A DNA stretch of 64,000 bases from Akkermansia muciniphila. Lineage in GTDB: Bacteria > Verrucomicrobiota > Verrucomicrobiia > Verrucomicrobiales > Akkermansiaceae. Below are positions 1 to 64,000 of this stretch, piece by piece (position 1 is the first letter of the stretch; every line of letters starts with the position of its first letter). The position numbers were made by a program, and so were the translations under genes. Under the pieces are notes generated by a model. The model ran no database searches, was not told where the DNA came from, and was given only the letters and a program-made list of their open reading frames with translations. The stretch spans positions 124,001-188,000 of the forward strand of contig CAMCIC010000003.1 of assembly GCA_945874895.1 (NCBI GenBank). Direction: 5' to 3'.

Positions 1-29
1 CGGCTTGCAGCCGCGATCCTGCCTTGACT

Positions 30-503
30 TCAACTCGGTGGCAGGAAGTTGATTTTCACCTTGCCGGCTGGTTGTTTCATTTCATCCGAGAGCGTCGGAA
101 CGGCGCTTTTGGTTTCAACGGCTCCTCCGTCCAATGCATGGCGCAGGGCTCCTTCCACAAGTTGACCGCAGTGAATTTTCATCGGGGGTATGGCTCCGAG
201 ATCGCCGCTGAGTTCTTGGGCCGATAGCGCGCGGGCCTGTTCAATGGTCTTGCCTTTCAGAAGTTCAGTGGCCATGGACGCTACGGCGATGGCCGTCTGG
301 CAGCCGAAGCTTTGGAAGGTGGCGCGATCGATGACTTTTTTGCCGTCCTTTTCAGTGAACTTCAACCACATGCGCAACATGTCTCCACAGTCGGGCGAGC
401 CTACCGTGCCCACACTGTCGGCATCGGTCATTTCCCCTTGGTTTTGAGGTTGCCCTAGAGCTTTGCGGACGTTTTCTTCGAAATCACTCACAACGAGATT
501 CAT
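30..503 (-). CDS. IscU/NifU-like Fe-S cluster scaffold protein
   Basis: A 157-residue protein of the IscU/NifU N-terminal family, which assembles Fe-S clusters on three cysteines using sulfur from a cysteine desulfurase. The three ligand motifs are visible: PDCGDM near residue 38 (with the conserved Asp after the Cys), FGCQTAIA near 66, and IHCGQL near 111. The start ATG at 501-503 fits the family N-terminus; a longer reading frame upstream has no family similarity. The variant FGCQTA (not FGCGSA) is closer to NifU-like than to classical IscU proteins. The partner desulfurase is not in the window and may lie left of position 1. Family assignment is firm; the choice between IscU and NifU-like is not. 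Confidence 0.88.
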   Translation of the reverse strand: MNLVVSDFEENVRKALGQPQNQGEMTDADSVGTVGSPDCGDMLRMWLKFTEKDGKKVIDRATFQSFGCQTAIAVASMATELLKGKTIEQARALSAQELSGDLGAIPPMKIHCGQLVEGALRHALDGGAVETKSAVPTLSDEMKQPAGKVKINFLPPS

Positions 504-579
504 AGCGCGTGCTTCAAAAAACGCAAGGCGCGAACATCTTGTGATTTGACCCAGGCAAGGGATTGGCGCAGTATGACGC

Positions 580-2022
580 ATGGATTCCACATCTGCCACC
601 GCGTTCGCGGAAAACATCGTTCCCGCCCGCTTTTCTTTTGTCGAGCCAGTCAGCGAACTGGGTAGACAATTGGTGGCTTTGCTGGATGGCAACAAGGTTT
701 GTGATGTGCAGGAGATCTGCGAGACCCATGCCACTGACAAATGGTATGCGAAAGCCCAACCGGATGTGGTGGTGTTTGCGGAATCGACCGAGGACGTGGC
801 CAAGTTGATGGCATACGCTCATGAGCATCGCATACCCGTCACCACGCGTGGGGCGGGGCATGGATATGTCGGTGGTTGCGTGCCGAATTGTGGTGGCATC
901 GTGCTGTCCCTGATTCGCATGAACCGCATTGTGGAAATCCACCCAGAGGATGGCGTGGCGGTAGTGGAACCGGGAGTCATCACAGCGCATTTGCAGGAAG
1001 CGGCACGGCAGATTGGTTGGGACTATCCGCCTGATCCCGCGTCGCTCAAAGACTGTTCCCTAGGCGGCAACATTGCTACGAATGCCGGCGGCCCACGTTG
1101 TTTGAAATACGGGGTAACGCGAAACTACGTGTTAGGTCTGGAGGTGGTTTTGTCAAACGGGAGGGTCGTGAAATGCGGTGGGCGTGTGCATAAAAACAAA
1201 ACGGGGTTTGATCTGGTCGGGCTGTTTACCGGATCAGAGGGGATGCTGGGTGTAGTGACTCAGGCGACCTTACGCCTCATTCCTAAGCCGCGCGCGCGGG
1301 CCATGCTGGCGGCGATTTTCCCAGAGTTCGAACAAGCAGCGGCCACAGTGCAAGAAATTTTCCGCCAAGGTCATTTGCCATCGGCTTTGGAGATTACCGA
1401 TTCTTTTACATTGGCTGCAGCGAGAAAGCGTCTGGGCGATGAATTGCTGCCACCAGGGCAGGCTCACTTGTTGGTTGAGACCGATGGCTCGCCGGCAGCG
1501 GTGCAAATGGAGATCGATGATTTGAAGCGATTGTTAGAACGCATGGGAGCAACGCACATGGTGCCCGCCATGGACGAAGCATCGTGCGAACATTTCTGGA
1601 AAATTCGTCGCGAGTTTTCCTATTCCCTGCGCGATACAGGGTTGACGAAATTGAACGAAGACATCGTTGTCCCCCGTTCCAAGTTGGTCGAGCTGGTCCG
1701 CTTCGCCCGAACCTTACAGGAGCGCACCGGTATCGCTGTGGCTTGTTTTGGTCATGCTGGAGATGGCAATATTCACACCAACCTCATGGTGGCCGATTAT
1801 CACCTACCGCATAACCGTAAGCTGGGGGACGAGGCTTTGGATCTTCTCTTCACCTGGGTGCTGGAGAATGGCGGCGCGATCACCGGTGAACATGGCATCG
1901 GCCTGGCGAAAAAACCTTGGATCCATCAGGCACTGGGAGAGACATCCCTCTCGCTGCAGCGTGCCTTGAAGCGCGCGACTGATCCACATGGGATTCTGAA
2001 TCCTGGCAAGTGGCTGGATTGA
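580..2022 (+). CDS. FAD-binding oxidase, GlcD-type (glycolate / D-lactate dehydrogenase family)
   Basis: A 480-residue flavoprotein of the FAD_binding_4 plus FAD-oxidase_C type, which oxidises 2-hydroxy acids such as glycolate or D-lactate. The FAD-binding N-terminal half shows TRGAGHGYVGG (residues 89-99) and GGNIATNAGG. The C-terminal half carries the histidine motif GHAGDGNIH and ITGEHGIG, and ends in the typical NPGKW. Length matches GlcD. No glcE or glcF genes lie nearby, so it may act alone as a D-2-hydroxyacid dehydrogenase; the substrate cannot be read from sequence. The ATG at 580 has no clear Shine-Dalgarno. The gene diverges from the Fe-S scaffold gene and converges on ppc, with 27 bases between the stops. 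Confidence 0.9.
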   Translation: MDSTSATAFAENIVPARFSFVEPVSELGRQLVALLDGNKVCDVQEICETHATDKWYAKAQPDVVVFAESTEDVAKLMAYAHEHRIPVTTRGAGHGYVGGCVPNCGGIVLSLIRMNRIVEIHPEDGVAVVEPGVITAHLQEAARQIGWDYPPDPASLKDCSLGGNIATNAGGPRCLKYGVTRNYVLGLEVVLSNGRVVKCGGRVHKNKTGFDLVGLFTGSEGMLGVVTQATLRLIPKPRARAMLAAIFPEFEQAAATVQEIFRQGHLPSALEITDSFTLAAARKRLGDELLPPGQAHLLVETDGSPAAVQMEIDDLKRLLERMGATHMVPAMDEASCEHFWKIRREFSYSLRDTGLTKLNEDIVVPRSKLVELVRFARTLQERTGIAVACFGHAGDGNIHTNLMVADYHLPHNRKLGDEALDLLFTWVLENGGAITGEHGIGLAKKPWIHQALGETSLSLQRALKRATDPHGILNPGKWLD

Positions 2023-2049
2023 AAATGAGAATGAGTCGTTCGCAAGAGA

Positions 2050-4818
2050 TCAGCCTGTAGTGCGGAGGCCCGATGCGATGGCATTGATGGAGAGGAGAAG
2101 TTTCGGTAGGAGTTCCTCGGCTGCTGAGAATCTTTCGTGTGCGAGGTGATCTCGCCAATCGTGCAGTAGTGCCACTTGTTGCTGGTGCAAAACCGCTAGC
2201 GGTTCATCGCGGATGGTCAGGGTTTTGATCATTCTGGGGCGGCGCTCTTCCATGCCGCCATCGAAGAGCGCGGCGAGTTGCGTTGCAGTGCGTTCAAATT
2301 CGGCAGCGATCAGATCCATGAAAGTCTGCCGCAGCTCGGCATCGTTGACGAGTGATGCATAGGACTCCATGATGGTGCGGTTCGCTGAGTGGAGATTGGT
2401 CTCGACGTTGGTAAAAAGATAGGCGACGAAAGGAGTGTGGTGAAGAGCTTCTTTCAGTGCGGCGAATTGTTGAGGTTCTTTGTTCTGGAGCTCTGTCAAT
2501 GCCGAGCCCACGCCGAACCAACCGGGTAGGTAGAAACGGGCCTGTGTCCAGGAGAACACCCAAGGGATGGCGCGCAGATCGGCGATGCTGTGACCTTTTT
2601 TTCCGGTGCGCCGCGCAGGGCGTGAGCCGATGCGCGCGTTTTCCAATGCATCGATCGGCGTGACCTGACGGTAGAAATCAATGAATCCGGGTTTGCGCAA
2701 GAAATCCTGATACGCACTTGTACTCGTCTGCGCCAAGTGACTGAGGATCGCTGCGAGGTCATCGTCTTGTTGTGGCGCGGGAGTGTGACGATGACGTGCC
2801 GTGGTGATAGCGGCACCGGCAAGCAGGAGTTCTAAATTGTAGGTGGCATTGGCAAGGTTGGCGTATTTTTGTGCGATGGTCTCGCCTTGTTCCGTCATGC
2901 GGAAACCGCCTGTCATCGATCCGTGGGGTAGCGATGCCATGAACCAATGTGTGGGGCCGGCCCCGCGAGAAATGGTACCGCCCCGTCCGTGGAAGTAGGT
3001 GAAGTGAAGGCCATGTTGTCGTGCGGTGGTGGTGAGACGGGTTTCTGCTCGATGCAAGGCCCACTGTGCGGCAAGAATGCCGCAGTCCTTGTTGGAGTCG
3101 GAGTATCCTAACATGATCTGCTGGGCAGCTTGTTTGTCAGGATGGCGGAATCTGATGGATCGCGTGACGATCGGCATGGTCAGATACTTTTCCATGATTG
3201 CGGGTGCGTGGTCGAGGTCGTCCATTGTTTCGAACAAGGGCACGATTTCCAACGGGCACCACATGCCTTCAGCGCTCAGGTTCATCAAGCCTGCCTCGCG
3301 TGCAAGAACGTATACGCCTAACAAATCGCTGACTTGCCGGGTCATGGAGACAATCAGAGCTCCGACTCCCGACGGACCGAATTGCTTGCGGTGATGGGCC
3401 AGCACACGGTAGGCACGCAGCACGAGGTCTGCTTGCTCACCCACACTGACGCTGTCATGGAGAAATGGTCTTGCTGATTCCAACTCCGCGCTGAGAAACG
3501 ATACTCGTTTGTTTTCTTCCCATTGCGCGTAGTTTTCTCCATCAGCAATGCCGGCCGCATGAAGAAGTTGGGCTAGGGCTTGATCATGGAACTCCGAATT
3601 CTGGCGCACATCAAGAGTGGCCAGGTGGAAACCGAAGATTTGCAACTTGTGGCGCAGCGGGCGAATGTGTTGCTCAACAATCAGATGACAACCGCAGACA
3701 CTGATTGTATCAGCTAGAAGTTGTAGATCGGCATCCACTTGAGATGGTTCACGATAAAGAATCAACTCACCATCGAGTTCGACCGACTCTCGGATGGCGG
3801 TCATCATCAGTGCGGTCAGTTGACGCCAGGGTTCTTCGCCGTAGCGTTCGAAAATTTCCGCCGTAAATTCCTCAGGGACTTGTTGGGTGAGTTCTTGGAT
3901 CCGCGCAGTGAGGGATGCGGGACTATCATTCAGATGTTCCGAGAGAGTTAGATTGTTGCACAGATCGGCAAGTTCATGTTGAAGGAACTGAAAGGCTCCG
4001 CGCCGCAGCATTTCGAGTGTTTTCTCCGTGACTTCGGGGGTGACAAGTGGATGGCCGTCGCGATCGCCTCCGATCCACGTGCCAAAGCTCAGCTGCGGCA
4101 CATTGCCGGCGGCGCGCAGCATTTCCAGTGGGAAGCCCGCATCGCGCCATGCTTCCGTGAAATGGAGATCCAGCCGATCAAGCGCAGCCGGAAACAAATC
4201 GCGGAGATAGTGGATAGCATCGCGGAGTTCACGGAAAATGTCAGGTCGCGTTAGGTGAATTTCCCCGGTGCGCCACAAGGTTTGCAGAGCAGTGACGATG
4301 CGATCACGGATACGACGTTTTTCACGATTGGTAAATTTTGGAAATTCATAACGCACCAATTCGTCATAGAGCGCACGGTGACGCTCACGGACCGAGGCTC
4401 GTTTCGCCTCGGTGGGGTGGGCGGTAAGAACGGGCTGAACGTCCACATCAGCCAGCACGCGGAGGATTTCCTCGGGCTTGAGGCCTATGGATTGCATATC
4501 GCGAAGCGCTTGGGGCCAGAGTCCGCGAATGGAAGTCGCTCCTAATTCTTTTTCGCGCTCGCGCCGGATCGCGGCCGCGACACGTTCCTCGACCATATTG
4601 AGCAACTGAAAACCGATCGAATAAAGTTGTTGAATGCCCTCGGGAGCAGCGGATTGGGGTGCGGGTTGTCCTGACCAAGGGAGGTAAGGCAAAAGTTCTT
4701 GTTCACCCAATTGCTCAAGAGCTTCTCCGAGGCAACTGATGAGAAAACTCAATGTGTCATCGATGAGTTCGAATCCTTCCAGGCGAAGACGTTGGCGGGC
4801 GATGGGATCGTGGGGCAC
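2050..4818 (-). CDS. ppc: Phosphoenolpyruvate carboxylase
   Basis: A 922-residue PEP carboxylase, which fixes bicarbonate onto PEP to give oxaloacetate and replenish the TCA cycle. Diagnostic motifs appear in order: LTAHPTEAKR with catalytic His134, TWIGGDRDGHP, the LGYSDSNKD block, FHGRGGTISRG in the second catalytic loop, TGGFRMTEQGE, and ARIGSRPARR followed by LRAIPWVFSWTQ. The C-terminus ends in TTG, matching the family's conserved ...TG tail near the active site. Length is normal for bacterial Ppc. It appears to be a single-gene unit running toward the GlcD-type gene. The allosteric type was not determined. Confidence 0.97.
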   Translation of the reverse strand: MPHDPIARQRLRLEGFELIDDTLSFLISCLGEALEQLGEQELLPYLPWSGQPAPQSAAPEGIQQLYSIGFQLLNMVEERVAAAIRREREKELGATSIRGLWPQALRDMQSIGLKPEEILRVLADVDVQPVLTAHPTEAKRASVRERHRALYDELVRYEFPKFTNREKRRIRDRIVTALQTLWRTGEIHLTRPDIFRELRDAIHYLRDLFPAALDRLDLHFTEAWRDAGFPLEMLRAAGNVPQLSFGTWIGGDRDGHPLVTPEVTEKTLEMLRRGAFQFLQHELADLCNNLTLSEHLNDSPASLTARIQELTQQVPEEFTAEIFERYGEEPWRQLTALMMTAIRESVELDGELILYREPSQVDADLQLLADTISVCGCHLIVEQHIRPLRHKLQIFGFHLATLDVRQNSEFHDQALAQLLHAAGIADGENYAQWEENKRVSFLSAELESARPFLHDSVSVGEQADLVLRAYRVLAHHRKQFGPSGVGALIVSMTRQVSDLLGVYVLAREAGLMNLSAEGMWCPLEIVPLFETMDDLDHAPAIMEKYLTMPIVTRSIRFRHPDKQAAQQIMLGYSDSNKDCGILAAQWALHRAETRLTTTARQHGLHFTYFHGRGGTISRGAGPTHWFMASLPHGSMTGGFRMTEQGETIAQKYANLANATYNLELLLAGAAITTARHRHTPAPQQDDDLAAILSHLAQTSTSAYQDFLRKPGFIDFYRQVTPIDALENARIGSRPARRTGKKGHSIADLRAIPWVFSWTQARFYLPGWFGVGSALTELQNKEPQQFAALKEALHHTPFVAYLFTNVETNLHSANRTIMESYASLVNDAELRQTFMDLIAAEFERTATQLAALFDGGMEERRPRMIKTLTIRDEPLAVLHQQQVALLHDWRDHLAHERFSAAEELLPKLLLSINAIASGLRTTG

Positions 4819-4906
4819 GGTGCGATGGGATGTGTGTGAGGTCCGGTAAGCAAAAAACGTGCCGAAGTCAAGGGACTTGCCCCTTGCGAAAGCTCGGCTG
4901 ATCCTC

Positions 4907-5053
4907 CTAGCGCCCGGGAACCGAGAGGGTAGGTGCGGCGGAGTCTTTTCTTGAAAATTCCGACTTGGCGCTCAGATGCCAAATCCCCACTGCCGTGGCG
5001 ATCACGCTGAAAAGTATCAGCAAGCCGATGATCACCAGTATGTTCGATTTCAT
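4907..5053 (-). CDS. Small single-pass membrane protein candidate (48 aa)
   Basis: A short reading frame of 48 codons starting 11 bases after the nadB stop on the same strand. Residues 5-25 form one hydrophobic stretch (ILVIIGLLILFSV and onward) after a short MKSN head. A polar, basic tail follows (SAKSEFSRKD). This layout fits a small type-I or tail-in membrane peptide co-transcribed with nadB. No family is recognised. No Shine-Dalgarno is visible, as for most genes here. It could be a chance frame; the clean membrane segment and its operon position are the only support. Confidence 0.42.
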   Translation of the reverse strand: MKSNILVIIGLLILFSVIATAVGIWHLSAKSEFSRKDSAAPTLSVPGR

Positions 5054-5064
5054 GGCAAACAGAT

Positions 5065-6675
5065 TTAGAATTTTCTGATGCGTGTGTCTTGCGCCAGATT
5101 CGGTTTGGTTTTAGGGTGATCGGTGGTGTAGTGAAGCCCACGTGACTCCTTGCGCTTCACCGCGCAGTCCACAATCATGGATGCCACCGAAACGAGATTG
5201 CGTAACTCGAGAATGTCAGCATTGACGCGATGCCCCCAGTAAAATTCCCGAACTTCTTTTTTCAAATTGCGCAAACGGGTTGCGGCACGACGAAGCCGGT
5301 TGTCGGTCCGAACGATGGAAACATAATCCCACATCAAGCGGCGAATCTCATCCCAGTTGTGATAAATCACCACCAATTCGTCAGGCGCCGCTGTATCCCC
5401 GTGCTCCCAAGTGGGAATGACAAAATCCTCGGACTCACGATGCGGATGCAGATGTGCTAGCATTTCATCGAGAGCACGGCGAGCCGTGACATTGCCCTCT
5501 AACAGGGAGTTCGATGCCAAGCGGTTGGCTCCATGAAGTCCGGTGCAAGCGACTTCTCCTATCGCATATAAGCCTCGCAGGGTGGTCTTGCCATTGATGT
5601 CCGTGACAACACCTCCACATTGGTAATGTGCGGCAGGCACGACGGGGATGGGCTCTTTTTCGCAGTCGAGTCCATAGCGAAGCAGTGTCTCGTAGATGAA
5701 AGGAAAACGCTCCTTCATGAAGCCTTCGGCCTTGTGTCTGACATCAAGATAAACGCAGGGTGCACCTGTGCGTTTGATTTCGTGGTCGATGGCCCGGGCG
5801 ACAATGTCACGTGGAGCCAGTGAGCCACGTGGATCGTGTTTAAGGATGAAATCCTCTCCCTTCTGATTGATCAAAACCGCTCCCTCGCCGCGCAGTGCCT
5901 CGGTGACAAGAAAAGACCTAGCTTCCGCCCCACTGGCCGCTGGGTTGTACCAGCAAGTGGGATGAAACTGAATGAACTCCATGTTCGCGATCGAAGCGCC
6001 GGCACGCCATGCCATGGCAACACCGTCTCCCGTTGCGGAGTCGGGATTGGTGGTATAAAGATATACCTTGCCGCAACCACCAGTTGCGAGGATCACTCGA
6101 TCCGATCGGAAAATTTCCACTTCTCCGGTGACGCGATTCAATACGTAAGCTCCTAGTACACGATCATCCGTGACCATGCCAAGTTTGCCCGTGGTGATCA
6201 GATCGATCGCGAAATGGTTCTCCAGCAGTGTTAGGTTCGGAGTATTGCGGGCAGTGGTGACGAGGGCATCGGCAATTTCCCGACCGGTCGTATCACGGGC
6301 ATGCAGAATTCTTCGCTTCGAGTGTCCACCTTCTTTGCCCAAAGAGTATTTGCCGTCTTGGGCATCGAAATCGACTCCGTAATGCACGAGGTCATCGATC
6401 GTGCGACTTCCTTCCTCGATGATCGTACGCACGACAGATTCGTGACAAAGTCCAGCCCCTGCATCGAGCGTATCGGCAATGTGCAATTCGCAGGAGTCTC
6501 CCGGATCGCGCAGGGAATCTGGCAATACAGCAGCAATGCCGCCTTGGGCCCACGCCGTATTGGAATCGAGCAGTTGACCCTTGCTCAGGCAGATCACATG
6601 CCCATGGCGAGCAGCACGTATGGCCATGGAGAGTCCAGCAATCCCAGTGCCGATGATCAGGAAATCCGCAGTCAC
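5065..6675 (-). CDS. nadB: L-aspartate oxidase (quinolinate/NAD synthesis)
   Basis: A 536-residue FAD enzyme that oxidises L-aspartate to iminoaspartate, the first step of de novo NAD synthesis. The N-terminal dinucleotide motif is IIGTGIAGLSMA, followed by SNTAWAQGGIA. The family block HGANRLASNSLLEG lies near residue 370, and the helical C-terminal domain of the succinate dehydrogenase/NadB family is complete. nadA and nadC are not in the window. The gene follows the HPr gene with 12 bases between them, so both are probably on one transcript. Length is typical of NadB (about 530-540 residues). Confidence 0.95.
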   Translation of the reverse strand: MTADFLIIGTGIAGLSMAIRAARHGHVICLSKGQLLDSNTAWAQGGIAAVLPDSLRDPGDSCELHIADTLDAGAGLCHESVVRTIIEEGSRTIDDLVHYGVDFDAQDGKYSLGKEGGHSKRRILHARDTTGREIADALVTTARNTPNLTLLENHFAIDLITTGKLGMVTDDRVLGAYVLNRVTGEVEIFRSDRVILATGGCGKVYLYTTNPDSATGDGVAMAWRAGASIANMEFIQFHPTCWYNPAASGAEARSFLVTEALRGEGAVLINQKGEDFILKHDPRGSLAPRDIVARAIDHEIKRTGAPCVYLDVRHKAEGFMKERFPFIYETLLRYGLDCEKEPIPVVPAAHYQCGGVVTDINGKTTLRGLYAIGEVACTGLHGANRLASNSLLEGNVTARRALDEMLAHLHPHRESEDFVIPTWEHGDTAAPDELVVIYHNWDEIRRLMWDYVSIVRTDNRLRRAATRLRNLKKEVREFYWGHRVNADILELRNLVSVASMIVDCAVKRKESRGLHYTTDHPKTKPNLAQDTRIRKF

Positions 6676-6687
6676 GAGCGCCTAAGG

Positions 6688-6957
6688 TCAATCCTCTTCG
6701 AACTTCCGATCGATCAGTTCCGAGAGAGCGCTCATTGCTGATTCTTCGTCAGCGCCATCGGTGGTTACTGTAATGACGGAGCCGTGCCCGGCAGCCAACA
6801 TCATCAAACCCATGATGCTTTTGCCCTCAACTTCCTCGCCGTCTTTTTCGACGCGTACGTCGCAAGAGAAACGATTCGCTATTTTCACAAACTGCGCTGC
6901 GGGGCGGGCGTGGATGCCGAGTTTGTTCTGAATGGTGAGTTCGCGGGTGATGGCCAT
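6688..6957 (-). CDS. ptsH: HPr-family phosphocarrier protein
   Basis: An 89-residue HPr protein, the phosphoryl carrier between enzyme I and PTS EIIA or EIIA-like regulators. The active-site histidine is His16 in GIHARPAAQ, and the regulatory serine is Ser47 in GKSIMGLM, both at canonical spacing. The ATG at 6955-6957 gives the standard HPr N-terminus; an upstream in-frame ATG would add eight unsupported residues. Because Ser47 is kept, control by an HPr kinase is possible. No EI, EII or hprK gene lies within the window, so the role (sugar uptake or regulation only) is open. It precedes nadB by 12 bases. Confidence 0.93.
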   Translation of the reverse strand: MAITRELTIQNKLGIHARPAAQFVKIANRFSCDVRVEKDGEEVEGKSIMGLMMLAAGHGSVITVTTDGADEESAMSALSELIDRKFEED

Positions 6958-7129
6958 GTGCGTGGAATCAGTAAAAAACATTTCCCGACCGATGGAAAGC
7001 GAAAAATTTCAAGGCAACAGGGGCTCATGAGACCATCGCATCGTCCAGCGATTTTCCTCTTTTGTCATACAATTAGAGATTTCCTCGATTTTTTCTTAAG
7101 ATTTCCGCGTGCGCAGCGTTATGTAAGGC

Positions 7130-7918
7130 ATGCGAATGGGTTTATTTCTGTCACTTGCCATGATCCTTGTGGGGACTCTTGCGGCGGAATCTCGAAAGTG
7201 GAGAAACAAAGATGGTTCGAAGTTCATTCAAGCAGACTACGTGAGTCACAACCAGTTTACTGTTACCATCAAACGCTCGGATGGCAAAGTGGTGACCATG
7301 AACCGCGGGGATTTGCATCCAGATGACAGTGATTTTTTAACCAAGCTACCACCGGCTACCGTTGCCGTTACGGGTCGCAAACGTCCGTCTCAAGCGGGTG
7401 AAATGGAGCCTGCCATGGAAGATAGCGCCGTCTTTGGGACACTGAAGTTAGGAGATTCTCGCACAGAAGTGACAGCAAAGCTCAAAGCCAGCAAGAACCT
7501 TGAAATCACTGTGGATGAAATGTATCTGGGCAGGGTCGGATTGAACGGATCTTATCGCACCAAACAAACAATCGGAGGACTGAAATGCCTACTTTTCTTC
7601 GATTGGGATGCTGACGGAAATCTCAAAGAGTTGATCTTACAAACTCAGCCGCAACAAGTTTCTTCCTATGACGGTTTATTGAAAGACACCTGGGCTGAGC
7701 TCAGCAAACTCATGACCACTCTTCACGGCAAACCATTACAAAACGCCCTGTATCCTGCCTCTGGAATGCTGCAAAACGACACCTCACTCAGCACTCATTT
7801 GTGGCGCTTGGCAGGTGGTGGTAGCGCTTTGCTAGGGACTTCGAAGTCGGTGGAGGGATACATGGTCAGCGTCCGTTTCACTTCCGAATCGATTCAGCCG
7901 ATCCGGGCGGAAAAGTGA
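7130..7918 (+). CDS. Secreted protein with N-terminal SHD1-like domain
   Basis: A 262-residue exported protein. Residues 1-20 form a signal peptide (MRMGLFLSLAMILVGTLAAES, likely cut after LAA). Residues 21-70 resemble the SHD1 (SLA1 homology 1) domain common in Planctomycetes and Verrucomicrobia: RKWRNKDGSKF, then a V..N..T..IKRSDGK strand pattern and a closing DLHPDDSDFL. The remaining part (about 100-262) is of unknown family and contains no catalytic motif I recognise. A similar SHD1-like module ends the lipoprotein at 33356-34291. The gene is divergent from the ptsH-nadB unit. Function unknown. Confidence 0.75.
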   Translation: MRMGLFLSLAMILVGTLAAESRKWRNKDGSKFIQADYVSHNQFTVTIKRSDGKVVTMNRGDLHPDDSDFLTKLPPATVAVTGRKRPSQAGEMEPAMEDSAVFGTLKLGDSRTEVTAKLKASKNLEITVDEMYLGRVGLNGSYRTKQTIGGLKCLLFFDWDADGNLKELILQTQPQQVSSYDGLLKDTWAELSKLMTTLHGKPLQNALYPASGMLQNDTSLSTHLWRLAGGGSALLGTSKSVEGYMVSVRFTSESIQPIRAEK

Positions 7919-8122
7919 CAACTGTTCGCCGCAGTCGCAAACGTGCCATGGCAGAGAAACCATCTTGCCATCTGCAAGCATTCGTTGCAGCTGAGCTCCG
8001 AATCGGTCATCAGTCCGTTGCAAAACTACAACACAAAAATGTTCGGAATGCTCATCAGGCGGACGACCGAGCTTGACAGAACCCCAAATGCTACGAAGAC
8101 TCTTTTCACCTACAAACTCCCT

Positions 8123-8668
8123 ATGCACGAAGAAATTACACTTTCCCGCGATGTCGACGCAATCCAGATTCCTAGCGGCGATAGTCTGACCTTACCCATC
8201 GGCACGGTAGTTTACATCACGCAGCGTCTGGGTGGCACCTACACGGTTGCTACCTCGTCTGGTTTGGCCCGCATATCTTCGAAAGATTCTGATGCCTTGG
8301 GCATCAATCCCGAGGCGGAACAGAAAAAGATCGAGGAAATCGAACGATTGAAGGACGCTCCGCTGGAAGAGCAGGTCTGGGCTCAGTTGAAAGGAGTATA
8401 CGATCCAGAAATTCCCGTAGATATCGTGAATCTTGGTCTGGTTTACGACTGCGCACTCGAAAAACAGGATGACAAAACGGTTGCACTGGTAAAAATGACT
8501 TTGACGGCACCCGGGTGCGGGATGGGACCAGTGATTGCGGCCGACGCGCAAGCTCGCATCATGTCACTGCCGCAAATCGACGATGCCAAAGTGGAACTGG
8601 TGTGGGATCCGGCATGGAATCAGGATATGATTTCGGAAGAAGGCCGTATGATTCTCGGCATGGTTTAA
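8123..8668 (+). CDS. sufT: SufT-like Fe-S cluster assembly factor (MIP18/DUF59 family)
   Basis: A 181-residue protein of the SufT family, which helps mature or repair Fe-S proteins. The N-terminal part (about residues 5-50: LSRDVDAIQIPSG, PIGTVVYITQRLGG) is the SufT-specific extension. The C-terminal part is the MIP18/PaaD-like domain with VYDPEIPVDIVNLGLVYD and TAPGCGMG, whose Cys is the conserved reactive residue, and it ends in the usual WDPAWNQDMISEEGR. The ATG at 8123 matches the family start; the frame continues upstream but the extra residues are unlike SufT. It lies within 8 kb of an IscU/NifU-like gene but not in one operon. Confidence 0.88.
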   Translation: MHEEITLSRDVDAIQIPSGDSLTLPIGTVVYITQRLGGTYTVATSSGLARISSKDSDALGINPEAEQKKIEEIERLKDAPLEEQVWAQLKGVYDPEIPVDIVNLGLVYDCALEKQDDKTVALVKMTLTAPGCGMGPVIAADAQARIMSLPQIDDAKVELVWDPAWNQDMISEEGRMILGMV

Positions 8669-8681
8669 TCAAATCCAGATC

Positions 8682-9278
8682 ATGATCCCTCGTGTTTTTT
8701 GCCTGATTTTCACATCCGTTTTGTTGTCGCATTGTGCGGATCAATCGGAAGTGGAATCCATGGCTGCCACCGAGGCATCCAAGCCTCGCACCATGAATGA
8801 GCGTTTCAACAATCGGAGCAAGGAAGGATACTATCAGGACGGCGAGGGCAATTGGAAAACCAACAACAACAAGCGCAGTTCTTTTGAATCAGTGGGGCGC
8901 GCGAGCATGGCTCAACAGCAATACAAGGGGAAATCCTATGAGGCGAATCGCGTGGAGAAATCGGCATGGTGGGGGAATCAGCGTTATGAGGCATCGCGAT
9001 TCGCCGGCAACACTTCCGCTGATCAATACAAAACCGCTGCCAAAGGGGTTAGGGAAGATGCGACCGAATCGGGTCAAAAGTCGATTTTTTCGCGAAAGTC
9101 CATGAAGACGCAAACCCTGGACACTCAGACGGCTCGCGAGAACTCACAAGCTCGTGTTTTGGATGGCAGTCCTTCCGCCCGCGAAACCCAGCAACGCTAC
9201 GATGAACCCACCATCATTGACTGGAAAGAGCAACGCAGTCTTGACATCAAGGATACCAAGTCTTGGCTAAAAAAATGA
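8682..9278 (+). CDS. Hypothetical lipoprotein
   Basis: A 198-residue predicted lipoprotein with a signal peptide and lipobox LLSHC (Cys18). The mature part is very polar and rich in Gln, Asn, Lys and Ser, with blocks such as EGYYQDGEGNWKTNNNKRSS and repeated short WW/NQRYEASRF stretches. No globular domain or catalytic motif is recognised, and the composition suggests a partly disordered envelope protein. It starts 13 bases after sufT and may be co-transcribed. Its stop lies 3 bases from the stop of the convergent gene at 9282. Confidence 0.7.
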   Translation: MIPRVFCLIFTSVLLSHCADQSEVESMAATEASKPRTMNERFNNRSKEGYYQDGEGNWKTNNNKRSSFESVGRASMAQQQYKGKSYEANRVEKSAWWGNQRYEASRFAGNTSADQYKTAAKGVREDATESGQKSIFSRKSMKTQTLDTQTARENSQARVLDGSPSARETQQRYDEPTIIDWKEQRSLDIKDTKSWLKK

Positions 9279-9281
9279 TCC

Positions 9282-9611
9282 TCAGATCAAGCCGAGGCGC
9301 GCTAGTTCTCGGTATGCCCACCAGAGCAAAACAGCCATAGTGATCAGCAGTAAGACGGTCAGCCAGGCATTGCGCGCCAATGCTTTCCGGTTATTTTTGA
9401 TTTCACCTTTCGATACCACTTCGTCGAATTTTTTTTCCCGTATGGTGTGAGTGAGTATGTCAGACGGAGGCAGCGTGACGCTCTTTTCCTGCTCTTGTTT
9501 TTTGAGTATCTCCGGCATACGCCTCAGTATCTCGATCTGGGCCGCCAGCTCCGCCTGAGAGCGCTGGAGCTCATCCAGATCAGAGAGTGAGTGGTCGGGG
9601 GATCGTCTCAT
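9282..9611 (-). CDS. Tail-anchored hypothetical membrane protein
   Basis: A 109-residue protein with a charged, helix-forming N-terminal part (heptad-like LDELQRSQAELAAQIEILRR) and a single C-terminal membrane segment (about residues 84-101, WLTVLLLITMAVLLWWAY). Its start lies 3 bases after the stop of the upstream gene at 9615-10253, which has the same coiled-coil plus C-terminal anchor plan. The two probably form a co-translated pair and perhaps a complex. No family recognised. Confidence 0.65.
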   Translation of the reverse strand: MRRSPDHSLSDLDELQRSQAELAAQIEILRRMPEILKKQEQEKSVTLPPSDILTHTIREKKFDEVVSKGEIKNNRKALARNAWLTVLLLITMAVLLWWAYRELARLGLI

Positions 9612-9614
9612 GGA

Positions 9615-10253
9615 TCAACGAATCAGATAGATGATCATCGCGATCACAGCGATCGAGACGATGGGCAGGTTGAACGCAAAACCGTTTTTGAGCTGGGCCA
9701 AAAACTCGCTGTGATCCATGGATCTTACCAAGGGGGAACGTCGTTTGCTCGTGCCGAAGATTTCGCCGGAACGCATGGTGGAAAAGTGCCGAGCTGCTTC
9801 CTCGTATTCGTCCGATGCTTCATCAATGGCTGTGATCGCCTTGTCCAGATTCGCTTTGAGATTTTCACGCGTCCAAGTTTCCGGATCGTATTTCGCGATT
9901 TTCTTGAGGCGGTTATCAAACAAGTGACGGCATTGCTCCAATTCATGCAACTCGGTTCGCATCGCCAGAAGTTCGCGGTCCATGAGTGTAACAGCGTTGC
10001 TCAACTTTTCGCTGATTTCTACCTGACTGGAGAAGAAAATTTTCTTTTGAGCATTCAGCTCTTCTAGATCCCGTGCCAAGCGCTCCAGTTCTTGCTGCTC
10101 GGCCTGCAATTTTTGCAAGCGAGCCTGCGACTCACGCAGTTGCTCCTCGTAGTCTTCGGACAATACCGAGTCCCCGACAAAGTTGTCGGAGGCCAATTCC
10201 AGTTGTCGGGAGCCTACTTTGATCTGATGCCGGTAAAGTGTTTCTTCAGTCAT
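9615..10253 (-). CDS. Tail-anchored coiled-coil hypothetical protein
   Basis: A 212-residue protein. Residues about 30-110 form a long coiled coil (YEEQLRESQARLQKLQAEQQ and heptads after it), and the last 20 residues form a membrane anchor (NLPIVSIAVIAMIIYLIR). There is no signal peptide, so the soluble part should stay in the cytoplasm. It heads a two-gene unit with the smaller tail-anchored protein at 9282-9611. It is divergent from the deoR-type gene at 10480 across a 226-base AT-rich spacer. No known family recognised. Confidence 0.68.
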   Translation of the reverse strand: MTEETLYRHQIKVGSRQLELASDNFVGDSVLSEDYEEQLRESQARLQKLQAEQQELERLARDLEELNAQKKIFFSSQVEISEKLSNAVTLMDRELLAMRTELHELEQCRHLFDNRLKKIAKYDPETWTRENLKANLDKAITAIDEASDEYEEAARHFSTMRSGEIFGTSKRRSPLVRSMDHSEFLAQLKNGFAFNLPIVSIAVIAMIIYLIR

Positions 10254-10319
10254 AACTGGTGTGATTTACGCGTCAATTAGCGAAAAAAACGGCGCTTTGC
10301 CAGAAAAAAATACATTTTT

Positions 10320-10340
10320 CTTGATTTTCTATAAATCAAG
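10320..10340. promoter_or_regulatory. Perfect inverted repeat, candidate operator
   Basis: CTTGATTT, a 5-base spacer, then AAATCAAG: an exact 8-bp inverted repeat in the divergent spacer between the coiled-coil gene and the DeoR-family gene. It overlaps a TATAAA-like hexamer at 10330-10335. The position and symmetry fit an operator for the adjacent DeoR-type regulator (autoregulation), which is inference. Confidence 0.4.
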
Positions 10341-10479
10341 GCAATCACGCTCTTCAAACCAATGTTTTAAAATTTTTGAAACTTGATCCTCCTGCTTCGG
10401 AGCTTAGGGGTGGCGATGCTTGCCGCAGGGATCTTTTTGAATGCTTGTCGAATCAAGTGATGAGTGATAGATTCGAGTT

Positions 10480-11238
10480 GTGCTGCCGCTGGAACGACAA
10501 CAGAAAATTTTGCAACAATTGCAGGAATGCGGAAACATCCGCACGATGGACATTGCGGCATTGTTGAACGTCACTGATGAGACGGTGCGCAAGGACTTTG
10601 AAGCCCTCGAAAAACGGGGGTATCTGATTCGTGTCCACGGTGGTGCGACCCGACCGCTCAAAATCCGCGAGGAAATCTCGCTCACCGAGCGACAACTGAA
10701 AAATCGCGAGGAAAAGACGGCCATCGCGCGCGAGGCAGCTCGTCGCATTCAACCGAATGAGACGTTATTTCTGGATGCGTCATCCACCGTATTGACTCTT
10801 ACCGAGTTCCTGCCGGATTTTCCTCTGACCATTGTCACCAACGCTCTCAATGTTTTTTCTGCTCTAGAAGGTCGACCGAATCTTGATCTGATCTGCACCG
10901 GCGGGCTTTACGATTTTCGCTCGCGTTCTTTCATCGGTTTGATCGCCGAGCAGGCTTTGCGCAGATTCAATATCCATCGTATGTTTTTTTCTGGCAGTGG
11001 TCTGCACCTCCATCGGGGGATTTCCGAGACCAACAACCGGCAGGCGGTATTCAAGGAGAGAGTGGTTGCTTGCGCCGAAGATGTGGTTTTTTTGGCAGAT
11101 CACACCAAACTTGGTCAGAAAGCGGCTTTTTTCTTTGCGCAGGTCAGCGATTTGACCTGCTTGATCACGGATGGGAATGCCGATAAGAAAATTCTAACGG
11201 ATTTGTCCGGTAGCGGGGTTGAGGTTATCGAAGCATGA
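10480..11238 (+). CDS. DeoR-family transcriptional regulator
   Basis: A 252-residue DeoR-family repressor. The N-terminal winged helix (about residues 4-58: ERQQKILQQL, DIAALLNVTDETVRKDFEALE, GYLIRVHGGA) binds DNA. The C-terminal DeoRC sensor domain follows, with the phosphosugar-binding style TIVTNALNV and FSGSGLHLHRGISETN. Such proteins usually respond to a phosphorylated sugar. The start is GTG at 10480; no ATG lies upstream in frame with family similarity. No sugar operon is adjacent (ilvD follows), so the target is unknown. The rhamnulokinase gene at 24188 is a possible distant target. Confidence 0.9.
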   Translation: MLPLERQQKILQQLQECGNIRTMDIAALLNVTDETVRKDFEALEKRGYLIRVHGGATRPLKIREEISLTERQLKNREEKTAIAREAARRIQPNETLFLDASSTVLTLTEFLPDFPLTIVTNALNVFSALEGRPNLDLICTGGLYDFRSRSFIGLIAEQALRRFNIHRMFFSGSGLHLHRGISETNNRQAVFKERVVACAEDVVFLADHTKLGQKAAFFFAQVSDLTCLITDGNADKKILTDLSGSGVEVIEA

Positions 11239-11350
11239 CCATGGGCCCTGCGCTATTTTCGTCATACTCCAGTTTGTGATCGACTGCTTGTCTGTATGGC
11301 ATTGGTTTTTCACCCACTGCATGGTGCGAAGCGACGGTCAAAGCTATGGC

Positions 11351-11378
11351 TTGACGTTTCCTCGCATGTTTGTTGAAT
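11351..11378 (+). promoter_or_regulatory. Candidate promoter for ilvD
   Basis: TTGACG (11351-11356) and TTGAAT (11373-11378) with a 16-base spacer. Predicted transcription would start only a few bases before the ilvD ATG at 11388, giving a very short or absent leader. Matches are 5/6 and 4/6 to the sigma-70 consensus, so this is a weak call. Confidence 0.3.
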
Positions 11379-11387
11379 TCTCTCCGC

Positions 11388-13094
11388 ATGAGTGATTCCT
11401 CTGATTTTCGCAAGTATTCCAGCCCTATGCTGGATGGTCCCGATCGCGCTCCCAGCCGCGCGATGCTCTACGCCGTAGGTTTTGGCAAAGAAGATTTTGC
11501 CAAACCGCAGATCGGTGTGGCATCGACATGGAGTGAGGTGACGCCTTGCAATATCCACATTGACAAGCTCGCGCGTGAGAGCGCCAACGGCGTAGATGCC
11601 GCTGGTGGTAAGTCTGTCGTGTTCAACACGATCACCATTTCCGATGGCATTTCCATGGGCACCGAAGGCATGAAATATAGCCTCGTATCCCGTGAGGTAA
11701 TCGCGGATTCCATTGAGACCGTTGTTGGTTGCGAGGGGATGGACGGCTTTGTGGCTATTGGTGGGTGCGACAAAAACATGCCTGCTTGCGTCATTGCGAT
11801 GGGTCGCATGAATCGCCCCTCGGTTTTTGTCTATGGCGGCACGATTTTGCCCGGATGCGCGACAATCAAGGGTGAGAAAAAAGATCTCGATATCGTCTCT
11901 GTCTTTGAGGCAGTGGGCAAGCATGCTGGAGGTGAATACAATGATGAGGAACTCGATACAGTCGAGCGTTGTGCGATCCCTGGCCCTGGATCCTGCGGCG
12001 GCATGTATACTGCCAACACGATGGCGAGTGCCATTGAGGCTCTGGGCATGAGTTTGCCCAACAGTTCGGCGCAAGCGGCGATCAGTGATGACAAAATGCG
12101 CGACTGCTTTGATGCTGGTGCGGCTGTGATGAACATGATCAAGCTGGGCATCAAACCCCGCGACATCATGACGAAGGAGGCATTCGAAAATGCCATCACC
12201 GTTCTGATTGCGCTCGGCGGTTCTACCAATGCTTGTCTTCATATTCCCGCCATGGCTCATGCCGCCGGAGTCGAAATCACGATTGATGACTTTGCCCGCA
12301 TCGGCGCCCGCGTGCCGGTGCTTGCTGATCTGAAACCAAGTGGCAAGTATGTAATGGCGGATCTCGTTCGCATCGGTGGCACCGTGCCGCTCATGCGCAT
12401 GTTGTTAGAGGCTGGTCTCTTGCATGGTGATTGCCTTACTGTAACAGGTCGCACGATGCGTGAGAATTTGGAGAAATCCCCGATCTACTTCCCCGAGGGC
12501 CAGCAGATCATTCGTCCTCTCGACAATCCGATCAAGGCCGATAGCCACTTGCGCGTGCTGCGCGGCAACCTCGCCGAGGGCGGGGCGATCGCAAAAATTT
12601 CCGGCAAGGAAGGTGAACAATTCGTCGGCAACGCCCGCGTTTTTGATTCCGAGGACGAGGCGATGAAGGCCATTCTCGATCGCAAGATCCAGAAGCGCGA
12701 TGTGATCGTGATTCGGATGGAAGGCCCCAAAGGCGGCCCGGGTATGCGAGAAATGCTCGGACCCACCAGCGCTGTCATGGGACTGGGTCTCGGCAAAGAC
12801 GTGGCACTCATCACCGATGGACGTTTCTCCGGTGGTAGTCACGGTTTCGTGGTCGGTCACATCACTCCGGAAGCTTTTGTAGGCGGTGTCATCGCCCTCT
12901 TGCGCGATGGCGATGAAATCGTGATTGACGCTCACACCAATCGCATTGATGTGAAACTCAGTGACGAGGAGCTCGCCGCCCGCCGTGCCGCCTGGGTGCA
13001 GCCGGAACCACGCTATCGATACGGCGTTTTGGCGAAGTTCGCCAAACTCTGCACCAGCGCCTCGGAAGGTGCCTGCACTGATAAATATCTCTAA
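11388..13094 (+). CDS. ilvD: Dihydroxy-acid dehydratase
   Basis: A 568-residue Fe-S dehydratase that converts 2,3-dihydroxyisovalerate (and its isoleucine counterpart) to the 2-keto acid in branched-chain amino acid synthesis. Cluster cysteines are seen in [10 protein letters not shown] and [13 protein letters not shown]. Further signatures are [24 protein letters not shown] and [13 protein letters not shown]. The ATG at 11388 (MSDSSDF) is preferred; a TTG at 11370 would add six residues. Other ilv genes are not in the window. purC follows 60 bases downstream on the same strand. Confidence 0.96.
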
Positions 13095-13154
13095 TTCATT
13101 TCACCCGCGACGCTTCTTCTTGACCGTCGCACAGCTGCCACTTACACCACCGAC

Positions 13155-13865
13155 ATGCAAGCACTTTACGAAGGTAAGGCCAAGCGTTTGTGGACCACGG
13201 ATGATCCACAGGTCCTGCGCATGGAGTTCAAAAACGACGCTACCGCCTTCAATGGCGAGAAAAAAGCGCAGTTTGAGAACAAAGGTCGACTCAACAATAC
13301 CATCAGCACTCTCATCTACGGTCAACTCGAACGTGCGGGCATTCCCACGCACTTCGTCAAGCAGATCGATGATACCAATGTGCTGGTGAAAAAAGTCGAG
13401 ATCGTGATGGTCGAGGTGATCATACGCAATGTCTCGGCGGGCAGCTATTGCAAACGCACCGGTCAACCGGAAGGACAGACCTTTTCCCAGCCGATCATTG
13501 AGTTTTCATTGAAGAGTGATGAGCTTGGTGACCCGTTGGTCAACGATGACTACATCCGCGAGTTGAAGCTCGCGACGCCCGAGGAAATGGCATTTCTCCG
13601 AGCCTCGGCCCTACGTGTGAACGATTTCCTCTGCGGTTTGTTCGCTCAAGCAGGGCTTCGCCTGATCGACTTCAAGTTGGAGTTCGGCCGTCTCGCCAGC
13701 GATCCTTCGGTGATCGTCCTTGCCGATGAAATCAGCCCCGATGGTTGCCGCTTGTGGGATATCGCCACTGGGGAAAAAATGGACAAAGACCGTTTCCGTC
13801 GTGATCTCGGCGGAGTGATGGAAGCCTACGAAGAAGTGCTCAAACGTTTGCAAGAACTGTCATGA
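13155..13865 (+). CDS. purC: SAICAR synthase (purine synthesis)
   Basis: A 236-residue phosphoribosylaminoimidazole-succinocarboxamide synthase, which joins aspartate to CAIR with ATP. It opens with the family signature LYEGKAKRLW and continues with FKNDATAFNGEKKAQF, EVIIRNVSAGSYCKR, and LIDFKLEFGR..ADEISPDGCRLWD. Length is typical of the short bacterial form. Its stop overlaps the start of the next gene (ATGA, 13862-13865), so translation of the two is probably coupled and both should serve purine synthesis. Confidence 0.97.
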   Translation: MQALYEGKAKRLWTTDDPQVLRMEFKNDATAFNGEKKAQFENKGRLNNTISTLIYGQLERAGIPTHFVKQIDDTNVLVKKVEIVMVEVIIRNVSAGSYCKRTGQPEGQTFSQPIIEFSLKSDELGDPLVNDDYIRELKLATPEEMAFLRASALRVNDFLCGLFAQAGLRLIDFKLEFGRLASDPSVIVLADEISPDGCRLWDIATGEKMDKDRFRRDLGGVMEAYEEVLKRLQELS

Positions 13866-14314
13866 TTTACGAATGTGAAGTGATACGCCGCGGGCAACAC
13901 GCGAGTGATGCCGATGCCCTGCTCTACACCCCAATGAAGACGGGGTTAACGATGAAACACAGTCGCACCTATCGCTTCGAGTTTGAGGGCGATGACGCCG
14001 CGTTGCGTGCGTTTGCCCGTGCCGTGCTGGTGGATGAAGTGAGCCAAGAAATTTCCGATGGCACAGATCCTGTGGTCAAGGATGCCTTGTTCCATCTCGA
14101 TTATAGCATGAAACCTGGTGCTTTGGATTTGGAAAAAGAGGCGATTATGAACTACTACCGTGGTCGTAGTGGCGATGCGTTTGTCTTACAAAGCCTCCAT
14201 ATCTCCCAACGAGTTTATATTTTTGGCGAAGGTGATGCCACGGCGATTTCTGCGAGGTTCGTCAAGGACATCGTGAATCCCGCCGTGCACAAGCACCTGC
14301 TTAGCATCGCTTGA
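13862..14314 (+). CDS. purS: PurS-like protein with two tandem PurS-type halves
   Basis: A 150-residue protein overlapping purC by 4 bases. The C-terminal 80 residues fit PurS, the small subunit of FGAR amidotransferase: MKPGALDLEKEAI is the PurS KPGVLDP block, and FVKDIVNPAVHKH matches its LLANPVIEDY end. The N-terminal part (YRFEFEG, then ARAVLVDEVSQEI) looks like a second, more diverged PurS half. Normal PurS has about 80 residues. The layout resembles the N-terminal PurS-type region of long PurL proteins, here as a separate gene. purL and purQ are not in the window. The family call is by pattern only and moderately sure. Confidence 0.62.
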   Translation: MIYECEVIRRGQHASDADALLYTPMKTGLTMKHSRTYRFEFEGDDAALRAFARAVLVDEVSQEISDGTDPVVKDALFHLDYSMKPGALDLEKEAIMNYYRGRSGDAFVLQSLHISQRVYIFGEGDATAISARFVKDIVNPAVHKHLLSIA

Positions 14315-14382
14315 TTCAGTTCCGATCGCTGGCGACGGAAATCTCACAAACAAAAAAGCAAACGCGTATCGTTTGTTCCTAG

Positions 14383-15390
14383 ATGAATAGGAAACGAGCC
14401 GGTCTCATGACGTTGATGGGATTTCTCGCATGGTGTTGGGCTCCCGTGCATGGCCAAGGTGCCGATACCCCGATTGCTGATCAATCGATCGAAGGCATCA
14501 AAAGGGCGGATGCTGCGATCATGGAAAAAGCGAAAAAGCTGATCGATGAAAAAAAGCCATTGTCTCGTGCCGAGGTGAAAAACCAGTTGCTGCAGCCGCG
14601 GCCGCAACCCATTGTTCTCAGACCGATCCAGACCGAGCCCATGGCTCTGGAAGATGTCTCAGAGACTGCACGCAAGGCAAACTTTCGCGTGGGTTATTGT
14701 TACCTATGCCCACGCTGCGATCATTGGCATTTGAACTTAGCCGGTGGTTACCCAATTGCGAAAGACGTGGTTGTCACTTGCGATCACGTGGTCGATACGC
14801 AAACGGAGATGCGCGAGGGCTATCTCATCGTGGCGGATCATGAGGGGAAGGTTCACCCCGTGACATCGATCCTTGCGCGGAGCATGGCGATGGATGTGGC
14901 ATTGATCCACTGCGCGGGTGCCGCATTTGCTCCGCTCGCTCTGAATGCTGATGCCCGACAAGGCGCCGCGGCCTTTTGCTACAGCACCCCCATGGGGCAG
15001 CATGGGTATTTCAGTGATGGCATCATCAATCGTTTTTTTTGGAATCAGAAATACACGGGGGGTGGAAAAGAAAAAATCGATGTCGCACGGCATCTGCGTG
15101 TGAATTTCAGCACCGACTGGGCTCCTGGCAGCAGTGGCTCCGCGGTCGTTGATCATTGCGGCAATGTCTTGGGGCACGTTTCACAAATTTCTTCTCTTGC
15201 CAAAGACCGCAGCAGTTCTGCCTTCGTCACACTGCACACCGGTATTCCCGCTCACGGTGTGAGCCTTTTGGCCGAGACCTGCCTGCATCCAGAGGAAATT
15301 TCGCGTCTTTGCGCGCTTGAGGCAAAAGAAAATACCGTCAAGAAAAACGATTCAAAAGAAAAAGACGCCGTATCAGGGAAAAGGAAGTAA
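14383..15390 (+). CDS. Secreted trypsin-like serine protease
   Basis: A 335-residue exported protein with a signal peptide (cleavage near HGQG, residue 25). The trypsin-like fold shows a complete catalytic triad: His in VVTCDHVV, Asp in MAMDVALI, Ser in PGSSGSAVVD with the oxyanion-hole Gly. Just before the protease core sits a CYLCPRCDHWH cluster that could bind zinc or form disulfides. The region 30-95 is a basic, helical linker and the C-terminus is lysine-rich. No PDZ domain is present, unlike DegP/HtrA. The substrate is unknown. The gene stands alone between the purC-purS unit and a convergent gene. Confidence 0.8.
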   Translation: MNRKRAGLMTLMGFLAWCWAPVHGQGADTPIADQSIEGIKRADAAIMEKAKKLIDEKKPLSRAEVKNQLLQPRPQPIVLRPIQTEPMALEDVSETARKANFRVGYCYLCPRCDHWHLNLAGGYPIAKDVVVTCDHVVDTQTEMREGYLIVADHEGKVHPVTSILARSMAMDVALIHCAGAAFAPLALNADARQGAAAFCYSTPMGQHGYFSDGIINRFFWNQKYTGGGKEKIDVARHLRVNFSTDWAPGSSGSAVVDHCGNVLGHVSQISSLAKDRSSSAFVTLHTGIPAHGVSLLAETCLHPEEISRLCALEAKENTVKKNDSKEKDAVSGKRK

Positions 15391-15468
15391 TCCTTTCCCT
15401 AAAAACATAGAGCGCTGAGCTCCCGCTCGGCATCCATCTTCAGGTGAAACCTACCTTGATCCTCTGAT

Positions 15469-16692
15469 TCACGCCACCGTCAAGCTCGCCGCTTGCTCGG
15501 CGCTGAGCTCGATGCACTGCCATGGCAGGCCATGGACATTCAGATCAGCCATGAAGGAATCGGGATCGTATTGTTCCATGTTCCAGACGCCAGGCTTGCG
15601 CCATGTGCCCTCGAGCATTTGTTTAGCGCCGATCATCGCGGGCACGCCGGTCGTGTAGGAAATCGCTTGCGAGCCGACTTCCGCGAAGCAGGCCTCGTGA
15701 TCACAGATGTTGTAGATGTAGATTGCCTTGGCTTTGCCGTCCTTGATGCCGGTAATGATGTTGCCGATGCAGGTTTTGCCTTTGGTGGTAACACCGAGAT
15801 CGCCCGGATTGGGCAGAACGGCTTTGAGGAACTGCAGCGGAATGATTTCCACGCCATTGTAGGTGACGGGATCGATGCGCGTCATGCCGACGTTTTGCAG
15901 CACTTCCAAATGCTTGAGGTAGTTCGGCGAGAAGGACATCCAGAACTGCGCGCGCTTGATGGTGGGGATGTGTTTCACCAGGGATTCCAGTTCCTCGTGA
16001 TACATACGATAGATTTCATAGCTGCCCACGCCATCGGGACAGGTGAAGCCCTGATGGTGCGACATCGCCGGAGTCTCGACGAAAGAACCGTTTTCAAAGT
16101 GGCGGCACGGTGCAGTCACCTCGCGGATGTTGATTTCCGGATTGAAGTTGGTGGCAAAGGCGTGACCGTGGCTGCCGCCATTGACGTCGACGATGTCGAG
16201 CGTGTGGATTTCATCGAAGTGATGCTTCAATGCCCAAGCGGTGAAAATATTGGTCACGCCGGGGTCGAAGCCCGAGCCGAGCAACGCGGACAAGCCAGCT
16301 TGGGTGAACTTTTCTTGGTAGGCCCACTGCCAGGAGTATTCAAACTTTGCCACATCGGGGGGTTCGTAGTTGGCGGTATCAAGGTAATCGACTCCGGCAG
16401 CGAGACAGGCATCCATCAATGGCAGATCCTGGTAGGGCAGGGCGACGTTGAGCACCAGGTCGGGCTTGAGCGTCTGAAGATACGCGGTGGTGGCTGCCAC
16501 GTCATCGGCATCGATGGCGGCGGTGGCAATGCTCACGCCGGTTCGTTGTAGCACTGAGGCGGCAATGGCATCGCACTTCGATTTCGTGCGGGATGCGAGA
16601 GTGATTTTAGTGAAAACCTGTGAAACTTGGGCGCATTTGTGCGCGACCACGCTGCCTACGCCGCCCGCGCCGATGATGAGAACATGTGACAT
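15469..16692 (-). CDS. Saccharopine dehydrogenase family; likely carboxynorspermidine synthase
   Basis: A 407-residue NAD(P)-dependent enzyme of the saccharopine dehydrogenase family. The Rossmann motif IGAGGVGSVVAHK is at the N-terminus. Blocks such as LGSGFDPGVTN, NGGSHGHAFATNFNPEINIREV and YTTGVPAMIGA match the carboxynorspermidine (carboxyspermidine) dehydrogenase branch, which makes sym-norspermidine or spermidine from aspartate semialdehyde. The ATG at 16690-16692 (MSHVLIIGAGG) is chosen because the 29 residues of the longer frame are not family-like. The decarboxylase partner nspC is not in the window. It is divergent from miaB. Confidence 0.82.
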   Translation of the reverse strand: MSHVLIIGAGGVGSVVAHKCAQVSQVFTKITLASRTKSKCDAIAASVLQRTGVSIATAAIDADDVAATTAYLQTLKPDLVLNVALPYQDLPLMDACLAAGVDYLDTANYEPPDVAKFEYSWQWAYQEKFTQAGLSALLGSGFDPGVTNIFTAWALKHHFDEIHTLDIVDVNGGSHGHAFATNFNPEINIREVTAPCRHFENGSFVETPAMSHHQGFTCPDGVGSYEIYRMYHEELESLVKHIPTIKRAQFWMSFSPNYLKHLEVLQNVGMTRIDPVTYNGVEIIPLQFLKAVLPNPGDLGVTTKGKTCIGNIITGIKDGKAKAIYIYNICDHEACFAEVGSQAISYTTGVPAMIGAKQMLEGTWRKPGVWNMEQYDPDSFMADLNVHGLPWQCIELSAEQAASLTVA

Positions 16693-16831
16693 GCCCGTGT
16701 CATAGGGGCGGGCAGGGGAGTTTTCAAGCATCAACTGAGAGAAGATCATCTTGTAACGCGTGGTGAATCGGCTTGTCAAACACGGGGCACTGGGTTTGCT
16801 TTGGCCTGTGCGCGGTCAACGCGCTGTGTTT

Positions 16832-18208
16832 ATGCCCAAGGTCTACATCAAAACGTATGGTTGTCAGATGAACGAGCGGGATACCGAGCAGGTGGCCCGT
16901 ATGTTCACGGAGGGTGGCTACACGGTGACCGGCGATGAAACGGAAGCGGATGCCATTTTGGTGAATACCTGCTCGGTGCGCGATCAGGCGGAGCAAAAGG
17001 CTTTGGGGAAAATGAACAAGATGGGAAAGATCCGCCGCACCAAACCGCATGTGGTCTACGGTTTCATGGGTTGCATGGCGCAATCGCGCGGTAGCGAGCT
17101 CTTCGCCAGCATCCCGCACCTCGATGTGGTGGTGGGCACGCAAAAATACCACAAGGTGTTTTCTTATGTGGATGACATTTTGAAACGCCGCCTCGAAATG
17201 CGCATGGATCAGCCGGAGCATTCGCTGCGCGGCGAAAGCGTCTGCGATGTAGAGGAGGAAGCCGGCTCGCAAAATACCATTCGCGATCACCTCACCAAGA
17301 CACGACAAGTCAGCGCATTTGTCTCGATCATGCAGGGCTGCAATATGCGTTGCTCGTTTTGCATCGTGCCGGATACCCGAGGAAAAGAACGCAGCAGGCC
17401 GATCTCGGACATTGTCGATGAGGTGAAGCGCCTCGTCGATCAGGGGGTGAAAGAGGTGAATTTGTTAGGGCAGATCGTCAATCTCTACGGTCGCACCGAG
17501 TTTCCCATCGTCGCCCGCAAGTCGCCCTTCGTGCAGTTGCTGGAAGCGGTGCATGCGGTCGATGGCCTGGAGCGCATCCGTTTTGTTTCCCCGCATCCCA
17601 TCGGTTTCCGCGAGGATCTGGTGCAGGCCTTTGTCGATCTGCCCAAGCTCTGCTCGCACATTCATTTCCCGATGCAGAGTGGCTCGGACCGGATTTTGCA
17701 ACTGATGAGACGCCCGTATCGCCATGAGAAGTTCATGGAAATCTGCCGCAACATGAAATCTGCGCGTCCGGACCTGGCGATCACGACCGATATCATCGTC
17801 GGCTTCCCCACGGAGACGGAAGAGGATTTCCTCGCTTCGTTGGAAACAGTAAAAGAAGTAGAATTTGCCAATGCCTTCATCTTCCGTTACTCGAAACGCC
17901 GCAATACCCCCGCTGCGGACATGGACGGGCAGATCGAGGAAAGCGTGAAGGAAGAGCGCAATCAGCGATTGCTGCAAGTGGTGAATGAGATCTGCACACG
18001 CCAGCACGCCGAGTTGGTGGGGAAAACTCAGCGAATTCTTTGCGAGGGGCTCTCCCGCTACAATGACCAGCGCTTGTCGGGTCGCACCAGCCAGAACCGC
18101 ATTGTCGTGTTCGAGGGCGATATCGACCAGTGCATGGGTCAAATGCTAGATCTTCACATCGACGACACCACCGGTTTCACATTGTATGGAACACAGCGAG
18201 CTCTTTAG
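16832..18208 (+). CDS. miaB: tRNA-2-methylthio-N6-dimethylallyladenosine synthase
   Basis: A 458-residue radical-SAM methylthiotransferase that adds the 2-methylthio group to i6A37 of tRNA. It has the MTTase N-terminal domain (IKTYGCQMNERD, VNTCSVRDQAEQ, MGCMAQS), the radical-SAM triad in CNMRCSFC with IVPDTRGKERSR, and a C-terminal TRAM domain. These give the two 4Fe-4S clusters their six cysteines. The ATG at 16832 (MPKVYIKTYG) is the family start. One oddity is LLGQIVNLYG, where most MiaB have Asn instead of Ile. It diverges from the carboxynorspermidine synthase gene across about 140 bases. Confidence 0.94.
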   Translation: MPKVYIKTYGCQMNERDTEQVARMFTEGGYTVTGDETEADAILVNTCSVRDQAEQKALGKMNKMGKIRRTKPHVVYGFMGCMAQSRGSELFASIPHLDVVVGTQKYHKVFSYVDDILKRRLEMRMDQPEHSLRGESVCDVEEEAGSQNTIRDHLTKTRQVSAFVSIMQGCNMRCSFCIVPDTRGKERSRPISDIVDEVKRLVDQGVKEVNLLGQIVNLYGRTEFPIVARKSPFVQLLEAVHAVDGLERIRFVSPHPIGFREDLVQAFVDLPKLCSHIHFPMQSGSDRILQLMRRPYRHEKFMEICRNMKSARPDLAITTDIIVGFPTETEEDFLASLETVKEVEFANAFIFRYSKRRNTPAADMDGQIEESVKEERNQRLLQVVNEICTRQHAELVGKTQRILCEGLSRYNDQRLSGRTSQNRIVVFEGDIDQCMGQMLDLHIDDTTGFTLYGTQRAL

Positions 18209-18363
18209 CTTAGCCATTGGTGTGTGATTAACAGACTGATCAAGCACTGAGGCCGCTGAGATGATCTAAATGCCCTCGCCGATTCGACGATCTTTTTTGT
18301 GACTGCAATCGATCTTATGGATCGCCAGAAAAAATCGCTCTTTTCACCGACGATGATTTCCCC

Positions 18364-19503
18364 TTGAATGCGCGCGTGCCGTTTACCTTACTCAAGACCG
18401 ATGCCGAATCGAAAGCGCGACTCGGGCGTCTCGATTTGCCGCACGGCACGGTGGAGACCCCGATTTTTATGCCCGTGGGCACCCAAGGGTCGGTAAAAAC
18501 CTTGCATCCCGATGACCTCGATGCCCTTGGCGCGCAGATCATTCTGGGAAATACCTACCATCTCTGGCTGCGACCCGGTCACGAGTTGATCAAGGATATG
18601 GGCGGTCTGCATTCCTTCGCCTCGTGGAACAAGCCCATCCTCACTGACTCTGGTGGTTTCCAGGTATGGTCCTTGGCGAAGTTGCGTAAAATTACCGAGG
18701 AGGGCGTGCGTTTCCAAAATCACCTCGATGGCTCGAAAATGATGCTCACCCCCGAGCTCAGCATGGAAATCCAGGCGGCGATCGGTTCGGACATCGCCAT
18801 GCTCTTCGACGAGTGTCCGCCTTATCCTTGTGATGAAAAATATGCCGCTGAGTCGCTCGCTCTCACCACCCGCTGGGCGAGACGCTGCAAGGACTGGGTG
18901 ATGCAGAACGAACCGTGCTCGGGGCAGGGGAGACAGCACCATTTCGGCATCGTGCAGGGCTCGATCTACGCCGATCTGCGCGCCCAGTCGGCCACGGAGC
19001 TGGCGGAAATGGACTTCGATGGCTACGCAGTGGGCGGTGTGAGTGTCGGTGAACCGGAGGAGGAAATGTTTCGCGCCATCGACAACGCGGTTCCCTTTCT
19101 CCCGGAAAACAAACCGCGCTACGCCATGGGTCTGGGCACACCACCGCAGATTTTGGAAATGATTGGTCGTGGCGTGGACATGTTTGACTGCGTCATGCCC
19201 ACCCGCGTCGCCCGTCATGGCACGGCCTTCACACTCGATGGTCCGATCCAGATCAAGAACCTGGCCTTTGCCCGAGATATTCGTCCGCTCTGTGAAACCG
19301 CCCATCCTCACGTGGCCCGCTTTTCCCGCGCCTACATCCGCCATTTGTTTCGAGCGGGAGAAATTCTCTCTTTACGATTGCTTTCTTTCCACAATCTGCA
19401 TTTCTATTTGCGTCTCGTGAGCGATGCGCGCCAAGCCATCGCTGACGGCACATTTGTGTCTTTTAAAAATTCTTTCATCAAACGCTACCAACAACGATCA
19501 TGA
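18364..19503 (+). CDS. tgt: tRNA-guanine transglycosylase with altered zinc site
   Basis: A 379-residue Tgt, which inserts preQ1 in place of guanine 34 in GU(N) anticodons. Active-site blocks are present: TDSGGFQVWSL (proton acceptor Asp), MLFDECPPYP, IVQGSIYADLR, AVGGVSVGEP and MFDCVMPTR (nucleophile Asp). The region that normally holds the CxCxxC zinc ligands before SRAYLxHL reads LCETAHPHVARFSRAYIRHL, with one Cys and two His; the distal HNLHFY histidine is kept. The start is a TTG at 18364, with GTG at 18376 as alternative. The stop overlaps yajC by 4 bases, as in the common tgt-yajC-secD operon. Confidence 0.93.
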   Translation: MNARVPFTLLKTDAESKARLGRLDLPHGTVETPIFMPVGTQGSVKTLHPDDLDALGAQIILGNTYHLWLRPGHELIKDMGGLHSFASWNKPILTDSGGFQVWSLAKLRKITEEGVRFQNHLDGSKMMLTPELSMEIQAAIGSDIAMLFDECPPYPCDEKYAAESLALTTRWARRCKDWVMQNEPCSGQGRQHHFGIVQGSIYADLRAQSATELAEMDFDGYAVGGVSVGEPEEEMFRAIDNAVPFLPENKPRYAMGLGTPPQILEMIGRGVDMFDCVMPTRVARHGTAFTLDGPIQIKNLAFARDIRPLCETAHPHVARFSRAYIRHLFRAGEILSLRLLSFHNLHFYLRLVSDARQAIADGTFVSFKNSFIKRYQQRS

Positions 19504-19808
19504 CTCCGACTCTCTTTTCCCTTTTTGCTCAATCTTCCGGCCAAGGTGCCGCACCCAGCTATCAAGGTCTGGTTATGATGGGACTCATGGTGGTGATGTT
19601 TTATTTCCTGCTCATTCGCCCGCAACAACGCCAGCGGAAGGAACTGCAGCAGCGCATTGAATCGATGCAGACCGGCGACAAAGTCGTGACCACCGCCGGT
19701 ATTCACGGTTTGGTTCACCATATCAAAGAAAAGACCGTGGTGATTAAGATCGCTGATAGCACCATGGTCGAGTTCGATAAAACCGCGGTAGCCGTGGTGA
19801 TCAAGTAA
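19500..19808 (+). CDS. yajC: Sec translocase accessory subunit YajC
   Basis: A 102-residue YajC, a single-pass inner-membrane protein that associates with SecDF. Residues 22-40 form the membrane segment (GLVMMGLMVVMFYFLLI), followed by the family signature RPQQRQRKELQ and a compact cytoplasmic domain (TGDKVVTTAGIHG, FDKTAVAVV). It overlaps tgt by 4 bases and precedes secDF by about 40 bases, the classical order. Confidence 0.96.
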   Translation: MTPTLFSLFAQSSGQGAAPSYQGLVMMGLMVVMFYFLLIRPQQRQRKELQQRIESMQTGDKVVTTAGIHGLVHHIKEKTVVIKIADSTMVEFDKTAVAVVIK

Positions 19809-19845
19809 TTCGCTTCTCTGATCCATTTTGGAATTTTACCCACGT

Positions 19846-22305
19846 ATGCACATGTCATTATTTCCCGCGACTCTTGCCGTTTTGCCCGAGTGGTTGAACA
19901 AGCTTTCGTTTCCCGTATGGTTGGAAAAAGTCACGACTGACCCGCTCGGATTGTTCTTCTATGGATTGATTTTGCTGGTGTTATTCGGTTGGTATTTTGC
20001 CACTGAGCATGAACGTCGCAAGCGTGACGTAGGCACAGTACTGCTCGTGCTGGTGACCCTTCTCTGCCTCATTGCCTTGCTGCCTCTCGAGCGAAAACTC
20101 AAAGGCGCGATCGACATTATGGGTGGTTCTTCTTTTACGATGAAAGTGCAACCTCGCGACGACGAGGAAGGCAACAAGCTGCAGGTGACAGAACAGGATA
20201 CCGACAATGCGATTACGATCATTGAAAAACGACTCAATGAGTCAGGTATCGCCGAGCCTGTGATTTTCCGTCAGGGGATCAACCGGTTGGTGGTGCAGAT
20301 GCCCGGTGTGAAGCCGGAGGATGCGGCCGCCGTAAAGAAAAAATTGCAGGAAGCTGCAAAACTTGAACTCCGCGAGGTGCACCCTCAGTCGGATATGCTG
20401 GCCGATCAAGTAGCTGCGGGTGAACACATTGAACCAGGCTACAAGGTGTTTCAATACGTTTACAAAGTGGCGGAAGGCACTCCTGAAGAAAAGGAAATGA
20501 CGTCCAACATTCTGCTCAACCGCCGTCCCGCTGTGCAGGGCAACGATATCGTGCGCGCCAGTCCTGACGTAATGGGTGGGGGGCGAGTGGACATTACTCT
20601 GAACGGCGATGGCGAGGATAAGATGATCGCTCTCACCGCGCCAATGAATGCTGGTCGCGATCGCATCGCTATCGTTCTCGATGGCCGTTGCATCAGTGCC
20701 CCCGTGGTTCAGCAAGTGCCCCTTGGCAAACAATTCCAGATCACTGGGTTGAATGCGCAGGGAGAAGCGGTCTCTCTGGCCAAAAACCTGATGAACCCCA
20801 TCAACAACCCGCTGCAACTCGACGAGGAGCGCACAGTATCGCCCACTCTGGGAGCTGCAGTGGTGAAACAAGGGGTCATGTCGGGCGTAGTGGGCTTAAT
20901 TGCCACTTTCCTGTTCATTCTACTCTACTACCGCTTTGCTGGATTTGTCGCGCTTGTGGGTCTTGTCGTGAACACTTTGATGTTGTTTGGCATCATGGCA
21001 ATGTTCGGTTTCTCTTTCTCGCTTCCGGGTATCGCGGGTATCGTTCTGACCATCGGCATGGCAGTGGATGCCAACGTCCTGATCTACGAACGTCTGCGCG
21101 AGGAGATCGCCGCGGGCAAGTCGGTGAAAAGCGCCATCGGTGTGGCCTACGAAAAAGCTTTCACTGCGATTTTCGATTCGAACTTCACATCGCTGATTAC
21201 AGCCATCGTGCTTTTCTGGCGCGCTAGTGGCACAGTGAAGGGATTCGCGATCACCCTGACGATCGGTCTCGTGGCGTCGATGTTTGCTTCGATCTTGGTG
21301 ACACGCGTTTTGTTCCGCTGGTGCATCGATCGTAATATGATCAAGACCTTCAAGTTTGCGAATCTGATCAAATCGGCCGATTTTGACTTCCTTGGCAAAC
21401 GCGGAGTGGCTGCTCTTTTGTCATTCGTGCTGATCATCGCCTCGGCGGGCGTTTATCTGGTGAAGAAAGAGCGATCGCTGGGGATTGACTTCACGGGTGG
21501 AACCATCATCACCTACGATCTTGGACAGAGACAGGGGATGCCATTCACGGAAGTGGAGAAGGTGATCAAAGGCATGACTCTGCAGAAGTCCGCTACCGCG
21601 CAGGAGGAAATGAATCTCGTCACAGGTCGCCTGCTCACTGTTCGATGCGACAACAAGGACGCGCCCATGATCGAACAACAATTGGCGGCTTCTTTCCCCG
21701 AAGTTGTGAAAGACAACTTGGTTCCCAGTCGTGAGGAAGTTTCTGCGCTACTCGGCATGGAGTTTCTGCGCGATTCGGGCTTGGCATTGGTCCTGGGTAT
21801 GGGTTTGATTTTCCTCTACGTGGGCATGCGTTATCGTCTGGCTTTCGCTGTGGGTGCCATCATCGCTTTGCTTCACGATGTGATTATTTCTTGTGGTTTG
21901 ATTGTGATATTGGGCAATCAGCTTTCCCTGATCCACATTGCCGCGATTTTGACCATCGCTGGATATTCGATCAATGACACGGTGATCATTTTCGACCGGA
22001 TTCGCGAGACCTTGCGCTACAGCACAGGGTCCTTGAAAGACATCATGAACGAGGCCATCAACGCCACGTTGTCGCGGACGATCTTGACCTCGGGTGCCAC
22101 ACTATTCTCCGTGGCGGCATTGTATCTCTTCGGCGGCCAAGCCATGCGTGATTTCTCTCTGATGATTCTCATCGGGATCGTGGTGGGAACTTACTCGTCG
22201 ATCTTCGTGGCTTCCGCGCTCGTGCTCTGGTGGGCCAAGGTGAACAATGCCGACTACCGTGAAACGGAAGAAAGTTCCGCCGAGACTGTGGAAGTGGTCG
22301 GCTAA
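19846..22305 (+). CDS. secDF: Fused protein-export membrane protein SecDF
   Basis: An 819-residue fusion of SecD and SecF, the proton-driven subunits that pull proteins across the membrane after SecA. The SecD half (to about residue 490) has an N-terminal membrane helix, a large periplasmic P1 domain, and MAVDANVLIYERLREE in its membrane block. The SecF half has the GIDFTGGTIITYDL start of its periplasmic loop and YSINDTVIIFDRIRE, the conserved D4/D5-type motif. About 12 membrane helices are expected. The ATG at 19846 is preferred to a TTG at 19828. A strong terminator follows at 22333. Confidence 0.95.
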   Translation: MHMSLFPATLAVLPEWLNKLSFPVWLEKVTTDPLGLFFYGLILLVLFGWYFATEHERRKRDVGTVLLVLVTLLCLIALLPLERKLKGAIDIMGGSSFTMKVQPRDDEEGNKLQVTEQDTDNAITIIEKRLNESGIAEPVIFRQGINRLVVQMPGVKPEDAAAVKKKLQEAAKLELREVHPQSDMLADQVAAGEHIEPGYKVFQYVYKVAEGTPEEKEMTSNILLNRRPAVQGNDIVRASPDVMGGGRVDITLNGDGEDKMIALTAPMNAGRDRIAIVLDGRCISAPVVQQVPLGKQFQITGLNAQGEAVSLAKNLMNPINNPLQLDEERTVSPTLGAAVVKQGVMSGVVGLIATFLFILLYYRFAGFVALVGLVVNTLMLFGIMAMFGFSFSLPGIAGIVLTIGMAVDANVLIYERLREEIAAGKSVKSAIGVAYEKAFTAIFDSNFTSLITAIVLFWRASGTVKGFAITLTIGLVASMFASILVTRVLFRWCIDRNMIKTFKFANLIKSADFDFLGKRGVAALLSFVLIIASAGVYLVKKERSLGIDFTGGTIITYDLGQRQGMPFTEVEKVIKGMTLQKSATAQEEMNLVTGRLLTVRCDNKDAPMIEQQLAASFPEVVKDNLVPSREEVSALLGMEFLRDSGLALVLGMGLIFLYVGMRYRLAFAVGAIIALLHDVIISCGLIVILGNQLSLIHIAAILTIAGYSINDTVIIFDRIRETLRYSTGSLKDIMNEAINATLSRTILTSGATLFSVAALYLFGGQAMRDFSLMILIGIVVGTYSSIFVASALVLWWAKVNNADYRETEESSAETVEVVG

Positions 22306-22332
22306 GATCGAATCATCACATTTTTTCTCATG

Positions 22333-22365
22333 CAGGCGGCTGAAAAGCCGCCTGTTGTGTTTTTC
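22333..22365 (+). terminator. Rho-independent terminator after secDF
   Basis: A perfect 9-bp GC-rich stem (CAGGCGGCT / AGCCGCCTG) closed by a GAAA tetraloop and followed by a T-rich tail (TTGTGTTTTT). It lies 27 bases after the secDF stop. The T-tract is only on the + side, so it should end tgt-yajC-secDF transcription; it may also block read-through from the convergent GH10 gene only weakly. Confidence 0.88.
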
Positions 22366-22369
22366 AAGT

Positions 22370-24073
22370 TCACTTGACTTCCTGCCATTGTTGGATGTCT
22401 TGCCCTTTGACTTCATACCAACCGGGAAAACCACGCCAAGAGATCTTGCCGTTTTTATCGGTGGTGAGAGTAAGTTCCGTATGCCATTGGCGGTTCACCA
22501 GATCGACAAATGCCTGACCGCGCTTGCGGATGGTCCAGTCGCGATTCCAAGAAGCTGCCTGCGGTTTCCAGTGGGAGCCTTCCCAAAACCCCCAGAGCAT
22601 GAAGCCATGATAAGCGGGATGGCTGAAGGTGGCGATCATGGCATCGCGGGTGAAATCCGCCGCCAATGCCTCATCCGCCGTGGTGACCACATCAAACTCG
22701 GTAATGATTTGTTTCGGTGCAACGGTGGCAAAGCGATCGGTAGTGGCCAGCATTTCCATCGGAGATGGCAGGTAGCTTTCATCAAAGTGCGCCTGATTGC
22801 CGAGACCGGCGACTGGGTAACCCTCTGTTTTTAACGATTGAAGATACTTCAACGTGCCATCGCTCTGCGCACCGGGCCGAAAGATCTGATCTTCGTTGAT
22901 GAAAAAGGGCAAAGGGCTGAGTTGTCGGGCGAGATCGAACACCTCGCGATCGATGCGCTCCAACCCTTGGTGTGTTGTCAGAAGATCTGCACCAGCCCAG
23001 GCCACAGGATGGTTGATCACATCCCACTCGCAGACTCGGTTGCCGACAAAGTTCATGCGTTCCTTTGCGCTCTCAAGGAAATGTCCGCGCACCTGCTCTG
23101 CGGATTTTCCCTCCAAATTGTGCGGACGAGCCGTTTGCATCAGATAATGCCCACGAACGGCGATCTTTCGATCGGACAACCAAGTAAGCGCCTTGTCCAG
23201 TTGTTGATTGCGTTTTTGTTTTTGTGCCTCGCTCAGTTGAGGCGCCCAACCGTAATCCTTGAGATCGTTTTCAAATACTACCATGCTGAAGTATCGATCG
23301 ACGATGCGACGGAATTCTTCCCCATCGGCCGATGGGTCGAGCAGCCGGCTCGCGGGTACGGCTGAGCCGAAACCAAAAGCATGGCGGCGCAGGCTGAGAG
23401 TCACTTCGCGTTGGCGTAAAGGCTCGCCACGGGGATCGCGTAAGGTCAGGACACAATCTTTTTTTCGTGTTTCCTCGATTCGTTTCATGGCCTCAACACG
23501 CCATGGCGCATCGGTTTCACGGCCCTCGTAACTGCGGCGGATGCGTGGGAATTGGCTCACATCGGTATTGGGAGGATAGACCCAAGCATGAACGCTCGCC
23601 ACCTCCCAGTCCTGTTCTTGTTGTCCGCATAGCATGGCCAGTTGGAGTCGGTCAGTGGCAATGTCCTCCTGCGCCATCAGCAGAACCGGCAAGTCTTGCC
23701 ATTCAGTGTTGATGGGAACTTCCATCGAGCCTGTATAGGCGTTGTAAGGTGCTGCACCGAGTTGCCACTTTGCGATGAAGGCCGTGCGCTTCGGGGAGAT
23801 GGATCGACAACGAACGAGTGCCAGTAAGGGGCTGTTCTTGGCAATTTTTTTGGGGGCGGTTGCGGTCACCGAGCACTGTGCCACAAAAGGCCGGGATGTG
23901 TCGGCACGCGTCACGTGGATCTGCTGTTTTCCTTCACCGGTGCTTTGAGCTCGTCCATGCCCGGCAAAAACATGTGTGGTCAGTCCTTTGAGTTCCAGAA
24001 CCGTTCCTGCTGCGGGGATATCAATGGCCCATACGGGCGGTAAGCAGAATAGGAGAAATAAAAATGGTTTCAT
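22370..24073 (-). CDS. Secreted GH10-family protein (xylanase-like) with substituted acid/base residue
   Basis: A 567-residue exported protein with signal peptide MKPFLFLLFCLPPVWA. Residues about 20-180 form a beta-rich region of carbohydrate-binding type, and about 215-530 a glycoside hydrolase family 10 barrel (FGFGSAV, RGHYLMQT near the usual GH10 RGHTLVWH site, ITEFDV with the nucleophile Glu, FMLWGFWEGSHW). The acid/base position, normally WDVVNE, reads WDVINHP with His (codon CAT), so ordinary retaining xylanase activity is doubtful. It lies 114 bases downstream of a rhamnulokinase gene on the same strand, suggesting plant or algal polysaccharide use. Confidence 0.82.
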   Translation of the reverse strand: MKPFLFLLFCLPPVWAIDIPAAGTVLELKGLTTHVFAGHGRAQSTGEGKQQIHVTRADTSRPFVAQCSVTATAPKKIAKNSPLLALVRCRSISPKRTAFIAKWQLGAAPYNAYTGSMEVPINTEWQDLPVLLMAQEDIATDRLQLAMLCGQQEQDWEVASVHAWVYPPNTDVSQFPRIRRSYEGRETDAPWRVEAMKRIEETRKKDCVLTLRDPRGEPLRQREVTLSLRRHAFGFGSAVPASRLLDPSADGEEFRRIVDRYFSMVVFENDLKDYGWAPQLSEAQKQKRNQQLDKALTWLSDRKIAVRGHYLMQTARPHNLEGKSAEQVRGHFLESAKERMNFVGNRVCEWDVINHPVAWAGADLLTTHQGLERIDREVFDLARQLSPLPFFINEDQIFRPGAQSDGTLKYLQSLKTEGYPVAGLGNQAHFDESYLPSPMEMLATTDRFATVAPKQIITEFDVVTTADEALAADFTRDAMIATFSHPAYHGFMLWGFWEGSHWKPQAASWNRDWTIRKRGQAFVDLVNRQWHTELTLTTDKNGKISWRGFPGWYEVKGQDIQQWQEVK

Positions 24074-24187
24074 AGCGAAGGAAAAACAAAATGATTCCGT
24101 GGGCGAGGCACACCGAATAGCGCGTGCCGCACTTTCCAGTGCAAATCCTAGATGGGCAAAGCGGTGAATCCGAGTGAGAGCTGGATG

Positions 24188-25669
24188 TTACGATTGTCCG
24201 ATGATGGTGCGGAAATGTTCGTAGGCCTGAGCCCATTCGGCGGTATCACAGGGCACAAAGGTCTTGAAATCGAACGAAGCTTTGATCAACTCGCGGGCTT
24301 CGACGATCGATGGCAGGTGTCCAGTGGCGATCATTTGGATCGCAATGTTGCCGCACGAAGTGGCTTCGACCGGGCCAGCGATCACCTCGATACCCAAAGC
24401 ATTGGCCGTGGCTTGAGTGAGGTGGCTGTTTTGAATACCGCCTCCGCCTACGTGCAATCGTGCGAATGTGGATCCGGTGAGATGGCAGATCTTGTCGTAG
24501 GTCACACGATATTTCAGCGCGATGGAATCGGTCGCGATACGTAGGATTTTGCCCTTCACTTGCGGCACGTTTTGACCTGTGACGCGGCAGTATTCCTGAA
24601 TTTTTTCGGGCATGTCGCCCGCAGTGGAAAAACTGGGGTGATCTGGATCAATGAAGGCGGTAAACGCCGGAGCTTCGATAGCGAGTTCCGCAAGTGCCGC
24701 GTAATCGAGATCCTCGCCGTCTATGGCCCACTGACGTTTGCACTCCTGAATCAACCACAGTCCTGAGATGTTTTTCAAAAATCGCACTGTTCCGGAGTGT
24801 CCCAGTTCGTTGCAAAATCCGGCATCAAATGCTGCTTCACTCGTGATTGGTTGATTGGTTTCCAAGCCCATGATGGACCAAGTTCCAGAGGAAAGCCAGA
24901 GGTTGTCTCCCTGGCTCATCGGGATGCCGGCCACGGCGGAGGCTGTGTCGTGACTGGCCGAGGCGATCACTGGAATGTCGGCCTTACCAATGTAGTCGGC
25001 CACCTCACTGCGGATCGGTCCAAGAATCGTACCGGGCTCCACCACGTTGCCAAATATCCGTCGAGGCAGATCAAGGGCATCGATGACCGGCCACGCCCAA
25101 TCGTTGCTGTGAGGATCGAAAAGCTGTGATGTGGAAGCCACGGTACGCTCGTTGGCCATCACACCAGTCAGCCAGTAAGCCAGTAGGTCAGGAATGAACA
25201 ACAGCCTTTCCGCTTGCTGCAGCGCGGGCGATTGGCGCAATTGTTCCGCCAGCAAATGCAGCGAGCTATTGTAAAAATTCGTGCGGACTCCCGTGTGCCG
25301 GAACACGGTGTGTTCATCGAGAAGTTCATGCATTTTTTCCGCCATTCCCTCGAAGCGAGAATCACGGTATTGGTGCGGCATGCCTAACAGACGTCCGTGA
25401 CCATCGAGCAAGCCAAAGTCGCAACCCCAGGTGTCGATGCCGATCGAGCAAATGCGATCGCCGTAAGTCGCCACCGCCTTGCGTAAGCCTTCGAGAATGT
25501 CACGATAGAGGCCAATGACGTTCCAGAAAGATCCACCCGGAAGGTCCGTGCCTGGATTGCCGAAACGATGGACCTCCTCGAGATAAAGCCGTTGCAAATC
25601 TGTTTTCGCTGCGATGATACGGCCGGAACCGGCCCCTAGGTCGATGGACAAGAATACTTTTTTCGGCAT
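24188..25669 (-). CDS. rhaB: Rhamnulokinase
   Basis: A 493-residue FGGY-family sugar kinase, best matched to RhaB, which phosphorylates L-rhamnulose. Visible signatures are the N-terminal phosphate loop LSIDLGAGSGR, IGIDTWGCDFGLLD, ASHDTASAVAG, LSSGTWSIMGLE, and the rhamnulokinase-type end HVGGGGIQNSHL..GPVEATSCGNIAIQ. No rhaA or rhaD lies nearby. The GH10 gene follows on the same strand. The gene starts 44 bases after the clpX stop on the same strand, so it may be read partly from the clpX transcript. Confidence 0.93.
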   Translation of the reverse strand: MPKKVFLSIDLGAGSGRIIAAKTDLQRLYLEEVHRFGNPGTDLPGGSFWNVIGLYRDILEGLRKAVATYGDRICSIGIDTWGCDFGLLDGHGRLLGMPHQYRDSRFEGMAEKMHELLDEHTVFRHTGVRTNFYNSSLHLLAEQLRQSPALQQAERLLFIPDLLAYWLTGVMANERTVASTSQLFDPHSNDWAWPVIDALDLPRRIFGNVVEPGTILGPIRSEVADYIGKADIPVIASASHDTASAVAGIPMSQGDNLWLSSGTWSIMGLETNQPITSEAAFDAGFCNELGHSGTVRFLKNISGLWLIQECKRQWAIDGEDLDYAALAELAIEAPAFTAFIDPDHPSFSTAGDMPEKIQEYCRVTGQNVPQVKGKILRIATDSIALKYRVTYDKICHLTGSTFARLHVGGGGIQNSHLTQATANALGIEVIAGPVEATSCGNIAIQMIATGHLPSIVEARELIKASFDFKTFVPCDTAEWAQAYEHFRTIIGQS

Positions 25670-25712
25670 GGTCGGAAGGAAAAAGAAAATGTGAGATGCG
25701 TGGGGAATACAA

Positions 25713-26999
25713 TCAGGCGGCGTCTTCGCTCTTTTCCGAGCGGCGTTTTTTTATGGTGGGTGGTTTTTCTCCCAGCACCGATTGCCGGTTGATGGTGACC
25801 ATTTCTACGTCCTTGCGCGATGGAATTTCATACATCACATCGAGCATGATTCGTTCAAAGATAGAGCGCAGGGCTCGCGCTCCAGTCCCGCGTTTGATGG
25901 CCTCTTCGGCAAAGGCCTTCAGCGCATCGCGTGTGACATTGAGTTTCACACCATTGAGCGAAAGCTGTTTGGCGTATTGCTTGCAAAGCGCGTTCTTGGG
26001 CTCGGTGAGAATCTGGATCAATTCATCTTCTGTAAGCTGACGCAGTGATGAAATGACCGGCAGGCGTCCGATGAACTCGGGAATCAGCCCGAAGTGCAGC
26101 AAATCCTCGGGCACCGTCATTTCTAGCACATTCTTGTTGGGGTCCAATCCTTCGTTGGCTGTCTCACTCGTGTGGAAACCAAGTGTGTTTTTGCCGAGAC
26201 GACGACGAATTTTGTCTTCGAGTCCGACAAAAGCCCCGCCGCAGATGAAGAGAATCTTCTCGGTGTTGACCTGAATGTATTCTTGTTGCGGATGTTTGCG
26301 TCCGCCCTGCGGTGGCACGTTGCAGATGGTGCCTTCGAGAATTTTGAGCAATGCCTGTTGCACGCCCTCGCCGGAAACGTCGCGGGTGATGGAAACATTT
26401 TCCGTCTTGCGGCCGATCTTATCGATTTCATCGACATAAATGATGCCGCGCTCGGCTTTAGCGATATCGAAATCAGCTGCTTGCAACAGACGCAAGATGA
26501 TGTTTTCCACGTCTTCACCCACATATCCCGCTTCCGTCAGTGTGGTGGCATCCACAATGCAAAATGGCACATCCAGAGTTCGTGCCAGAGTCCTTGCCAA
26601 CAGCGTTTTGCCTGAACCGGTGGGCCCGAGCAGCAAGACGTTCGACTTTTCGATTTCTACGCCTTCGTATTCCTTCGCATCGGCCCCCGTCGGTTGATTG
26701 AGGCGTTGGTAGTGATTGTAGACTGCCACCGACAGGACTTTTTTCGCATGTTCCTGACCGATGACGTGCTGGTCAAGCTTCATGCGGATTTCCGCCGGTG
26801 TGGGCAGTGCGGCACGCTTGGCTCGTTGCGCTGTTGACTTAGCGGAATCGACACTCCGCAGTTCTTTATCAAGAATGGATACGCATAAATCGACACATTC
26901 ATTGCAAATGTATACCCCAGGGCCGGCAATGAGTTTTTTAACTTCGGAGTGTCCTTTGCCGCAAAAAGAACACATGGAAAGATTGGAAGAGCGTGCCAT
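25713..26999 (-). CDS. clpX: ATP-dependent Clp protease ATP-binding subunit ClpX
   Basis: A 428-residue AAA+ unfoldase that feeds substrates to ClpP. The zinc-binding domain has four cysteines ([23 protein letters not shown]). The AAA+ core shows Walker [12 protein letters not shown], Walker [11 protein letters not shown], the pore loop GYVGEDV, and [11 protein letters not shown] before the sensor-2 region GTGARALRS. The ATG at 26997-26999 is chosen; the longer frame adds 39 residues without ClpX similarity. clpP is not adjacent. It is divergent from the arsenic operon. Confidence 0.96.
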
Positions 27000-27100
27000 G
27001 CAAGGATGTGGGATGTGCGCGATTTTTAAAGGTCGCGCATGACAATCACAAGAGCAATTCATGCCATCTCTGGGAAAAAAGCTGAGCCGTTCTTTTTTAG

Positions 27101-27124
27101 TTGCATATTTTGCCAAATAACCAA
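27101..27124. promoter_or_regulatory. Candidate ArsR operator
   Basis: Imperfect inverted repeat with arms TTGCATATTT (27101-27110) and AAATAACCAA (27115-27124), matching at 8 of 10 positions around a 4-base spacer TGCC. It lies 10 bases upstream of the proposed arsR GTG start and in the clpX-arsR divergent spacer. AT-rich dyads of this kind are typical ArsR targets; the assignment is inference. Confidence 0.42.
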
Positions 27125-27134
27125 GTATTGGGCT

Positions 27135-27449
27135 GTGTCAGCTTGTTCGCCCTATCAACCAATCAACAAAGCCGGGTTTCGCAGAGCGGCATCGGTGTTC
27201 AAAGCCTTGGGTCATCCTGCGAGGGTCATGATGGTGGAGGAGTTGTCTCGCGGGGAGCGATGCGTGGCGGATCTGACCGCCCTGGTGGGACTGGATATGT
27301 CCACGGTTTCCAACCATCTGTCCGTGCTTCGAGGCGTGGGCATCGTTGTGGATGATCGACGCGGCACGCAGGTATTTTACTCCCTTCGCAAATCCTGCCT
27401 GATGAATCTTTTCTGTTGTCTGGATGATTTTGACGAAGAAAAACGATAA
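27135..27449 (+). CDS. arsR: ArsR-family metalloregulator
   Basis: A 104-residue winged-helix repressor of the ArsR/SmtB family that should release DNA on binding As(III) or Sb(III). Seen are [15 protein letters not shown], the recognition helix [17 protein letters not shown] and the wing [12 protein letters not shown]. The classical CVC metal site is replaced by RCVADL. Further cysteines occur at the C-terminus ([12 protein letters not shown]), so the arsenic site is probably of a non-classical type. GTG at 27135 gives the normal length; an ATG at 27039 would run through the dyad repeat and add 32 unlikely residues. arsD starts 3 bases downstream. Confidence 0.85.
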
Positions 27450-27452
27450 ACA

Positions 27453-27782
27453 ATGATCACCCATCTCCAAGTATACGATCCCCCCATGTGTTGCTCTACC
27501 GGCATCTGTGGCACGAGCATAGATCCCGACTTGATCAATTTTGCAGCGATGCTTGCTCAGTTCACTCAGCGCGGAGTCAAGGTCGAGAGATACAATCTCG
27601 GTCAACAAGCGCTCGCTTTCGCTCAAAATTTCGCTGTGCAAGAAAAACTTCGCGCGGAGGGGGCAGATTGTCTTCCTCTCATTTACTGCGATGGCATTTT
27701 GCGTATGCAGGGTCGCTATCCCACGCAAGAGGAACGTCGTGAGTGGGTTAAGAATGCAGTGGGGAAGGAGAGTTCGGAATGA
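27453..27782 (+). CDS. arsD: Arsenic metallochaperone ArsD
   Basis: A 109-residue ArsD that passes As(III)/Sb(III) to the ArsA ATPase. The signature pair and third cysteine are present as PMCCSTGICG (Cys13, Cys14, Cys19). The rest follows the thioredoxin-like ArsD fold (VERYNLGQQALAF, LPLIYCDG). The C-terminal vicinal cysteine pairs of the E. coli plasmid protein are absent, as in many chromosomal ArsD. It overlaps arsA by 4 bases (ATGA). Confidence 0.94.
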   Translation: MITHLQVYDPPMCCSTGICGTSIDPDLINFAAMLAQFTQRGVKVERYNLGQQALAFAQNFAVQEKLRAEGADCLPLIYCDGILRMQGRYPTQEERREWVKNAVGKESSE

Positions 27783-29629
27783 AAGCCGACAAGAGCACGG
27801 ATGCCTCTTCTATGGATCAAGAAGCGAAGACGAGTGAGACGCCTGTGCTCCTTTCGCATTATCAACCAGATTCGGGCACGGCGACGCGGTATCTGTTTTT
27901 CACTGGCAAAGGTGGAGTAGGAAAAACTTCGTTATCTTGTGCCACCGCATTGCGTCTTGCTGAAGCGGGCAAGCGTGTGTTGTTAGTCAGTACCGATCCA
28001 GCATCGAACCTAGATGAGGTTCTAGAAACGAAACTTACGAATCATCCGACTCCGATCGCCGGCGCAAGTGGACTCGAGGCTTTGAACATCAATCCCGTGG
28101 AGGCAGCCGCGGCCTATCGGGAACGACTCATCGGACCGATGCGGGGGATCTTGCCAGAAAGCGCACTGCGGAGCATGGAAGAACAACTGTCAGGCTCGTG
28201 CACGATGGAAATTGCCGCTTTTGACGAGTTTGCAGGACTGATCGGTGATCTCGATTCGGTCGCCATGTATGATCATATCGTGTTCGATACCGCGCCCACG
28301 GGTCATACGCTGCGCTTGATGAGTTTAGCGAAAGCGTGGGATCAATTTCTCGATCATAATCAGAGTGGCACCTCTTGTCTCGGGCCACTCGCAGGTTTGG
28401 AAAAACAGCGCGCGATGTATGAGACTGCGGTCGCCACACTGGTCAATCCCCTACTTACGACTTTGGTGCTGGTGAGTCGACCACAACGGGCATCTTTGCG
28501 CGAGGCTCAGCGCACATCGTTGGAATTGCGACAACTGGGCGTATCGCGTCAAGAACTCGTGATCAACGGCGTGTTTCATACCGATTGTCCCGATGACCGC
28601 GTGGCTCAGGCGATGCAAGATCGCGGACGTAAGGCATTGGCAGACGCGGGTGACTTTCTGGCGAGCATGCCTCGTTTTTTTGTTCCGTTGAGAGCGGTCA
28701 ATATACTCGGTTTGGCGGGGCTGAGGCATTTGTTCGACGGAGACGCTTCCGTGGCGACGATCGAAATGGATTCCCGGTGGCAAGCTCCCGTGATGCTTTG
28801 CCTCAATACGGTCGTGGATGAACTGGAAAGAAAAGGCAAGGGCGTGATCATGACCATGGGCAAAGGTGGTGTGGGAAAAACTACGGTTGCGGCGGCGCTT
28901 GCTGTTGCATTGGCAAAGAGGGGACATGCGGTTCATCTCACTACGACCGATCCTGCAGCCCATCTGGCACAGACTCTTGATGGGTCATTGCCGGGGCTGA
29001 GTCTTAGCAGGATTGATCCGGTTGCTGAGACAGCAGCATACACCGCCACTGTGATCGCTGAGCAGGCAGCGCGTCTCGATGATGCGGCCCTTTCTTTGCT
29101 GAAAGAGGACCTGCGTTCACCATGCACGGAAGAGATTGCCGTATTTCGCGCTTTCGCCCGGGAAGTGGCGAGAGGCGAAAAAGGATTTGTTGTTTTGGAT
29201 ACCGCACCCACGGGACACACCTTGCTTTTGCTTGATGCCAGTGAGGCCTATCAACGCGAGTCAGAGCGGCAGGCGGGAACTTTTCAACCAGAAGAAGTGT
29301 TGCATTTGCTGCAGCGTTTGCGGGATCCGAATTTCACCTCGATGATCTTGGTGACACTGCCTGAGGCTACTCCCGTGCATGAAGCTGCCGATCTGCAAGA
29401 GGATCTACGGCGCGCTCAGATCGAGCCTTTTGCTTGGGTCATGAACCAAAGCTTGTATGGCTGCGATACATGTGATCCCTTGCTGAAGATGCGGCAGGAA
29501 TCCGAACGCCGTTACCTCAAGGAAGTCGCGGAGATTCATGCGCAACGCGTTGCTTGGTTGCCATGGCAAACACAGGAACCCGTGGGGGTCGCCGCTCTAA
29601 TCGCATTGTCTGCATCAATCCCATTATGA
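27779..29629 (+). CDS. arsA: Arsenite efflux pump ATPase ArsA
   Basis: A 616-residue two-domain ATPase that energises As(III)/Sb(III) export. Both halves have a P-loop ([12 protein letters not shown] near residue 42; [12 protein letters not shown] near 360) and the signal sequence DTAPTGHTL. The three metal-site cysteines are recognisable in [16 protein letters not shown] and RSPCTEEI. It has one of the few good Shine-Dalgarno sequences here, AAGGAG at 27765-27770, eight bases before the ATG, and it overlaps arsD by 4 bases. It overlaps the acr3 start by 4 bases. Confidence 0.96.
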
Positions 29630-30684
29630 CTGAATCGATCGCAAAAAACATGTCGTTTATCGACCGTTACCTGACGGTCTGGATTTTCGCTGCCATGGGC
29701 ATTGGCGTTTTGTTGGGAAATATGGTCCTAGATGATCCATCGGCCTTTTTCGCGCCCATGACAGTGGGAACCACCAATATCCCCTTAGCGATCGGACTGA
29801 TCGTCATGATGTATCCACCTCTTGCCAAAGTGCGCTATGCAGAAATGCCGAAGGTTTTTTCTAACAAAAAAATTCTTTCTCTCTCCTTGATTCAAAACTG
29901 GGTCATCGGGCCTGTTTTGATGTGGCTCCTGGCAGTGCTGTTTCTTCGCGATCAGCCTGAATACATGATCGGACTCATTCTCGTAGGCATCGCACGTTGC
30001 ATCGCGATGGTGCTGGTATGGAATCATTTGGCCAAGGGCAGCAGCGAGTATGCGGCGGGCTTGGTGGCATTGAATAGCATCGCACAAATTCTTTTTTACA
30101 GTGCCTATGCTTGGTTTTTCATCACCGTGTTGCCGCCTTACGTCGGGCTGAAAGGTGTGATCGTGCCCATTGCGATGTCGGACATTTTTCAGAGCGTTCT
30201 GATCTATCTGGGCATTCCCTTTGCCGCAGGTGTCTTGAGCCGAGTGATTTTGGTCAAGGCGAAAGGCGAGAAATGGTATGAGAGCATGTTCTTACCGAAA
30301 ATCGCGCCGCTGACCTTGATCGCGTTGCTTTTCACAATCGTGCTGATGTTTACCTACAAAGGCGATGCCATTGTGCGCCTGCCCATGGATGTGCTGCGCA
30401 TTGCGATTCCGCTCGTGATCTATTTTGCGGTCATGTTCCTAGTGAGCTTCGCCATGGCGGCCCGACTGGGATCGGACTATCCGCGCACGGCGAGCGTGGC
30501 CTTCACTTCCGCGGGCAACAATTTTGAGTTGGCGATCGCGGTGGCAATTGCGGTGTTCGGCCTCGACTCGGGTGTGGCTTTTGCCGCCGTGGTGGGTCCG
30601 CTGATCGAAGTGCCGGCCTTGATTGGCCTGGTGCATGTCTCGTTTTTTCTTCGTCGCAAATTCTTTTCTGCTGAAACTTTATGA
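29626..30684 (+). CDS. acr3: Acr3-family arsenite efflux permease
   Basis: A 352-residue membrane permease with about ten helices that exports arsenite. The Acr3 signature [13 protein letters not shown] (with its essential Cys) and the second signature [18 protein letters not shown] identify it as Acr3 (BART superfamily) rather than ArsB. The ATG at 29626 overlaps the arsA stop by 4 bases and gives the usual N-terminus; the longer frame is not needed. Pairing an Acr3 permease with ArsA and ArsD suggests ATP-driven export. The stop overlaps arsC by 4 bases. Confidence 0.95.
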
Positions 30685-31115
30685 AACCATTGATCTTAAT
30701 ACTCTGCACAGGAAATTCCTGTCGTTCTCATCTGGCGGAAGGTTTGTTGCGTCGGGCTCTAGGCAATGATTTTGTCGTCGCCAGCGCCGGATCGAATCCC
30801 GCAGGTTATGTGCATCCACTGGCGATCAGGGCGATGTCAGAAATCGGCATCGATCTCTCCACTCATCGTTCGAAGCATCTGAATGAATTTCTCGATCAAG
30901 AGGTCGAGACGGTCATCACCGTATGTGGCAATGCGGATCAAGCGTGTCCGATTTTTCCTGGACAAGTGAACCGTCATCATTGGGGATTCGATGATCCTGC
31001 TCACGCAACTGGAACGGAGGAGGAACAGATGCAGGTGTTCCGCCGCGTGCGCAATGAAATCGAACGGGTTTTTCTCGCCTATGCGGCGGGTCGAAGGGAT
31101 CAGCGCGCATCGTGA
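30681..31115 (+). CDS. arsC: Arsenate reductase, low-molecular-weight phosphatase type
   Basis: A 144-residue thioredoxin-coupled arsenate reductase. The catalytic P-loop is CTGNSCRS (Cys9), and the second redox cysteine pair is seen in [11 protein letters not shown]. The family block HHWGFDDPA follows. It reduces As(V) to As(III) for export by Acr3. It is the last gene of the arsenic operon, and its 3' end overlaps the convergent ribE by 16 bases, leaving no space for a terminator between them. Confidence 0.94.
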
Positions 31116-31687
31116 AAACGAGCGGCGTATTTGGCGAGTAAGTCAGCTTCGAGATTGACGGAATCTCCGATGTTTTTACGCTGCAAATTCGTTCGCGAAA
31201 TCGTGTGCGGAATGATCCAGAAAACTGCGCTATGCGGATGAAGATCGGCAATGGTCAGCGAGATGCCATCAATGGCGATCGATCCCTGGGGAATGCAGTA
31301 GCGTTGTACTTTTTCCGGTAGCGAGATTTCCAGTCGATGATCCTGCCCGCGTGGTGAGAGATCGAGAATCGAACCGGTGGCATCCACATGACCTTGCACA
31401 AAATGACCACCAAGTCGGGTGGTGGGGAGGAGGGCGCGCTCTAGATTGACCAGAGAACCATCGCGAAGATCTCCCAGAGAAGTGAGCGACAAGGTTTGGG
31501 CCAGTAGGTCGAAAGCCGTCTGCTCTCCGTCGATGGCGGCCACGGTCAAACAACATCCGTTTACGGCGACGGATTCCCCCAGTTCCAACTCCTCTGCGAA
31601 AGGAATGTTCAATAGCAGCCGCGCTTGATCCCCACGCTGCTGGAGTGAAATGACTGATCCTGTGGTTTCCACCAATCCTGTGAACAT
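31100..31687 (-). CDS. ribE: Riboflavin synthase, alpha subunit
   Basis: A 195-residue riboflavin synthase that dismutates two lumazine molecules. It consists of two homologous lumazine-binding barrels: [25 protein letters not shown] and GHFVQGHVD in the first; [12 protein letters not shown] and ..[10 protein letters not shown] in the second. Both the start MFTGLVE and the length are typical. The rest of the rib pathway is absent from the window. Its start lies only 3 bases after the stop of the antiporter gene upstream, so the two may be co-transcribed. Confidence 0.95.
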
Positions 31688-31690
31688 AAC

Positions 31691-33292
31691 TTAGTGAGTG
31701 GGCGATTGTGGCGCTGTTGGTTGTTTGGCTTCTTGCCCCTGACGATGGAGTTCGATGCTAGGAATGAATTTCATCATCACTATGGTTATGAGAGTAGGGA
31801 TCAAAGCACCAAGGAAAAGCTTCAAAGGAGAAATACCATTGCCGAAATACTTGCTGAGAATGGATTGGCCGGCAGGATTTGGAGCATTGGCAATCACGGT
31901 CAATCCTCCGCCTGTTACGGCGCCTGCAAGCACACTGTATTTGAGTGCTGGTGAAAGATTGCCTACCTGACTGGCGAGGTAAGTGATGGCCGCATTGTCA
32001 TTGAATCCGGTAAGGATTGTCGAGCCAAGATACAATGGCCATTCGGATAGCGAGGTGATGATGGGGGCAAGCCACCAACCTTGCAAACCTCCGTGAATCA
32101 CGAGGGACCCGAGAAAGAATGCCACCAGAATCGGACCTCTTAGCTCGATGGGATTCTGGTGATGGCGCGTAGCTTTGTTGAAGGCGATAAAAAACAAAAA
32201 TCCGCCGATGAAAAGCGGTGGATCATGGGAGAACAGAACGGTCCACCCCATGAAAAGGATATGGGTGATCGTAACTTGGAGCGGAATGGGCGTTTCGCGC
32301 TGATACCAGTCGGGAATACCATCCTGGTTTTTGTCCGACATTTTTTTTGCCATACCCTCGAGTTCCTTGTGGAAGAAAAAGTAGTAGAGCAAGGAGGAAA
32401 CGATGATGGCCAGCATCGCTTTGACACCGAAATGAAAGAACATGAAGGGTGTGGTGAGTTCCCATTTTTTCGCCACCATGAGGACGGGAGGTGCCGCGAA
32501 ATGGGTGAGTACGCCGCCAATGGAGATATTGACGAACAACAGTCCTAGCGTGGCGTAAGCGAATTTTCCGCTGGGCTTGAGTGGATAAAATTTCCGCGCT
32601 AGAAGCAGGGCCGCGATGGTCATGGCGGCTGGCTCGGTGATGAGGGATCCGAGCAAGGGGGCGATGATGAGAATCGACAACCACCATGCAGCGGGCGATT
32701 CATGGCCAAGCCGCGCCACCTTACGCAAGCAGATTTCGGCAAAGCGCAGGATGGGGCGAGTGGATGCAATGGCCATGATCACAAAAACGAACATCGGCTC
32801 GGTGAAATTCACGCTCATGATGTAGGATTTCATTTCGGTGAATCCCACGAAGCAAAAAAGTGCTGCCATCAGCGCAATGATCCATATGCCGAAGATCGCT
32901 TCGACCTCGCCGCAAAAATGCAGGACCGTGGCCTTGAACGAAACCATCTTCTGTTCCTCAGGCATGGTATGTAGGTCATGAGCAATTTTTTTGATTTTTT
33001 CGTCGTGCTCGTGCTGAACTTTGTGGGCGTATTGAGTGATAGGAATCGCGGCAAAGGTATGCAGGATGGCAAGCAGGAAAAGGATCGAGGCCACTGCCAG
33101 AATGGGCTCCTTTTGGGCGCGATGGCGGATGATGTCCCACACGCCTGTGATGTTTTCGGCTTTTTCTTGAGAGGCAAAAAGTTCCGACCTCTTGATGAAT
33201 TCCGGAGCCGCTGCAGGATGATCCGCCGCGAAAGCCGGCATCCCTGACAATATCAAAGCGGTCAGAGCCAGGAAAAGAAACAGACGGTTCAT
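31691..33292 (-). CDS. Putative Na+/H+ antiporter (PF07399-like)
   Basis: A 533-residue polytopic membrane protein with a signal-like N-terminus (ending PAFAAD) and about eleven hydrophobic segments. It resembles the putative Na+/H+ antiporter family PF07399, in the wider ion-transporter superfamily: EPAAMTIAALLLARKF, FVNISIGGVLTHFAAPP, TGFNDNAAITYLA and GGGLTVIANAPNPAG. A hydrophilic loop around residue 330 contains DKNQDGIPDW, a DxNxDGxxD calcium-binding type loop of TSP3/EF-hand style, unusual in a transporter. It sits immediately upstream of ribE. Confidence 0.78.
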   Translation of the reverse strand: MNRLFLFLALTALILSGMPAFAADHPAAAPEFIKRSELFASQEKAENITGVWDIIRHRAQKEPILAVASILFLLAILHTFAAIPITQYAHKVQHEHDEKIKKIAHDLHTMPEEQKMVSFKATVLHFCGEVEAIFGIWIIALMAALFCFVGFTEMKSYIMSVNFTEPMFVFVIMAIASTRPILRFAEICLRKVARLGHESPAAWWLSILIIAPLLGSLITEPAAMTIAALLLARKFYPLKPSGKFAYATLGLLFVNISIGGVLTHFAAPPVLMVAKKWELTTPFMFFHFGVKAMLAIIVSSLLYYFFFHKELEGMAKKMSDKNQDGIPDWYQRETPIPLQVTITHILFMGWTVLFSHDPPLFIGGFLFFIAFNKATRHHQNPIELRGPILVAFFLGSLVIHGGLQGWWLAPIITSLSEWPLYLGSTILTGFNDNAAITYLASQVGNLSPALKYSVLAGAVTGGGLTVIANAPNPAGQSILSKYFGNGISPLKLFLGALIPTLITIVMMKFIPSIELHRQGQEAKQPTAPQSPTH

Positions 33293-33355
33293 GTGAGGCT
33301 TGAGTAAAAACCACGACGAGGGGAATGCAAGAATTTTGTGTTTTGCTGTTCTGTT

Positions 33356-34291
33356 ATGAAATGCTACGGTCTTCTCATGAATTTGTGTTGGGTTTCACTC
33401 TGGATCGTCGCAGCTCTGCTATGTTCCTGCGGAGCCTCGAACCAGAGTGCAAAAAAGGAAGAATTGCCCTTTGGTCCTAGCGGCATTCCGAAGCAGTTGC
33501 GGGCCAATCCCGAAGTCGATGGCCCTGAGGAGCAAGGAGGAGTAGCTGCGAAAGAAATTAGCGTTGCAATGGCGAGTCACCCGAGCGCGGACAACATCGT
33601 GTGGACTGATCCGGATAAGATGGATCAAAACATCCCGGAGTTGCAGAAACTGTTGTCCGGTCCTAAGCGAGAGGTCTGGATGAATAGCGAGATCGAGGCC
33701 AGACGAATCGCGATACGTGAAGGGAAGTGTGTGATGATCTGGTTTACGGATAGCGCCCGCAGTCCACTCTGCAAAACTCTCAGTGAGGAATTGTTCGGAC
33801 GTGGTGAGTTTGGTGATTGGGCCCGCGATCACACGATCCGTCTGATGGTTGATCAGAGTGCTCTGATGGCACGTGGTGAAAAATACGATAAGGAAGTGAG
33901 CTCGCAGGAATACGTCGAGCAAATGAAGAAAAAATACAAAGCATTGGGCACGCCGGTGGTCGTGCTTCTATCGCCGCGCGGCGAGGTCTTGGGCAAGTAT
34001 CGCGGCTATATCAAAGGGCAGTCAGAGTTTTTTTGGGGGCAACTCAAACACGCCGTGAACGTGGGGCAAAGCGATTACCAAGACTGGATGAAAAAATTGG
34101 AAAAACAGGGCTATCGTCGATGGCATGACAAGCAGGGTCGCACCTTGGTGGCGCGCATGATTTCCTACCAACAGGGGGAAATGATCATGGTGGAGCCTGA
34201 TGGCAATCGTTTCCGCACCAAGGAACATTCCTTATCGGAGGAGGATCAGAAATGGATTGTTGCGGAAAAAAATCAACGGGGCATCCGGTGA
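33356..34291 (+). CDS. Lipoprotein with thioredoxin-like domain and C-terminal SHD1-like domain
   Basis: A 311-residue predicted lipoprotein (lipobox LLCSC, about Cys25). Residues about 110-235 look thioredoxin-like (CVMIWFTDSARSPLCKTL, then a GTPVVVLLSPRGEVLGKYRGY cis-Pro region). The active site keeps only the second cysteine (SPLC in place of CxxC), so it is not an ordinary dithiol oxidoreductase. The last 50 residues (YRRWHDKQGRTLVARMIS to LSEEDQKWIV) resemble an SHD1 domain and the protein at 7130. The start is ATG 33356; a GTG at 33338 is possible. It overlaps the next gene by GTGA. Confidence 0.68.
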   Translation: MKCYGLLMNLCWVSLWIVAALLCSCGASNQSAKKEELPFGPSGIPKQLRANPEVDGPEEQGGVAAKEISVAMASHPSADNIVWTDPDKMDQNIPELQKLLSGPKREVWMNSEIEARRIAIREGKCVMIWFTDSARSPLCKTLSEELFGRGEFGDWARDHTIRLMVDQSALMARGEKYDKEVSSQEYVEQMKKKYKALGTPVVVLLSPRGEVLGKYRGYIKGQSEFFWGQLKHAVNVGQSDYQDWMKKLEKQGYRRWHDKQGRTLVARMISYQQGEMIMVEPDGNRFRTKEHSLSEEDQKWIVAEKNQRGIR

Positions 34292-35604
34292 AACTGATTC
34301 TCGCATGGTCGAGGCAGTATGGCAGGATGGGCTACATGCTGTGCTTTCTCACAGTGTTGCTCTGGCAGTGCCGGTTTGTCCGCTGTGGGTCGAATTTGTT
34401 GCCGGATCATGCTTGTGAATCTCTCGATCATTGGACTCGACATTTTTCGGCGAAAGCGGATGTGGCACAATCGGATACCGCTGGGTTGGTTATAAAAAAA
34501 CGACGCAATGAGCCGACATTTTCATTAACTCGATCGCTTGAAGGATTAGAGGAAGTCGGCTACCTCGCTGTGACTTGTGAAGCCAGTTGGGAGAATGCTG
34601 CGCCGCATCCTGCCGTCAGATGGCTCGCTCCGCGGGTGGTCATTGCTGGCTATGATGATCGCAATCGTTTTTGCGCTCCACTGGACCACGGTGTAGTGTC
34701 TGCTCATGGCACGAGGGATTGGCATCGAGTTCAAACGGTCATGCAGTTGCCCCGCGAACTAAAAAAAGTGATACTGTCGATCGATGGTTTTGGCGAAGAG
34801 GGAATACTTCGATTGCGTGATCTGCGGGTGGAGCCAGTGCGACAGCGAGTCTGGTTTGTTCCCGCTACGGTGATTTTATTGGGCGCTTGGGCCTGGTATG
34901 TGAGTCGCATGCTATTGCCACAAATTCGTGGTCAAAGGATTCACTTACGCGCCTTTGTGATCGCTTGCGGTATTTTGTCAGGAGCTTGGTTCTTTGTTTT
35001 TCCCCAAGGTAGGACTCTGTTTCCATCTCTGACTGGCGATTTTGTGATGGGATCGCCTATTTCCGCCCCGCAAGCGGTGGCACCGGCTCCCGTAAATCCC
35101 ACCGTTGAGCCAAGTCCAGCCATGGCTGAAATTCCTCCCACACGACAAACAACCGCCCGGCAACCGCGATTGCGCACACTCGTGCCATCGTCTTCCACAG
35201 CACTGGAAAAACAAAACAAGCCTGTGCCGTCATCTCCTGCTTCAACGTCAGTGACGACATCTCCACAGCAGCGTCAGGGTTGGTCTCTTGGTCTTTGGTT
35301 GCGCGATCTGGATCGAAAATGGCATTGGAAAAAATACGATTTCACACATTTCATTGCTTTTTTCGGCATTGGTCTGTTTGTGTTTGGCCTAGCAGGATCG
35401 GGGCGCATTTGGCCCCTGCCATTTGGTATCGCTGTTCTGGGAGAAATCGTTCCGAACTTGATCTATGATACATGGGATCGAGGGGACTGGTGGGATCTTG
35501 CGGCCAACCTTGGCGGACTGCAGGTGGCTCTTGGCATTGTATGGTGGGTGCAACGCATACGAGCAGGCATGAGGATGCCCGACGAAATGGCCGTTTCCAG
35601 TTAG
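34288..35604 (+). CDS. Membrane protein with C-terminal VanZ-like domain
   Basis: A 438-residue membrane protein. An N-terminal helix is followed by an extracytoplasmic beta-rich region (about 40-185) that resembles a carbohydrate-binding or jelly-roll fold. Two membrane segments, a long Pro/Ala/Thr-rich linker (about 260-330) and a C-terminal VanZ-like block come next (FTHFIAFFGIGLFVF, VLGEIVPNLIYDTWDRGDWWDLAANLGG). GTG at 34288 is chosen because it overlaps the preceding stop as GTGA; an ATG 36 bases upstream is in the same frame. Its stop overlaps that of the convergent methyltransferase gene (TTAG). Role unknown; an envelope function is likely. Confidence 0.65.
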   Translation: MKLILAWSRQYGRMGYMLCFLTVLLWQCRFVRCGSNLLPDHACESLDHWTRHFSAKADVAQSDTAGLVIKKRRNEPTFSLTRSLEGLEEVGYLAVTCEASWENAAPHPAVRWLAPRVVIAGYDDRNRFCAPLDHGVVSAHGTRDWHRVQTVMQLPRELKKVILSIDGFGEEGILRLRDLRVEPVRQRVWFVPATVILLGAWAWYVSRMLLPQIRGQRIHLRAFVIACGILSGAWFFVFPQGRTLFPSLTGDFVMGSPISAPQAVAPAPVNPTVEPSPAMAEIPPTRQTTARQPRLRTLVPSSSTALEKQNKPVPSSPASTSVTTSPQQRQGWSLGLWLRDLDRKWHWKKYDFTHFIAFFGIGLFVFGLAGSGRIWPLPFGIAVLGEIVPNLIYDTWDRGDWWDLAANLGGLQVALGIVWWVQRIRAGMRMPDEMAVSS

Positions 35605-36758
35605 GCCAACACACGTGCCCAGATGACCTTGAGGTATTGGGACTCGGGGTAATTTGATAAGGTCGGGTGATCTCCTCCTGCTCCAGTGCGCGCGATGATT
35701 TGCAAACGCAGGTTTTGCCGGTGTGCGGCGGATATGATGATGCGCTCGAAGTCATCAGGGCTGAGCATGCCGGAGCAAGAACACGTCACAAAAATTCCAC
35801 CCGGTTTTACGAGCTTCAACACAAGGGCATTGAGGTCACAGTATTTGTTGTAGCCCAGACGATCTTCATCCTTGCCATGAATGAATTTCGGCGGATCAGC
35901 CAGCACCACATCCCATTGACGACCGTTTTCTATCATCGTCCGCACCCACGTGAAGGCATCGGCATGCGTGAATTTAATCCGCGCCTGATTGATGTTGGCA
36001 TTGCGTTTTGCCATTTCGACCGCACGCTCATCGAGGTCCACTGCCGTCACTTCATTGGCGCCCGCCATGGCAGCATGAACGGAAAATCCGCCCGTGTAGC
36101 AGCAGAGATCTAGCACGTCACGTCCCGTGCAGAGGGTGCCAAAACGCTTGCGATTCTCGCGTTGATCACAAAAAAATCCGGTTTTGTGGGAGTCTGCGAA
36201 ATTGATTTCATAGGGAATGCCATACTCGCGGATTTTCAGCGGACGAATCGACTGATGCAAGGGATGAGAGCCGATGGGTAGGGATTCCACGCGAGCAATT
36301 TCGGGATCGGCTTGAATGCGCACGCGCTGTGTGCCGAAGGCTTCATGCATCATAGGCACCCATGATTCCAATCTTTGCCAAACGGCCAGAGATGAGACTT
36401 CGATCGATAGCACGTCGGCAAATTTATCGACAATCAGGCCTGGCAACTGATCAGCATCGCCGTGAACGCAGCGATATGCTTCTGTGCAGTCATCGAGACG
36501 GAGTATCTCGCGCCGCAGAAGTCCCGCGCGACGGATCGCACTTGCGAAAAAATCCTCGTCGGGTTCTAGGTCACCGTGTGCCGCGATACGAAGAGGAATC
36601 TTGGCTCTCGGATTCCAGAATCCTATGCCAAACGGCTCGCCCTTTTTTCCGAGCACCTTCACTAAGTCGCCGGCTTTGCAATCGGTAGAAACATCTCCAA
36701 TCATTCGCCCCCAGATGTTGGGATGGTAGGAGAGATATTTGAGTTGAACAGTTTTCAC
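35601..36758 (-). CDS. rlmI: Class I SAM-dependent rRNA methyltransferase, RlmI-like
   Basis: A 385-residue methyltransferase of the RlmI/RlmL-C family, which methylates a cytosine C5 in 23S rRNA. The N-terminal PUA-like domain (to about 75) is followed by a linker domain and a SAM-binding Rossmann domain: VLDLCCYTGGFSVHAA, EVTAVDLDERAVEMAKRN, and VLADPPKF, with the catalytic cysteine likely in VTCSCSG. Length fits RlmI. The ortholog target in this organism is inferred from family only. It is upstream of nothing on its strand within the unit; the EEP gene precedes it by 11 bases and may be co-transcribed. Confidence 0.87.
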   Translation of the reverse strand: MKTVQLKYLSYHPNIWGRMIGDVSTDCKAGDLVKVLGKKGEPFGIGFWNPRAKIPLRIAAHGDLEPDEDFFASAIRRAGLLRREILRLDDCTEAYRCVHGDADQLPGLIVDKFADVLSIEVSSLAVWQRLESWVPMMHEAFGTQRVRIQADPEIARVESLPIGSHPLHQSIRPLKIREYGIPYEINFADSHKTGFFCDQRENRKRFGTLCTGRDVLDLCCYTGGFSVHAAMAGANEVTAVDLDERAVEMAKRNANINQARIKFTHADAFTWVRTMIENGRQWDVVLADPPKFIHGKDEDRLGYNKYCDLNALVLKLVKPGGIFVTCSCSGMLSPDDFERIIISAAHRQNLRLQIIARTGAGGDHPTLSNYPESQYLKVIWARVLA

Positions 36759-36769
36759 AAATCGATGGT

Positions 36770-37846
36770 CTAACGGAAAACTCCAAGCACGGCGCGATGG
36801 TCCGATGCCTCATTCCAGTTGGCAGGATCGAGGATACCACATTCCTGAAGCGACACGTCTTTCTTCAGTGCCTGACTGAAAAAAATGTAGTCGAAGCGGG
36901 AATACGAATCCTCCTTGGCCCAAAAATGCGTCCAGTATTCCTTCCGTGAATCGTGAAGCCCAATCGGAGTCATGGCTCTTGGGCTATGATGTGGTCCGGA
37001 AATGATACGGATCGCCGAGCTGCCGCGGGTGTCATTGAAATCCCCATAGCTGATCAGGCGAGCTTGGGGGTCTGTTTGCAGGATCTCTTCGATGTGTTTG
37101 CGCAGCAATTGGGCCTCGTTGATGCGCATGAGATTCTGATCGCCATCTTCGATGTCGCGTTTGGACTTGAGATGCACTCCCAGAAATCGCCATGCTCGTT
37201 GATCGGGCGTTTGAACGGTAGCATCGAGTATGCCGCGCTGGATGCCGAATTCCTTACCATCGAGTTTGTAATGCGTGTCCTTGGGCGCAGCCGTCGAAAT
37301 GATAGGATGGCGAGAAATTAGACCGAGATGGCGTGAGGAATCCACGCCGCTGGCAAAATGACTGTGAGGTAAATCAAGCCCCGCATTTTTCAAACGAGTC
37401 TGAATATCGAGCAAATCCTCCTTGCTGCCGATTTCGCATAGCCCGAGAACATCAGGTTTGGCGTTGCATAAAATGTCGACCACAGCACGCTTTTCCTTCT
37501 CGGGTTTAGGCGCGTTTTGAGAGGATACACGGGTTTCAAAATCGAAGCGGTTTTCCAAGATCAGCCAATTCTCGACGTTATACCCGACGAACCGCAGTCC
37601 GGTGTTGGCGGACGCAGGCTTCTCATTTTTTGCCGTAGTTTCGGAATTGGGATTCGTTGAGATTGCAGTTGGCGCTGAGGCAGATGGCTTGGCTTGTTCC
37701 TGCCTCGCGACTTCCTGGATGGTGGGCAATACCTCTGCAGCAGAGGGTGTTTCCTTTTTTTCGCAGGAAGGAAGAATCAGTGCACTCGTCGCGATCGATG
37801 AAATGAGCCACAACAACGACCGGCACTGGGAAGAAAAAATCTTCAT
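36770..37846 (-). CDS. Lipoprotein of the endonuclease/exonuclease/phosphatase (EEP) family
   Basis: A 358-residue predicted lipoprotein (lipobox LILPSC) with a Ser/Ala/Thr-rich linker to about residue 80, then an EEP-fold domain. Metal and catalytic motifs are in order: GYNVENW, LCEIG, GVHLKSKR, SYGDFND and the closing SDHRAV. Such enzymes cut nucleic acids or phosphoesters; being outside the cytoplasm it may act on extracellular DNA or phosphate esters. It lies between tatA (6 bases upstream) and rlmI (11 bases downstream) on one strand, suggesting a three-gene unit. Confidence 0.82.
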   Translation of the reverse strand: MKIFSSQCRSLLWLISSIATSALILPSCEKKETPSAAEVLPTIQEVARQEQAKPSASAPTAISTNPNSETTAKNEKPASANTGLRFVGYNVENWLILENRFDFETRVSSQNAPKPEKEKRAVVDILCNAKPDVLGLCEIGSKEDLLDIQTRLKNAGLDLPHSHFASGVDSSRHLGLISRHPIISTAAPKDTHYKLDGKEFGIQRGILDATVQTPDQRAWRFLGVHLKSKRDIEDGDQNLMRINEAQLLRKHIEEILQTDPQARLISYGDFNDTRGSSAIRIISGPHHSPRAMTPIGLHDSRKEYWTHFWAKEDSYSRFDYIFFSQALKKDVSLQECGILDPANWNEASDHRAVLGVFR

Positions 37847-37852
37847 AGAGAA

Positions 37853-38083
37853 TCAACTGTCGCGAGGTTCCTTGCCGGCGACCTCGCGGATTTTCACGTC
37901 GTCTTCGGCCTTGGTGATCTCACGTTCAAATTCATCACGCGCTTTTTTGAATTCGCCCATGCTCTTGCCTAGGCCGCGTGCGAGTTCGGGAATTTTCTTC
38001 GCTCCAAAAAGCAGAAGGATCACCACGAAGATGATAATCATTTCCTGTCCACCTAAGTTCATTAAAGCAAGTGTCGCGCTCAT
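37853..38083 (-). CDS. tatA: Twin-arginine translocase subunit TatA/E
   Basis: A 76-residue TatA-type protein. It has a short membrane helix ([20 protein letters not shown]) with the [15 protein letters not shown] hinge and amphipathic helix that define the family, and a short acidic-basic tail. TatA oligomers form the pore-like part of the Tat system. tatC is not in the window. It is the first gene of the tatA-EEP-rlmI run and is divergent from trpS. Confidence 0.93.
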
Positions 38084-38228
38084 GGGGAAGTCTAGCTGTA
38101 AAACTACGCACTGGCAATACTTGATTTTTCAGCGGACTTTTCCCGATCGAATCGGCTCAGTTCAACCGGATTTGGCTTTTTTGCATCGAGCTCTTGATAA
38201 AATACGGCAAGCGTTCCATCATCGGCGC

Positions 38229-39197
38229 ATGCGCATTCTGACAGGACTTCAACCATCCGGCAAACTTCACATAGGCAATTACTTTGGGGCGATGGAGCCG
38301 GCAATCTGTCTGCAATCTCAAGGAGAGGCGTTTTATTTCATTGCGAATTACCATGCCATGACGTCGCTGCACAATGGCCCCGAGCTTTTGGCGAACACCC
38401 GGGAACTGGCGGTGGATTTCCTCGCGTGCGGTTTGGATCCCGCCAAGGCGGTGTTTTTTCGCCAGAGCGATGTGCCGGAAGTGAATGAGTTGGCCTGGAT
38501 TCTATCGACAGTTTGCCCGATGGGCTTGCTGGAGCGATGCCATTCCTACAAGGACAAAGTCGCAAAAGGAATCTCGGCCAATCATGCATTGTTCGCCTAT
38601 CCCGTATTGATGGCAGCTGATATTTTGCTCTATGATTCGAATCTCGTGCCCGTGGGCAAGGATCAGAAGCAACACCTCGAAGTGACTCGGGATCTAGCAG
38701 TGAAAATCAATGAAGCTATGGGCGAGGGAACTCTCACTGTGCCAGAGCCAATGATTCGCGATGAATCAGCTGTGGTGCCGGGGCTGGATGGGCAAAAAAT
38801 GAGCAAATCCTATCACAACACGATTCCCATGTTTGGAGAGGAAAAACCCTTGCGCAAGTTGATCATGAAAATCGTATCCGACTCCACAGCGGTTGAGGAT
38901 CCCAAACCGACGGAAAATTCAACGATTCTCGCCCTATACAAACTTTTCGTCTCCGATTCTGATTATCAAGAAATGGTGGCAAGTTTCCAAGCTGGCGGCT
39001 TCGGCTACGGACATTACAAAACGCTGCTATGGGAGGCATACTGGAACTACTTCGCGCCGATGCGAGCTCGCCGCGAGGAAATTCTCGCGGATCCAGGTTA
39101 TGTTGATCAAGTTTTGCGACAAGGAGCCGAGCGTGCTCGAGAGACGGCTGCTACTGTCTTGAACCGGATCCGCAAGGCCACAGGTCTGAGCGCCTGA
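38229..39197 (+). CDS. trpS: Tryptophan-tRNA ligase
   Basis: A 322-residue class I aminoacyl-tRNA synthetase that charges tRNA-Trp. It opens MRILTGLQPSGKLHIGNYFGA, containing the HIGH-type motif HIGN, and has the KMSKS loop (DGQKMSKSYHN). The TrpRS block YPVLMAADILLYDSNLVPVGKDQKQHLEV is clear. The ATG at 38229 gives the family start, although the frame continues upstream. Its stop (39195-39197) abuts the stop of the convergent gene at 39198 with no gap. Confidence 0.96.
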   Translation: MRILTGLQPSGKLHIGNYFGAMEPAICLQSQGEAFYFIANYHAMTSLHNGPELLANTRELAVDFLACGLDPAKAVFFRQSDVPEVNELAWILSTVCPMGLLERCHSYKDKVAKGISANHALFAYPVLMAADILLYDSNLVPVGKDQKQHLEVTRDLAVKINEAMGEGTLTVPEPMIRDESAVVPGLDGQKMSKSYHNTIPMFGEEKPLRKLIMKIVSDSTAVEDPKPTENSTILALYKLFVSDSDYQEMVASFQAGGFGYGHYKTLLWEAYWNYFAPMRARREEILADPGYVDQVLRQGAERARETAATVLNRIRKATGLSA

Positions 39198-39506
39198 TCA
39201 AGCGGATGGCTCCATGTCCATGACTTTGACTTGCGCCCACTTGTCTTTGTGAGTGTCGATGAAGCGCTGGTGATCAGGATCGATCTGATATGCATCCTGC
39301 GCAGCGACATCGGTAAAGCTCATGGACAGTGCGTAGTCCCAGCTCAGGTCGATCACGGGGCGTGGCATCACGGCAGCAGGGCGACCCCACAGACCTCGTG
39401 TAAGCCCTGGGAGTTTTAGCAGATCGCGCAGACCTTGCTCAAAAGACGCGCGGTCGGCTTCGTTTTTGTTTTCTTCCTTTAACCAAAAATAGACGTGGTG
39501 TTCCAT
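39198..39506 (-). CDS. Dabb (stress-responsive A/B barrel) domain protein
   Basis: A 102-residue protein of the Dabb ferredoxin-like family. It shows EHHVYFWLKEENK at the start, FEQGLRDLLKLPGLTRGLWGRPA, WDYALSMSFTDVAAQDAYQIDPDHQRFI and a final beta strand. These small dimeric alpha/beta-barrel proteins have varied or unknown functions. The ATG at 39504-39506 is preferred; one at 39527 would add seven residues. It is divergent from asnS and ends exactly at the trpS stop. Confidence 0.82.
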   Translation of the reverse strand: MEHHVYFWLKEENKNEADRASFEQGLRDLLKLPGLTRGLWGRPAAVMPRPVIDLSWDYALSMSFTDVAAQDAYQIDPDHQRFIDTHKDKWAQVKVMDMEPSA

Positions 39507-39604
39507 GCGCGGACAGTATTTTCCCATGGTGCCTGATCTGTCGAGGGAAAATGCTGTCTTGGCGTGCATTGACAGCCTAAGGAGCATTTGCTAGTTCATT
39601 TTCC

Positions 39605-40966
39605 ATGCGTGAGTTGATCAAACGGGTATTGCAGTGCGAAAGTGAAAAACCATCCGTTACGATTGCGGGATGGGTTCGTACGCGGCGAGATTCCAAAACA
39701 TTTTCTTTCCTAGAAATCAACGACGGTAGCTGTCTTGCCAACCTGCAAGTGGTCGCGGACGCAGGCATCGAGGGCTATCAACAGGTCGACCGCATGCTCA
39801 CGGGAGCCTCGGTGGAAATCACCGGCAAGCTTCTGCCATCGCTGGGCCAAGGTCAAAAGTGGGAATTGCACGCGCAGCGGGTTCGTTTGATCGGGGAGGT
39901 TCCAGCCGACTACCCCTTGCAGAAAAAAGGTCACACGCTCGAATTTTTGCGTAGCATTTCCCACCTCCGTCCACGCACGAACCTCCATGGTGCCGTGTTC
40001 CGCATGCGCAGTCGCATGGCGTATGCCATCCATCAGTTTTTCCAAGATCGTGACTTCACCTATGTGCACACTCCCATCCTCACCGCCAGTGATTGCGAAG
40101 GTGCGGGGGAAATGTTTCGTGTGACCACCTTGCCACCTGACAAGGCTGCACAGGATGCGGAGGATTTTTTCGGGAAACGCGCTTATTTGACCGTGAGCGG
40201 GCAGTTGGAGGGGGAGACTTTTGCTTCCGCGCTTTCAAATATTTATACGTTTGGTCCTACTTTTCGGGCGGAAAATTCGAATACTTCTCGGCACGCGGCG
40301 GAATTCTGGATGATCGAGCCGGAAGTGGCGTTTTGTGATTTGCAGGGTGACATGGATCTCGCCGAAGCTCTCGTGAAACATCTTGTGCTCCATGCCTTGG
40401 AAAAGAGTGAGGGCGATCTGGAGGTCTTCGAAAAATTCGTCGATAAAACACTCCGCGAACGACTGGAGTTTGTGGCCGAGCGTCCTTTCGAGCGCGTGAC
40501 ATACACCGAGGCGGTAGAACTGCTACTGAAAAGTGGCAAGACATTCCAGTATCCTGTCGCCTATGGATTGAATCTACAAAGCGAGCACGAGCGCTGGCTC
40601 ACCGAAGAATATTTCAAAAAGCCTACCACGGTTTTCAATTACCCCAAAGAGATCAAACCATTTTACATGCGTCTCAACGATGATGATAAGACGGTGACCG
40701 CCATGGACGTTTTGGTGCCGGGCATCGGTGAAATCATTGGAGGTAGTCAGCGGGAGGAACGTCTCGATGTGTTGCTAGAAAATATGAAACGCCATGATCT
40801 GAATCCGGAGGACTATGGGTGGTATGTCGATCTCCGACGCTATGGCAGCGTGCCACATGCAGGCTTCGGCTTGGGCTTCGAGCGCATGTTGATGTTTGCC
40901 ACTGGCATGGGTAACATTCGCGATGTGATCCCCTTCGCCCGCACTCCAGGATCCTGTGATTTTTGA
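39605..40966 (+). CDS. asnS: Asparagine-tRNA ligase
   Basis: A 453-residue class II synthetase. The N-terminal OB-fold anticodon domain includes [25 protein letters not shown]. Class II motif 2 is [21 protein letters not shown], and motif 3 is [16 protein letters not shown]. AsnRS rather than AspRS is indicated by CEGAGEMF and the ending [12 protein letters not shown]. Having AsnRS means direct charging of tRNA-Asn. It is the last gene before the polysaccharide locus; no strong terminator is visible after it. Confidence 0.96.
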
Positions 40967-41041
40967 TTCCTTTTCCTGCGGTGGTCGCTTGCCCGCCGGA
41001 TATTTCTGAGTGCGAGGGCTATGACGTCGCCAGGACTGCCC

Positions 41042-41098
41042 ACGCACGTGCGTCATTTGTTCATTTTTTCTTGAACAAAATTCCAATCTCGATAGGAT
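41042..41098 (+). promoter_or_regulatory. Palindromes and candidate promoter upstream of the polysaccharide locus
   Basis: Three elements lie in the asnS-glf spacer. A perfect 12-bp palindrome ACGCACGTGCGT is at 41042-41053. An exact 8-bp inverted repeat TTTGTTCA / TGAACAAA with an 8-base spacer is at 41056-41079. A sigma-70-like pair TTGAAC (41071-41076) and TAGGAT (41093-41098) with a 16-base spacer overlaps the second repeat. Together they look like a regulated promoter for the locus; each alone could be chance. Confidence 0.35.
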
Positions 41099-41148
41099 GA
41101 CGCCGAAAAGATTTCCAACTCATGGTTGTCATGGTTGATGGGGTCAGT

Positions 41149-41229
41149 ATGAAAAAAATCCGGATCAGGTTTTGTTGCTCATGGCGACGATCAACCAAGG
41201 GCGGTAGCTTGCCGTATCAAGTTATTTAA
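41149..41229 (+). CDS. Possible 26-codon leader peptide
   Basis: A short frame starting MKKIRIRFCCSW and ending in TAA seven bases before the glf start. It contains the ops-like element in its second half. It is basic and has no membrane segment. It may be a leader peptide or only a chance frame; nothing but its position supports it. Confidence 0.2.
   Translation: MKKIRIRFCCSWRRSTKGGSLPYQVI
41197..41213 (+). promoter_or_regulatory. ops/JUMPstart-like element
   Basis: AAGGGCGGTAGCTTGCC, of which 41200-41211 matches the ops core GGCGGTAGCGTG at 11 of 12 positions. In enterobacteria this DNA element pauses RNA polymerase and recruits the NusG paralog RfaH to long surface-polysaccharide operons. 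Here it lies 25 bases upstream of the first gene of a more than 22-kb one-strand polysaccharide locus, the expected place and orientation. Recruitment of an RfaH/NusG-like factor is inference. Confidence 0.6.
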
Positions 41230-41236
41230 TGAATGC

Positions 41237-42421
41237 ATGAGTGATCGTTCCCAAGTCGATTTTTTCATCGTAGGTGCTGGTTTTTCGGGTCTTGTTACGG
41301 CCGAGAGGCTGAGCAAGGCAGGATTTTCTTGTGTCGTGGTTGACAAAAGAAATCACATCGGTGGCAATGCCTACGATTGTTACGATGATGCGGGAGTTTT
41401 GATTCACCCCTATGGCCCCCATTATTTCCGCAGTAATTCCGCGCGGATCGTAGCGTATCTTTCGCAATTCACGGAATGGCGTGAGGTCTCTTACAAAATC
41501 AAAAGCTTTACTCAGGACCGATTCTGGAGTTTTCCGATCAACCTCAATACCTTCGAAGAGTGGTTGGGAAGACCTTCTTCGGAACTCGAATGGCGCGATT
41601 ATCTCGAAAGCCATCGGATCGCGATCGATCATCCGCAGAACTCAGAGGAAGTGATCCTTAGTCAAGTGGGATGGGATTTTTACCGGATGTTTTTCGAACC
41701 ATACACGCTGAAGCAGTGGAAACGCCATCCTCGTGAGCTTCAGGCATCGGTTTGTGGACGCATTCCGATCCGTTTGGATCGTGACGATCGCTATTTGACC
41801 GAATCATTTCAAGCAATGCCCGCTCATGGCTACACGGCGATGTTTGAAAAGATGGTCGCACATTCGCCTAGTCTAACTCTACGTTTGTCCAAAGACTATC
41901 GCGAGGAAAAACAGCACTGGAACTATCGTCATTTGATCTTCACTGGGCCGATTGATGCGTTTTACGATCACTGCTACGGCTCCTTGCCCTATCGTTCTCT
42001 GAGGTTTGAGAGAGAGACTTATTCGGGTGATGAACTGCGCGCGCGCGAATCCATTTCGGGTAAACCTGGATTTTGGCAACCCGCGCTGCAGGTCAATTAT
42101 CCGGATATAGATTTGCCTTTTACGAGAACGGTGGAAATCAAGCATGCCACAGGGCAGGAAATCGATGCAACAACCGTCGTTCGCGAATTTCCTGAGGACT
42201 GGACTCCGGAGAAGGAGCCATTTTACCCTGTCCCCACCGATGTCACAGCTCAGCTGTATGCTCGTTACAAGAGCCTAGCGGATCAGGAGACGCATGTATC
42301 TTTCATCGGTCGTCTTGGCACCTATCGTTATTACAACATGGATCAGGTCACCGGAATGGCCCTCACTGAGGCGGAAAAACTGATTCAAAAATACCAAAGC
42401 CATCCTGCTCCCCAATCATGA
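41237..42421 (+). CDS. glf: UDP-galactopyranose mutase
   Basis: A 394-residue FAD enzyme that interconverts UDP-galactopyranose and UDP-galactofuranose. The dinucleotide-binding start is [17 protein letters not shown], followed by [23 protein letters not shown] (GPHxFH-like active-site block), SFPINL, and [21 protein letters not shown]. Length is close to bacterial Glf (about 370-390). It is the first gene of the polysaccharide locus and overlaps the next gene by 4 bases (ATGA). Galactofuranose is therefore an expected component of the glycan. Confidence 0.93.
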
Positions 42422-43359
42422 GTATGCAAACAGCTGTTGTTACCGGCGGTGCCGGCTTCGTTCCTTCGCATTTGATCGATCTTCTTCTCGCCAACGGCCT
42501 TCGCGTTGTGGCGCTCGACAATTTTGTCACGGGAAACGTGAGGAACATCGCGCATCTCCAGGGAAACCCCCATTTTTCTTTCATCGAGCAAGACGTTTCA
42601 GAGCCTTTTGATGTCGCGGGTCCTGTGGATTACGTTTTTCACATGGCATCTCCTGCCAGTCCTATCGATTATGTCAAAATCCCCATCGAGACGCTGAAAG
42701 CAGGTTCGTATGCCACCCACAACTCCCTCGATCTGGCGCTTCGCAAAAAGGCCAGATTCCTCGTGGCATCCACTTCGGAGGTTTATGGCGATCCTGAAGT
42801 CCACCCGCAGCAGGAGTCGTATTGGGGGAATGTGAACCCCATCGGCGTAAGAAGCTGCTATGATGAGGCAAAACGCTATGCTGAAGCCGCTACCATGGCC
42901 TATCATCGCGCCTATGGTCTCGACACAAAAATCGTTCGTATTTTCAATACTTACGGTCCGCGCATGCGACTCGATGACGGGCGGGTCGTTCCCGCTTTCA
43001 TCGGTCAGGCTCTGCGTGGCGAACCCATGACTGTCTTTGGGGATGGTTCGCAAACGCGCTCTTTCTGCTATGTTTCTGATCTTGTTGCGGGAATCTGGAA
43101 ATTGGCGCAGAGCGATGGTCATGAGCCTGTCAATTGCGGCAATCCGCATGAAATGACGATTATGCAATTCGCTGAAGCCGTCTCCCATCATTTTGGAATT
43201 CCCTTGAAGCTCGATCAAAAGCCACTTCCTCCTGATGATCCCAAAGTGCGCAAGCCAGATATTACGCGTGCTAAGAACTTCCTCGGTTGGGAGCCTATCG
43301 TAGAATTTGATGACGGTATTCGTCAGACCATTGCTTATTTTCGAGACTTGGTGTCCTAA
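42418..43359 (+). CDS. UDP-glucuronate decarboxylase-type SDR (UDP-xylose synthase)
   Basis: A 313-residue extended SDR best matched to UDP-glucuronate decarboxylase (UXS), which makes UDP-xylose. Blocks include [40 protein letters not shown] with the catalytic Tyr/Lys pair, and [19 protein letters not shown]. The nucleotide motif reads [11 protein letters not shown], so the third Gly of GxxGxxG is Pro, an unusual change. The UDP-glucose dehydrogenase gene follows 39 bases downstream, giving UDP-Glc to UDP-GlcA to UDP-Xyl in one operon. Confidence 0.9.
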
Positions 43360-43398
43360 GTTGGTGCCATTCATTTCCTTTTTCTGCTTCTCTCTTCT

Positions 43399-44781
43399 AT
43401 GCAAATCAAAAACATCTGCTGTATCGGAGCCGGTTATGTTGGCGGGCCGACGATGGCCATGATCGCCGCCAAGTGTCCCGACATTCGAGTAACCGTTGTC
43501 GATCTCAACGAGACTCGTATTGCCGCGTGGAACTCCCAAGATCTGCCCGTATACGAACCCGGATTGTTGGAGCTGGTGAATACTTGCCGAGATCGCAATC
43601 TGTTTTTCCAAACTGACGTGCGCGCCGCCATTCGTGAGGCGGATATGATTTTTGTGGCGGTGGGAACTCCAACAAAAACATACGGCGCTGGTGCAGGCCG
43701 CGCTGCTGATCTGTGCTATGTGGAGTCTGCTGCACGCATGATCGCCGAGGAAGCCAAAGGACACACCATCGTCGTGGAAAAGTCCACCATCCCCGTTCGC
43801 ACCGCGGAGGCGATGAGGACGATTCTCGAGTCCAACTCGCAGTCCGGACAATTTCAAGTGTTGTCCAATCCAGAGTTTCTTGCGGAAGGAACTGCCGTGA
43901 CTGACATGGAAAACCCAGATCGCATCCTCATCGGTGGCGAGCAGACACCAGAAGGGCTCGCGGCCATCGAGTGCTTGGCCCAGGTTTATTCACGATGGAT
44001 TCCACGTGATCGCATCATAACCACGAACACATGGTCTTCCGAGTTGTCCAAATTAGTAGCCAACGCTTTCCTCGCGCAACGCATTTCCTCGATCAATTCG
44101 ATCTCCGCCTTGTGTGAAAAAACGGGCGCGAATGTCGATGAAGTGGGACGCGCCATCGGTTACGATTCCCGCATCGGTCCCAAATTCCTCAAGTCTTCGG
44201 TCGGCTTCGGTGGCTCTTGTTTTCAAAAGGATATTCTCAATCTCGTTTATCTCTGCGAGCACTTCGGGCTTCCAGAAGTGGCTCAATACTGGAACGAAGT
44301 CATTCGCATGAATGATTGGCAAAAATCGCGGTTCTCTCAGAAAATTGTCCACACGCTTTTCAACACAGTTTCAGGAAAAAAAATCGGAGTGCTCGGCTTC
44401 GCGTTCAAAAAAGATACGAACGATACCCGCGAATCTGCAGCCATCTACGTGGTGCGCGATCTGCTGATGGAAAACGCACACGTCAGCATTTACGATCCCA
44501 AGGTGCCGGAAAAAACGATTTTGGCTGATCTCGCCTATGTCGGGGTTCCCGAAAACATTCTCCGCAGTCATTTGCAGTTCGCCAGCGATCCGATTTCCGC
44601 ACTCAATCAGGCTCACGCGATGGTAGTGCTGACCGAGTGGGATGAATTCCGCGATCTCGATTTTGCCACCATTTACCAAAACATGCTCAAGCCCGCCTTT
44701 GCCTTTGATGGAAGAAACATTTTGCCGAGGGAGCATCTTGTTGCTTTGGGCTTTTCTCTCTATTGCATTGGCCAAGGCTAG
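43399..44781 (+). CDS. ugd: UDP-glucose 6-dehydrogenase
   Basis: A 460-residue NAD-dependent enzyme that oxidises UDP-glucose to UDP-glucuronate. The N-terminal motif is [13 protein letters not shown]. The catalytic cysteine lies in [10 protein letters not shown], and STIPVRTAE plus [12 protein letters not shown] mark the substrate region. The C-terminal domain has [20 protein letters not shown]. Length and details ([16 protein letters not shown]) are closer to the animal/plant-like UGDH than to short bacterial Ugd. It supplies UDP-GlcA to the UXS encoded just upstream. Confidence 0.95.
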
Positions 44782-44861
44782 TCGAGCATAGCTCATGAAG
44801 TCAGCCCTCGAGTTACGTTTGTTATGATCGACGCTGTTCTTCGATTCGTCATCTTCCGCAT

Positions 44862-45956
44862 GTGAAAAAAATACTGCTCATCGCCCAAACATCGCCGTTG
44901 ATTCATGGTCAAGCGATGATGTCGGCCCAATTGGCCGAGGTGATCACCCAATGGGAGGGATATGAATTATTTTCCATCAATGCTTGCTATGCTACTGATC
45001 GGAAAAAACTCGGCGGTTTTTCTTGGCGTAAGTTTTGTCTGTGGTTGAAGTATCTCTCAGAAGCTTGCCTCATCTGCGCCTTTCATCGGATTGATTGCGT
45101 GATCATCACCCATTCGTTTTTTCGAAGTGCTTTTCTGAAGGACAGTTTCTTTCTCTGGCTAGGGCGTGTGTTTCATAGAAAAATGGTTGTCTGGGTTCAC
45201 ATGGATCCTAACCGACTCCATTGGAAGCCCGAAACGTCGAGATTTGTTCGTTACGCGAAACGTGTGTTGACCTTACCTGACAAGTGGGTTGCTTGCACTC
45301 CTGGTCTCATGAACCAGTGGCCTGAAGCGTTTGATCGTAAAAAATTGACTGCTTTGAGCAATGGCATCCCCGATCCTGTAGGCAATAAAACATCTAAAAA
45401 AAAGACACACTTGCATGTTGTCTTTCTCTCTTCCATGACAGAAGAAAAAGGCTGGAGGGAGCTTTTTGCTACAGCGGAAGTCCTTTGCAGTGAGAATCCC
45501 GGAGTTGTTTTCGATTTCTATGGCGATCCCGGTGCCGGCGAAAGTAGGGAACTCCTAGAAACTGTTTTTGCGGGATCCTCCCACCCCGACCGCATTCTGT
45601 GGCATGGAGGTGTTTGGGGTGACCAAAAAATCAATGTGCTTCTTGAGTCTGATCTGTTTTGCCTCCCTTCATGGACCGAGGCATTCCCCATCGCTATCAT
45701 TGAGGCCATGGCCTGTGGTCTTCCTGTGATTTCGACTCGCGTGGGGGGCGTTCCTGATGCTATCACGGACGGCATAAACGGCTGGCTTGTCGAACCGAGA
45801 GACCAAAGCGGATTGCTATCTGCCTTGCGTGACGCTGTGGTTCAACGTGATACACTCGTTAACATGGGGCAAAACAATCGCTTACGATATCTCAACAACT
45901 TTTCCTTGTCCGCGTTTGATAAAAAATGGCAACAACTTCTCAAATCCATCTGCTGA
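44862..45956 (+). CDS. Glycosyltransferase, family 4 type
   Basis: A 364-residue GT-B glycosyltransferase of GT4 type. The C-terminal donor domain has VVFLSSMTEEKGWRELF, FYGDPGAGES, WHGGVWGDQK and the E(x7)E signature PSWTEAFPIAIIEAMACGLPVISTRVGGVPDAI. The start is GTG at 44862. The N-terminal half has a hydrophobic stretch (CLWLKYLSEACLICAF) that may bind the membrane. Donor and acceptor cannot be read from sequence. It probably adds one sugar of the repeat unit. Confidence 0.88.
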   Translation: MKKILLIAQTSPLIHGQAMMSAQLAEVITQWEGYELFSINACYATDRKKLGGFSWRKFCLWLKYLSEACLICAFHRIDCVIITHSFFRSAFLKDSFFLWLGRVFHRKMVVWVHMDPNRLHWKPETSRFVRYAKRVLTLPDKWVACTPGLMNQWPEAFDRKKLTALSNGIPDPVGNKTSKKKTHLHVVFLSSMTEEKGWRELFATAEVLCSENPGVVFDFYGDPGAGESRELLETVFAGSSHPDRILWHGGVWGDQKINVLLESDLFCLPSWTEAFPIAIIEAMACGLPVISTRVGGVPDAITDGINGWLVEPRDQSGLLSALRDAVVQRDTLVNMGQNNRLRYLNNFSLSAFDKKWQQLLKSIC

Positions 45957-45993
45957 CATCACTTTTCCAATCAACACTTATCCAACCAAACAT

Positions 45994-46986
45994 ATGAGCA
46001 AAAAAATACTGGTCGCCGGTGGCGGCGGATTCATCGGAGGAGAACTCGCACGCGTTCTCATCAGTCGTGGTCACAAGGTCGTTGTGGCTGACATCAAACC
46101 GTTAGACAAGTGGTATCAACTCCACCCCGAGGCGGAGAATCACGTCCTCGATCTGGAGGAAAAGGCGAATTGCTACAAGGTGGCGCAGGGCTGTGACGAG
46201 GTTTACAATCTCGCCTGCAACATGGGTGGTATGGGTTTCATCACGAAAAACAAAGCTCTTTGCATGCTCAGCGTTCTTCTCAGCACGCACTTGCTGATGG
46301 CGGCCAAGGACTGCGGAGCAAAAGCATATTTCTATTCTTCTTCTGCTTGCGCTTATCCTGACTACCGTCAGGAAGAGGCATCGGTCATCGCACTCAAGGA
46401 ATCAGATGCTTATCCCGCAATGCCGGAAGACGGCTATGGCTGGGAAAAACTGTTTTCCGAGCGTCTCTGCAAACACTTCGAGCAGGACTTCGGCATGAAT
46501 GTCCGCGTATTCCGTTTTCACAACGTCTATGGCCCCAAGGGGACATGGGATGGCGGTCGCGAAAAAGCTCCGGCCGCTCTTTGCCGCAAGGTGATTCAGG
46601 CCATCGACGAAGGCACCATGGAAGTGGAAATCTGGGGAGATGGCGAGCAAACCCGTTCCTTCATGTATATCGACGATTGCATCACCGGTATCGATAAACT
46701 GATGGCATCAAGCTACTCCGATCCTCTCAACCTCGGTCGCAGTGAGTTGGTGTCCATCAATGAGACACTCAGCATCATCGAGCGCATTGCTGGCGTTGAA
46801 ATGAAACGCAGATACAAACTTGACGCGCCTCAGGGTGTGCGTGGTCGTAACTCCGACAACACACTCATCAAACAAGTGCTGGGTTGGGAGCCGGGCATCG
46901 ACTTGAAAACCGGTCTTGAAACCACTTACTGGTGGATCAAAGAGCAATACGAGAAGCGCAAACGCGGTGAAACCGTAATTCAGTAA
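45994..46986 (+). CDS. GDP-mannose 3,5-epimerase-like SDR
   Basis: A 330-residue extended SDR very like plant and bacterial GDP-mannose 3,5-epimerase, which forms GDP-L-galactose and GDP-L-gulose. Characteristic blocks are VYNLACNMGGMGFIT, SSSACAYPDYRQ, LKESDAYPAMPEDGYGWEK (Tyr/Lys), FHNVYGPKGTWDGGREKAPAALCRK, and GDGEQTRSFMYIDDC. The ATG at 45994 (MSKKILVAGGGGFIGGE) fits the Rossmann start. The catalytic Cys in SSSACAYP is kept. It predicts an L-galactose-type sugar in the glycan or a further-modified derivative. Confidence 0.88.
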   Translation: MSKKILVAGGGGFIGGELARVLISRGHKVVVADIKPLDKWYQLHPEAENHVLDLEEKANCYKVAQGCDEVYNLACNMGGMGFITKNKALCMLSVLLSTHLLMAAKDCGAKAYFYSSSACAYPDYRQEEASVIALKESDAYPAMPEDGYGWEKLFSERLCKHFEQDFGMNVRVFRFHNVYGPKGTWDGGREKAPAALCRKVIQAIDEGTMEVEIWGDGEQTRSFMYIDDCITGIDKLMASSYSDPLNLGRSELVSINETLSIIERIAGVEMKRRYKLDAPQGVRGRNSDNTLIKQVLGWEPGIDLKTGLETTYWWIKEQYEKRKRGETVIQ

Positions 46987-47009
46987 TTCACTTAGTTCAA
47001 GAAACCGTC

Positions 47010-47843
47010 ATGTTATCACAATCTCATATCCCTCGTGCGAATGTTTTGGGCGTTGGCATCAACGCCGTGAACATGGAGTCCGCTCTGCGGGAAGTGAACG
47101 CCGCGCTGGATCAACCCGGCACGGTGGGTTACGTGACGGTCACCGGTGTTCATGGAGTGATGGAATCACAAGATGACTCAAAGTTGAAAGTCATCCACAA
47201 TCGCAGTTTCCTCAGTATCCCCGATGGGATTCCCATGGTATGGATGGGGCGCTGGCAGGGGCATGATCACATGCGCCAGGTATGCGGCCCTGAATTTATG
47301 CCAGCGATGTTAGCGCACGGCATCTCACAACAAAGACGTCATTTTTTCTGGGGTGGGGGAGACGGCGTCGTGAAAACTCTCAGCAAAAAATTGCTCGAGC
47401 GCCATCCTGGCTTGCAGATCGCCGGGACGGTGACTCCACCCTTCCGTCCACTGACTGAGGAAGAAGAGTTGCAATTGTTGGAACAAATCCTGACCTCCAA
47501 GCCTCATTGCTTTTGGGTCGGCTTGAGCACACCGAAACAAGAGCGTTTCATGGCAGGGTTTTTGGAGAAATATGCGGAGCAGTTCGCGGCTCTGGATCAT
47601 GGGATTCTCTTTTTCGGGGTGGGCGCCGCATTTGATTTCCAAGCCGGTCTTGTGCCCGAGGCTCCCCCATGGCTACGTGGATCCGGATTTGAGTGGTTCT
47701 ATCGGTTGCTCACCAATCCCCGCCGACTTGCCATGCGCTATCTGCGTAGCAATCCGCGTTTCATTGCCATGGCACTTTGCCAACAAAGCGATCGCCAATC
47801 ATTCCCCATGCTTGGCAGCAAAGAGCACTCCATTAAAGTTTAA
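47010..47843 (+). CDS. WecG/TagA/CpsF-family glycosyltransferase (GT26)
   Basis: A 277-residue GT26 enzyme of the WecG/TagA family, which transfers ManNAcA, ManNAc, glucose or similar to a lipid-linked first sugar. Family blocks are VTVTGVHGVMESQ (the usual xTxNxxxxxxxx position, here with His), SIPDGIPMVWMGRW, RHFFWGGGDGVV, and FWVGLSTPKQERFMA, FFGVGAAFDFQAG, GFEWFYRLLTNPRRLAMRYL. It acts at the inner face of the cytoplasmic membrane. It lies 23 bases after the epimerase gene and before an inserted toxin-antitoxin pair. Confidence 0.9.
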   Translation: MLSQSHIPRANVLGVGINAVNMESALREVNAALDQPGTVGYVTVTGVHGVMESQDDSKLKVIHNRSFLSIPDGIPMVWMGRWQGHDHMRQVCGPEFMPAMLAHGISQQRRHFFWGGGDGVVKTLSKKLLERHPGLQIAGTVTPPFRPLTEEEELQLLEQILTSKPHCFWVGLSTPKQERFMAGFLEKYAEQFAALDHGILFFGVGAAFDFQAGLVPEAPPWLRGSGFEWFYRLLTNPRRLAMRYLRSNPRFIAMALCQQSDRQSFPMLGSKEHSIKV

Positions 47844-47896
47844 ACAATCGCGCGCACATCCAGAACGCGAATCCCCCGCACCCCCGCTAATCCAAG

Positions 47897-48277
47897 ATGC
47901 GACTCGCACCAGAGCAAGTAAGTCTGATCGTCCAGTCGTTGGTTCCGTTCCAACCTGCTGTAATCTACGTTTTTGGCTCGTATGGCACTCAGGGGCAACA
48001 TCCTCTTAGTGATCTCGATCTCGCCTTCCTACCCATGTCATTTGTCGATGCCTATTGTGTTTTCGAAATGTCCAATTGCCTCGCCAATGCGTTGGGCATG
48101 GAGGTGGATTTGGTCGATCTCTCCCATGCTACCACCGTGATGCGCAAGGAAGTTCTTCGCACGGGACACGCGATCGAAGTGAGTCAAGAAAGCAAAATGC
48201 GAGAATTTGAAATGCGTACTCTGTCCGACTACGCTAGGCTCAACGAAGAACGTCATGAAATACTGGCAATTCTTTGA
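47897..48277 (+). CDS. mntA: MntA-type nucleotidyltransferase antitoxin
   Basis: A 126-residue minimal nucleotidyltransferase. The catalytic motif GS-x10-DxD is exact (GSYGTQGQHPLSDLDL), with the third acidic residue in MEVDLVDL. In known MntA-HepT systems this antitoxin AMPylates a tyrosine of the HEPN toxin and so inactivates it. The next gene is a HEPN protein 2 bases downstream, as expected. The pair sits between polysaccharide genes with which it has no metabolic link, so it is probably an inserted cassette. Confidence 0.9.
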   Translation: MRLAPEQVSLIVQSLVPFQPAVIYVFGSYGTQGQHPLSDLDLAFLPMSFVDAYCVFEMSNCLANALGMEVDLVDLSHATTVMRKEVLRTGHAIEVSQESKMREFEMRTLSDYARLNEERHEILAIL

Positions 48278-48279
48278 TC

Positions 48280-48681
48280 ATGGACGACATTACGATTAAC
48301 AAAACATCGATCATTCGGCGCTGCCTCGTGAGAATTGCTGAGGAATTTCAAGGCAATCCGGATCGTCTGAAAATTTCTACCGTGCAGGATTCGGTGATTC
48401 TAAACCTGCTGCGCGCTTGTGAAGCAGCCATTGATCTCGCGATGCATCAAGTGGCTGTCCGACATTTGGGTATACCTCAAAACAGCCGTGATGCCTTTGA
48501 TCTTCTCGCCGCGTGTCATATGATCTCTGAGGCGAGTGCAGCATCAATGAAACGCATGGTTGGTTTTCGGAATATTGCAGTTCACGATTACCAAAGAATG
48601 CAGATCGAGATTCTTGAAGCCATCTTAACCCAACATCTCGGGGACTTCGAAGTCTATTTTCGTGAATTTGTTAGAGATTGA
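48280..48681 (+). CDS. hepT: HepT-type HEPN ribonuclease toxin
   Basis: A 133-residue HEPN-fold protein. The catalytic motif Rx4HxY is complete in GFRNIAVHDY: Arg and His for RNA cleavage and the Tyr that MntA AMPylates. The protein is mainly helical, as expected. The ATG at 48280 lies just after the mntA stop; a TTG at 48274 would overlap that stop. With mntA it forms a type VII toxin-antitoxin pair. It is probably maintained for stabilisation of the locus or for phage defence, which is inference. Confidence 0.88.
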   Translation: MDDITINKTSIIRRCLVRIAEEFQGNPDRLKISTVQDSVILNLLRACEAAIDLAMHQVAVRHLGIPQNSRDAFDLLAACHMISEASAASMKRMVGFRNIAVHDYQRMQIEILEAILTQHLGDFEVYFREFVRD

Positions 48682-48780
48682 GAAACTGGCGTTGACGGCG
48701 CAAAGTTGTCAACACTCAACACTTGGAAACCAGCGATCGAAAATCAAACCTTTCTCCCTTTCTCCCGCTAACTCATCCCT

Positions 48781-49986
48781 ATGCCCGTTCCTCTCCTCGA
48801 CGTTAACGCTCAAAACCATCCGCTTGCTCCGAAACTTCGAGAAGCATTTGAACGCGTGCTTGCTTCTGGTCAATTCATCATGGGCCCCGATGTGCTCGCA
48901 TTTGAGCAGGAGTGTGCCGCCATGCTCGACGTTAAACATGCGATTTCCTGCAGTTCCGGCACCGATGCTTTGGTGATGGCTCTGATGGCGCTCGGGTTGG
49001 GTCCTGGTGACGAGGTGATACTCCCGACTTTCACTTTTTTCGCCACCGCAGGCTCCGTGGCACGGATCGGAGCAACTCCGGTCTTCGTCGATGTTTGTCC
49101 GATTTGCTTCAATATCGATGCCGAAAAAGCCGATGCAAAGATCACTCCAAGGACAAAGGCCATCATGCCCGTCCATTTGTTCGGTCAAAGCGCGGACATG
49201 GATGCCATCGAAACTTTGGCGCAGAAACATCAACTGTGGATCATCGAGGACTGTGCACAAGCGATTGGTGCCCGATACAAAGGCAAAGCCTGCGGAACGA
49301 TCGGTCATTACGGTGCTTACAGCTTCTTCCCCTCGAAAAACCTTGGTGGCTTTGGCGATGGTGGTCTGCTTGTCACAAACGATGACACGCTCGCTGAGAA
49401 AGCCCGCATGATGCGCAATCACGGCATGCAACCGAAGTATTTCCACTCTGTGGTCGGTGGCAATTTCCGGATGGATACGCTTCAAGCTGCGCTTCTGAGG
49501 GTGAAGCTCGAGGAGTATGATCAATACACCGTTGGTCGCCAGCGCAATGCTGCCTATTATACGGAAAAACTTTCCGCATTGCCGGGAGTGGTTGTTTCAG
49601 ATCCCGCTCACTGCCAGTGTGCCGAACGCCAACGTGAGTGGCTTGCGGAAAACCAGGCGAAACTTGTTCTTCCGATTCCCTACGCACACAACGATCACAT
49701 TTGGAATCAATATACCATTAGGGTGATTGGCGAAGGACGTCGCGATGCTCTTAAACAACATTTGCAGGATCGCGGCATCGGCTGTGAGGTGTATTATCCG
49801 CTGACCATGGATCAGCAGGCATGCTTCGCCCATCTTCCGGAAACCAGCCGGAACAACTGCGAAATCGCCCACCGCCTCGCCACCGAAGTCCTGAGTATTC
49901 CGATTTACGCAGAGCTCACCAAAGAGCAACTCGATGAAGTCATAGATGTTTTAGGCACTTGGCTCAGCGTTTGCAGTCAGCCATAA
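48781..49986 (+). CDS. DegT/DnrJ/EryC1 aminotransferase
   Basis: A 401-residue PLP-dependent sugar aminotransferase. The Schiff-base lysine is in [15 protein letters not shown]; other family marks are [58 protein letters not shown], and [17 protein letters not shown]. It likely transfers an amino group from glutamate to a keto-sugar nucleotide (C3 or C4). An insertion [19 protein letters not shown] near residue 275 is not usual for the family. The keto-sugar source is unclear because no dedicated oxidase is next to it. Confidence 0.9.
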
Positions 49987-50050
49987 GCTGACAGTAAGGG
50001 ACATTTTATCATTCACATTAAGTCATCAAATTCAGAAAAAACAAAAAACT

Positions 50051-50818
50051 ATGAAAGCAGTCATACTTGCCGGCGGTCTTGGAACTCGCCTATCGGAAGA
50101 AACCACCGTTCGTCCCAAACCAATGGTAGAGGTTGGCGGGCGCCCTATCCTTTGGCATATTCTCAAAATTTACAGCTCTCACGGCATCAATGACTTTGTC
50201 ATTTGTGCTGGTTATAAGGGGTATATCATCAAGGAGTATTTTGCGAATTATTTTCTTCATATGTCGGATGTGACTTTCGATATGGCAAATAATTCCATGG
50301 AAGTTCATCAGAAAAAAGCTGAGCCATGGAAGGTTACTATTGTCGATACCGGCGAGGAAACAATGACTGGCGGACGTATCAAACGCGTGCAACGATATGT
50401 CGAAAACGAACCTTTTTGCTGCACCTATGGTGACGGAGTCGGGGACATTGACATTACTTCTCTCATTGCTCACCACAAGTCTTCAGGTCTTGAAGCCACG
50501 CTGACGGGCGTACAGCCACCGGGAAGATTCGGTGCACTTAACCTAGAAGATGACAAGGTAATCTCCTTTCAAGAAAAGCCCGAAGGCGACGGATCTTGGA
50601 TCAATGGTGGATTCTTCGTTCTCAATCCTTCGGTCTTCGATCGCATCGATGGCGATTCCAGCGTGTTCGAGCGCAAACCGTTGGAGTCTCTAACCAACGA
50701 CCATCAACTCGGCATCTACAAGCATGCAGGATTCTGGCGTCCCATGGACACACTGCGAGATAAGATTGAACTCGAAACATTGTGGGACAGCGGTAAAGCC
50801 CCCTGGAAGAAGTGGTAA
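50051..50818 (+). CDS. rfbF: Glucose-1-phosphate cytidylyltransferase
   Basis: A 255-residue enzyme that makes CDP-glucose from CTP and glucose-1-phosphate, the entry to CDP-3,6-dideoxyhexoses (DdhA/RfbF/AscA). The nucleotidyltransferase start is [23 protein letters not shown], followed by [28 protein letters not shown], and [17 protein letters not shown]. Length matches the family (257). It begins the ddhA-ddhB-ddhC series rfbF, rfbG, rfbH. Confidence 0.96.
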
Positions 50819-50823
50819 ATATC

Positions 50824-50925
50824 AACCGCTAAGATCGCAAAACTTTGCTGAATTTCTATCAATGGATTACAAAAAGTCATCCTCGTTTATGTTTTCTTTC
50901 GCGAAATTTTGCGTTTTTCGTAGTT
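50824..50925. repeat. Degenerate inverted repeat in the rfbF-rfbG spacer
   Basis: The arms AACCGCTAAGATCGCAAAA (50824-50842) and the complement of 50907-50925 agree at 14 of 19 positions, about 64 bases apart. The AACCGCTAAG...CGCAAA wording resembles dispersed intergenic repeats I associate with environmental genomes. It may be a decayed small mobile repeat. No coding frame is expected in it. Confidence 0.35.
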
Positions 50926-50965
50926 AAGCAATCCTTTTCATTTAGTATCCAAGCCTTTCAAACCA

Positions 50966-52057
50966 ATGTTTAACGGATTTTACCAAAACAAAAGAGTCTT
51001 CCTCACTGGCCACACAGGTTTCAAGGGTTCGTGGATGGCGGAATGGCTGCTATCCTTGGGTGCGGAAGTGCATGGTTACGCGCTTGATCCACAGCCTCAC
51101 GAAATTCTTTTTGATCAACTTGGTCTTTCAAGACGACTGGCATCTGACACGCGTGCCGATTTGGCGGATCGTGTTGCACTGAAGAAAGCATTCGATGATG
51201 CGCAACCAGAGATCGTATTCCATCTCGCTGCGCAACCATTGGTACGCTTGTCATACGATATCCCTGTGGAAACTTTCGCCACCAACGTCATGGGTAGCGC
51301 TCATCTTCTCGATGTTGTTCGGATCTATGCTAGACCTTGTACCGTAGTTTGCATCACTACGGACAAATGCTACGAAAATCGTGAATGGTTGCACGCTTAT
51401 AGGGAAGAAGACGCGATGGGCGGCTACGACCCATACAGTGCGAGCAAAGGCGCGGCAGAACTGGTGATTTCTTCCTATCGTCGCTCTTACTTCCCCGCTG
51501 GAGGGCGTGTTCGCCTCGCTTCTGCCCGCGCTGGAAACGTCATCGGCGGTGGAGACTGGGCGATTGACCGTATTGTTCCTGATTGCATTCGTTCCTTGCG
51601 AAGCAACACGTCCATTCCTGTTCGAAACAAAATTGCTACTCGTCCCTGGCAGCACGTGCTGGAACCAGTGGGGGGGTATTTAGCACTTGGAACCAACTTG
51701 GCAATGACAAGCACTCCCAGCACCCTTGCCTCGGCATTCAATTTTGGCCCCTCCCTGACGAGCAACCGAACCGTGGCACAGCTCGTGCAAGAACTCCTGC
51801 GGCACATTCCAGGTGAATGGACCGACGCCTCCGATCCCAATGCACTTCACGAAGCGTCAAAACTTAATCTGGCCATCGATAAGGCGTTTCATCTTCTGCA
51901 ATGGCAACCTGTCTGGAACTTTGAAGAAACCATCTCTCAAACAGCTTCATGGTATATTAATGAAGCCAAGGGGAATCCTTCGCAAGAACTCACCTTACAG
52001 CAAATCAAGCATTATCAAAAATGCGCTTCAGAAGCAGGAATGCCTTGGGCACGCTGA
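50966..52057 (+). CDS. rfbG: CDP-glucose 4,6-dehydratase
   Basis: A 363-residue extended SDR that converts CDP-glucose to CDP-4-keto-6-deoxyglucose (DdhB/RfbG). The NAD motif is FLTGHTGFKGSWMAEWL. The active site contains CITTDKCYENREW and YDPYSASKGAAELV (Tyr/Lys pair). VRLASARAGNVIGGGDWA and DRIVPDCIRSL are typical. Length is normal. It is the second step after rfbF, from which it is separated by about 147 AT-rich bases holding a repeat-like sequence. Confidence 0.96.
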   Translation: MFNGFYQNKRVFLTGHTGFKGSWMAEWLLSLGAEVHGYALDPQPHEILFDQLGLSRRLASDTRADLADRVALKKAFDDAQPEIVFHLAAQPLVRLSYDIPVETFATNVMGSAHLLDVVRIYARPCTVVCITTDKCYENREWLHAYREEDAMGGYDPYSASKGAAELVISSYRRSYFPAGGRVRLASARAGNVIGGGDWAIDRIVPDCIRSLRSNTSIPVRNKIATRPWQHVLEPVGGYLALGTNLAMTSTPSTLASAFNFGPSLTSNRTVAQLVQELLRHIPGEWTDASDPNALHEASKLNLAIDKAFHLLQWQPVWNFEETISQTASWYINEAKGNPSQELTLQQIKHYQKCASEAGMPWAR

Positions 52058-52340
52058 TTGAGATAATGAAGGCATTTGATTTTCGCGCTTCGATTTCTGG
52101 TTACTGAAAATAATCAAATCTCAAATAAAAGCGCAAAAAACGCCTTATGGTAAACTGGGTGAAAATCAAAAATTGCACATTCCATTCTTTGACGAAAGCA
52201 ATTGCCTGAATTAAAGATCACTTCATCTTCTGATACAAATTTCTTTTAGCTCACGAACCACATTTTTTCGAATCACAATTTTTCAATTCATAAGAAAAAC
52301 AACAAAAAAATCGTTTCCCTACCTCTAGCCTCTTACATCT

Positions 52341-53999
52341 ATGTCTCCAATTGAAATCAAATCTGAAATTCTTCGTCTTACTCGCGAATATTCGCGACTT
52401 ATGCATGCCGCCAATCGTCCCGGCGATGATGCCAACCGTCCTCTGTATGTGGCGGGCGATGGCATTCCTTACGCGGGTCGCGTGTTCACAGAGGATGAAG
52501 TGGAAGCCTGTGTTTCAACCACACTCGATTTCTGGCTGACTCTCGGTCCTGAGGGTGAGGCGATGGAGCGTGAACTCGCGGAGTTCATGGGCGTGAAGCA
52601 CTGTCTGCTGGTGAACTCCGGTTCTTCCGCCAACCTTGTGGCATTTAGTGCATTGACTACTCACAAGCTGCCCGCCCACAAGCGCATTCGCCCAGGCGAT
52701 GAGGTGATCACAGTGGCTGCTGGCTTCCCCACAACGGTAGCCCCCATCATCCAGACAGGTGCGGTGCCGGTCTTCATTGATGCCAAGGTTTCCACCGGCA
52801 ATGCCAATTGCGCCTTGCTCGAGTCCGCGTATTCTCCCGGCAAAACCAAAGCCGTCATGATGGCACATGCTCTGGGCAATCCCTTCGAACTCGTTACCGT
52901 GTTGGAATTCTGCCAAAAATATGATCTATGGCTTATTGAAGACAACTGTGACGCCCTCGGCTGCACCTACACTTTACCACTAGAAAAAGCCAAAGCACTC
53001 GGTCTTGATCACCTGATCAAAATCGCAGAAAAAGGAAATCATCCCATCATCCGTATCCATAATGCCGCAGGCTCAATCACAGATCTGCAATCAACAATCG
53101 ACCATCAACAATCGTCAATTCCCCTCTTTCTCACCGCTCCCACGGGCTCCTTCGGTGATATCTCCACCCAATCCTTCTACCCTCCACACCATCTCACCAT
53201 GGGCGAAGGTGGCTCCGTCAATATTGTGCGCAAGCCCCCCTTGAAGACCTATGCCGAAAGCTTCCGCGATTGGGGGCGCGATTGCTGGTGCGCTTCAGGC
53301 AAGGACGACACTTGCGGCAAACGGTTCCAATGGCAACTTGGCGAACTCCCCGAAGGCTACGATCACAAATACATCTACAGCCACTTGGGCTTCAATCTTA
53401 AGCCGCTCGATACCCAAGCGGCAATCGGTCGTGTGCAGATTCGCCGACTTCCCGAGTTCATCGAAGCTAGGAAGCGCAATTGGGAAATGCTCCGTCGTGG
53501 GCTTCACGGTTTGGAGGAATTCTTTGATTTCGCACTACCGACCCACGCTACAGAATGGCACGCGCCCGATTCTTCCTCAAGACCCTCGGAACTGGTGGCT
53601 TCGGATTCTCACTTTTCCTGGGATGATACCGGATGCAAGACTGACTGCTCGTGGTTTGGATTCAAAATCACCGTCAAGGAATCAGCTCCATTCAGCCGCA
53701 CGGAGTTGGCCGCACACCTTGATCTCCATAAGATTGGCAACCGTATGCTTTTTGGTGGGAATCTCGTGCGTCAGCCGGCATTCGTTCAGCTCAAGCGCGA
53801 TAACGCTAACGCTCTACGAGTCATTGACTGCAGTATTTCGTCATCCAATCCAGAGCTCAGCATTCAAAAATCTCTCTTGCCCGCTGCCGATCGCATTATG
53901 AATCAAACAATGTTCCTTGGCACCTACCCCGGACTCACCAAGGAAATGATCGCTCAAATGGTCAAAGTCATTCGCGATTTCGTGGCATCCAAAGTCTGA
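52341..53999 (+). CDS. rfbH: CDP-4-keto-6-deoxyglucose-3-dehydrase E1 with large insertion
   Basis: A 552-residue RfbH/DdhC, the PMP- and [2Fe-2S]-dependent enzyme that removes the C3 hydroxyl. The lysine of ordinary aminotransferases is replaced by His284 in SFYPPHHLTMGEGG, as the family requires. The Fe-S cysteines follow the known C-x57-C-x-C-x7-C pattern with the first gap stretched: C203-x111-C315-x-C317-x7-C325. The extra 54 residues (roughly 209-268) include a heptanucleotide repeat. Two smaller insertions near the C-terminus bring the length above the usual 437-440. Its E3 reductase (ddhD/rfbI) is not in the window. Confidence 0.93.
   Translation: MSPIEIKSEILRLTREYSRLMHAANRPGDDANRPLYVAGDGIPYAGRVFTEDEVEACVSTTLDFWLTLGPEGEAMERELAEFMGVKHCLLVNSGSSANLVAFSALTTHKLPAHKRIRPGDEVITVAAGFPTTVAPIIQTGAVPVFIDAKVSTGNANCALLESAYSPGKTKAVMMAHALGNPFELVTVLEFCQKYDLWLIEDNCDALGCTYTLPLEKAKALGLDHLIKIAEKGNHPIIRIHNAAGSITDLQSTIDHQQSSIPLFLTAPTGSFGDISTQSFYPPHHLTMGEGGSVNIVRKPPLKTYAESFRDWGRDCWCASGKDDTCGKRFQWQLGELPEGYDHKYIYSHLGFNLKPLDTQAAIGRVQIRRLPEFIEARKRNWEMLRRGLHGLEEFFDFALPTHATEWHAPDSSSRPSELVASDSHFSWDDTGCKTDCSWFGFKITVKESAPFSRTELAAHLDLHKIGNRMLFGGNLVRQPAFVQLKRDNANALRVIDCSISSSNPELSIQKSLLPAADRIMNQTMFLGTYPGLTKEMIAQMVKVIRDFVASKV
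53083..53117. repeat. Five tandem heptanucleotides inside rfbH
   Basis: Five consecutive 7-base units of the form ATCNNCA (ATCTGCA, ATCAACA, ATCGACC, ATCAACA, ATCGTCA), the third with a final C. They encode part of the LQSTIDHQQSSI stretch of the RfbH insertion. Tandem heptamers of this kind are normally intergenic. Confidence 0.75.
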
Positions 54000-54002
54000 T
54001 GC

Positions 54003-54062
54003 GAGTGGAGCGCGGACTTCTCTGGCCTTCATAGCCTTGGCGAAGTAGGCAGTCCGCTTCAG
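54003..54062. repeat. REP-like hairpin repeat between rfbH and the next cassette
   Basis: GCGGACT (54012-54018) pairs with AGTCCGC (54051-54057), and an inner CTTC/GAAG pair (54027-54030, 54042-54045) extends the folded structure. The inner text reads FAKAMKARE on the minus strand, a peptide I recall from spurious frames over dispersed repeats. No T-run follows, so it is not a normal terminator. It lies at the left edge of the nucleotidyltransferase cassette. Confidence 0.45.
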
Positions 54063-54140
54063 AAGCCAGAATGGAGAATTAAAAAACCATGCGCGCTCAT
54101 CCGTTACTAAGCTACTAAGTAAACCAGTGACCAGCAGTCC

Positions 54141-54689
54141 ATGAAAGCACAAGACATGAGCACCATACATTCTGATACTTTGGCCAAGAAGCTGGGCACT
54201 ACGACTCACTTATCTCCGCTCCTCCATAAACTCAAGCGCTTAGGCCTCTCCACACCCTCAGATCTTGAAGATCTTGCCATCGTTAGAGGGCTTGATTATT
54301 ATGGCAAGGTCCGAGATCTGGCAAATTCTAGAAATGCATCCTTGTCGCAAGAGGAGTTGGCAATTGCTCTGTTGTCCCCCAGCTTACCTTATTCGCTCAA
54401 TCGACTTCGCATGGCGGGTGCCATTCTGGGGGGCGACAATCTTTGTATTGATGAATTGGTCTTGCTATCGCGCAAGGAGCGCTGTGAAGTCGCTCTCAGA
54501 CACATTGCGGAAATGGGGCACAAGGTCGAGCCTAGCAATCCTTTCTGGGAAAGTCTTCTGCTTCGTATCCCACCATCCTCCCGCGTCCCAGTCGATATCT
54601 TGCCTCACTTGACCCGGTTTGTGACTTATTCCGGCATTGACCGGAACGGGCGGGTTCCGCGCATGCAATGGATACGTGCCTCACTATGA
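54141..54689 (+). CDS. Hypothetical protein preceding a nucleotidyltransferase
   Basis: A 182-residue soluble, mostly helical protein of no family I recognise. The N-terminal part contains TLAKKLGTTTHLSPLLHKLKRLG and a GLSTPSDLEDLAIVRGLDYYG stretch that may be a small helix-turn-helix or SAM-like module. It overlaps the following nucleotidyltransferase gene by 4 bases (ATGA at 54686), so the two form a coupled pair. The start may be ATG 54141 or ATG 54156. The pairing resembles nucleotidyltransferase-based toxin-antitoxin or abortive-infection modules, which is inference. Confidence 0.6.
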   Translation: MKAQDMSTIHSDTLAKKLGTTTHLSPLLHKLKRLGLSTPSDLEDLAIVRGLDYYGKVRDLANSRNASLSQEELAIALLSPSLPYSLNRLRMAGAILGGDNLCIDELVLLSRKERCEVALRHIAEMGHKVEPSNPFWESLLLRIPPSSRVPVDILPHLTRFVTYSGIDRNGRVPRMQWIRASL

Positions 54690-55248
54690 TCAATCACAAT
54701 CCACGCGAAATTCTGCTTACGCTCGACCAGCAGCTCGATCACGAGGTTGATCTTGTTCTTTACGGTCGTGCTGCGATCAGTTTAGGTTTTGACCAACCGC
54801 CGGAAACGCTACAAGCAACACAGGACGTGGATGCCATTATTCGGCTCTCTCAATTGACCACACTCACCAGTGACGAGCAATTTTGGCTGGCGATTGATCA
54901 TACGAATCAAATCCTCTCGGCCAAAGGGCTCTACATTACCCACCTCTTTGCCGAAGATCAGGTTTTTCTGCGCCCCGATTGGGAAAATCACATAGTTCCC
55001 ATCCACACGCTGCAAACGCAATTCCTCAAGTTGTATCGCCCGCATGTGATTGATTTGATTTTGACAAAAATGATGCGCTTGACATGGAGGACATCGCCTT
55101 TCTTATCTCTGCCGAAAAAATCACACTGGAGAAGATGGAAAAAGCGTTCGGCTCCGCCAGGCTTCCGGAAGATATTCCCGAATTGCAAGAAGCGTTCATG
55201 CGAGCAATCCCCGCGGTTAAAAGCATCATTCAAGCTAATACCCTCTGA
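54686..55248 (+). pseudogene. Frameshifted nucleotidyltransferase-like gene
   Basis: The frame from ATG 54686 encodes a nucleotidyltransferase-like protein (LVLYGRAAISLGF, ATQDVDAIIRL as the DxD-type acid pair, HVIDLILTK) that loses similarity after 55070. One base less in phase, the sequence continues as NDALDMEDIAFLISAEKI to a stop at 55246-55248, rejoining the expected family C-terminus. The break coincides with a run of five A (55066-55070); six A would restore one open frame of 188 codons. It is therefore a recent pseudogene, a sequencing error, or less likely a recoded gene. It is coupled to the gene at 54141. Confidence 0.65.
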
Positions 55249-55452
55249 CCTCTCTCCGCTTTTCAGTAGTCAGTGACCGTAGTCATCGATGCGACACTAG
55301 AACTTTACCATCTCTTTTCTCATTAAGGAAATCAAGCCCGTAGCTCGGACAAAGCGTAAATCAGGTAACTTGTGCGAATCGAGAACGGTATTGGCTGCCA
55401 ACTGCGCGATTATCCTGAAGACAAAGCATCCAACAACCCGCCGATTCTTTCC

Positions 55453-55989
55453 ATGCAACTGATCGATGAACCACTCCCTGGGGTCAAAGTTCTCAAGCCC
55501 TTTATTTTTGAGGATGCGAGAGGAAATTTTGTGAAACCATTTCACGAAGACCAGTTACTGCAACACGAGATATCCATGACGGTGAGGGAAGAATTTTATT
55601 CGACTTCTGCCAAGAATGTTTTGCGAGGTATGCATTTTCAAATACCCCCTCATGCACATCAGAAATTAGTATATTGTATTTCTGGCGAGGTAATCGATGT
55701 TTTGTTGGATTTGCGTCGTAAATCGCCGACATATGGTAAAGCAGTGAGTATAAATATATCTTATAACAACAAGCACGTATTGTACATTCCTAAAGGTATT
55801 GCTCATGGATTTTTGAGCCTTCGTGACAATACCTGCTTAATTTACAAAACTGACGCAGTTCACTCAAATTTGCATGACAAGGGCATTGCTTGGAACTCAT
55901 TTGGTTTCGAGTGGCCAAGTATTGAACCAATTATTTCAGTTCGTGACTTAAGCCATACTTCATTTCTCGATTTTAGTAGTCCATTTTGA
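55453..55989 (+). CDS. dTDP-4-dehydrorhamnose 3,5-epimerase-like protein
   Basis: A 178-residue cupin of the RfbC/RmlC family. Present are FEDARGNFVKPFHED, STSAKNVLRGMHFQIPP with the catalytic His, VYCISGEVIDVLLDLRR and YIPKGIAHGFLSL. The ATG at 55453 gives the family start. No rmlA, rmlB or rmlD gene is in the window. It follows the CDP-dideoxysugar genes, so its substrate may be a CDP-4-keto sugar, as for the AscE C5-epimerase of ascarylose synthesis. Base composition turns AT-rich inside this gene. Confidence 0.88.
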   Translation: MQLIDEPLPGVKVLKPFIFEDARGNFVKPFHEDQLLQHEISMTVREEFYSTSAKNVLRGMHFQIPPHAHQKLVYCISGEVIDVLLDLRRKSPTYGKAVSINISYNNKHVLYIPKGIAHGFLSLRDNTCLIYKTDAVHSNLHDKGIAWNSFGFEWPSIEPIISVRDLSHTSFLDFSSPF

Positions 55990-56003
55990 AAGTAAATTTG
56001 AAT

Positions 56004-56999
56004 ATGCGAATTCTTGATCTAACGAGTGATTGTCTTTTATTATCTGTAAAAGATCCAAAATGGAAGATTAAGCATTGTCAAAGTGGACCTGCTGTGATGC
56101 ACAGCGGTTGTTCAAAAAAGCCCCCTCGCTTTAATAAGCTTAAAATACTACTAGAAATGTTACGTGCACGGCAATACGACTGTGTCGTCCTGCCGCCGAT
56201 TCACGTAGAATGGACAATCGCTAATAGCCTATGGCGTAAGTTAGCCAAGTATATTTTGGGCTCCATGATTCGGTATCCTTCCGTGTTTCGTTTCGGCTTG
56301 GGAATTGTCTTTGGCTCTAATATGCGTTTCATAGTCACTGATTATTCGGATCAGTTTGCGCCTAGTCAATTTTCGCTTAATTGCGTTCGTCCAGAACATT
56401 ACTTCATGCTAAACGTCCCGCGTGAATTGGTAGGAAAAAAAATGGGTCCGGCAGGAACTCTTATCCATTATCTGCCAACAGTAATTCAAGATGATTTGAT
56501 AGATAGCTTGAGCATACGGTTGCCCGCTGAGCGAGATAACGATGTTTTCATTGCAGGAACCTACCATAATACACTTCGTGAGAGGCAGCTCGAAGCAGCT
56601 CACATACTTGCAGAAAGAGGTCGTAAGGTATTTGAATTGAAAGAGCGATCATTCGAGAAATTCAGTTCTGGTATACTGAGTAGCAAGGTCTGCATGGCAG
56701 CTAAAGGATTATCTTATCATTGTTTTCGCCCGCTTGAAGCGGCGGCGGCAGGTGCAGCACCTGTGTGGCATTACCCGGAAAACGATGCGTATCACGATTA
56801 CATTCACGGACGGAATTGCTTTATATATGACCCCACACTTGATCCGTCTCAGATCGCGGATTTTGTCGAAGTTGTGCTCGGGAATCCGGATGGTATATCT
56901 TTGGTTGTTCAAGGCGCTAGAGAGTTACTGAACACAAAACACCGCGCATCGTCACTTGCGGGTCTTATTTTAAATGTTTTAGACCAAAAAACATCATGA
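56004..56999 (+). CDS. Putative glycosyltransferase (GT-B-like C-terminal half)
   Basis: A 331-residue protein with a donor-domain-like C-terminus: DVFIAGTYHNTLRERQLEAA, SSKVCMAAKGLSYHCFRPLEAAAAGAAPVW, and HGRNCFIYD, similar in plan to exostosin-type or DUF-type glycosyltransferases that end with a glycine-free ..EAxAxGAxPV block. The N-terminal half shows no motif I know. The start is ATG 56004; a TTG at 55986 is also possible. It overlaps the next gene by 4 bases. Its codon use is AT-rich like its neighbours. The glycosyltransferase role is inference from motif and context. Confidence 0.6.
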   Translation: MRILDLTSDCLLLSVKDPKWKIKHCQSGPAVMHSGCSKKPPRFNKLKILLEMLRARQYDCVVLPPIHVEWTIANSLWRKLAKYILGSMIRYPSVFRFGLGIVFGSNMRFIVTDYSDQFAPSQFSLNCVRPEHYFMLNVPRELVGKKMGPAGTLIHYLPTVIQDDLIDSLSIRLPAERDNDVFIAGTYHNTLRERQLEAAHILAERGRKVFELKERSFEKFSSGILSSKVCMAAKGLSYHCFRPLEAAAAGAAPVWHYPENDAYHDYIHGRNCFIYDPTLDPSQIADFVEVVLGNPDGISLVVQGARELLNTKHRASSLAGLILNVLDQKTS

Positions 57000-57904
57000 C
57001 CTCTATGATTGCAAAGCGGGTAATAATCACTGGAGCAACTGGATTTATCGGAAATCATTTAGCTCGCATACTAATCAGTAAGGGGGTAAAGGTATTTACT
57101 CTTGTTCGAACCGGATCAGATTTAAAAAGAATCCCCACGGGAGCCATTCCTTCTGAATATGATGGAGATATTTCATCCTTAATTTCAATAGTATCAAACA
57201 TTAAACCTGATGTCGTAATACACCTAGCATCTTGTTTCATAGCAAGGCATACCCATGCAGATATCAATAATTTATTGGATTCAAATCTGAAATTCGGGTT
57301 ACAGTTAATGGAGGCGATGTCATTGGCTGGATGTGTTAAATTAATTAACACTGGCACTGCTTGGCAGCATTTTGAAAATAGAGAGAATGACCCTGTGTGC
57401 TTATACGCAGCTACGAAAACTGCTTTTGAAAATCTTATCGAATACTATGTTCGCGTCAAATCGTTTGAAGTGATTACTTTGAAGTTACACGATACTTACG
57501 GCCCTAATGACACGCGAGGTAAGTTAATCAATCTTTTGCTTTCGGCGGCATTGAACGGAACGGACTTGGACCTTTCTCCTGGTGAGCAAAAAATCAACTT
57601 AGTCTATATAGATGATGTAGTGAATGCTTTTTTAACAGCAATGGAACACTTTAAAGAGATGAAGCCTGGTTCACATCTTCGCTACATGGTTGCTTCTGAC
57701 CATCCAATGTCAATTAAGGAAATGGTGCATATAGTCGAACAAACTATTGAAAAAAAAGTGCACGCGAATTGGGGCGCTCGTAACTATCGCGATCGCGAAG
57801 TTTTCATTCCTGCTACGTTCTATCCAACTTTGCCAGATTGGAATCCATTCGTGGGGTTATCACAAGGTATTAAATTAATTTGTGACAGTATGTCTGATGT
57901 CTAA
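56996..57904 (+). CDS. NAD(P)-dependent SDR, CDP-sugar reductase/epimerase-like
   Basis: A 302-residue extended SDR. It has IITGATGFIGNHLARIL, VVIHLASCF, NTGTAWQHFENRENDPVCLYAATKTAFE (Tyr/Lys pair YAATK) and LHDTYGPNDTRGKL. The GTxWQ..YAATKxAFE pattern is typical of the SDR group with CDP-abequose synthase (RfbJ) and related 4-keto-sugar reductases. In this locus it may reduce the C4 keto group, or, if the product is yersiniose-like, the side-chain carbonyl (YerF role). It overlaps the upstream and downstream genes by 4 and 1 bases. Confidence 0.82.
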   Translation: MTSMIAKRVIITGATGFIGNHLARILISKGVKVFTLVRTGSDLKRIPTGAIPSEYDGDISSLISIVSNIKPDVVIHLASCFIARHTHADINNLLDSNLKFGLQLMEAMSLAGCVKLINTGTAWQHFENRENDPVCLYAATKTAFENLIEYYVRVKSFEVITLKLHDTYGPNDTRGKLINLLLSAALNGTDLDLSPGEQKINLVYIDDVVNAFLTAMEHFKEMKPGSHLRYMVASDHPMSIKEMVHIVEQTIEKKVHANWGARNYRDREVFIPATFYPTLPDWNPFVGLSQGIKLICDSMSDV

Positions 57905-59025
57905 TGCATGGGATACAGCTGCATGAAGATATATTCTTCATGCAATTGACAATCTCTCAAAAAGGTAACGATTTAATATTCAGACCAATGCATACTAAGC
58001 CACTTCCTTGTTGTGATCTTGATCACATATGGCATCACACTTCTGATCTTTGGAATTGCGAAGCAGAAAGTAATTTTTTTATAACAGGAGGAACTGGATT
58101 TTTCGGAATTTGGCTCTTGGAGTCTCTAGCTCACGCGAATCAAATCGGGAACTTGAATTTACGTGTCGTTGTTTTATCGAGAAATCCGGAGGCTTTCTTG
58201 TCGAAAATGCCTCACTTGGTTGAACATTCTTTTATTCATTGGATTAAAGGCGATATTCGAAATTTTGATTTCCCTCAAGAATCTTTCGATTACTTGGTTC
58301 ACGCCGCTACGGATACTTTGAGTAGGAACAACTTCGGTAGTCAACTCATGGAGTTAGACGGAATGATTTCAGGGACTAAGAGAGTGCTAGAATTTGCCAG
58401 ATGCGCCGGTGTGCGCAAACTTCTTTTTACCAGCTCGGGAGCTGTTTATGGTCAACAAGATAGCTCCCACATTCCTGTATCGGAAGATTGCATGTTGTCG
58501 CCTGATCCTTTGTCCCCAAGATCTTCCTATGGTATTGGCAAGCGTGTATCAGAGCATCTTTGTATGTTGCACTCTCTCGATACGGGTTGTCAAATTTCAC
58601 TTGCTCGTTGTTTTGCCTTTATCGGACCTCATTTGCCACTTGATCAAGGATATGCGATCGGAAACTTCCTTCGTGACGGCCTTAATGGTGAACCGATTCG
58701 ATTTACTGGGACAGGTCAATCGGTCCGCAGTTATCTGCATGCTGCGGATTTAATGATCTGGCTCTGGACTCTTCTTTTCAAAGCTGAAGGTTGCCGTGCC
58801 TATAACGTAGGTTCTCCTACAGCATTGACGATAGCGCAGGCAGCAGAAATGGTTGCAGCAAATTTTTCGCTACCTACCCAAAGTCAGATTGCTGGGAATG
58901 TAGCATCGTCAACTTCTGTCTATTTGCCTGACGTTTCGCGAGCAGCACTAGAACATAACCTCGAAGAAAAAATTCTATTACCCGAAGCAATTCGAAGAAC
59001 ATCCCAATGGTATCTTACCAATTAA
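57904..59025 (+). CDS. NAD-dependent epimerase/dehydratase (extended SDR)
   Basis: A 373-residue extended SDR with a 55-residue N-terminal extension before the Rossmann motif FFITGGTGFFGIWLLESL. Further blocks are LVHAATDTLSRNNF, FTSSGAVYGQQ, SSYGIGKRVSEHL (Tyr/Lys), and GTGQSVRSYLHAADLM. It resembles nucleotide-sugar 4-epimerases, dehydratases and reductases without a single best function. The start overlaps the preceding stop by one base (TAATG). ATG codons at 57940 and 57988 would shorten the extension. Its position just before the ThDP enzyme suggests work on the same CDP-sugar. Confidence 0.8.
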   Translation: MHGIQLHEDIFFMQLTISQKGNDLIFRPMHTKPLPCCDLDHIWHHTSDLWNCEAESNFFITGGTGFFGIWLLESLAHANQIGNLNLRVVVLSRNPEAFLSKMPHLVEHSFIHWIKGDIRNFDFPQESFDYLVHAATDTLSRNNFGSQLMELDGMISGTKRVLEFARCAGVRKLLFTSSGAVYGQQDSSHIPVSEDCMLSPDPLSPRSSYGIGKRVSEHLCMLHSLDTGCQISLARCFAFIGPHLPLDQGYAIGNFLRDGLNGEPIRFTGTGQSVRSYLHAADLMIWLWTLLFKAEGCRAYNVGSPTALTIAQAAEMVAANFSLPTQSQIAGNVASSTSVYLPDVSRAALEHNLEEKILLPEAIRRTSQWYLTN

Positions 59026-59026
59026 T

Positions 59027-60751
59027 ATGAAAGCCACCGATTACATCGCCCTTTACTTAGAACGTCGAGGCATCACACACGTATTCGAACTAGTAGGGGG
59101 AATGATAACGTTTCTTCTCGATTCGCTCCACAAGAAGACTACGATAAAGATTGTAAGTATGCATCATGAGCAGGGTGCAGGATTTGCAGCTGAGGGATTT
59201 GGACGTATGAGTGGTAAACCCGGCGTAGCCATGGCTACAAGCGGTCCAGGTGCAACCAACTTGTTGACCGCCATAGGCAGTTGTTATTTTGACTCCGTTC
59301 CTACGGTCTTTATAACGGGTCAAGTGAATCGCCATGAACAAAAAGGCGACCGAGCAATTCGTCAGCTAGGATTCCAAGAAACTGATATTGTATCGATGGC
59401 GCTTCCTGTAACCAAGGCCGCATGGCTGGTAAATGACCCAGATGATTTACCAAGACTCTTGGACGAAGCCTTTGCCTTAGCTTGTAGTGGTCGTCCTGGG
59501 CCTGTGCTTCTCGATATCCCCATGGACGTTCAGCGCGCTGAAATCAGTGAGATATCGATTCGCCAGGTTGTTAAGGAAGAAGTTCTTAGCGCGTCTGAAT
59601 GTGAGATGGATGCGTTTTGGGATCAGATACTGAATAGCCTTCAGCAAGCAAAAAGACCATTGATTCTTGGAGGGGGCGGATTGCGATCAGGTCTTGCGGT
59701 GCCAGAGTTTCGTGAAGTTGTTGAGAAACTTGGCATTCCAGTCATTCATTCCCTAATGGCAGTTGACATATTGCCATCGACTGACCCCTATCAAGCGGGA
59801 CTTCTTGGAAGTTATGGCAATCGTTGGACGAATATCGCACTCAGCGAAAGCGATTTTCTGTTGGTTCTTGGTAGCCGTCTTGATGTGCGTCAAACAGGTG
59901 CAGATACGGTCGGGTTTAAAAGTGATCGAATTATCTATCATGTCGATTGTGAAGCGGGTGAGATGAATAATCGTGTCATCGGGTGCCATACGCTTACATC
60001 TGAATTGCTCCCATTTTTGAATCGAGGATTGAAACGGATCAATTCCCATGCGATGTGTTCTGAGTGGATCGGTCACATTAACAATGTGAAAAAGAAATGG
60101 CCTGACGTTGACGAGTTACCGGGTCTTCTCGGTATCAACCCCAACGAATTTATGCACCGTCTATCAGCATTTTCTGCAGATGCATCAGCTTTTGTTGTCG
60201 ATGTAGGGCAGCACCAAATGTGGGCTGCGCAATCCTTAGATTTGAATGCAGATCAAAGATTTCTTACTTCTGGCGGCATGGGGGCGATGGGCTTTGCTTT
60301 GCCCTGTGCGATCGGGGCTTGTTTGCAAAGTAACAGGCCTGTAGTTATGATTGCAGGTGATGGAGGCTTCCAATTAAACATACAAGAGCTTCAAACGATT
60401 GTGCGCAACCGCATACCAGTCAAACTCGTAGTCATCAATAATCAATGCCATGGCATGGTAAGACAATTTCAAGATGCTTATTTTAAGGGGCGCGTTCAAT
60501 CGACGGTGTGGGGTTACTCAGCACCATCATTCAACAAGATCGCTCAGGCATACGGCATTGATTCGTCAGAAGTGTATGAGCCAGACGATCTCGATGCTGC
60601 CCTAGCAAATCTCTGGCGCGATCCTACGATTCCTTATCTATTGGAGGTGCATGTTGATCTCAAAGCGAATGCTTATCCCAAAATGGCATTCGGACGCCCA
60701 ATTTCTGAAATGGAACCATACGCGCAACCCCTAGATATGGAAGGTACTTGA
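59027..60751 (+). CDS. ThDP-dependent acetolactate-synthase-like enzyme, possibly YerE-like
   Basis: A 574-residue enzyme with the three domains of the acetolactate synthase family. The catalytic Glu is in MHHEQGAGFAAEGFGR, and SGPGATNLLTAIG, the central domain PLILGGGGLRSG, and the ThDP motif GDGGFQLNIQELQTIVRN..VINNQ are all present. It is not grouped with other ilv genes but lies among CDP-dideoxysugar genes. In yersiniose synthesis YerE, of this family, decarboxylates pyruvate and adds the acetyl unit to C4 of a CDP-3,6-dideoxy-4-ketosugar. That role is likely here but inferred. Confidence 0.85.
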   Translation: MKATDYIALYLERRGITHVFELVGGMITFLLDSLHKKTTIKIVSMHHEQGAGFAAEGFGRMSGKPGVAMATSGPGATNLLTAIGSCYFDSVPTVFITGQVNRHEQKGDRAIRQLGFQETDIVSMALPVTKAAWLVNDPDDLPRLLDEAFALACSGRPGPVLLDIPMDVQRAEISEISIRQVVKEEVLSASECEMDAFWDQILNSLQQAKRPLILGGGGLRSGLAVPEFREVVEKLGIPVIHSLMAVDILPSTDPYQAGLLGSYGNRWTNIALSESDFLLVLGSRLDVRQTGADTVGFKSDRIIYHVDCEAGEMNNRVIGCHTLTSELLPFLNRGLKRINSHAMCSEWIGHINNVKKKWPDVDELPGLLGINPNEFMHRLSAFSADASAFVVDVGQHQMWAAQSLDLNADQRFLTSGGMGAMGFALPCAIGACLQSNRPVVMIAGDGGFQLNIQELQTIVRNRIPVKLVVINNQCHGMVRQFQDAYFKGRVQSTVWGYSAPSFNKIAQAYGIDSSEVYEPDDLDAALANLWRDPTIPYLLEVHVDLKANAYPKMAFGRPISEMEPYAQPLDMEGT

Positions 60752-60788
60752 TAGTTGAAAAAGGTCTCCATGATGAGCTACTAAAAAA

Positions 60789-62156
60789 ATGCTAAAAAGT
60801 ATTTTACACCTATTTGGAGTAACGCGTGCAGTCAGGTGGACTTTGTTGACTCAAGGTATCCGTCTATTGATGGGACCCATGATAATGCTTTTGATGCTGA
60901 AGCATTTATCATCATCTAGTCAGGGATACGCCTACACGTTCGGTAGCGTTCTCAGTGTGGGAATATTCCTAGAACTAGGTTTTTCCCAGAACATTCTCCA
61001 GTTCGCTTCTCACGAATTTTCTAAGCTATCATTTACGCCAACAGGAACGTTAGACGGCGATACAAAAGCAAAATCTCGTCTGATCTCGCTTGGTCGTCTT
61101 TCCTTCAAATACTATGGTGTCGCCGCCTTAGGATTCATGGTCGTTCTCATAGTAGGTGGTGGCTGGTTCTTCTCATCAAGTGAACAGGTCGGCGTCGAAT
61201 GGCGAGGGCCGTGGCTTGTAGCATGTTTCGCTGCTTCACTGTCCCTTTTGCTCAATCCATGTTGGTCGATCCTGGAGGGCTGTAATCGAATCGCAGAAGT
61301 AGAAAGGTTTAAGTTCTATTCATCAATTGCTGGCTTCTTAGCTTTAGCTGTAGGATTTATGAGCGGATTAGGATTGTATGCGGTGTGCTTGAACACACTT
61401 GTTATCCTCATCTTGTCTGTCATGTATCTAGCGCTAAGACATCGAGAGTTCTTCAAAATGTTTTTGCATCAACCTGAAGATGGTGTGATTTCATGGCGAA
61501 ATGAGATTTGGCCATTCCAGTGGCGAATAGCTGTTAGCTGGATGTCTGGTTATTTCATTTTTACAATCATTACTCCCACCGTATTTCGATTGGCTGGCCC
61601 TGAGGCCGCGGGTAGAGTCGGCTTTACTCTCCAATTGGCAAGACTCATCGCAAGCGTCGCAAGCAGTTGGTCTACAACGCGTCTTCCGGAGTTTGGTATA
61701 TTAGTCGCAAAAGGAGAATGGCAAAAACTATTCGAAACATGGCGATCATCTACAGTGATGAGCGTAGTCATTTCAGGAATAGGCAGTGTCATAATGATTT
61801 TGGGCATGGAGGCAGTAATACGATTTTTTCCGCACATTGAGAGTCGATACGGCGGTATTATTGCAGCATTATATTTTTGTGTAAGTATCGTAGCACAGTC
61901 ATTGATTAATTCCTGCGCATTTTATTTGCGCGCCTTCAAAGAAGAACCTTACATGGGTCTTTCAGTTGCAAATGCTATTTTGTCATTCATGCTTATTACA
62001 ATTTTAACTTTAAAGTGGCAGATCAATGGCGCTGCATTTGGTTACATGCTTGCCACAATTATAATTCTACCTTTCGCTTGGTTAATCTATAAGAAAAAAG
62101 GTAGTGATTACCGCAAAGAGCATACGGCCCGTATGATCAATCAATTGACCATTTGA
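60789..62156 (+). CDS. Wzx-like polysaccharide flippase
   Basis: A 455-residue membrane protein with about twelve hydrophobic helices, of the MATE/MVF-like oligosaccharide flippase group. Examples are GPMIMLLMLKHLSSSSQGYAY, VAALGFMVVLIVGGGWFF and FAWLIYKK at the end. There is no catalytic motif. In a locus of sugar-nucleotide and glycosyltransferase genes it should move the lipid-linked repeat unit across the inner membrane (Wzx). The polymerase Wzy and the initiating transferase are not in the window. It lies 37 bases after the ThDP gene. Confidence 0.85.
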   Translation: MLKSILHLFGVTRAVRWTLLTQGIRLLMGPMIMLLMLKHLSSSSQGYAYTFGSVLSVGIFLELGFSQNILQFASHEFSKLSFTPTGTLDGDTKAKSRLISLGRLSFKYYGVAALGFMVVLIVGGGWFFSSSEQVGVEWRGPWLVACFAASLSLLLNPCWSILEGCNRIAEVERFKFYSSIAGFLALAVGFMSGLGLYAVCLNTLVILILSVMYLALRHREFFKMFLHQPEDGVISWRNEIWPFQWRIAVSWMSGYFIFTIITPTVFRLAGPEAAGRVGFTLQLARLIASVASSWSTTRLPEFGILVAKGEWQKLFETWRSSTVMSVVISGIGSVIMILGMEAVIRFFPHIESRYGGIIAALYFCVSIVAQSLINSCAFYLRAFKEEPYMGLSVANAILSFMLITILTLKWQINGAAFGYMLATIIILPFAWLIYKKKGSDYRKEHTARMINQLTI

Positions 62157-62184
62157 AATAAAGTCATAATCGATAGCTAGTAAT

Positions 62185-63213
62185 ATGACTGAATCTCAAA
62201 AACAAGACGTTGTGTCTGGTCACTTGCCACATTTGTCAGTGGTGATTCCGACCTACAATCGTCCGATGGAGCTCTCTCGCACTCTCAAAGTGCTACTGCC
62301 CCAGGCGAAGATATTCGGTGTTCCCGTAGTGATCTTAGATAATGCCTGCCCAGTTGGCGCGAAGCATGTAATGGAGTCCCATAAGGAATACATTGATACC
62401 GTAAAAATTATTCGCAACAGAGCCAACATTGGAGCGAATGCAAACATATGCCGCTGTTTTGAAATATGTAGAACGGAATGGATGTGGTTGCTGGGTGATG
62501 ATGACATACCCGAGGAGAACTGCATTGAAACAATGTTGGAGGAATTAAAGAATCTCGATCCTAGGGTTTGTTATGTAAATTTTTCCTGCAATCATTTTTC
62601 TCATGTTAGATCCATTGAAATCGATGGTATAGAAGGTTTAGCGGACCAGCTTAAAGATCGAACTATGGCATCGAACCTGCTATTCATCTCTGCAGGTATG
62701 TTTAATGTAAATGCATGTAGAAAGTTTCTAGTTGTAGGCTACCAGCACACCTATACCTGCGCTCCTCACCTCGCTATGCTATTTTCTGCACTCGGTAGTG
62801 AAGATCAATTTTGCAAATTTTCTACAAAAAAAATTGTCAAATACATGCCGCCTAATGCTGAGAATCAGTGGAGCATGTTGAAGCTTTTTGCAGGCATTAC
62901 AGGACTCTACGAACTAGATCATCATCATAAAGCTATGGGATCCATCATGAAGGTTTTCCTTGTACAGTGCCGGTGGAATCTTTTTTTGCCAAATGGAGTA
63001 GTAGCCATTTTTTGCGACCCTAAGTATTCTCCTCGTCAGTGGTTGCTTATGCTTTTTAGGGCGTCTGTTCTCGGTGACCTCTGGGTGAGGACTCAGTGTG
63101 TGTTCATGATGTTGACTTTACCCCTAGCTAGCATACTTATTCTGCGCAAAGCTATAGGTGGAATCTTGCATCGATTCGATAAAAAAATCACTGCTGTCAG
63201 CAAGAGACAATAA
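62185..63213 (+). CDS. Glycosyltransferase, family 2
   Basis: A 342-residue GT-A enzyme of family 2. It starts LSVVIPTYNRPMELSRTLKVLL, followed by VILDNACP, RNRANIGANANI and the DxD motif in WMWLLGDDDIPEEN. The C-terminal part has two hydrophobic segments (SVLGDLWV.., MMLTLPLASILIL) that may anchor it in the membrane. It probably adds one residue of the glycan; donor unknown. It is 28 bases downstream of the flippase gene. Confidence 0.9.
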   Translation: MTESQKQDVVSGHLPHLSVVIPTYNRPMELSRTLKVLLPQAKIFGVPVVILDNACPVGAKHVMESHKEYIDTVKIIRNRANIGANANICRCFEICRTEWMWLLGDDDIPEENCIETMLEELKNLDPRVCYVNFSCNHFSHVRSIEIDGIEGLADQLKDRTMASNLLFISAGMFNVNACRKFLVVGYQHTYTCAPHLAMLFSALGSEDQFCKFSTKKIVKYMPPNAENQWSMLKLFAGITGLYELDHHHKAMGSIMKVFLVQCRWNLFLPNGVVAIFCDPKYSPRQWLLMLFRASVLGDLWVRTQCVFMMLTLPLASILILRKAIGGILHRFDKKITAVSKRQ

Positions 63214-63270
63214 ATTCGCTTCGAGACTGGTTGCATGAATTGGTTAATGCCTGTCAATTCTTATTCTTGT

Positions 63271-63288
63271 AATAAAAATATTTTTATT
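63271..63288. repeat. 18-bp AT palindrome
   Basis: AATAAAAAT followed directly by ATTTTTATT, a perfect palindrome in the 197-base, extremely AT-rich spacer between the GT2 and GT4 genes (14 G+C in the 60 bases from 63301, counted by eye). It could be a weak terminator, a binding site, or chance in such composition. Confidence 0.4.
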
Positions 63289-63375
63289 CATTCTTATAAC
63301 AGTATTGCATCATTGTATCACTTTTATGTATTTTTGGTATTTATATTTTTTGGCAATGTAATTTGAAAATTTATT

Positions 63376-63403
63376 TTGTAAAGCATTTTTAGTTTAATAT
63401 AAT
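63376..63403 (+). promoter_or_regulatory. Candidate promoter of the last gene
   Basis: A perfect TATAAT at 63398-63403 with TTGTAA (63376-63381) 16 bases upstream. Transcription would begin about at the TTG start codon (63411), giving a leaderless message. Weak, because the spacer is so AT-rich. Confidence 0.3.
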
Positions 63404-63410
63404 TCATCAG

Positions 63411-64000
63411 TTGAAAATCCTCTACATATCCGGTCCATCTTTTCTTGATATGGATTTATCCTTCGTTCGTGCCATGAATGGGCATGCCGAGTGTATCTAC
63501 CTGTGTGATGTTTATCCCAAACTTTACCGGGCTACAGCGCTTGATCTGCGAGATGCTCCTGACGATGCAGGAATCTACCCGATGAATGATATCAGCGGAA
63601 TGCGATCTTTTTCTGACGTCGTTCCAATAGAACGCTGTTTTGTGATCAGCAGAGTATCGAATCATCCATTTCATCCAAGTAACGTAATATTGCAATACAA
63701 ACTTCTGAAGTTCATTCTTGATGTAAACCCCGATGTAATTCACTTCAATAATCTGATCTACTTCAATCATTTTTATTTATTTTTATTCAGAAGTCGTGTT
63801 CTCATTAGCATACATGATCCATTTCCTCATAGTGGTGAGGAGGATGATGCGCAAAGCGTAATTTCCAAAATATACAGATATCTCAATAAAAAACTTGTCA
63901 ATAAACATCTGCTTTACAACGATGCAATGGTAGACGCCTATGCGCGAAGCAGAGGCATAGCAAAAAACCGAATTGTAACTTCGCGTCTTGGTCCCTACGA
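63411..64000 (+). CDS. Glycosyltransferase (GT4-like), 3'-truncated by window edge
   Basis: The frame stays open from TTG 63411 to the right edge (196 codons). It starts MKILYISGPSFLDMDLSFVRAM and contains a Rossmann-like N-terminal half: FILDVNPDVIHFNNLIYF, VLISIHDPFPHSGEEDD, and HLLYNDAMVDAYARSRGIAKNRIVTSRLGPY, typical of GT4 acceptor domains ending before the donor domain. ATG codons at 63450 or 63474 could instead start the gene. The donor-domain signature lies outside the window. It continues the same + strand locus. Confidence 0.75.
   Translation, partial: MKILYISGPSFLDMDLSFVRAMNGHAECIYLCDVYPKLYRATALDLRDAPDDAGIYPMNDISGMRSFSDVVPIERCFVISRVSNHPFHPSNVILQYKLLKFILDVNPDVIHFNNLIYFNHFYLFLFRSRVLISIHDPFPHSGEEDDAQSVISKIYRYLNKKLVNKHLLYNDAMVDAYARSRGIAKNRIVTSRLGPY

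Follow-up and report, generated by a model that had tools for sequence, protein, structure and literature searches.

The window analysed here, 64,000 nucleotides of an Akkermansia muciniphila contig, contains a GH10-type ORF at positions 22370..24073 of the minus strand. Its 567-aa product consists of a signal-like start, a CBM4-like β-sandwich and a GH10-type barrel in which His occupies the acid/base position; the translation of 22373-24073 (minus strand) includes CEWDVINHPVAWAG and KQIITEFDVV. Residues 1-16 (MKPFLFLLFCLPPVWA; 24026..24073, minus strand) were assigned by eye as a putative Sec signal peptide, and the protein is probably secreted, to judge from this sequence. The N-terminal β-sandwich (residues 17-180; 23534..24025, minus strand) was recognized as CBM4-like from an AlphaFold2 model (pLDDT 88.5, built from 5 sequences) and its structure matches, the best being CBM4-2 of a Rhodothermus marinus xylanase (Z 12.5) and the next CBM1 of BiXyn10A (Z 12.4), both at 10-12% identity. 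In a Pfam scan at E up to 0.001, PF00331 was the sole match to the 567-aa protein (84.5 bits against a curated cut-off of 22.1, residues 232-506); no GH3 model matched, and Pfam contains one. The full-length AlphaFold2 model (pLDDT 82, 6 sequences in the alignment, poor at 496-510) contains the GH10 barrel fold, with XynA of Bacillus sp. KW1 (7d88) as its best structure match (Z 33.8, rmsd 3.8, 348 aligned). By sequence family and by fold, the window protein belongs to GH10.

Directly upstream of the GH10 gene lies a rhamnulokinase-like FGGY kinase (24188-25669, minus strand), which scores 424.8 bits with TIGR02627, below the NCBIfam cut-off of 527.95. In the neighbourhoods compared across His-type loci, the 20 proteins that were scanned include two each of sulfatases and CotH-type proteins, one HtrA-like protease, one sugar transporter, one GH2-like protein and a number of housekeeping genes; three gave no match. 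An apparent arsenic-resistance cluster (ArsR, ArsD, ArsA, an ACR3-type pump and arsenate reductase), named from ORF reading alone, occupies 27039-31115 on the plus strand.

A histidine at the acid/base position

GH10 is among the best-studied glycosidase families, and to our knowledge its two-Glu mechanism is treated as fixed. In the window protein the canonical acid/base motif WDVxNE is absent and WDVINHP is found, with His355 (codon CAT; 23009..23011, minus strand) in place of the acid/base Glu, immediately after strand β4 (347-354 in the model). Alignments with XynA (7d88) and with its inactive E182A/E280A mutant (7d89) bring His355 and Glu459 onto both mutated residues; His355 is thus at the acid/base position itself, as the earlier note had stated, and not adjacent to it. 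Since the acid/base Glu is absent, we class the protein as a GH10-related variant and not as a canonical GH10 xylanase. The CAT codon differs from both GAA and GAG at two positions, and His is common to 86 of 195 non-redundant sequences (codon CAT in 44, CAC in 42), which rules out a read error or MAG artefact as its source; that a single read error was unlikely had already been argued from the codon. GH10 xylanases such as XynA (7d88), AcXyn10A (8b73) and the PF00331 family share with the window protein the barrel fold, the CBM-GH10 layout, the nucleophile Glu with its network, His309 and Asn354, whereas the window protein has His for the acid/base Glu, Glu for the Asp of the NDYN motif and Gln for Trp313.

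Relatives were gathered from one pattern-based scan of genome contigs (5 loci) and from whole-genome searches, in which matches were obtained in 88 of 387 genomes of the phylum (E up to 1e-10), 82 of 386 genomes of the order and 41 of 345 genomes of another class (both E up to 1e-40). The regions of many of these matches were read, with sampling weighted to the window's own order, and phyla beyond its own were covered by plasmid records and the pattern-based contig scan. From 223 hits, removal of identical or contained cores left 195 non-redundant sequences, one of them the window's own; the initial column counts left out the query, L002, L117, the short L035 fragment, L007 (a duplicate) and L032. 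Residue 355 is Glu in 105 sequences and His in 86; three have Ala or Gly, and one, the truncated L032, which falls within the His group on the FastTree tree, has no residue there. All but one of the 86 His-type proteins cover the whole site (L187 ends before 394). These 85 are distributed among families of the window's own order, the one searched most heavily (78 proteins), other classes of the phylum (six) and a Lentisphaerae MAG (one).

A GH10 match was found in 29 plasmid records, 16 of which were read; 13 are Glu-type and three, all haloarchaeal (Halorussus vallis and two Halocatena marina strains), are His-type. The three haloarchaeal proteins all have His355, Glu394 and Glu459, and all are annotated as endo-1,4-beta-xylanase. 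Automatic annotation labels such proteins as xylanases, and the swap would warn against inferring xylanase activity from family membership. Separately, the GH10 genes on Haliscomenobacter, Halocatena and Halomicrobium plasmids (L228, L230 and L233) are each split into two reading frames. The second piece of L233, a short one with His in column 355, was taken for a misaligned fragment. None of the 23 pattern matches on viral contigs encodes a relative. Three GH10-like proteins that cluster in the tree (L104, L110 and L113) have Glu at neither catalytic position (A/A, G/D and A/S at 355/459), a pattern that makes them possible pseudo-enzymes.

The nucleophile network and probable retention of catalysis

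The nucleophile region, described as intact in the earlier note, is preserved throughout the His-type group. The catalytic nucleophile Glu459 (GAG; 22697..22699, minus strand), located within KQIITEFDVV on strand β7 (454-463) and aligned with E280 of XynA, is invariant in all 85 covered His-type proteins. The same holds for His429 (22787..22789, minus strand), which we take to be the nucleophile partner in GH10, and for Asp461 (22691..22693, minus strand), presumably part of the nucleophile network, which is found in 76 of 105 Glu-type relatives. Altogether 18 columns are invariant across these 85 proteins, including His309, Asp351, His355, Asn393, Glu394, His429, Glu459, Asp461 and Trp494, and Asn354 is kept in 84. 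The residues that we take to be conserved in the GH10 catalytic site (K272, H309, N354, Q427, H429 and W494) are all present in the window protein; within the His-type group Q427 is replaced by Met in 13 proteins and K272 by Arg in 10. The invariance of the trio 355/394/459 partly reflects shared ancestry of the related proteins. Four residues past His309, the window protein has Gln313 (23135..23137, minus strand) at a position that is Trp in 95 of 105 Glu-type relatives; among the 85 His-type proteins 54 have Gln and 29 Trp. The sugar-binding wall of the window protein may therefore differ, Gln313 possibly marking its alteration.

The pattern of conservation bears on the option, offered by the earlier note, that the protein merely binds glycans. 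A non-catalytic pseudo-enzyme would be compatible with the missing acid/base Glu, the absence from the window protein of the Trp313 typical of Glu-type relatives, and the CBM-like domain that it carries. A binding protein would, however, have little reason to retain the nucleophile and its network, and these are kept in every covered His-type protein and in the three haloarchaeal proteins as well. Purifying selection is indicated by a median dN/dS of 0.083 at a median dS of 1.1 (60 pairs drawn from 223 close pairs), and the window's own genome has a separate canonical GH10 with WDVLNE and YNDF. For these reasons a pure binding protein is unlikely on the sequence evidence, and we hold it to be the least probable of the alternatives considered here. 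The three Ala/Gly355 relatives also carry no Glu at the nucleophile position (Ala, Ser or Asp), and with both catalytic Glu residues gone this degenerate pattern looks different from that of the His-type group. Because each complete His-type copy keeps the nucleophile Glu and the neighbouring Glu394, the swap is probably the sign of an active site that has been altered and still works, and not of a dead enzyme. At the L196 locus of one relative, a His-type and a Glu-type GH10 gene are near neighbours, separated by a GH2-like gene and a smaller ORF.

Glu394 and a candidate His-Glu pair

Glu394 (GAA; 22892..22894, minus strand), the last residue of strand β5 (390-394 in the model), is the proposed partner of His355 or its substitute as acid/base. 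All 85 covered His-type proteins have Glu at position 394, whereas among the 105 Glu-type relatives 64 have Asp, 40 Glu and one His (Fisher p 3e-23, a statistic that ignores relatedness); XynA, the closest solved GH10, has Asp at this position. Among the three options of the earlier note, this invariance gives best support to the use of another residue; the binding protein is poorly supported, the nucleophile and its network being invariant too, and a different reaction is a further possibility.

Acidic residues occur in at least 95% of His-type proteins at 14 columns of residues 185-556 (268, 349, 351, 377, 394, 446, 459, 461, 467, 468, 473, 477, 498 and 512). Column 394 was picked from these because it ends the strand neighbouring 355 and is always Glu in the His-type group. 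The next Glu in the sequence, Glu349, was not taken as a substitute acid/base, since it lies inside strand β4 in the model and 64 of the 105 Glu-type relatives also have an acidic residue (Glu or Asp) in that column; at column 498, Glu or Asp is likewise found in 82 of the 105. Greater uniformity in the His group is likewise seen at columns 461, 467, 468, 473 and 477, so that Glu394 does not stand alone in this respect.

We put at about 50% the probability that members of the clade are retaining glycosidases whose acid/base Glu has been replaced by a His355-Glu394 pair, a reading that draws on conservation, the structural model and analogous enzymes. According to this proposal, the conserved GH10-derived group would still cleave or transfer a β-glycoside by a two-step retaining mechanism, in which Glu459 would attack the sugar to form a covalent intermediate as in canonical GH10. 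His355 would take over the acid/base job as one half of a His-Glu dyad, positioned and tuned by Glu394, with which the adjacent strand β5 ends; in its protonated form it would give a proton to the leaving group, and in its neutral form it would then deprotonate the incoming water or sugar. Strands β4 and β5 are neighbouring in the barrel of the model, which makes a His355-Glu394 contact plausible. Catalysis with retention of configuration is what we infer for the His-type group as a whole.

The same observations could also be accommodated if Glu394 itself were the acid/base, the carboxylate having moved from β4 to β5, with His355 only shaping or charging the site. Its invariance in all 85 covered His-type proteins, its place at the end of the strand adjoining β4 in the model, and the additional methylene by which Glu exceeds the Asp of 64 of 105 Glu-type relatives would all suit this role. 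However, 40 of the 105 relatives have Glu394 together with Glu355, so that its role there is not that of the acid/base, and a His acting as a mere spacer would not need to be fixed group-wide, with the qualification that the group is partly defined by His355. We regard this relocation of the carboxylate as unlikely.

The His355-Glu394 pair is favoured because precedents exist in other glycosidases and in an engineered GH10. As described in passages of PMC11574756, a His with a carboxylate partner serves as the general acid in GH117, with support from simulation, and His acid catalysts with carboxylate partners have been proposed for GH3 NagZ and GH156. In the same passages, the NagZ-type N-acetylglucosaminidases of GH3 are retaining enzymes with a proposed His acid/base paired with Asp; they differ from the window protein in family and fold, and the partner here would be a Glu from the next strand. 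The 3,6-anhydro-L-galactosidases of GH117 use a His/Asp general-acid dyad according to that source, whereas their mechanism is inverting and their family separate. Within GH10, the titles of entries 5gqd and 5gqe indicate that crystal structures of the SoXyn10A mutant T82A/N127S/E128H captured both a covalent intermediate and a Michaelis complex. To go by those titles, this mutant, like the window protein, has His in the acid/base position of its GH10 barrel, which indicates that the GH10 fold accepts His there. The SoXyn10A mutant is man-made and carries two extra mutations, whereas in the His-type group Asn354 is retained and the swap is natural and conserved; the group would be the natural counterpart of the engineered enzyme. 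In the open-access literature searched, chiefly titles and abstract openings, we found no natural GH10 described with His in the acid/base role.

The engineered protein also lends itself to another explanation, namely that a glycosyl-enzyme forms and has no normal water-activating base, so that the sugar would pass to another acceptor (by transglycosylation or to an anionic nucleophile) or only activated or acidic leaving groups would be processed. It was, by the title of 5gqd, trapped as a covalent intermediate, and the title of a paper cited in PMC11574756 ties the His of GH3 N-acetylglucosaminidases to phosphorolysis. That mutant, however, also carried T82A and N127S, whereas Asn354 is kept in 84 of 85 His-type proteins, and the signal-like start of the window protein would make phosphorolysis improbable outside the cell. 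We consider this explanation quite unlikely, if less so than a protein that only binds.

Origin of the swap and gene neighbourhood

A mixture-model tree was built for 107 representatives with columns 355 and 394 excluded; 21 named loci were omitted (long-branch, distant, partial or near-copy) and the rest were thinned by identity. A branch with SH-aLRT 88 separates all 32 His rows from the remainder of this tree, and seven Glu355-Glu394 rows join them at 80. The position of these seven rows next to the His group suggests that Glu394 arose before His355. At least nine changes are needed at position 394 on the 107-row tree, which indicates that Glu394 is labile outside the His group, where it may serve some other role.

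The number of origins of His355 varied with the tree. FastTree applied to all 195 rows gave two changes of the His state, L025 being the one His row outside the main group; the 107-row mixture-model tree reunites L025 with the His group. Two further trees, one with 8 of 19 plasmid ORFs added and the other of 85 rows, included two haloarchaeal rows. The free trees with these rows require two changes, L025 and the haloarchaeal rows standing apart, and well-supported branches of the plasmid-ORF-enlarged tree force two changes. When the His rows were held together in the 85-row test, the likelihood was 8.5 log units higher, and one clade was not rejected (p-AU 0.72). A single origin of His355 is likely on these alignments, and Glu394 is present in all members seen, also if two origins are assumed. 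The NHP variant that the earlier note proposed to look for in GH10 alignments does form a group, both in its frequency among the 195 sequences and on the trees.

Taken further, these data raise the possibility of a natural, widespread GH10 branch that rebuilt its acid/base in two steps (Asp394 to Glu, then Glu355 to His), giving a working His-Glu pair in a family that otherwise has its acid/base Glu on β4, and possibly a turn to another, perhaps anionic, glycan or a preference for transfer over hydrolysis; we advance this fuller scenario tentatively. The Glu355-Glu394 relatives resemble the intermediate step, and stepwise rebuilding of a catalytic pair would with them become testable by mutagenesis.

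As to substrate, a β-1,4-linked glycan from plants or algae is suggested by the CBM4-like domain and by the family, and an acid/base with a neutral side chain would fit anionic substrates, whether uronic or sulfated. Across 56 His-type loci and the window (a few places being fetched twice), no gene family besides GH10 occurred in more than seven loci. The rhamnulokinase-like family recurs only in one near relative (L003 and L213, with the same gene order), and no RhaA match was found in the window's own genome; the true substrate of the kinase may differ. A connection with rhamnose, which the earlier note had entertained, accordingly has little in its favour beyond this one adjacent gene. The sulfatase family was encountered in 6 of the compared loci, and the sulfatase neighbours were counted as background because the window's own genome (2.9 Mb) alone has 35 sulfatase matches. 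The same genome also has two PF17389 (GH78-type) matches.
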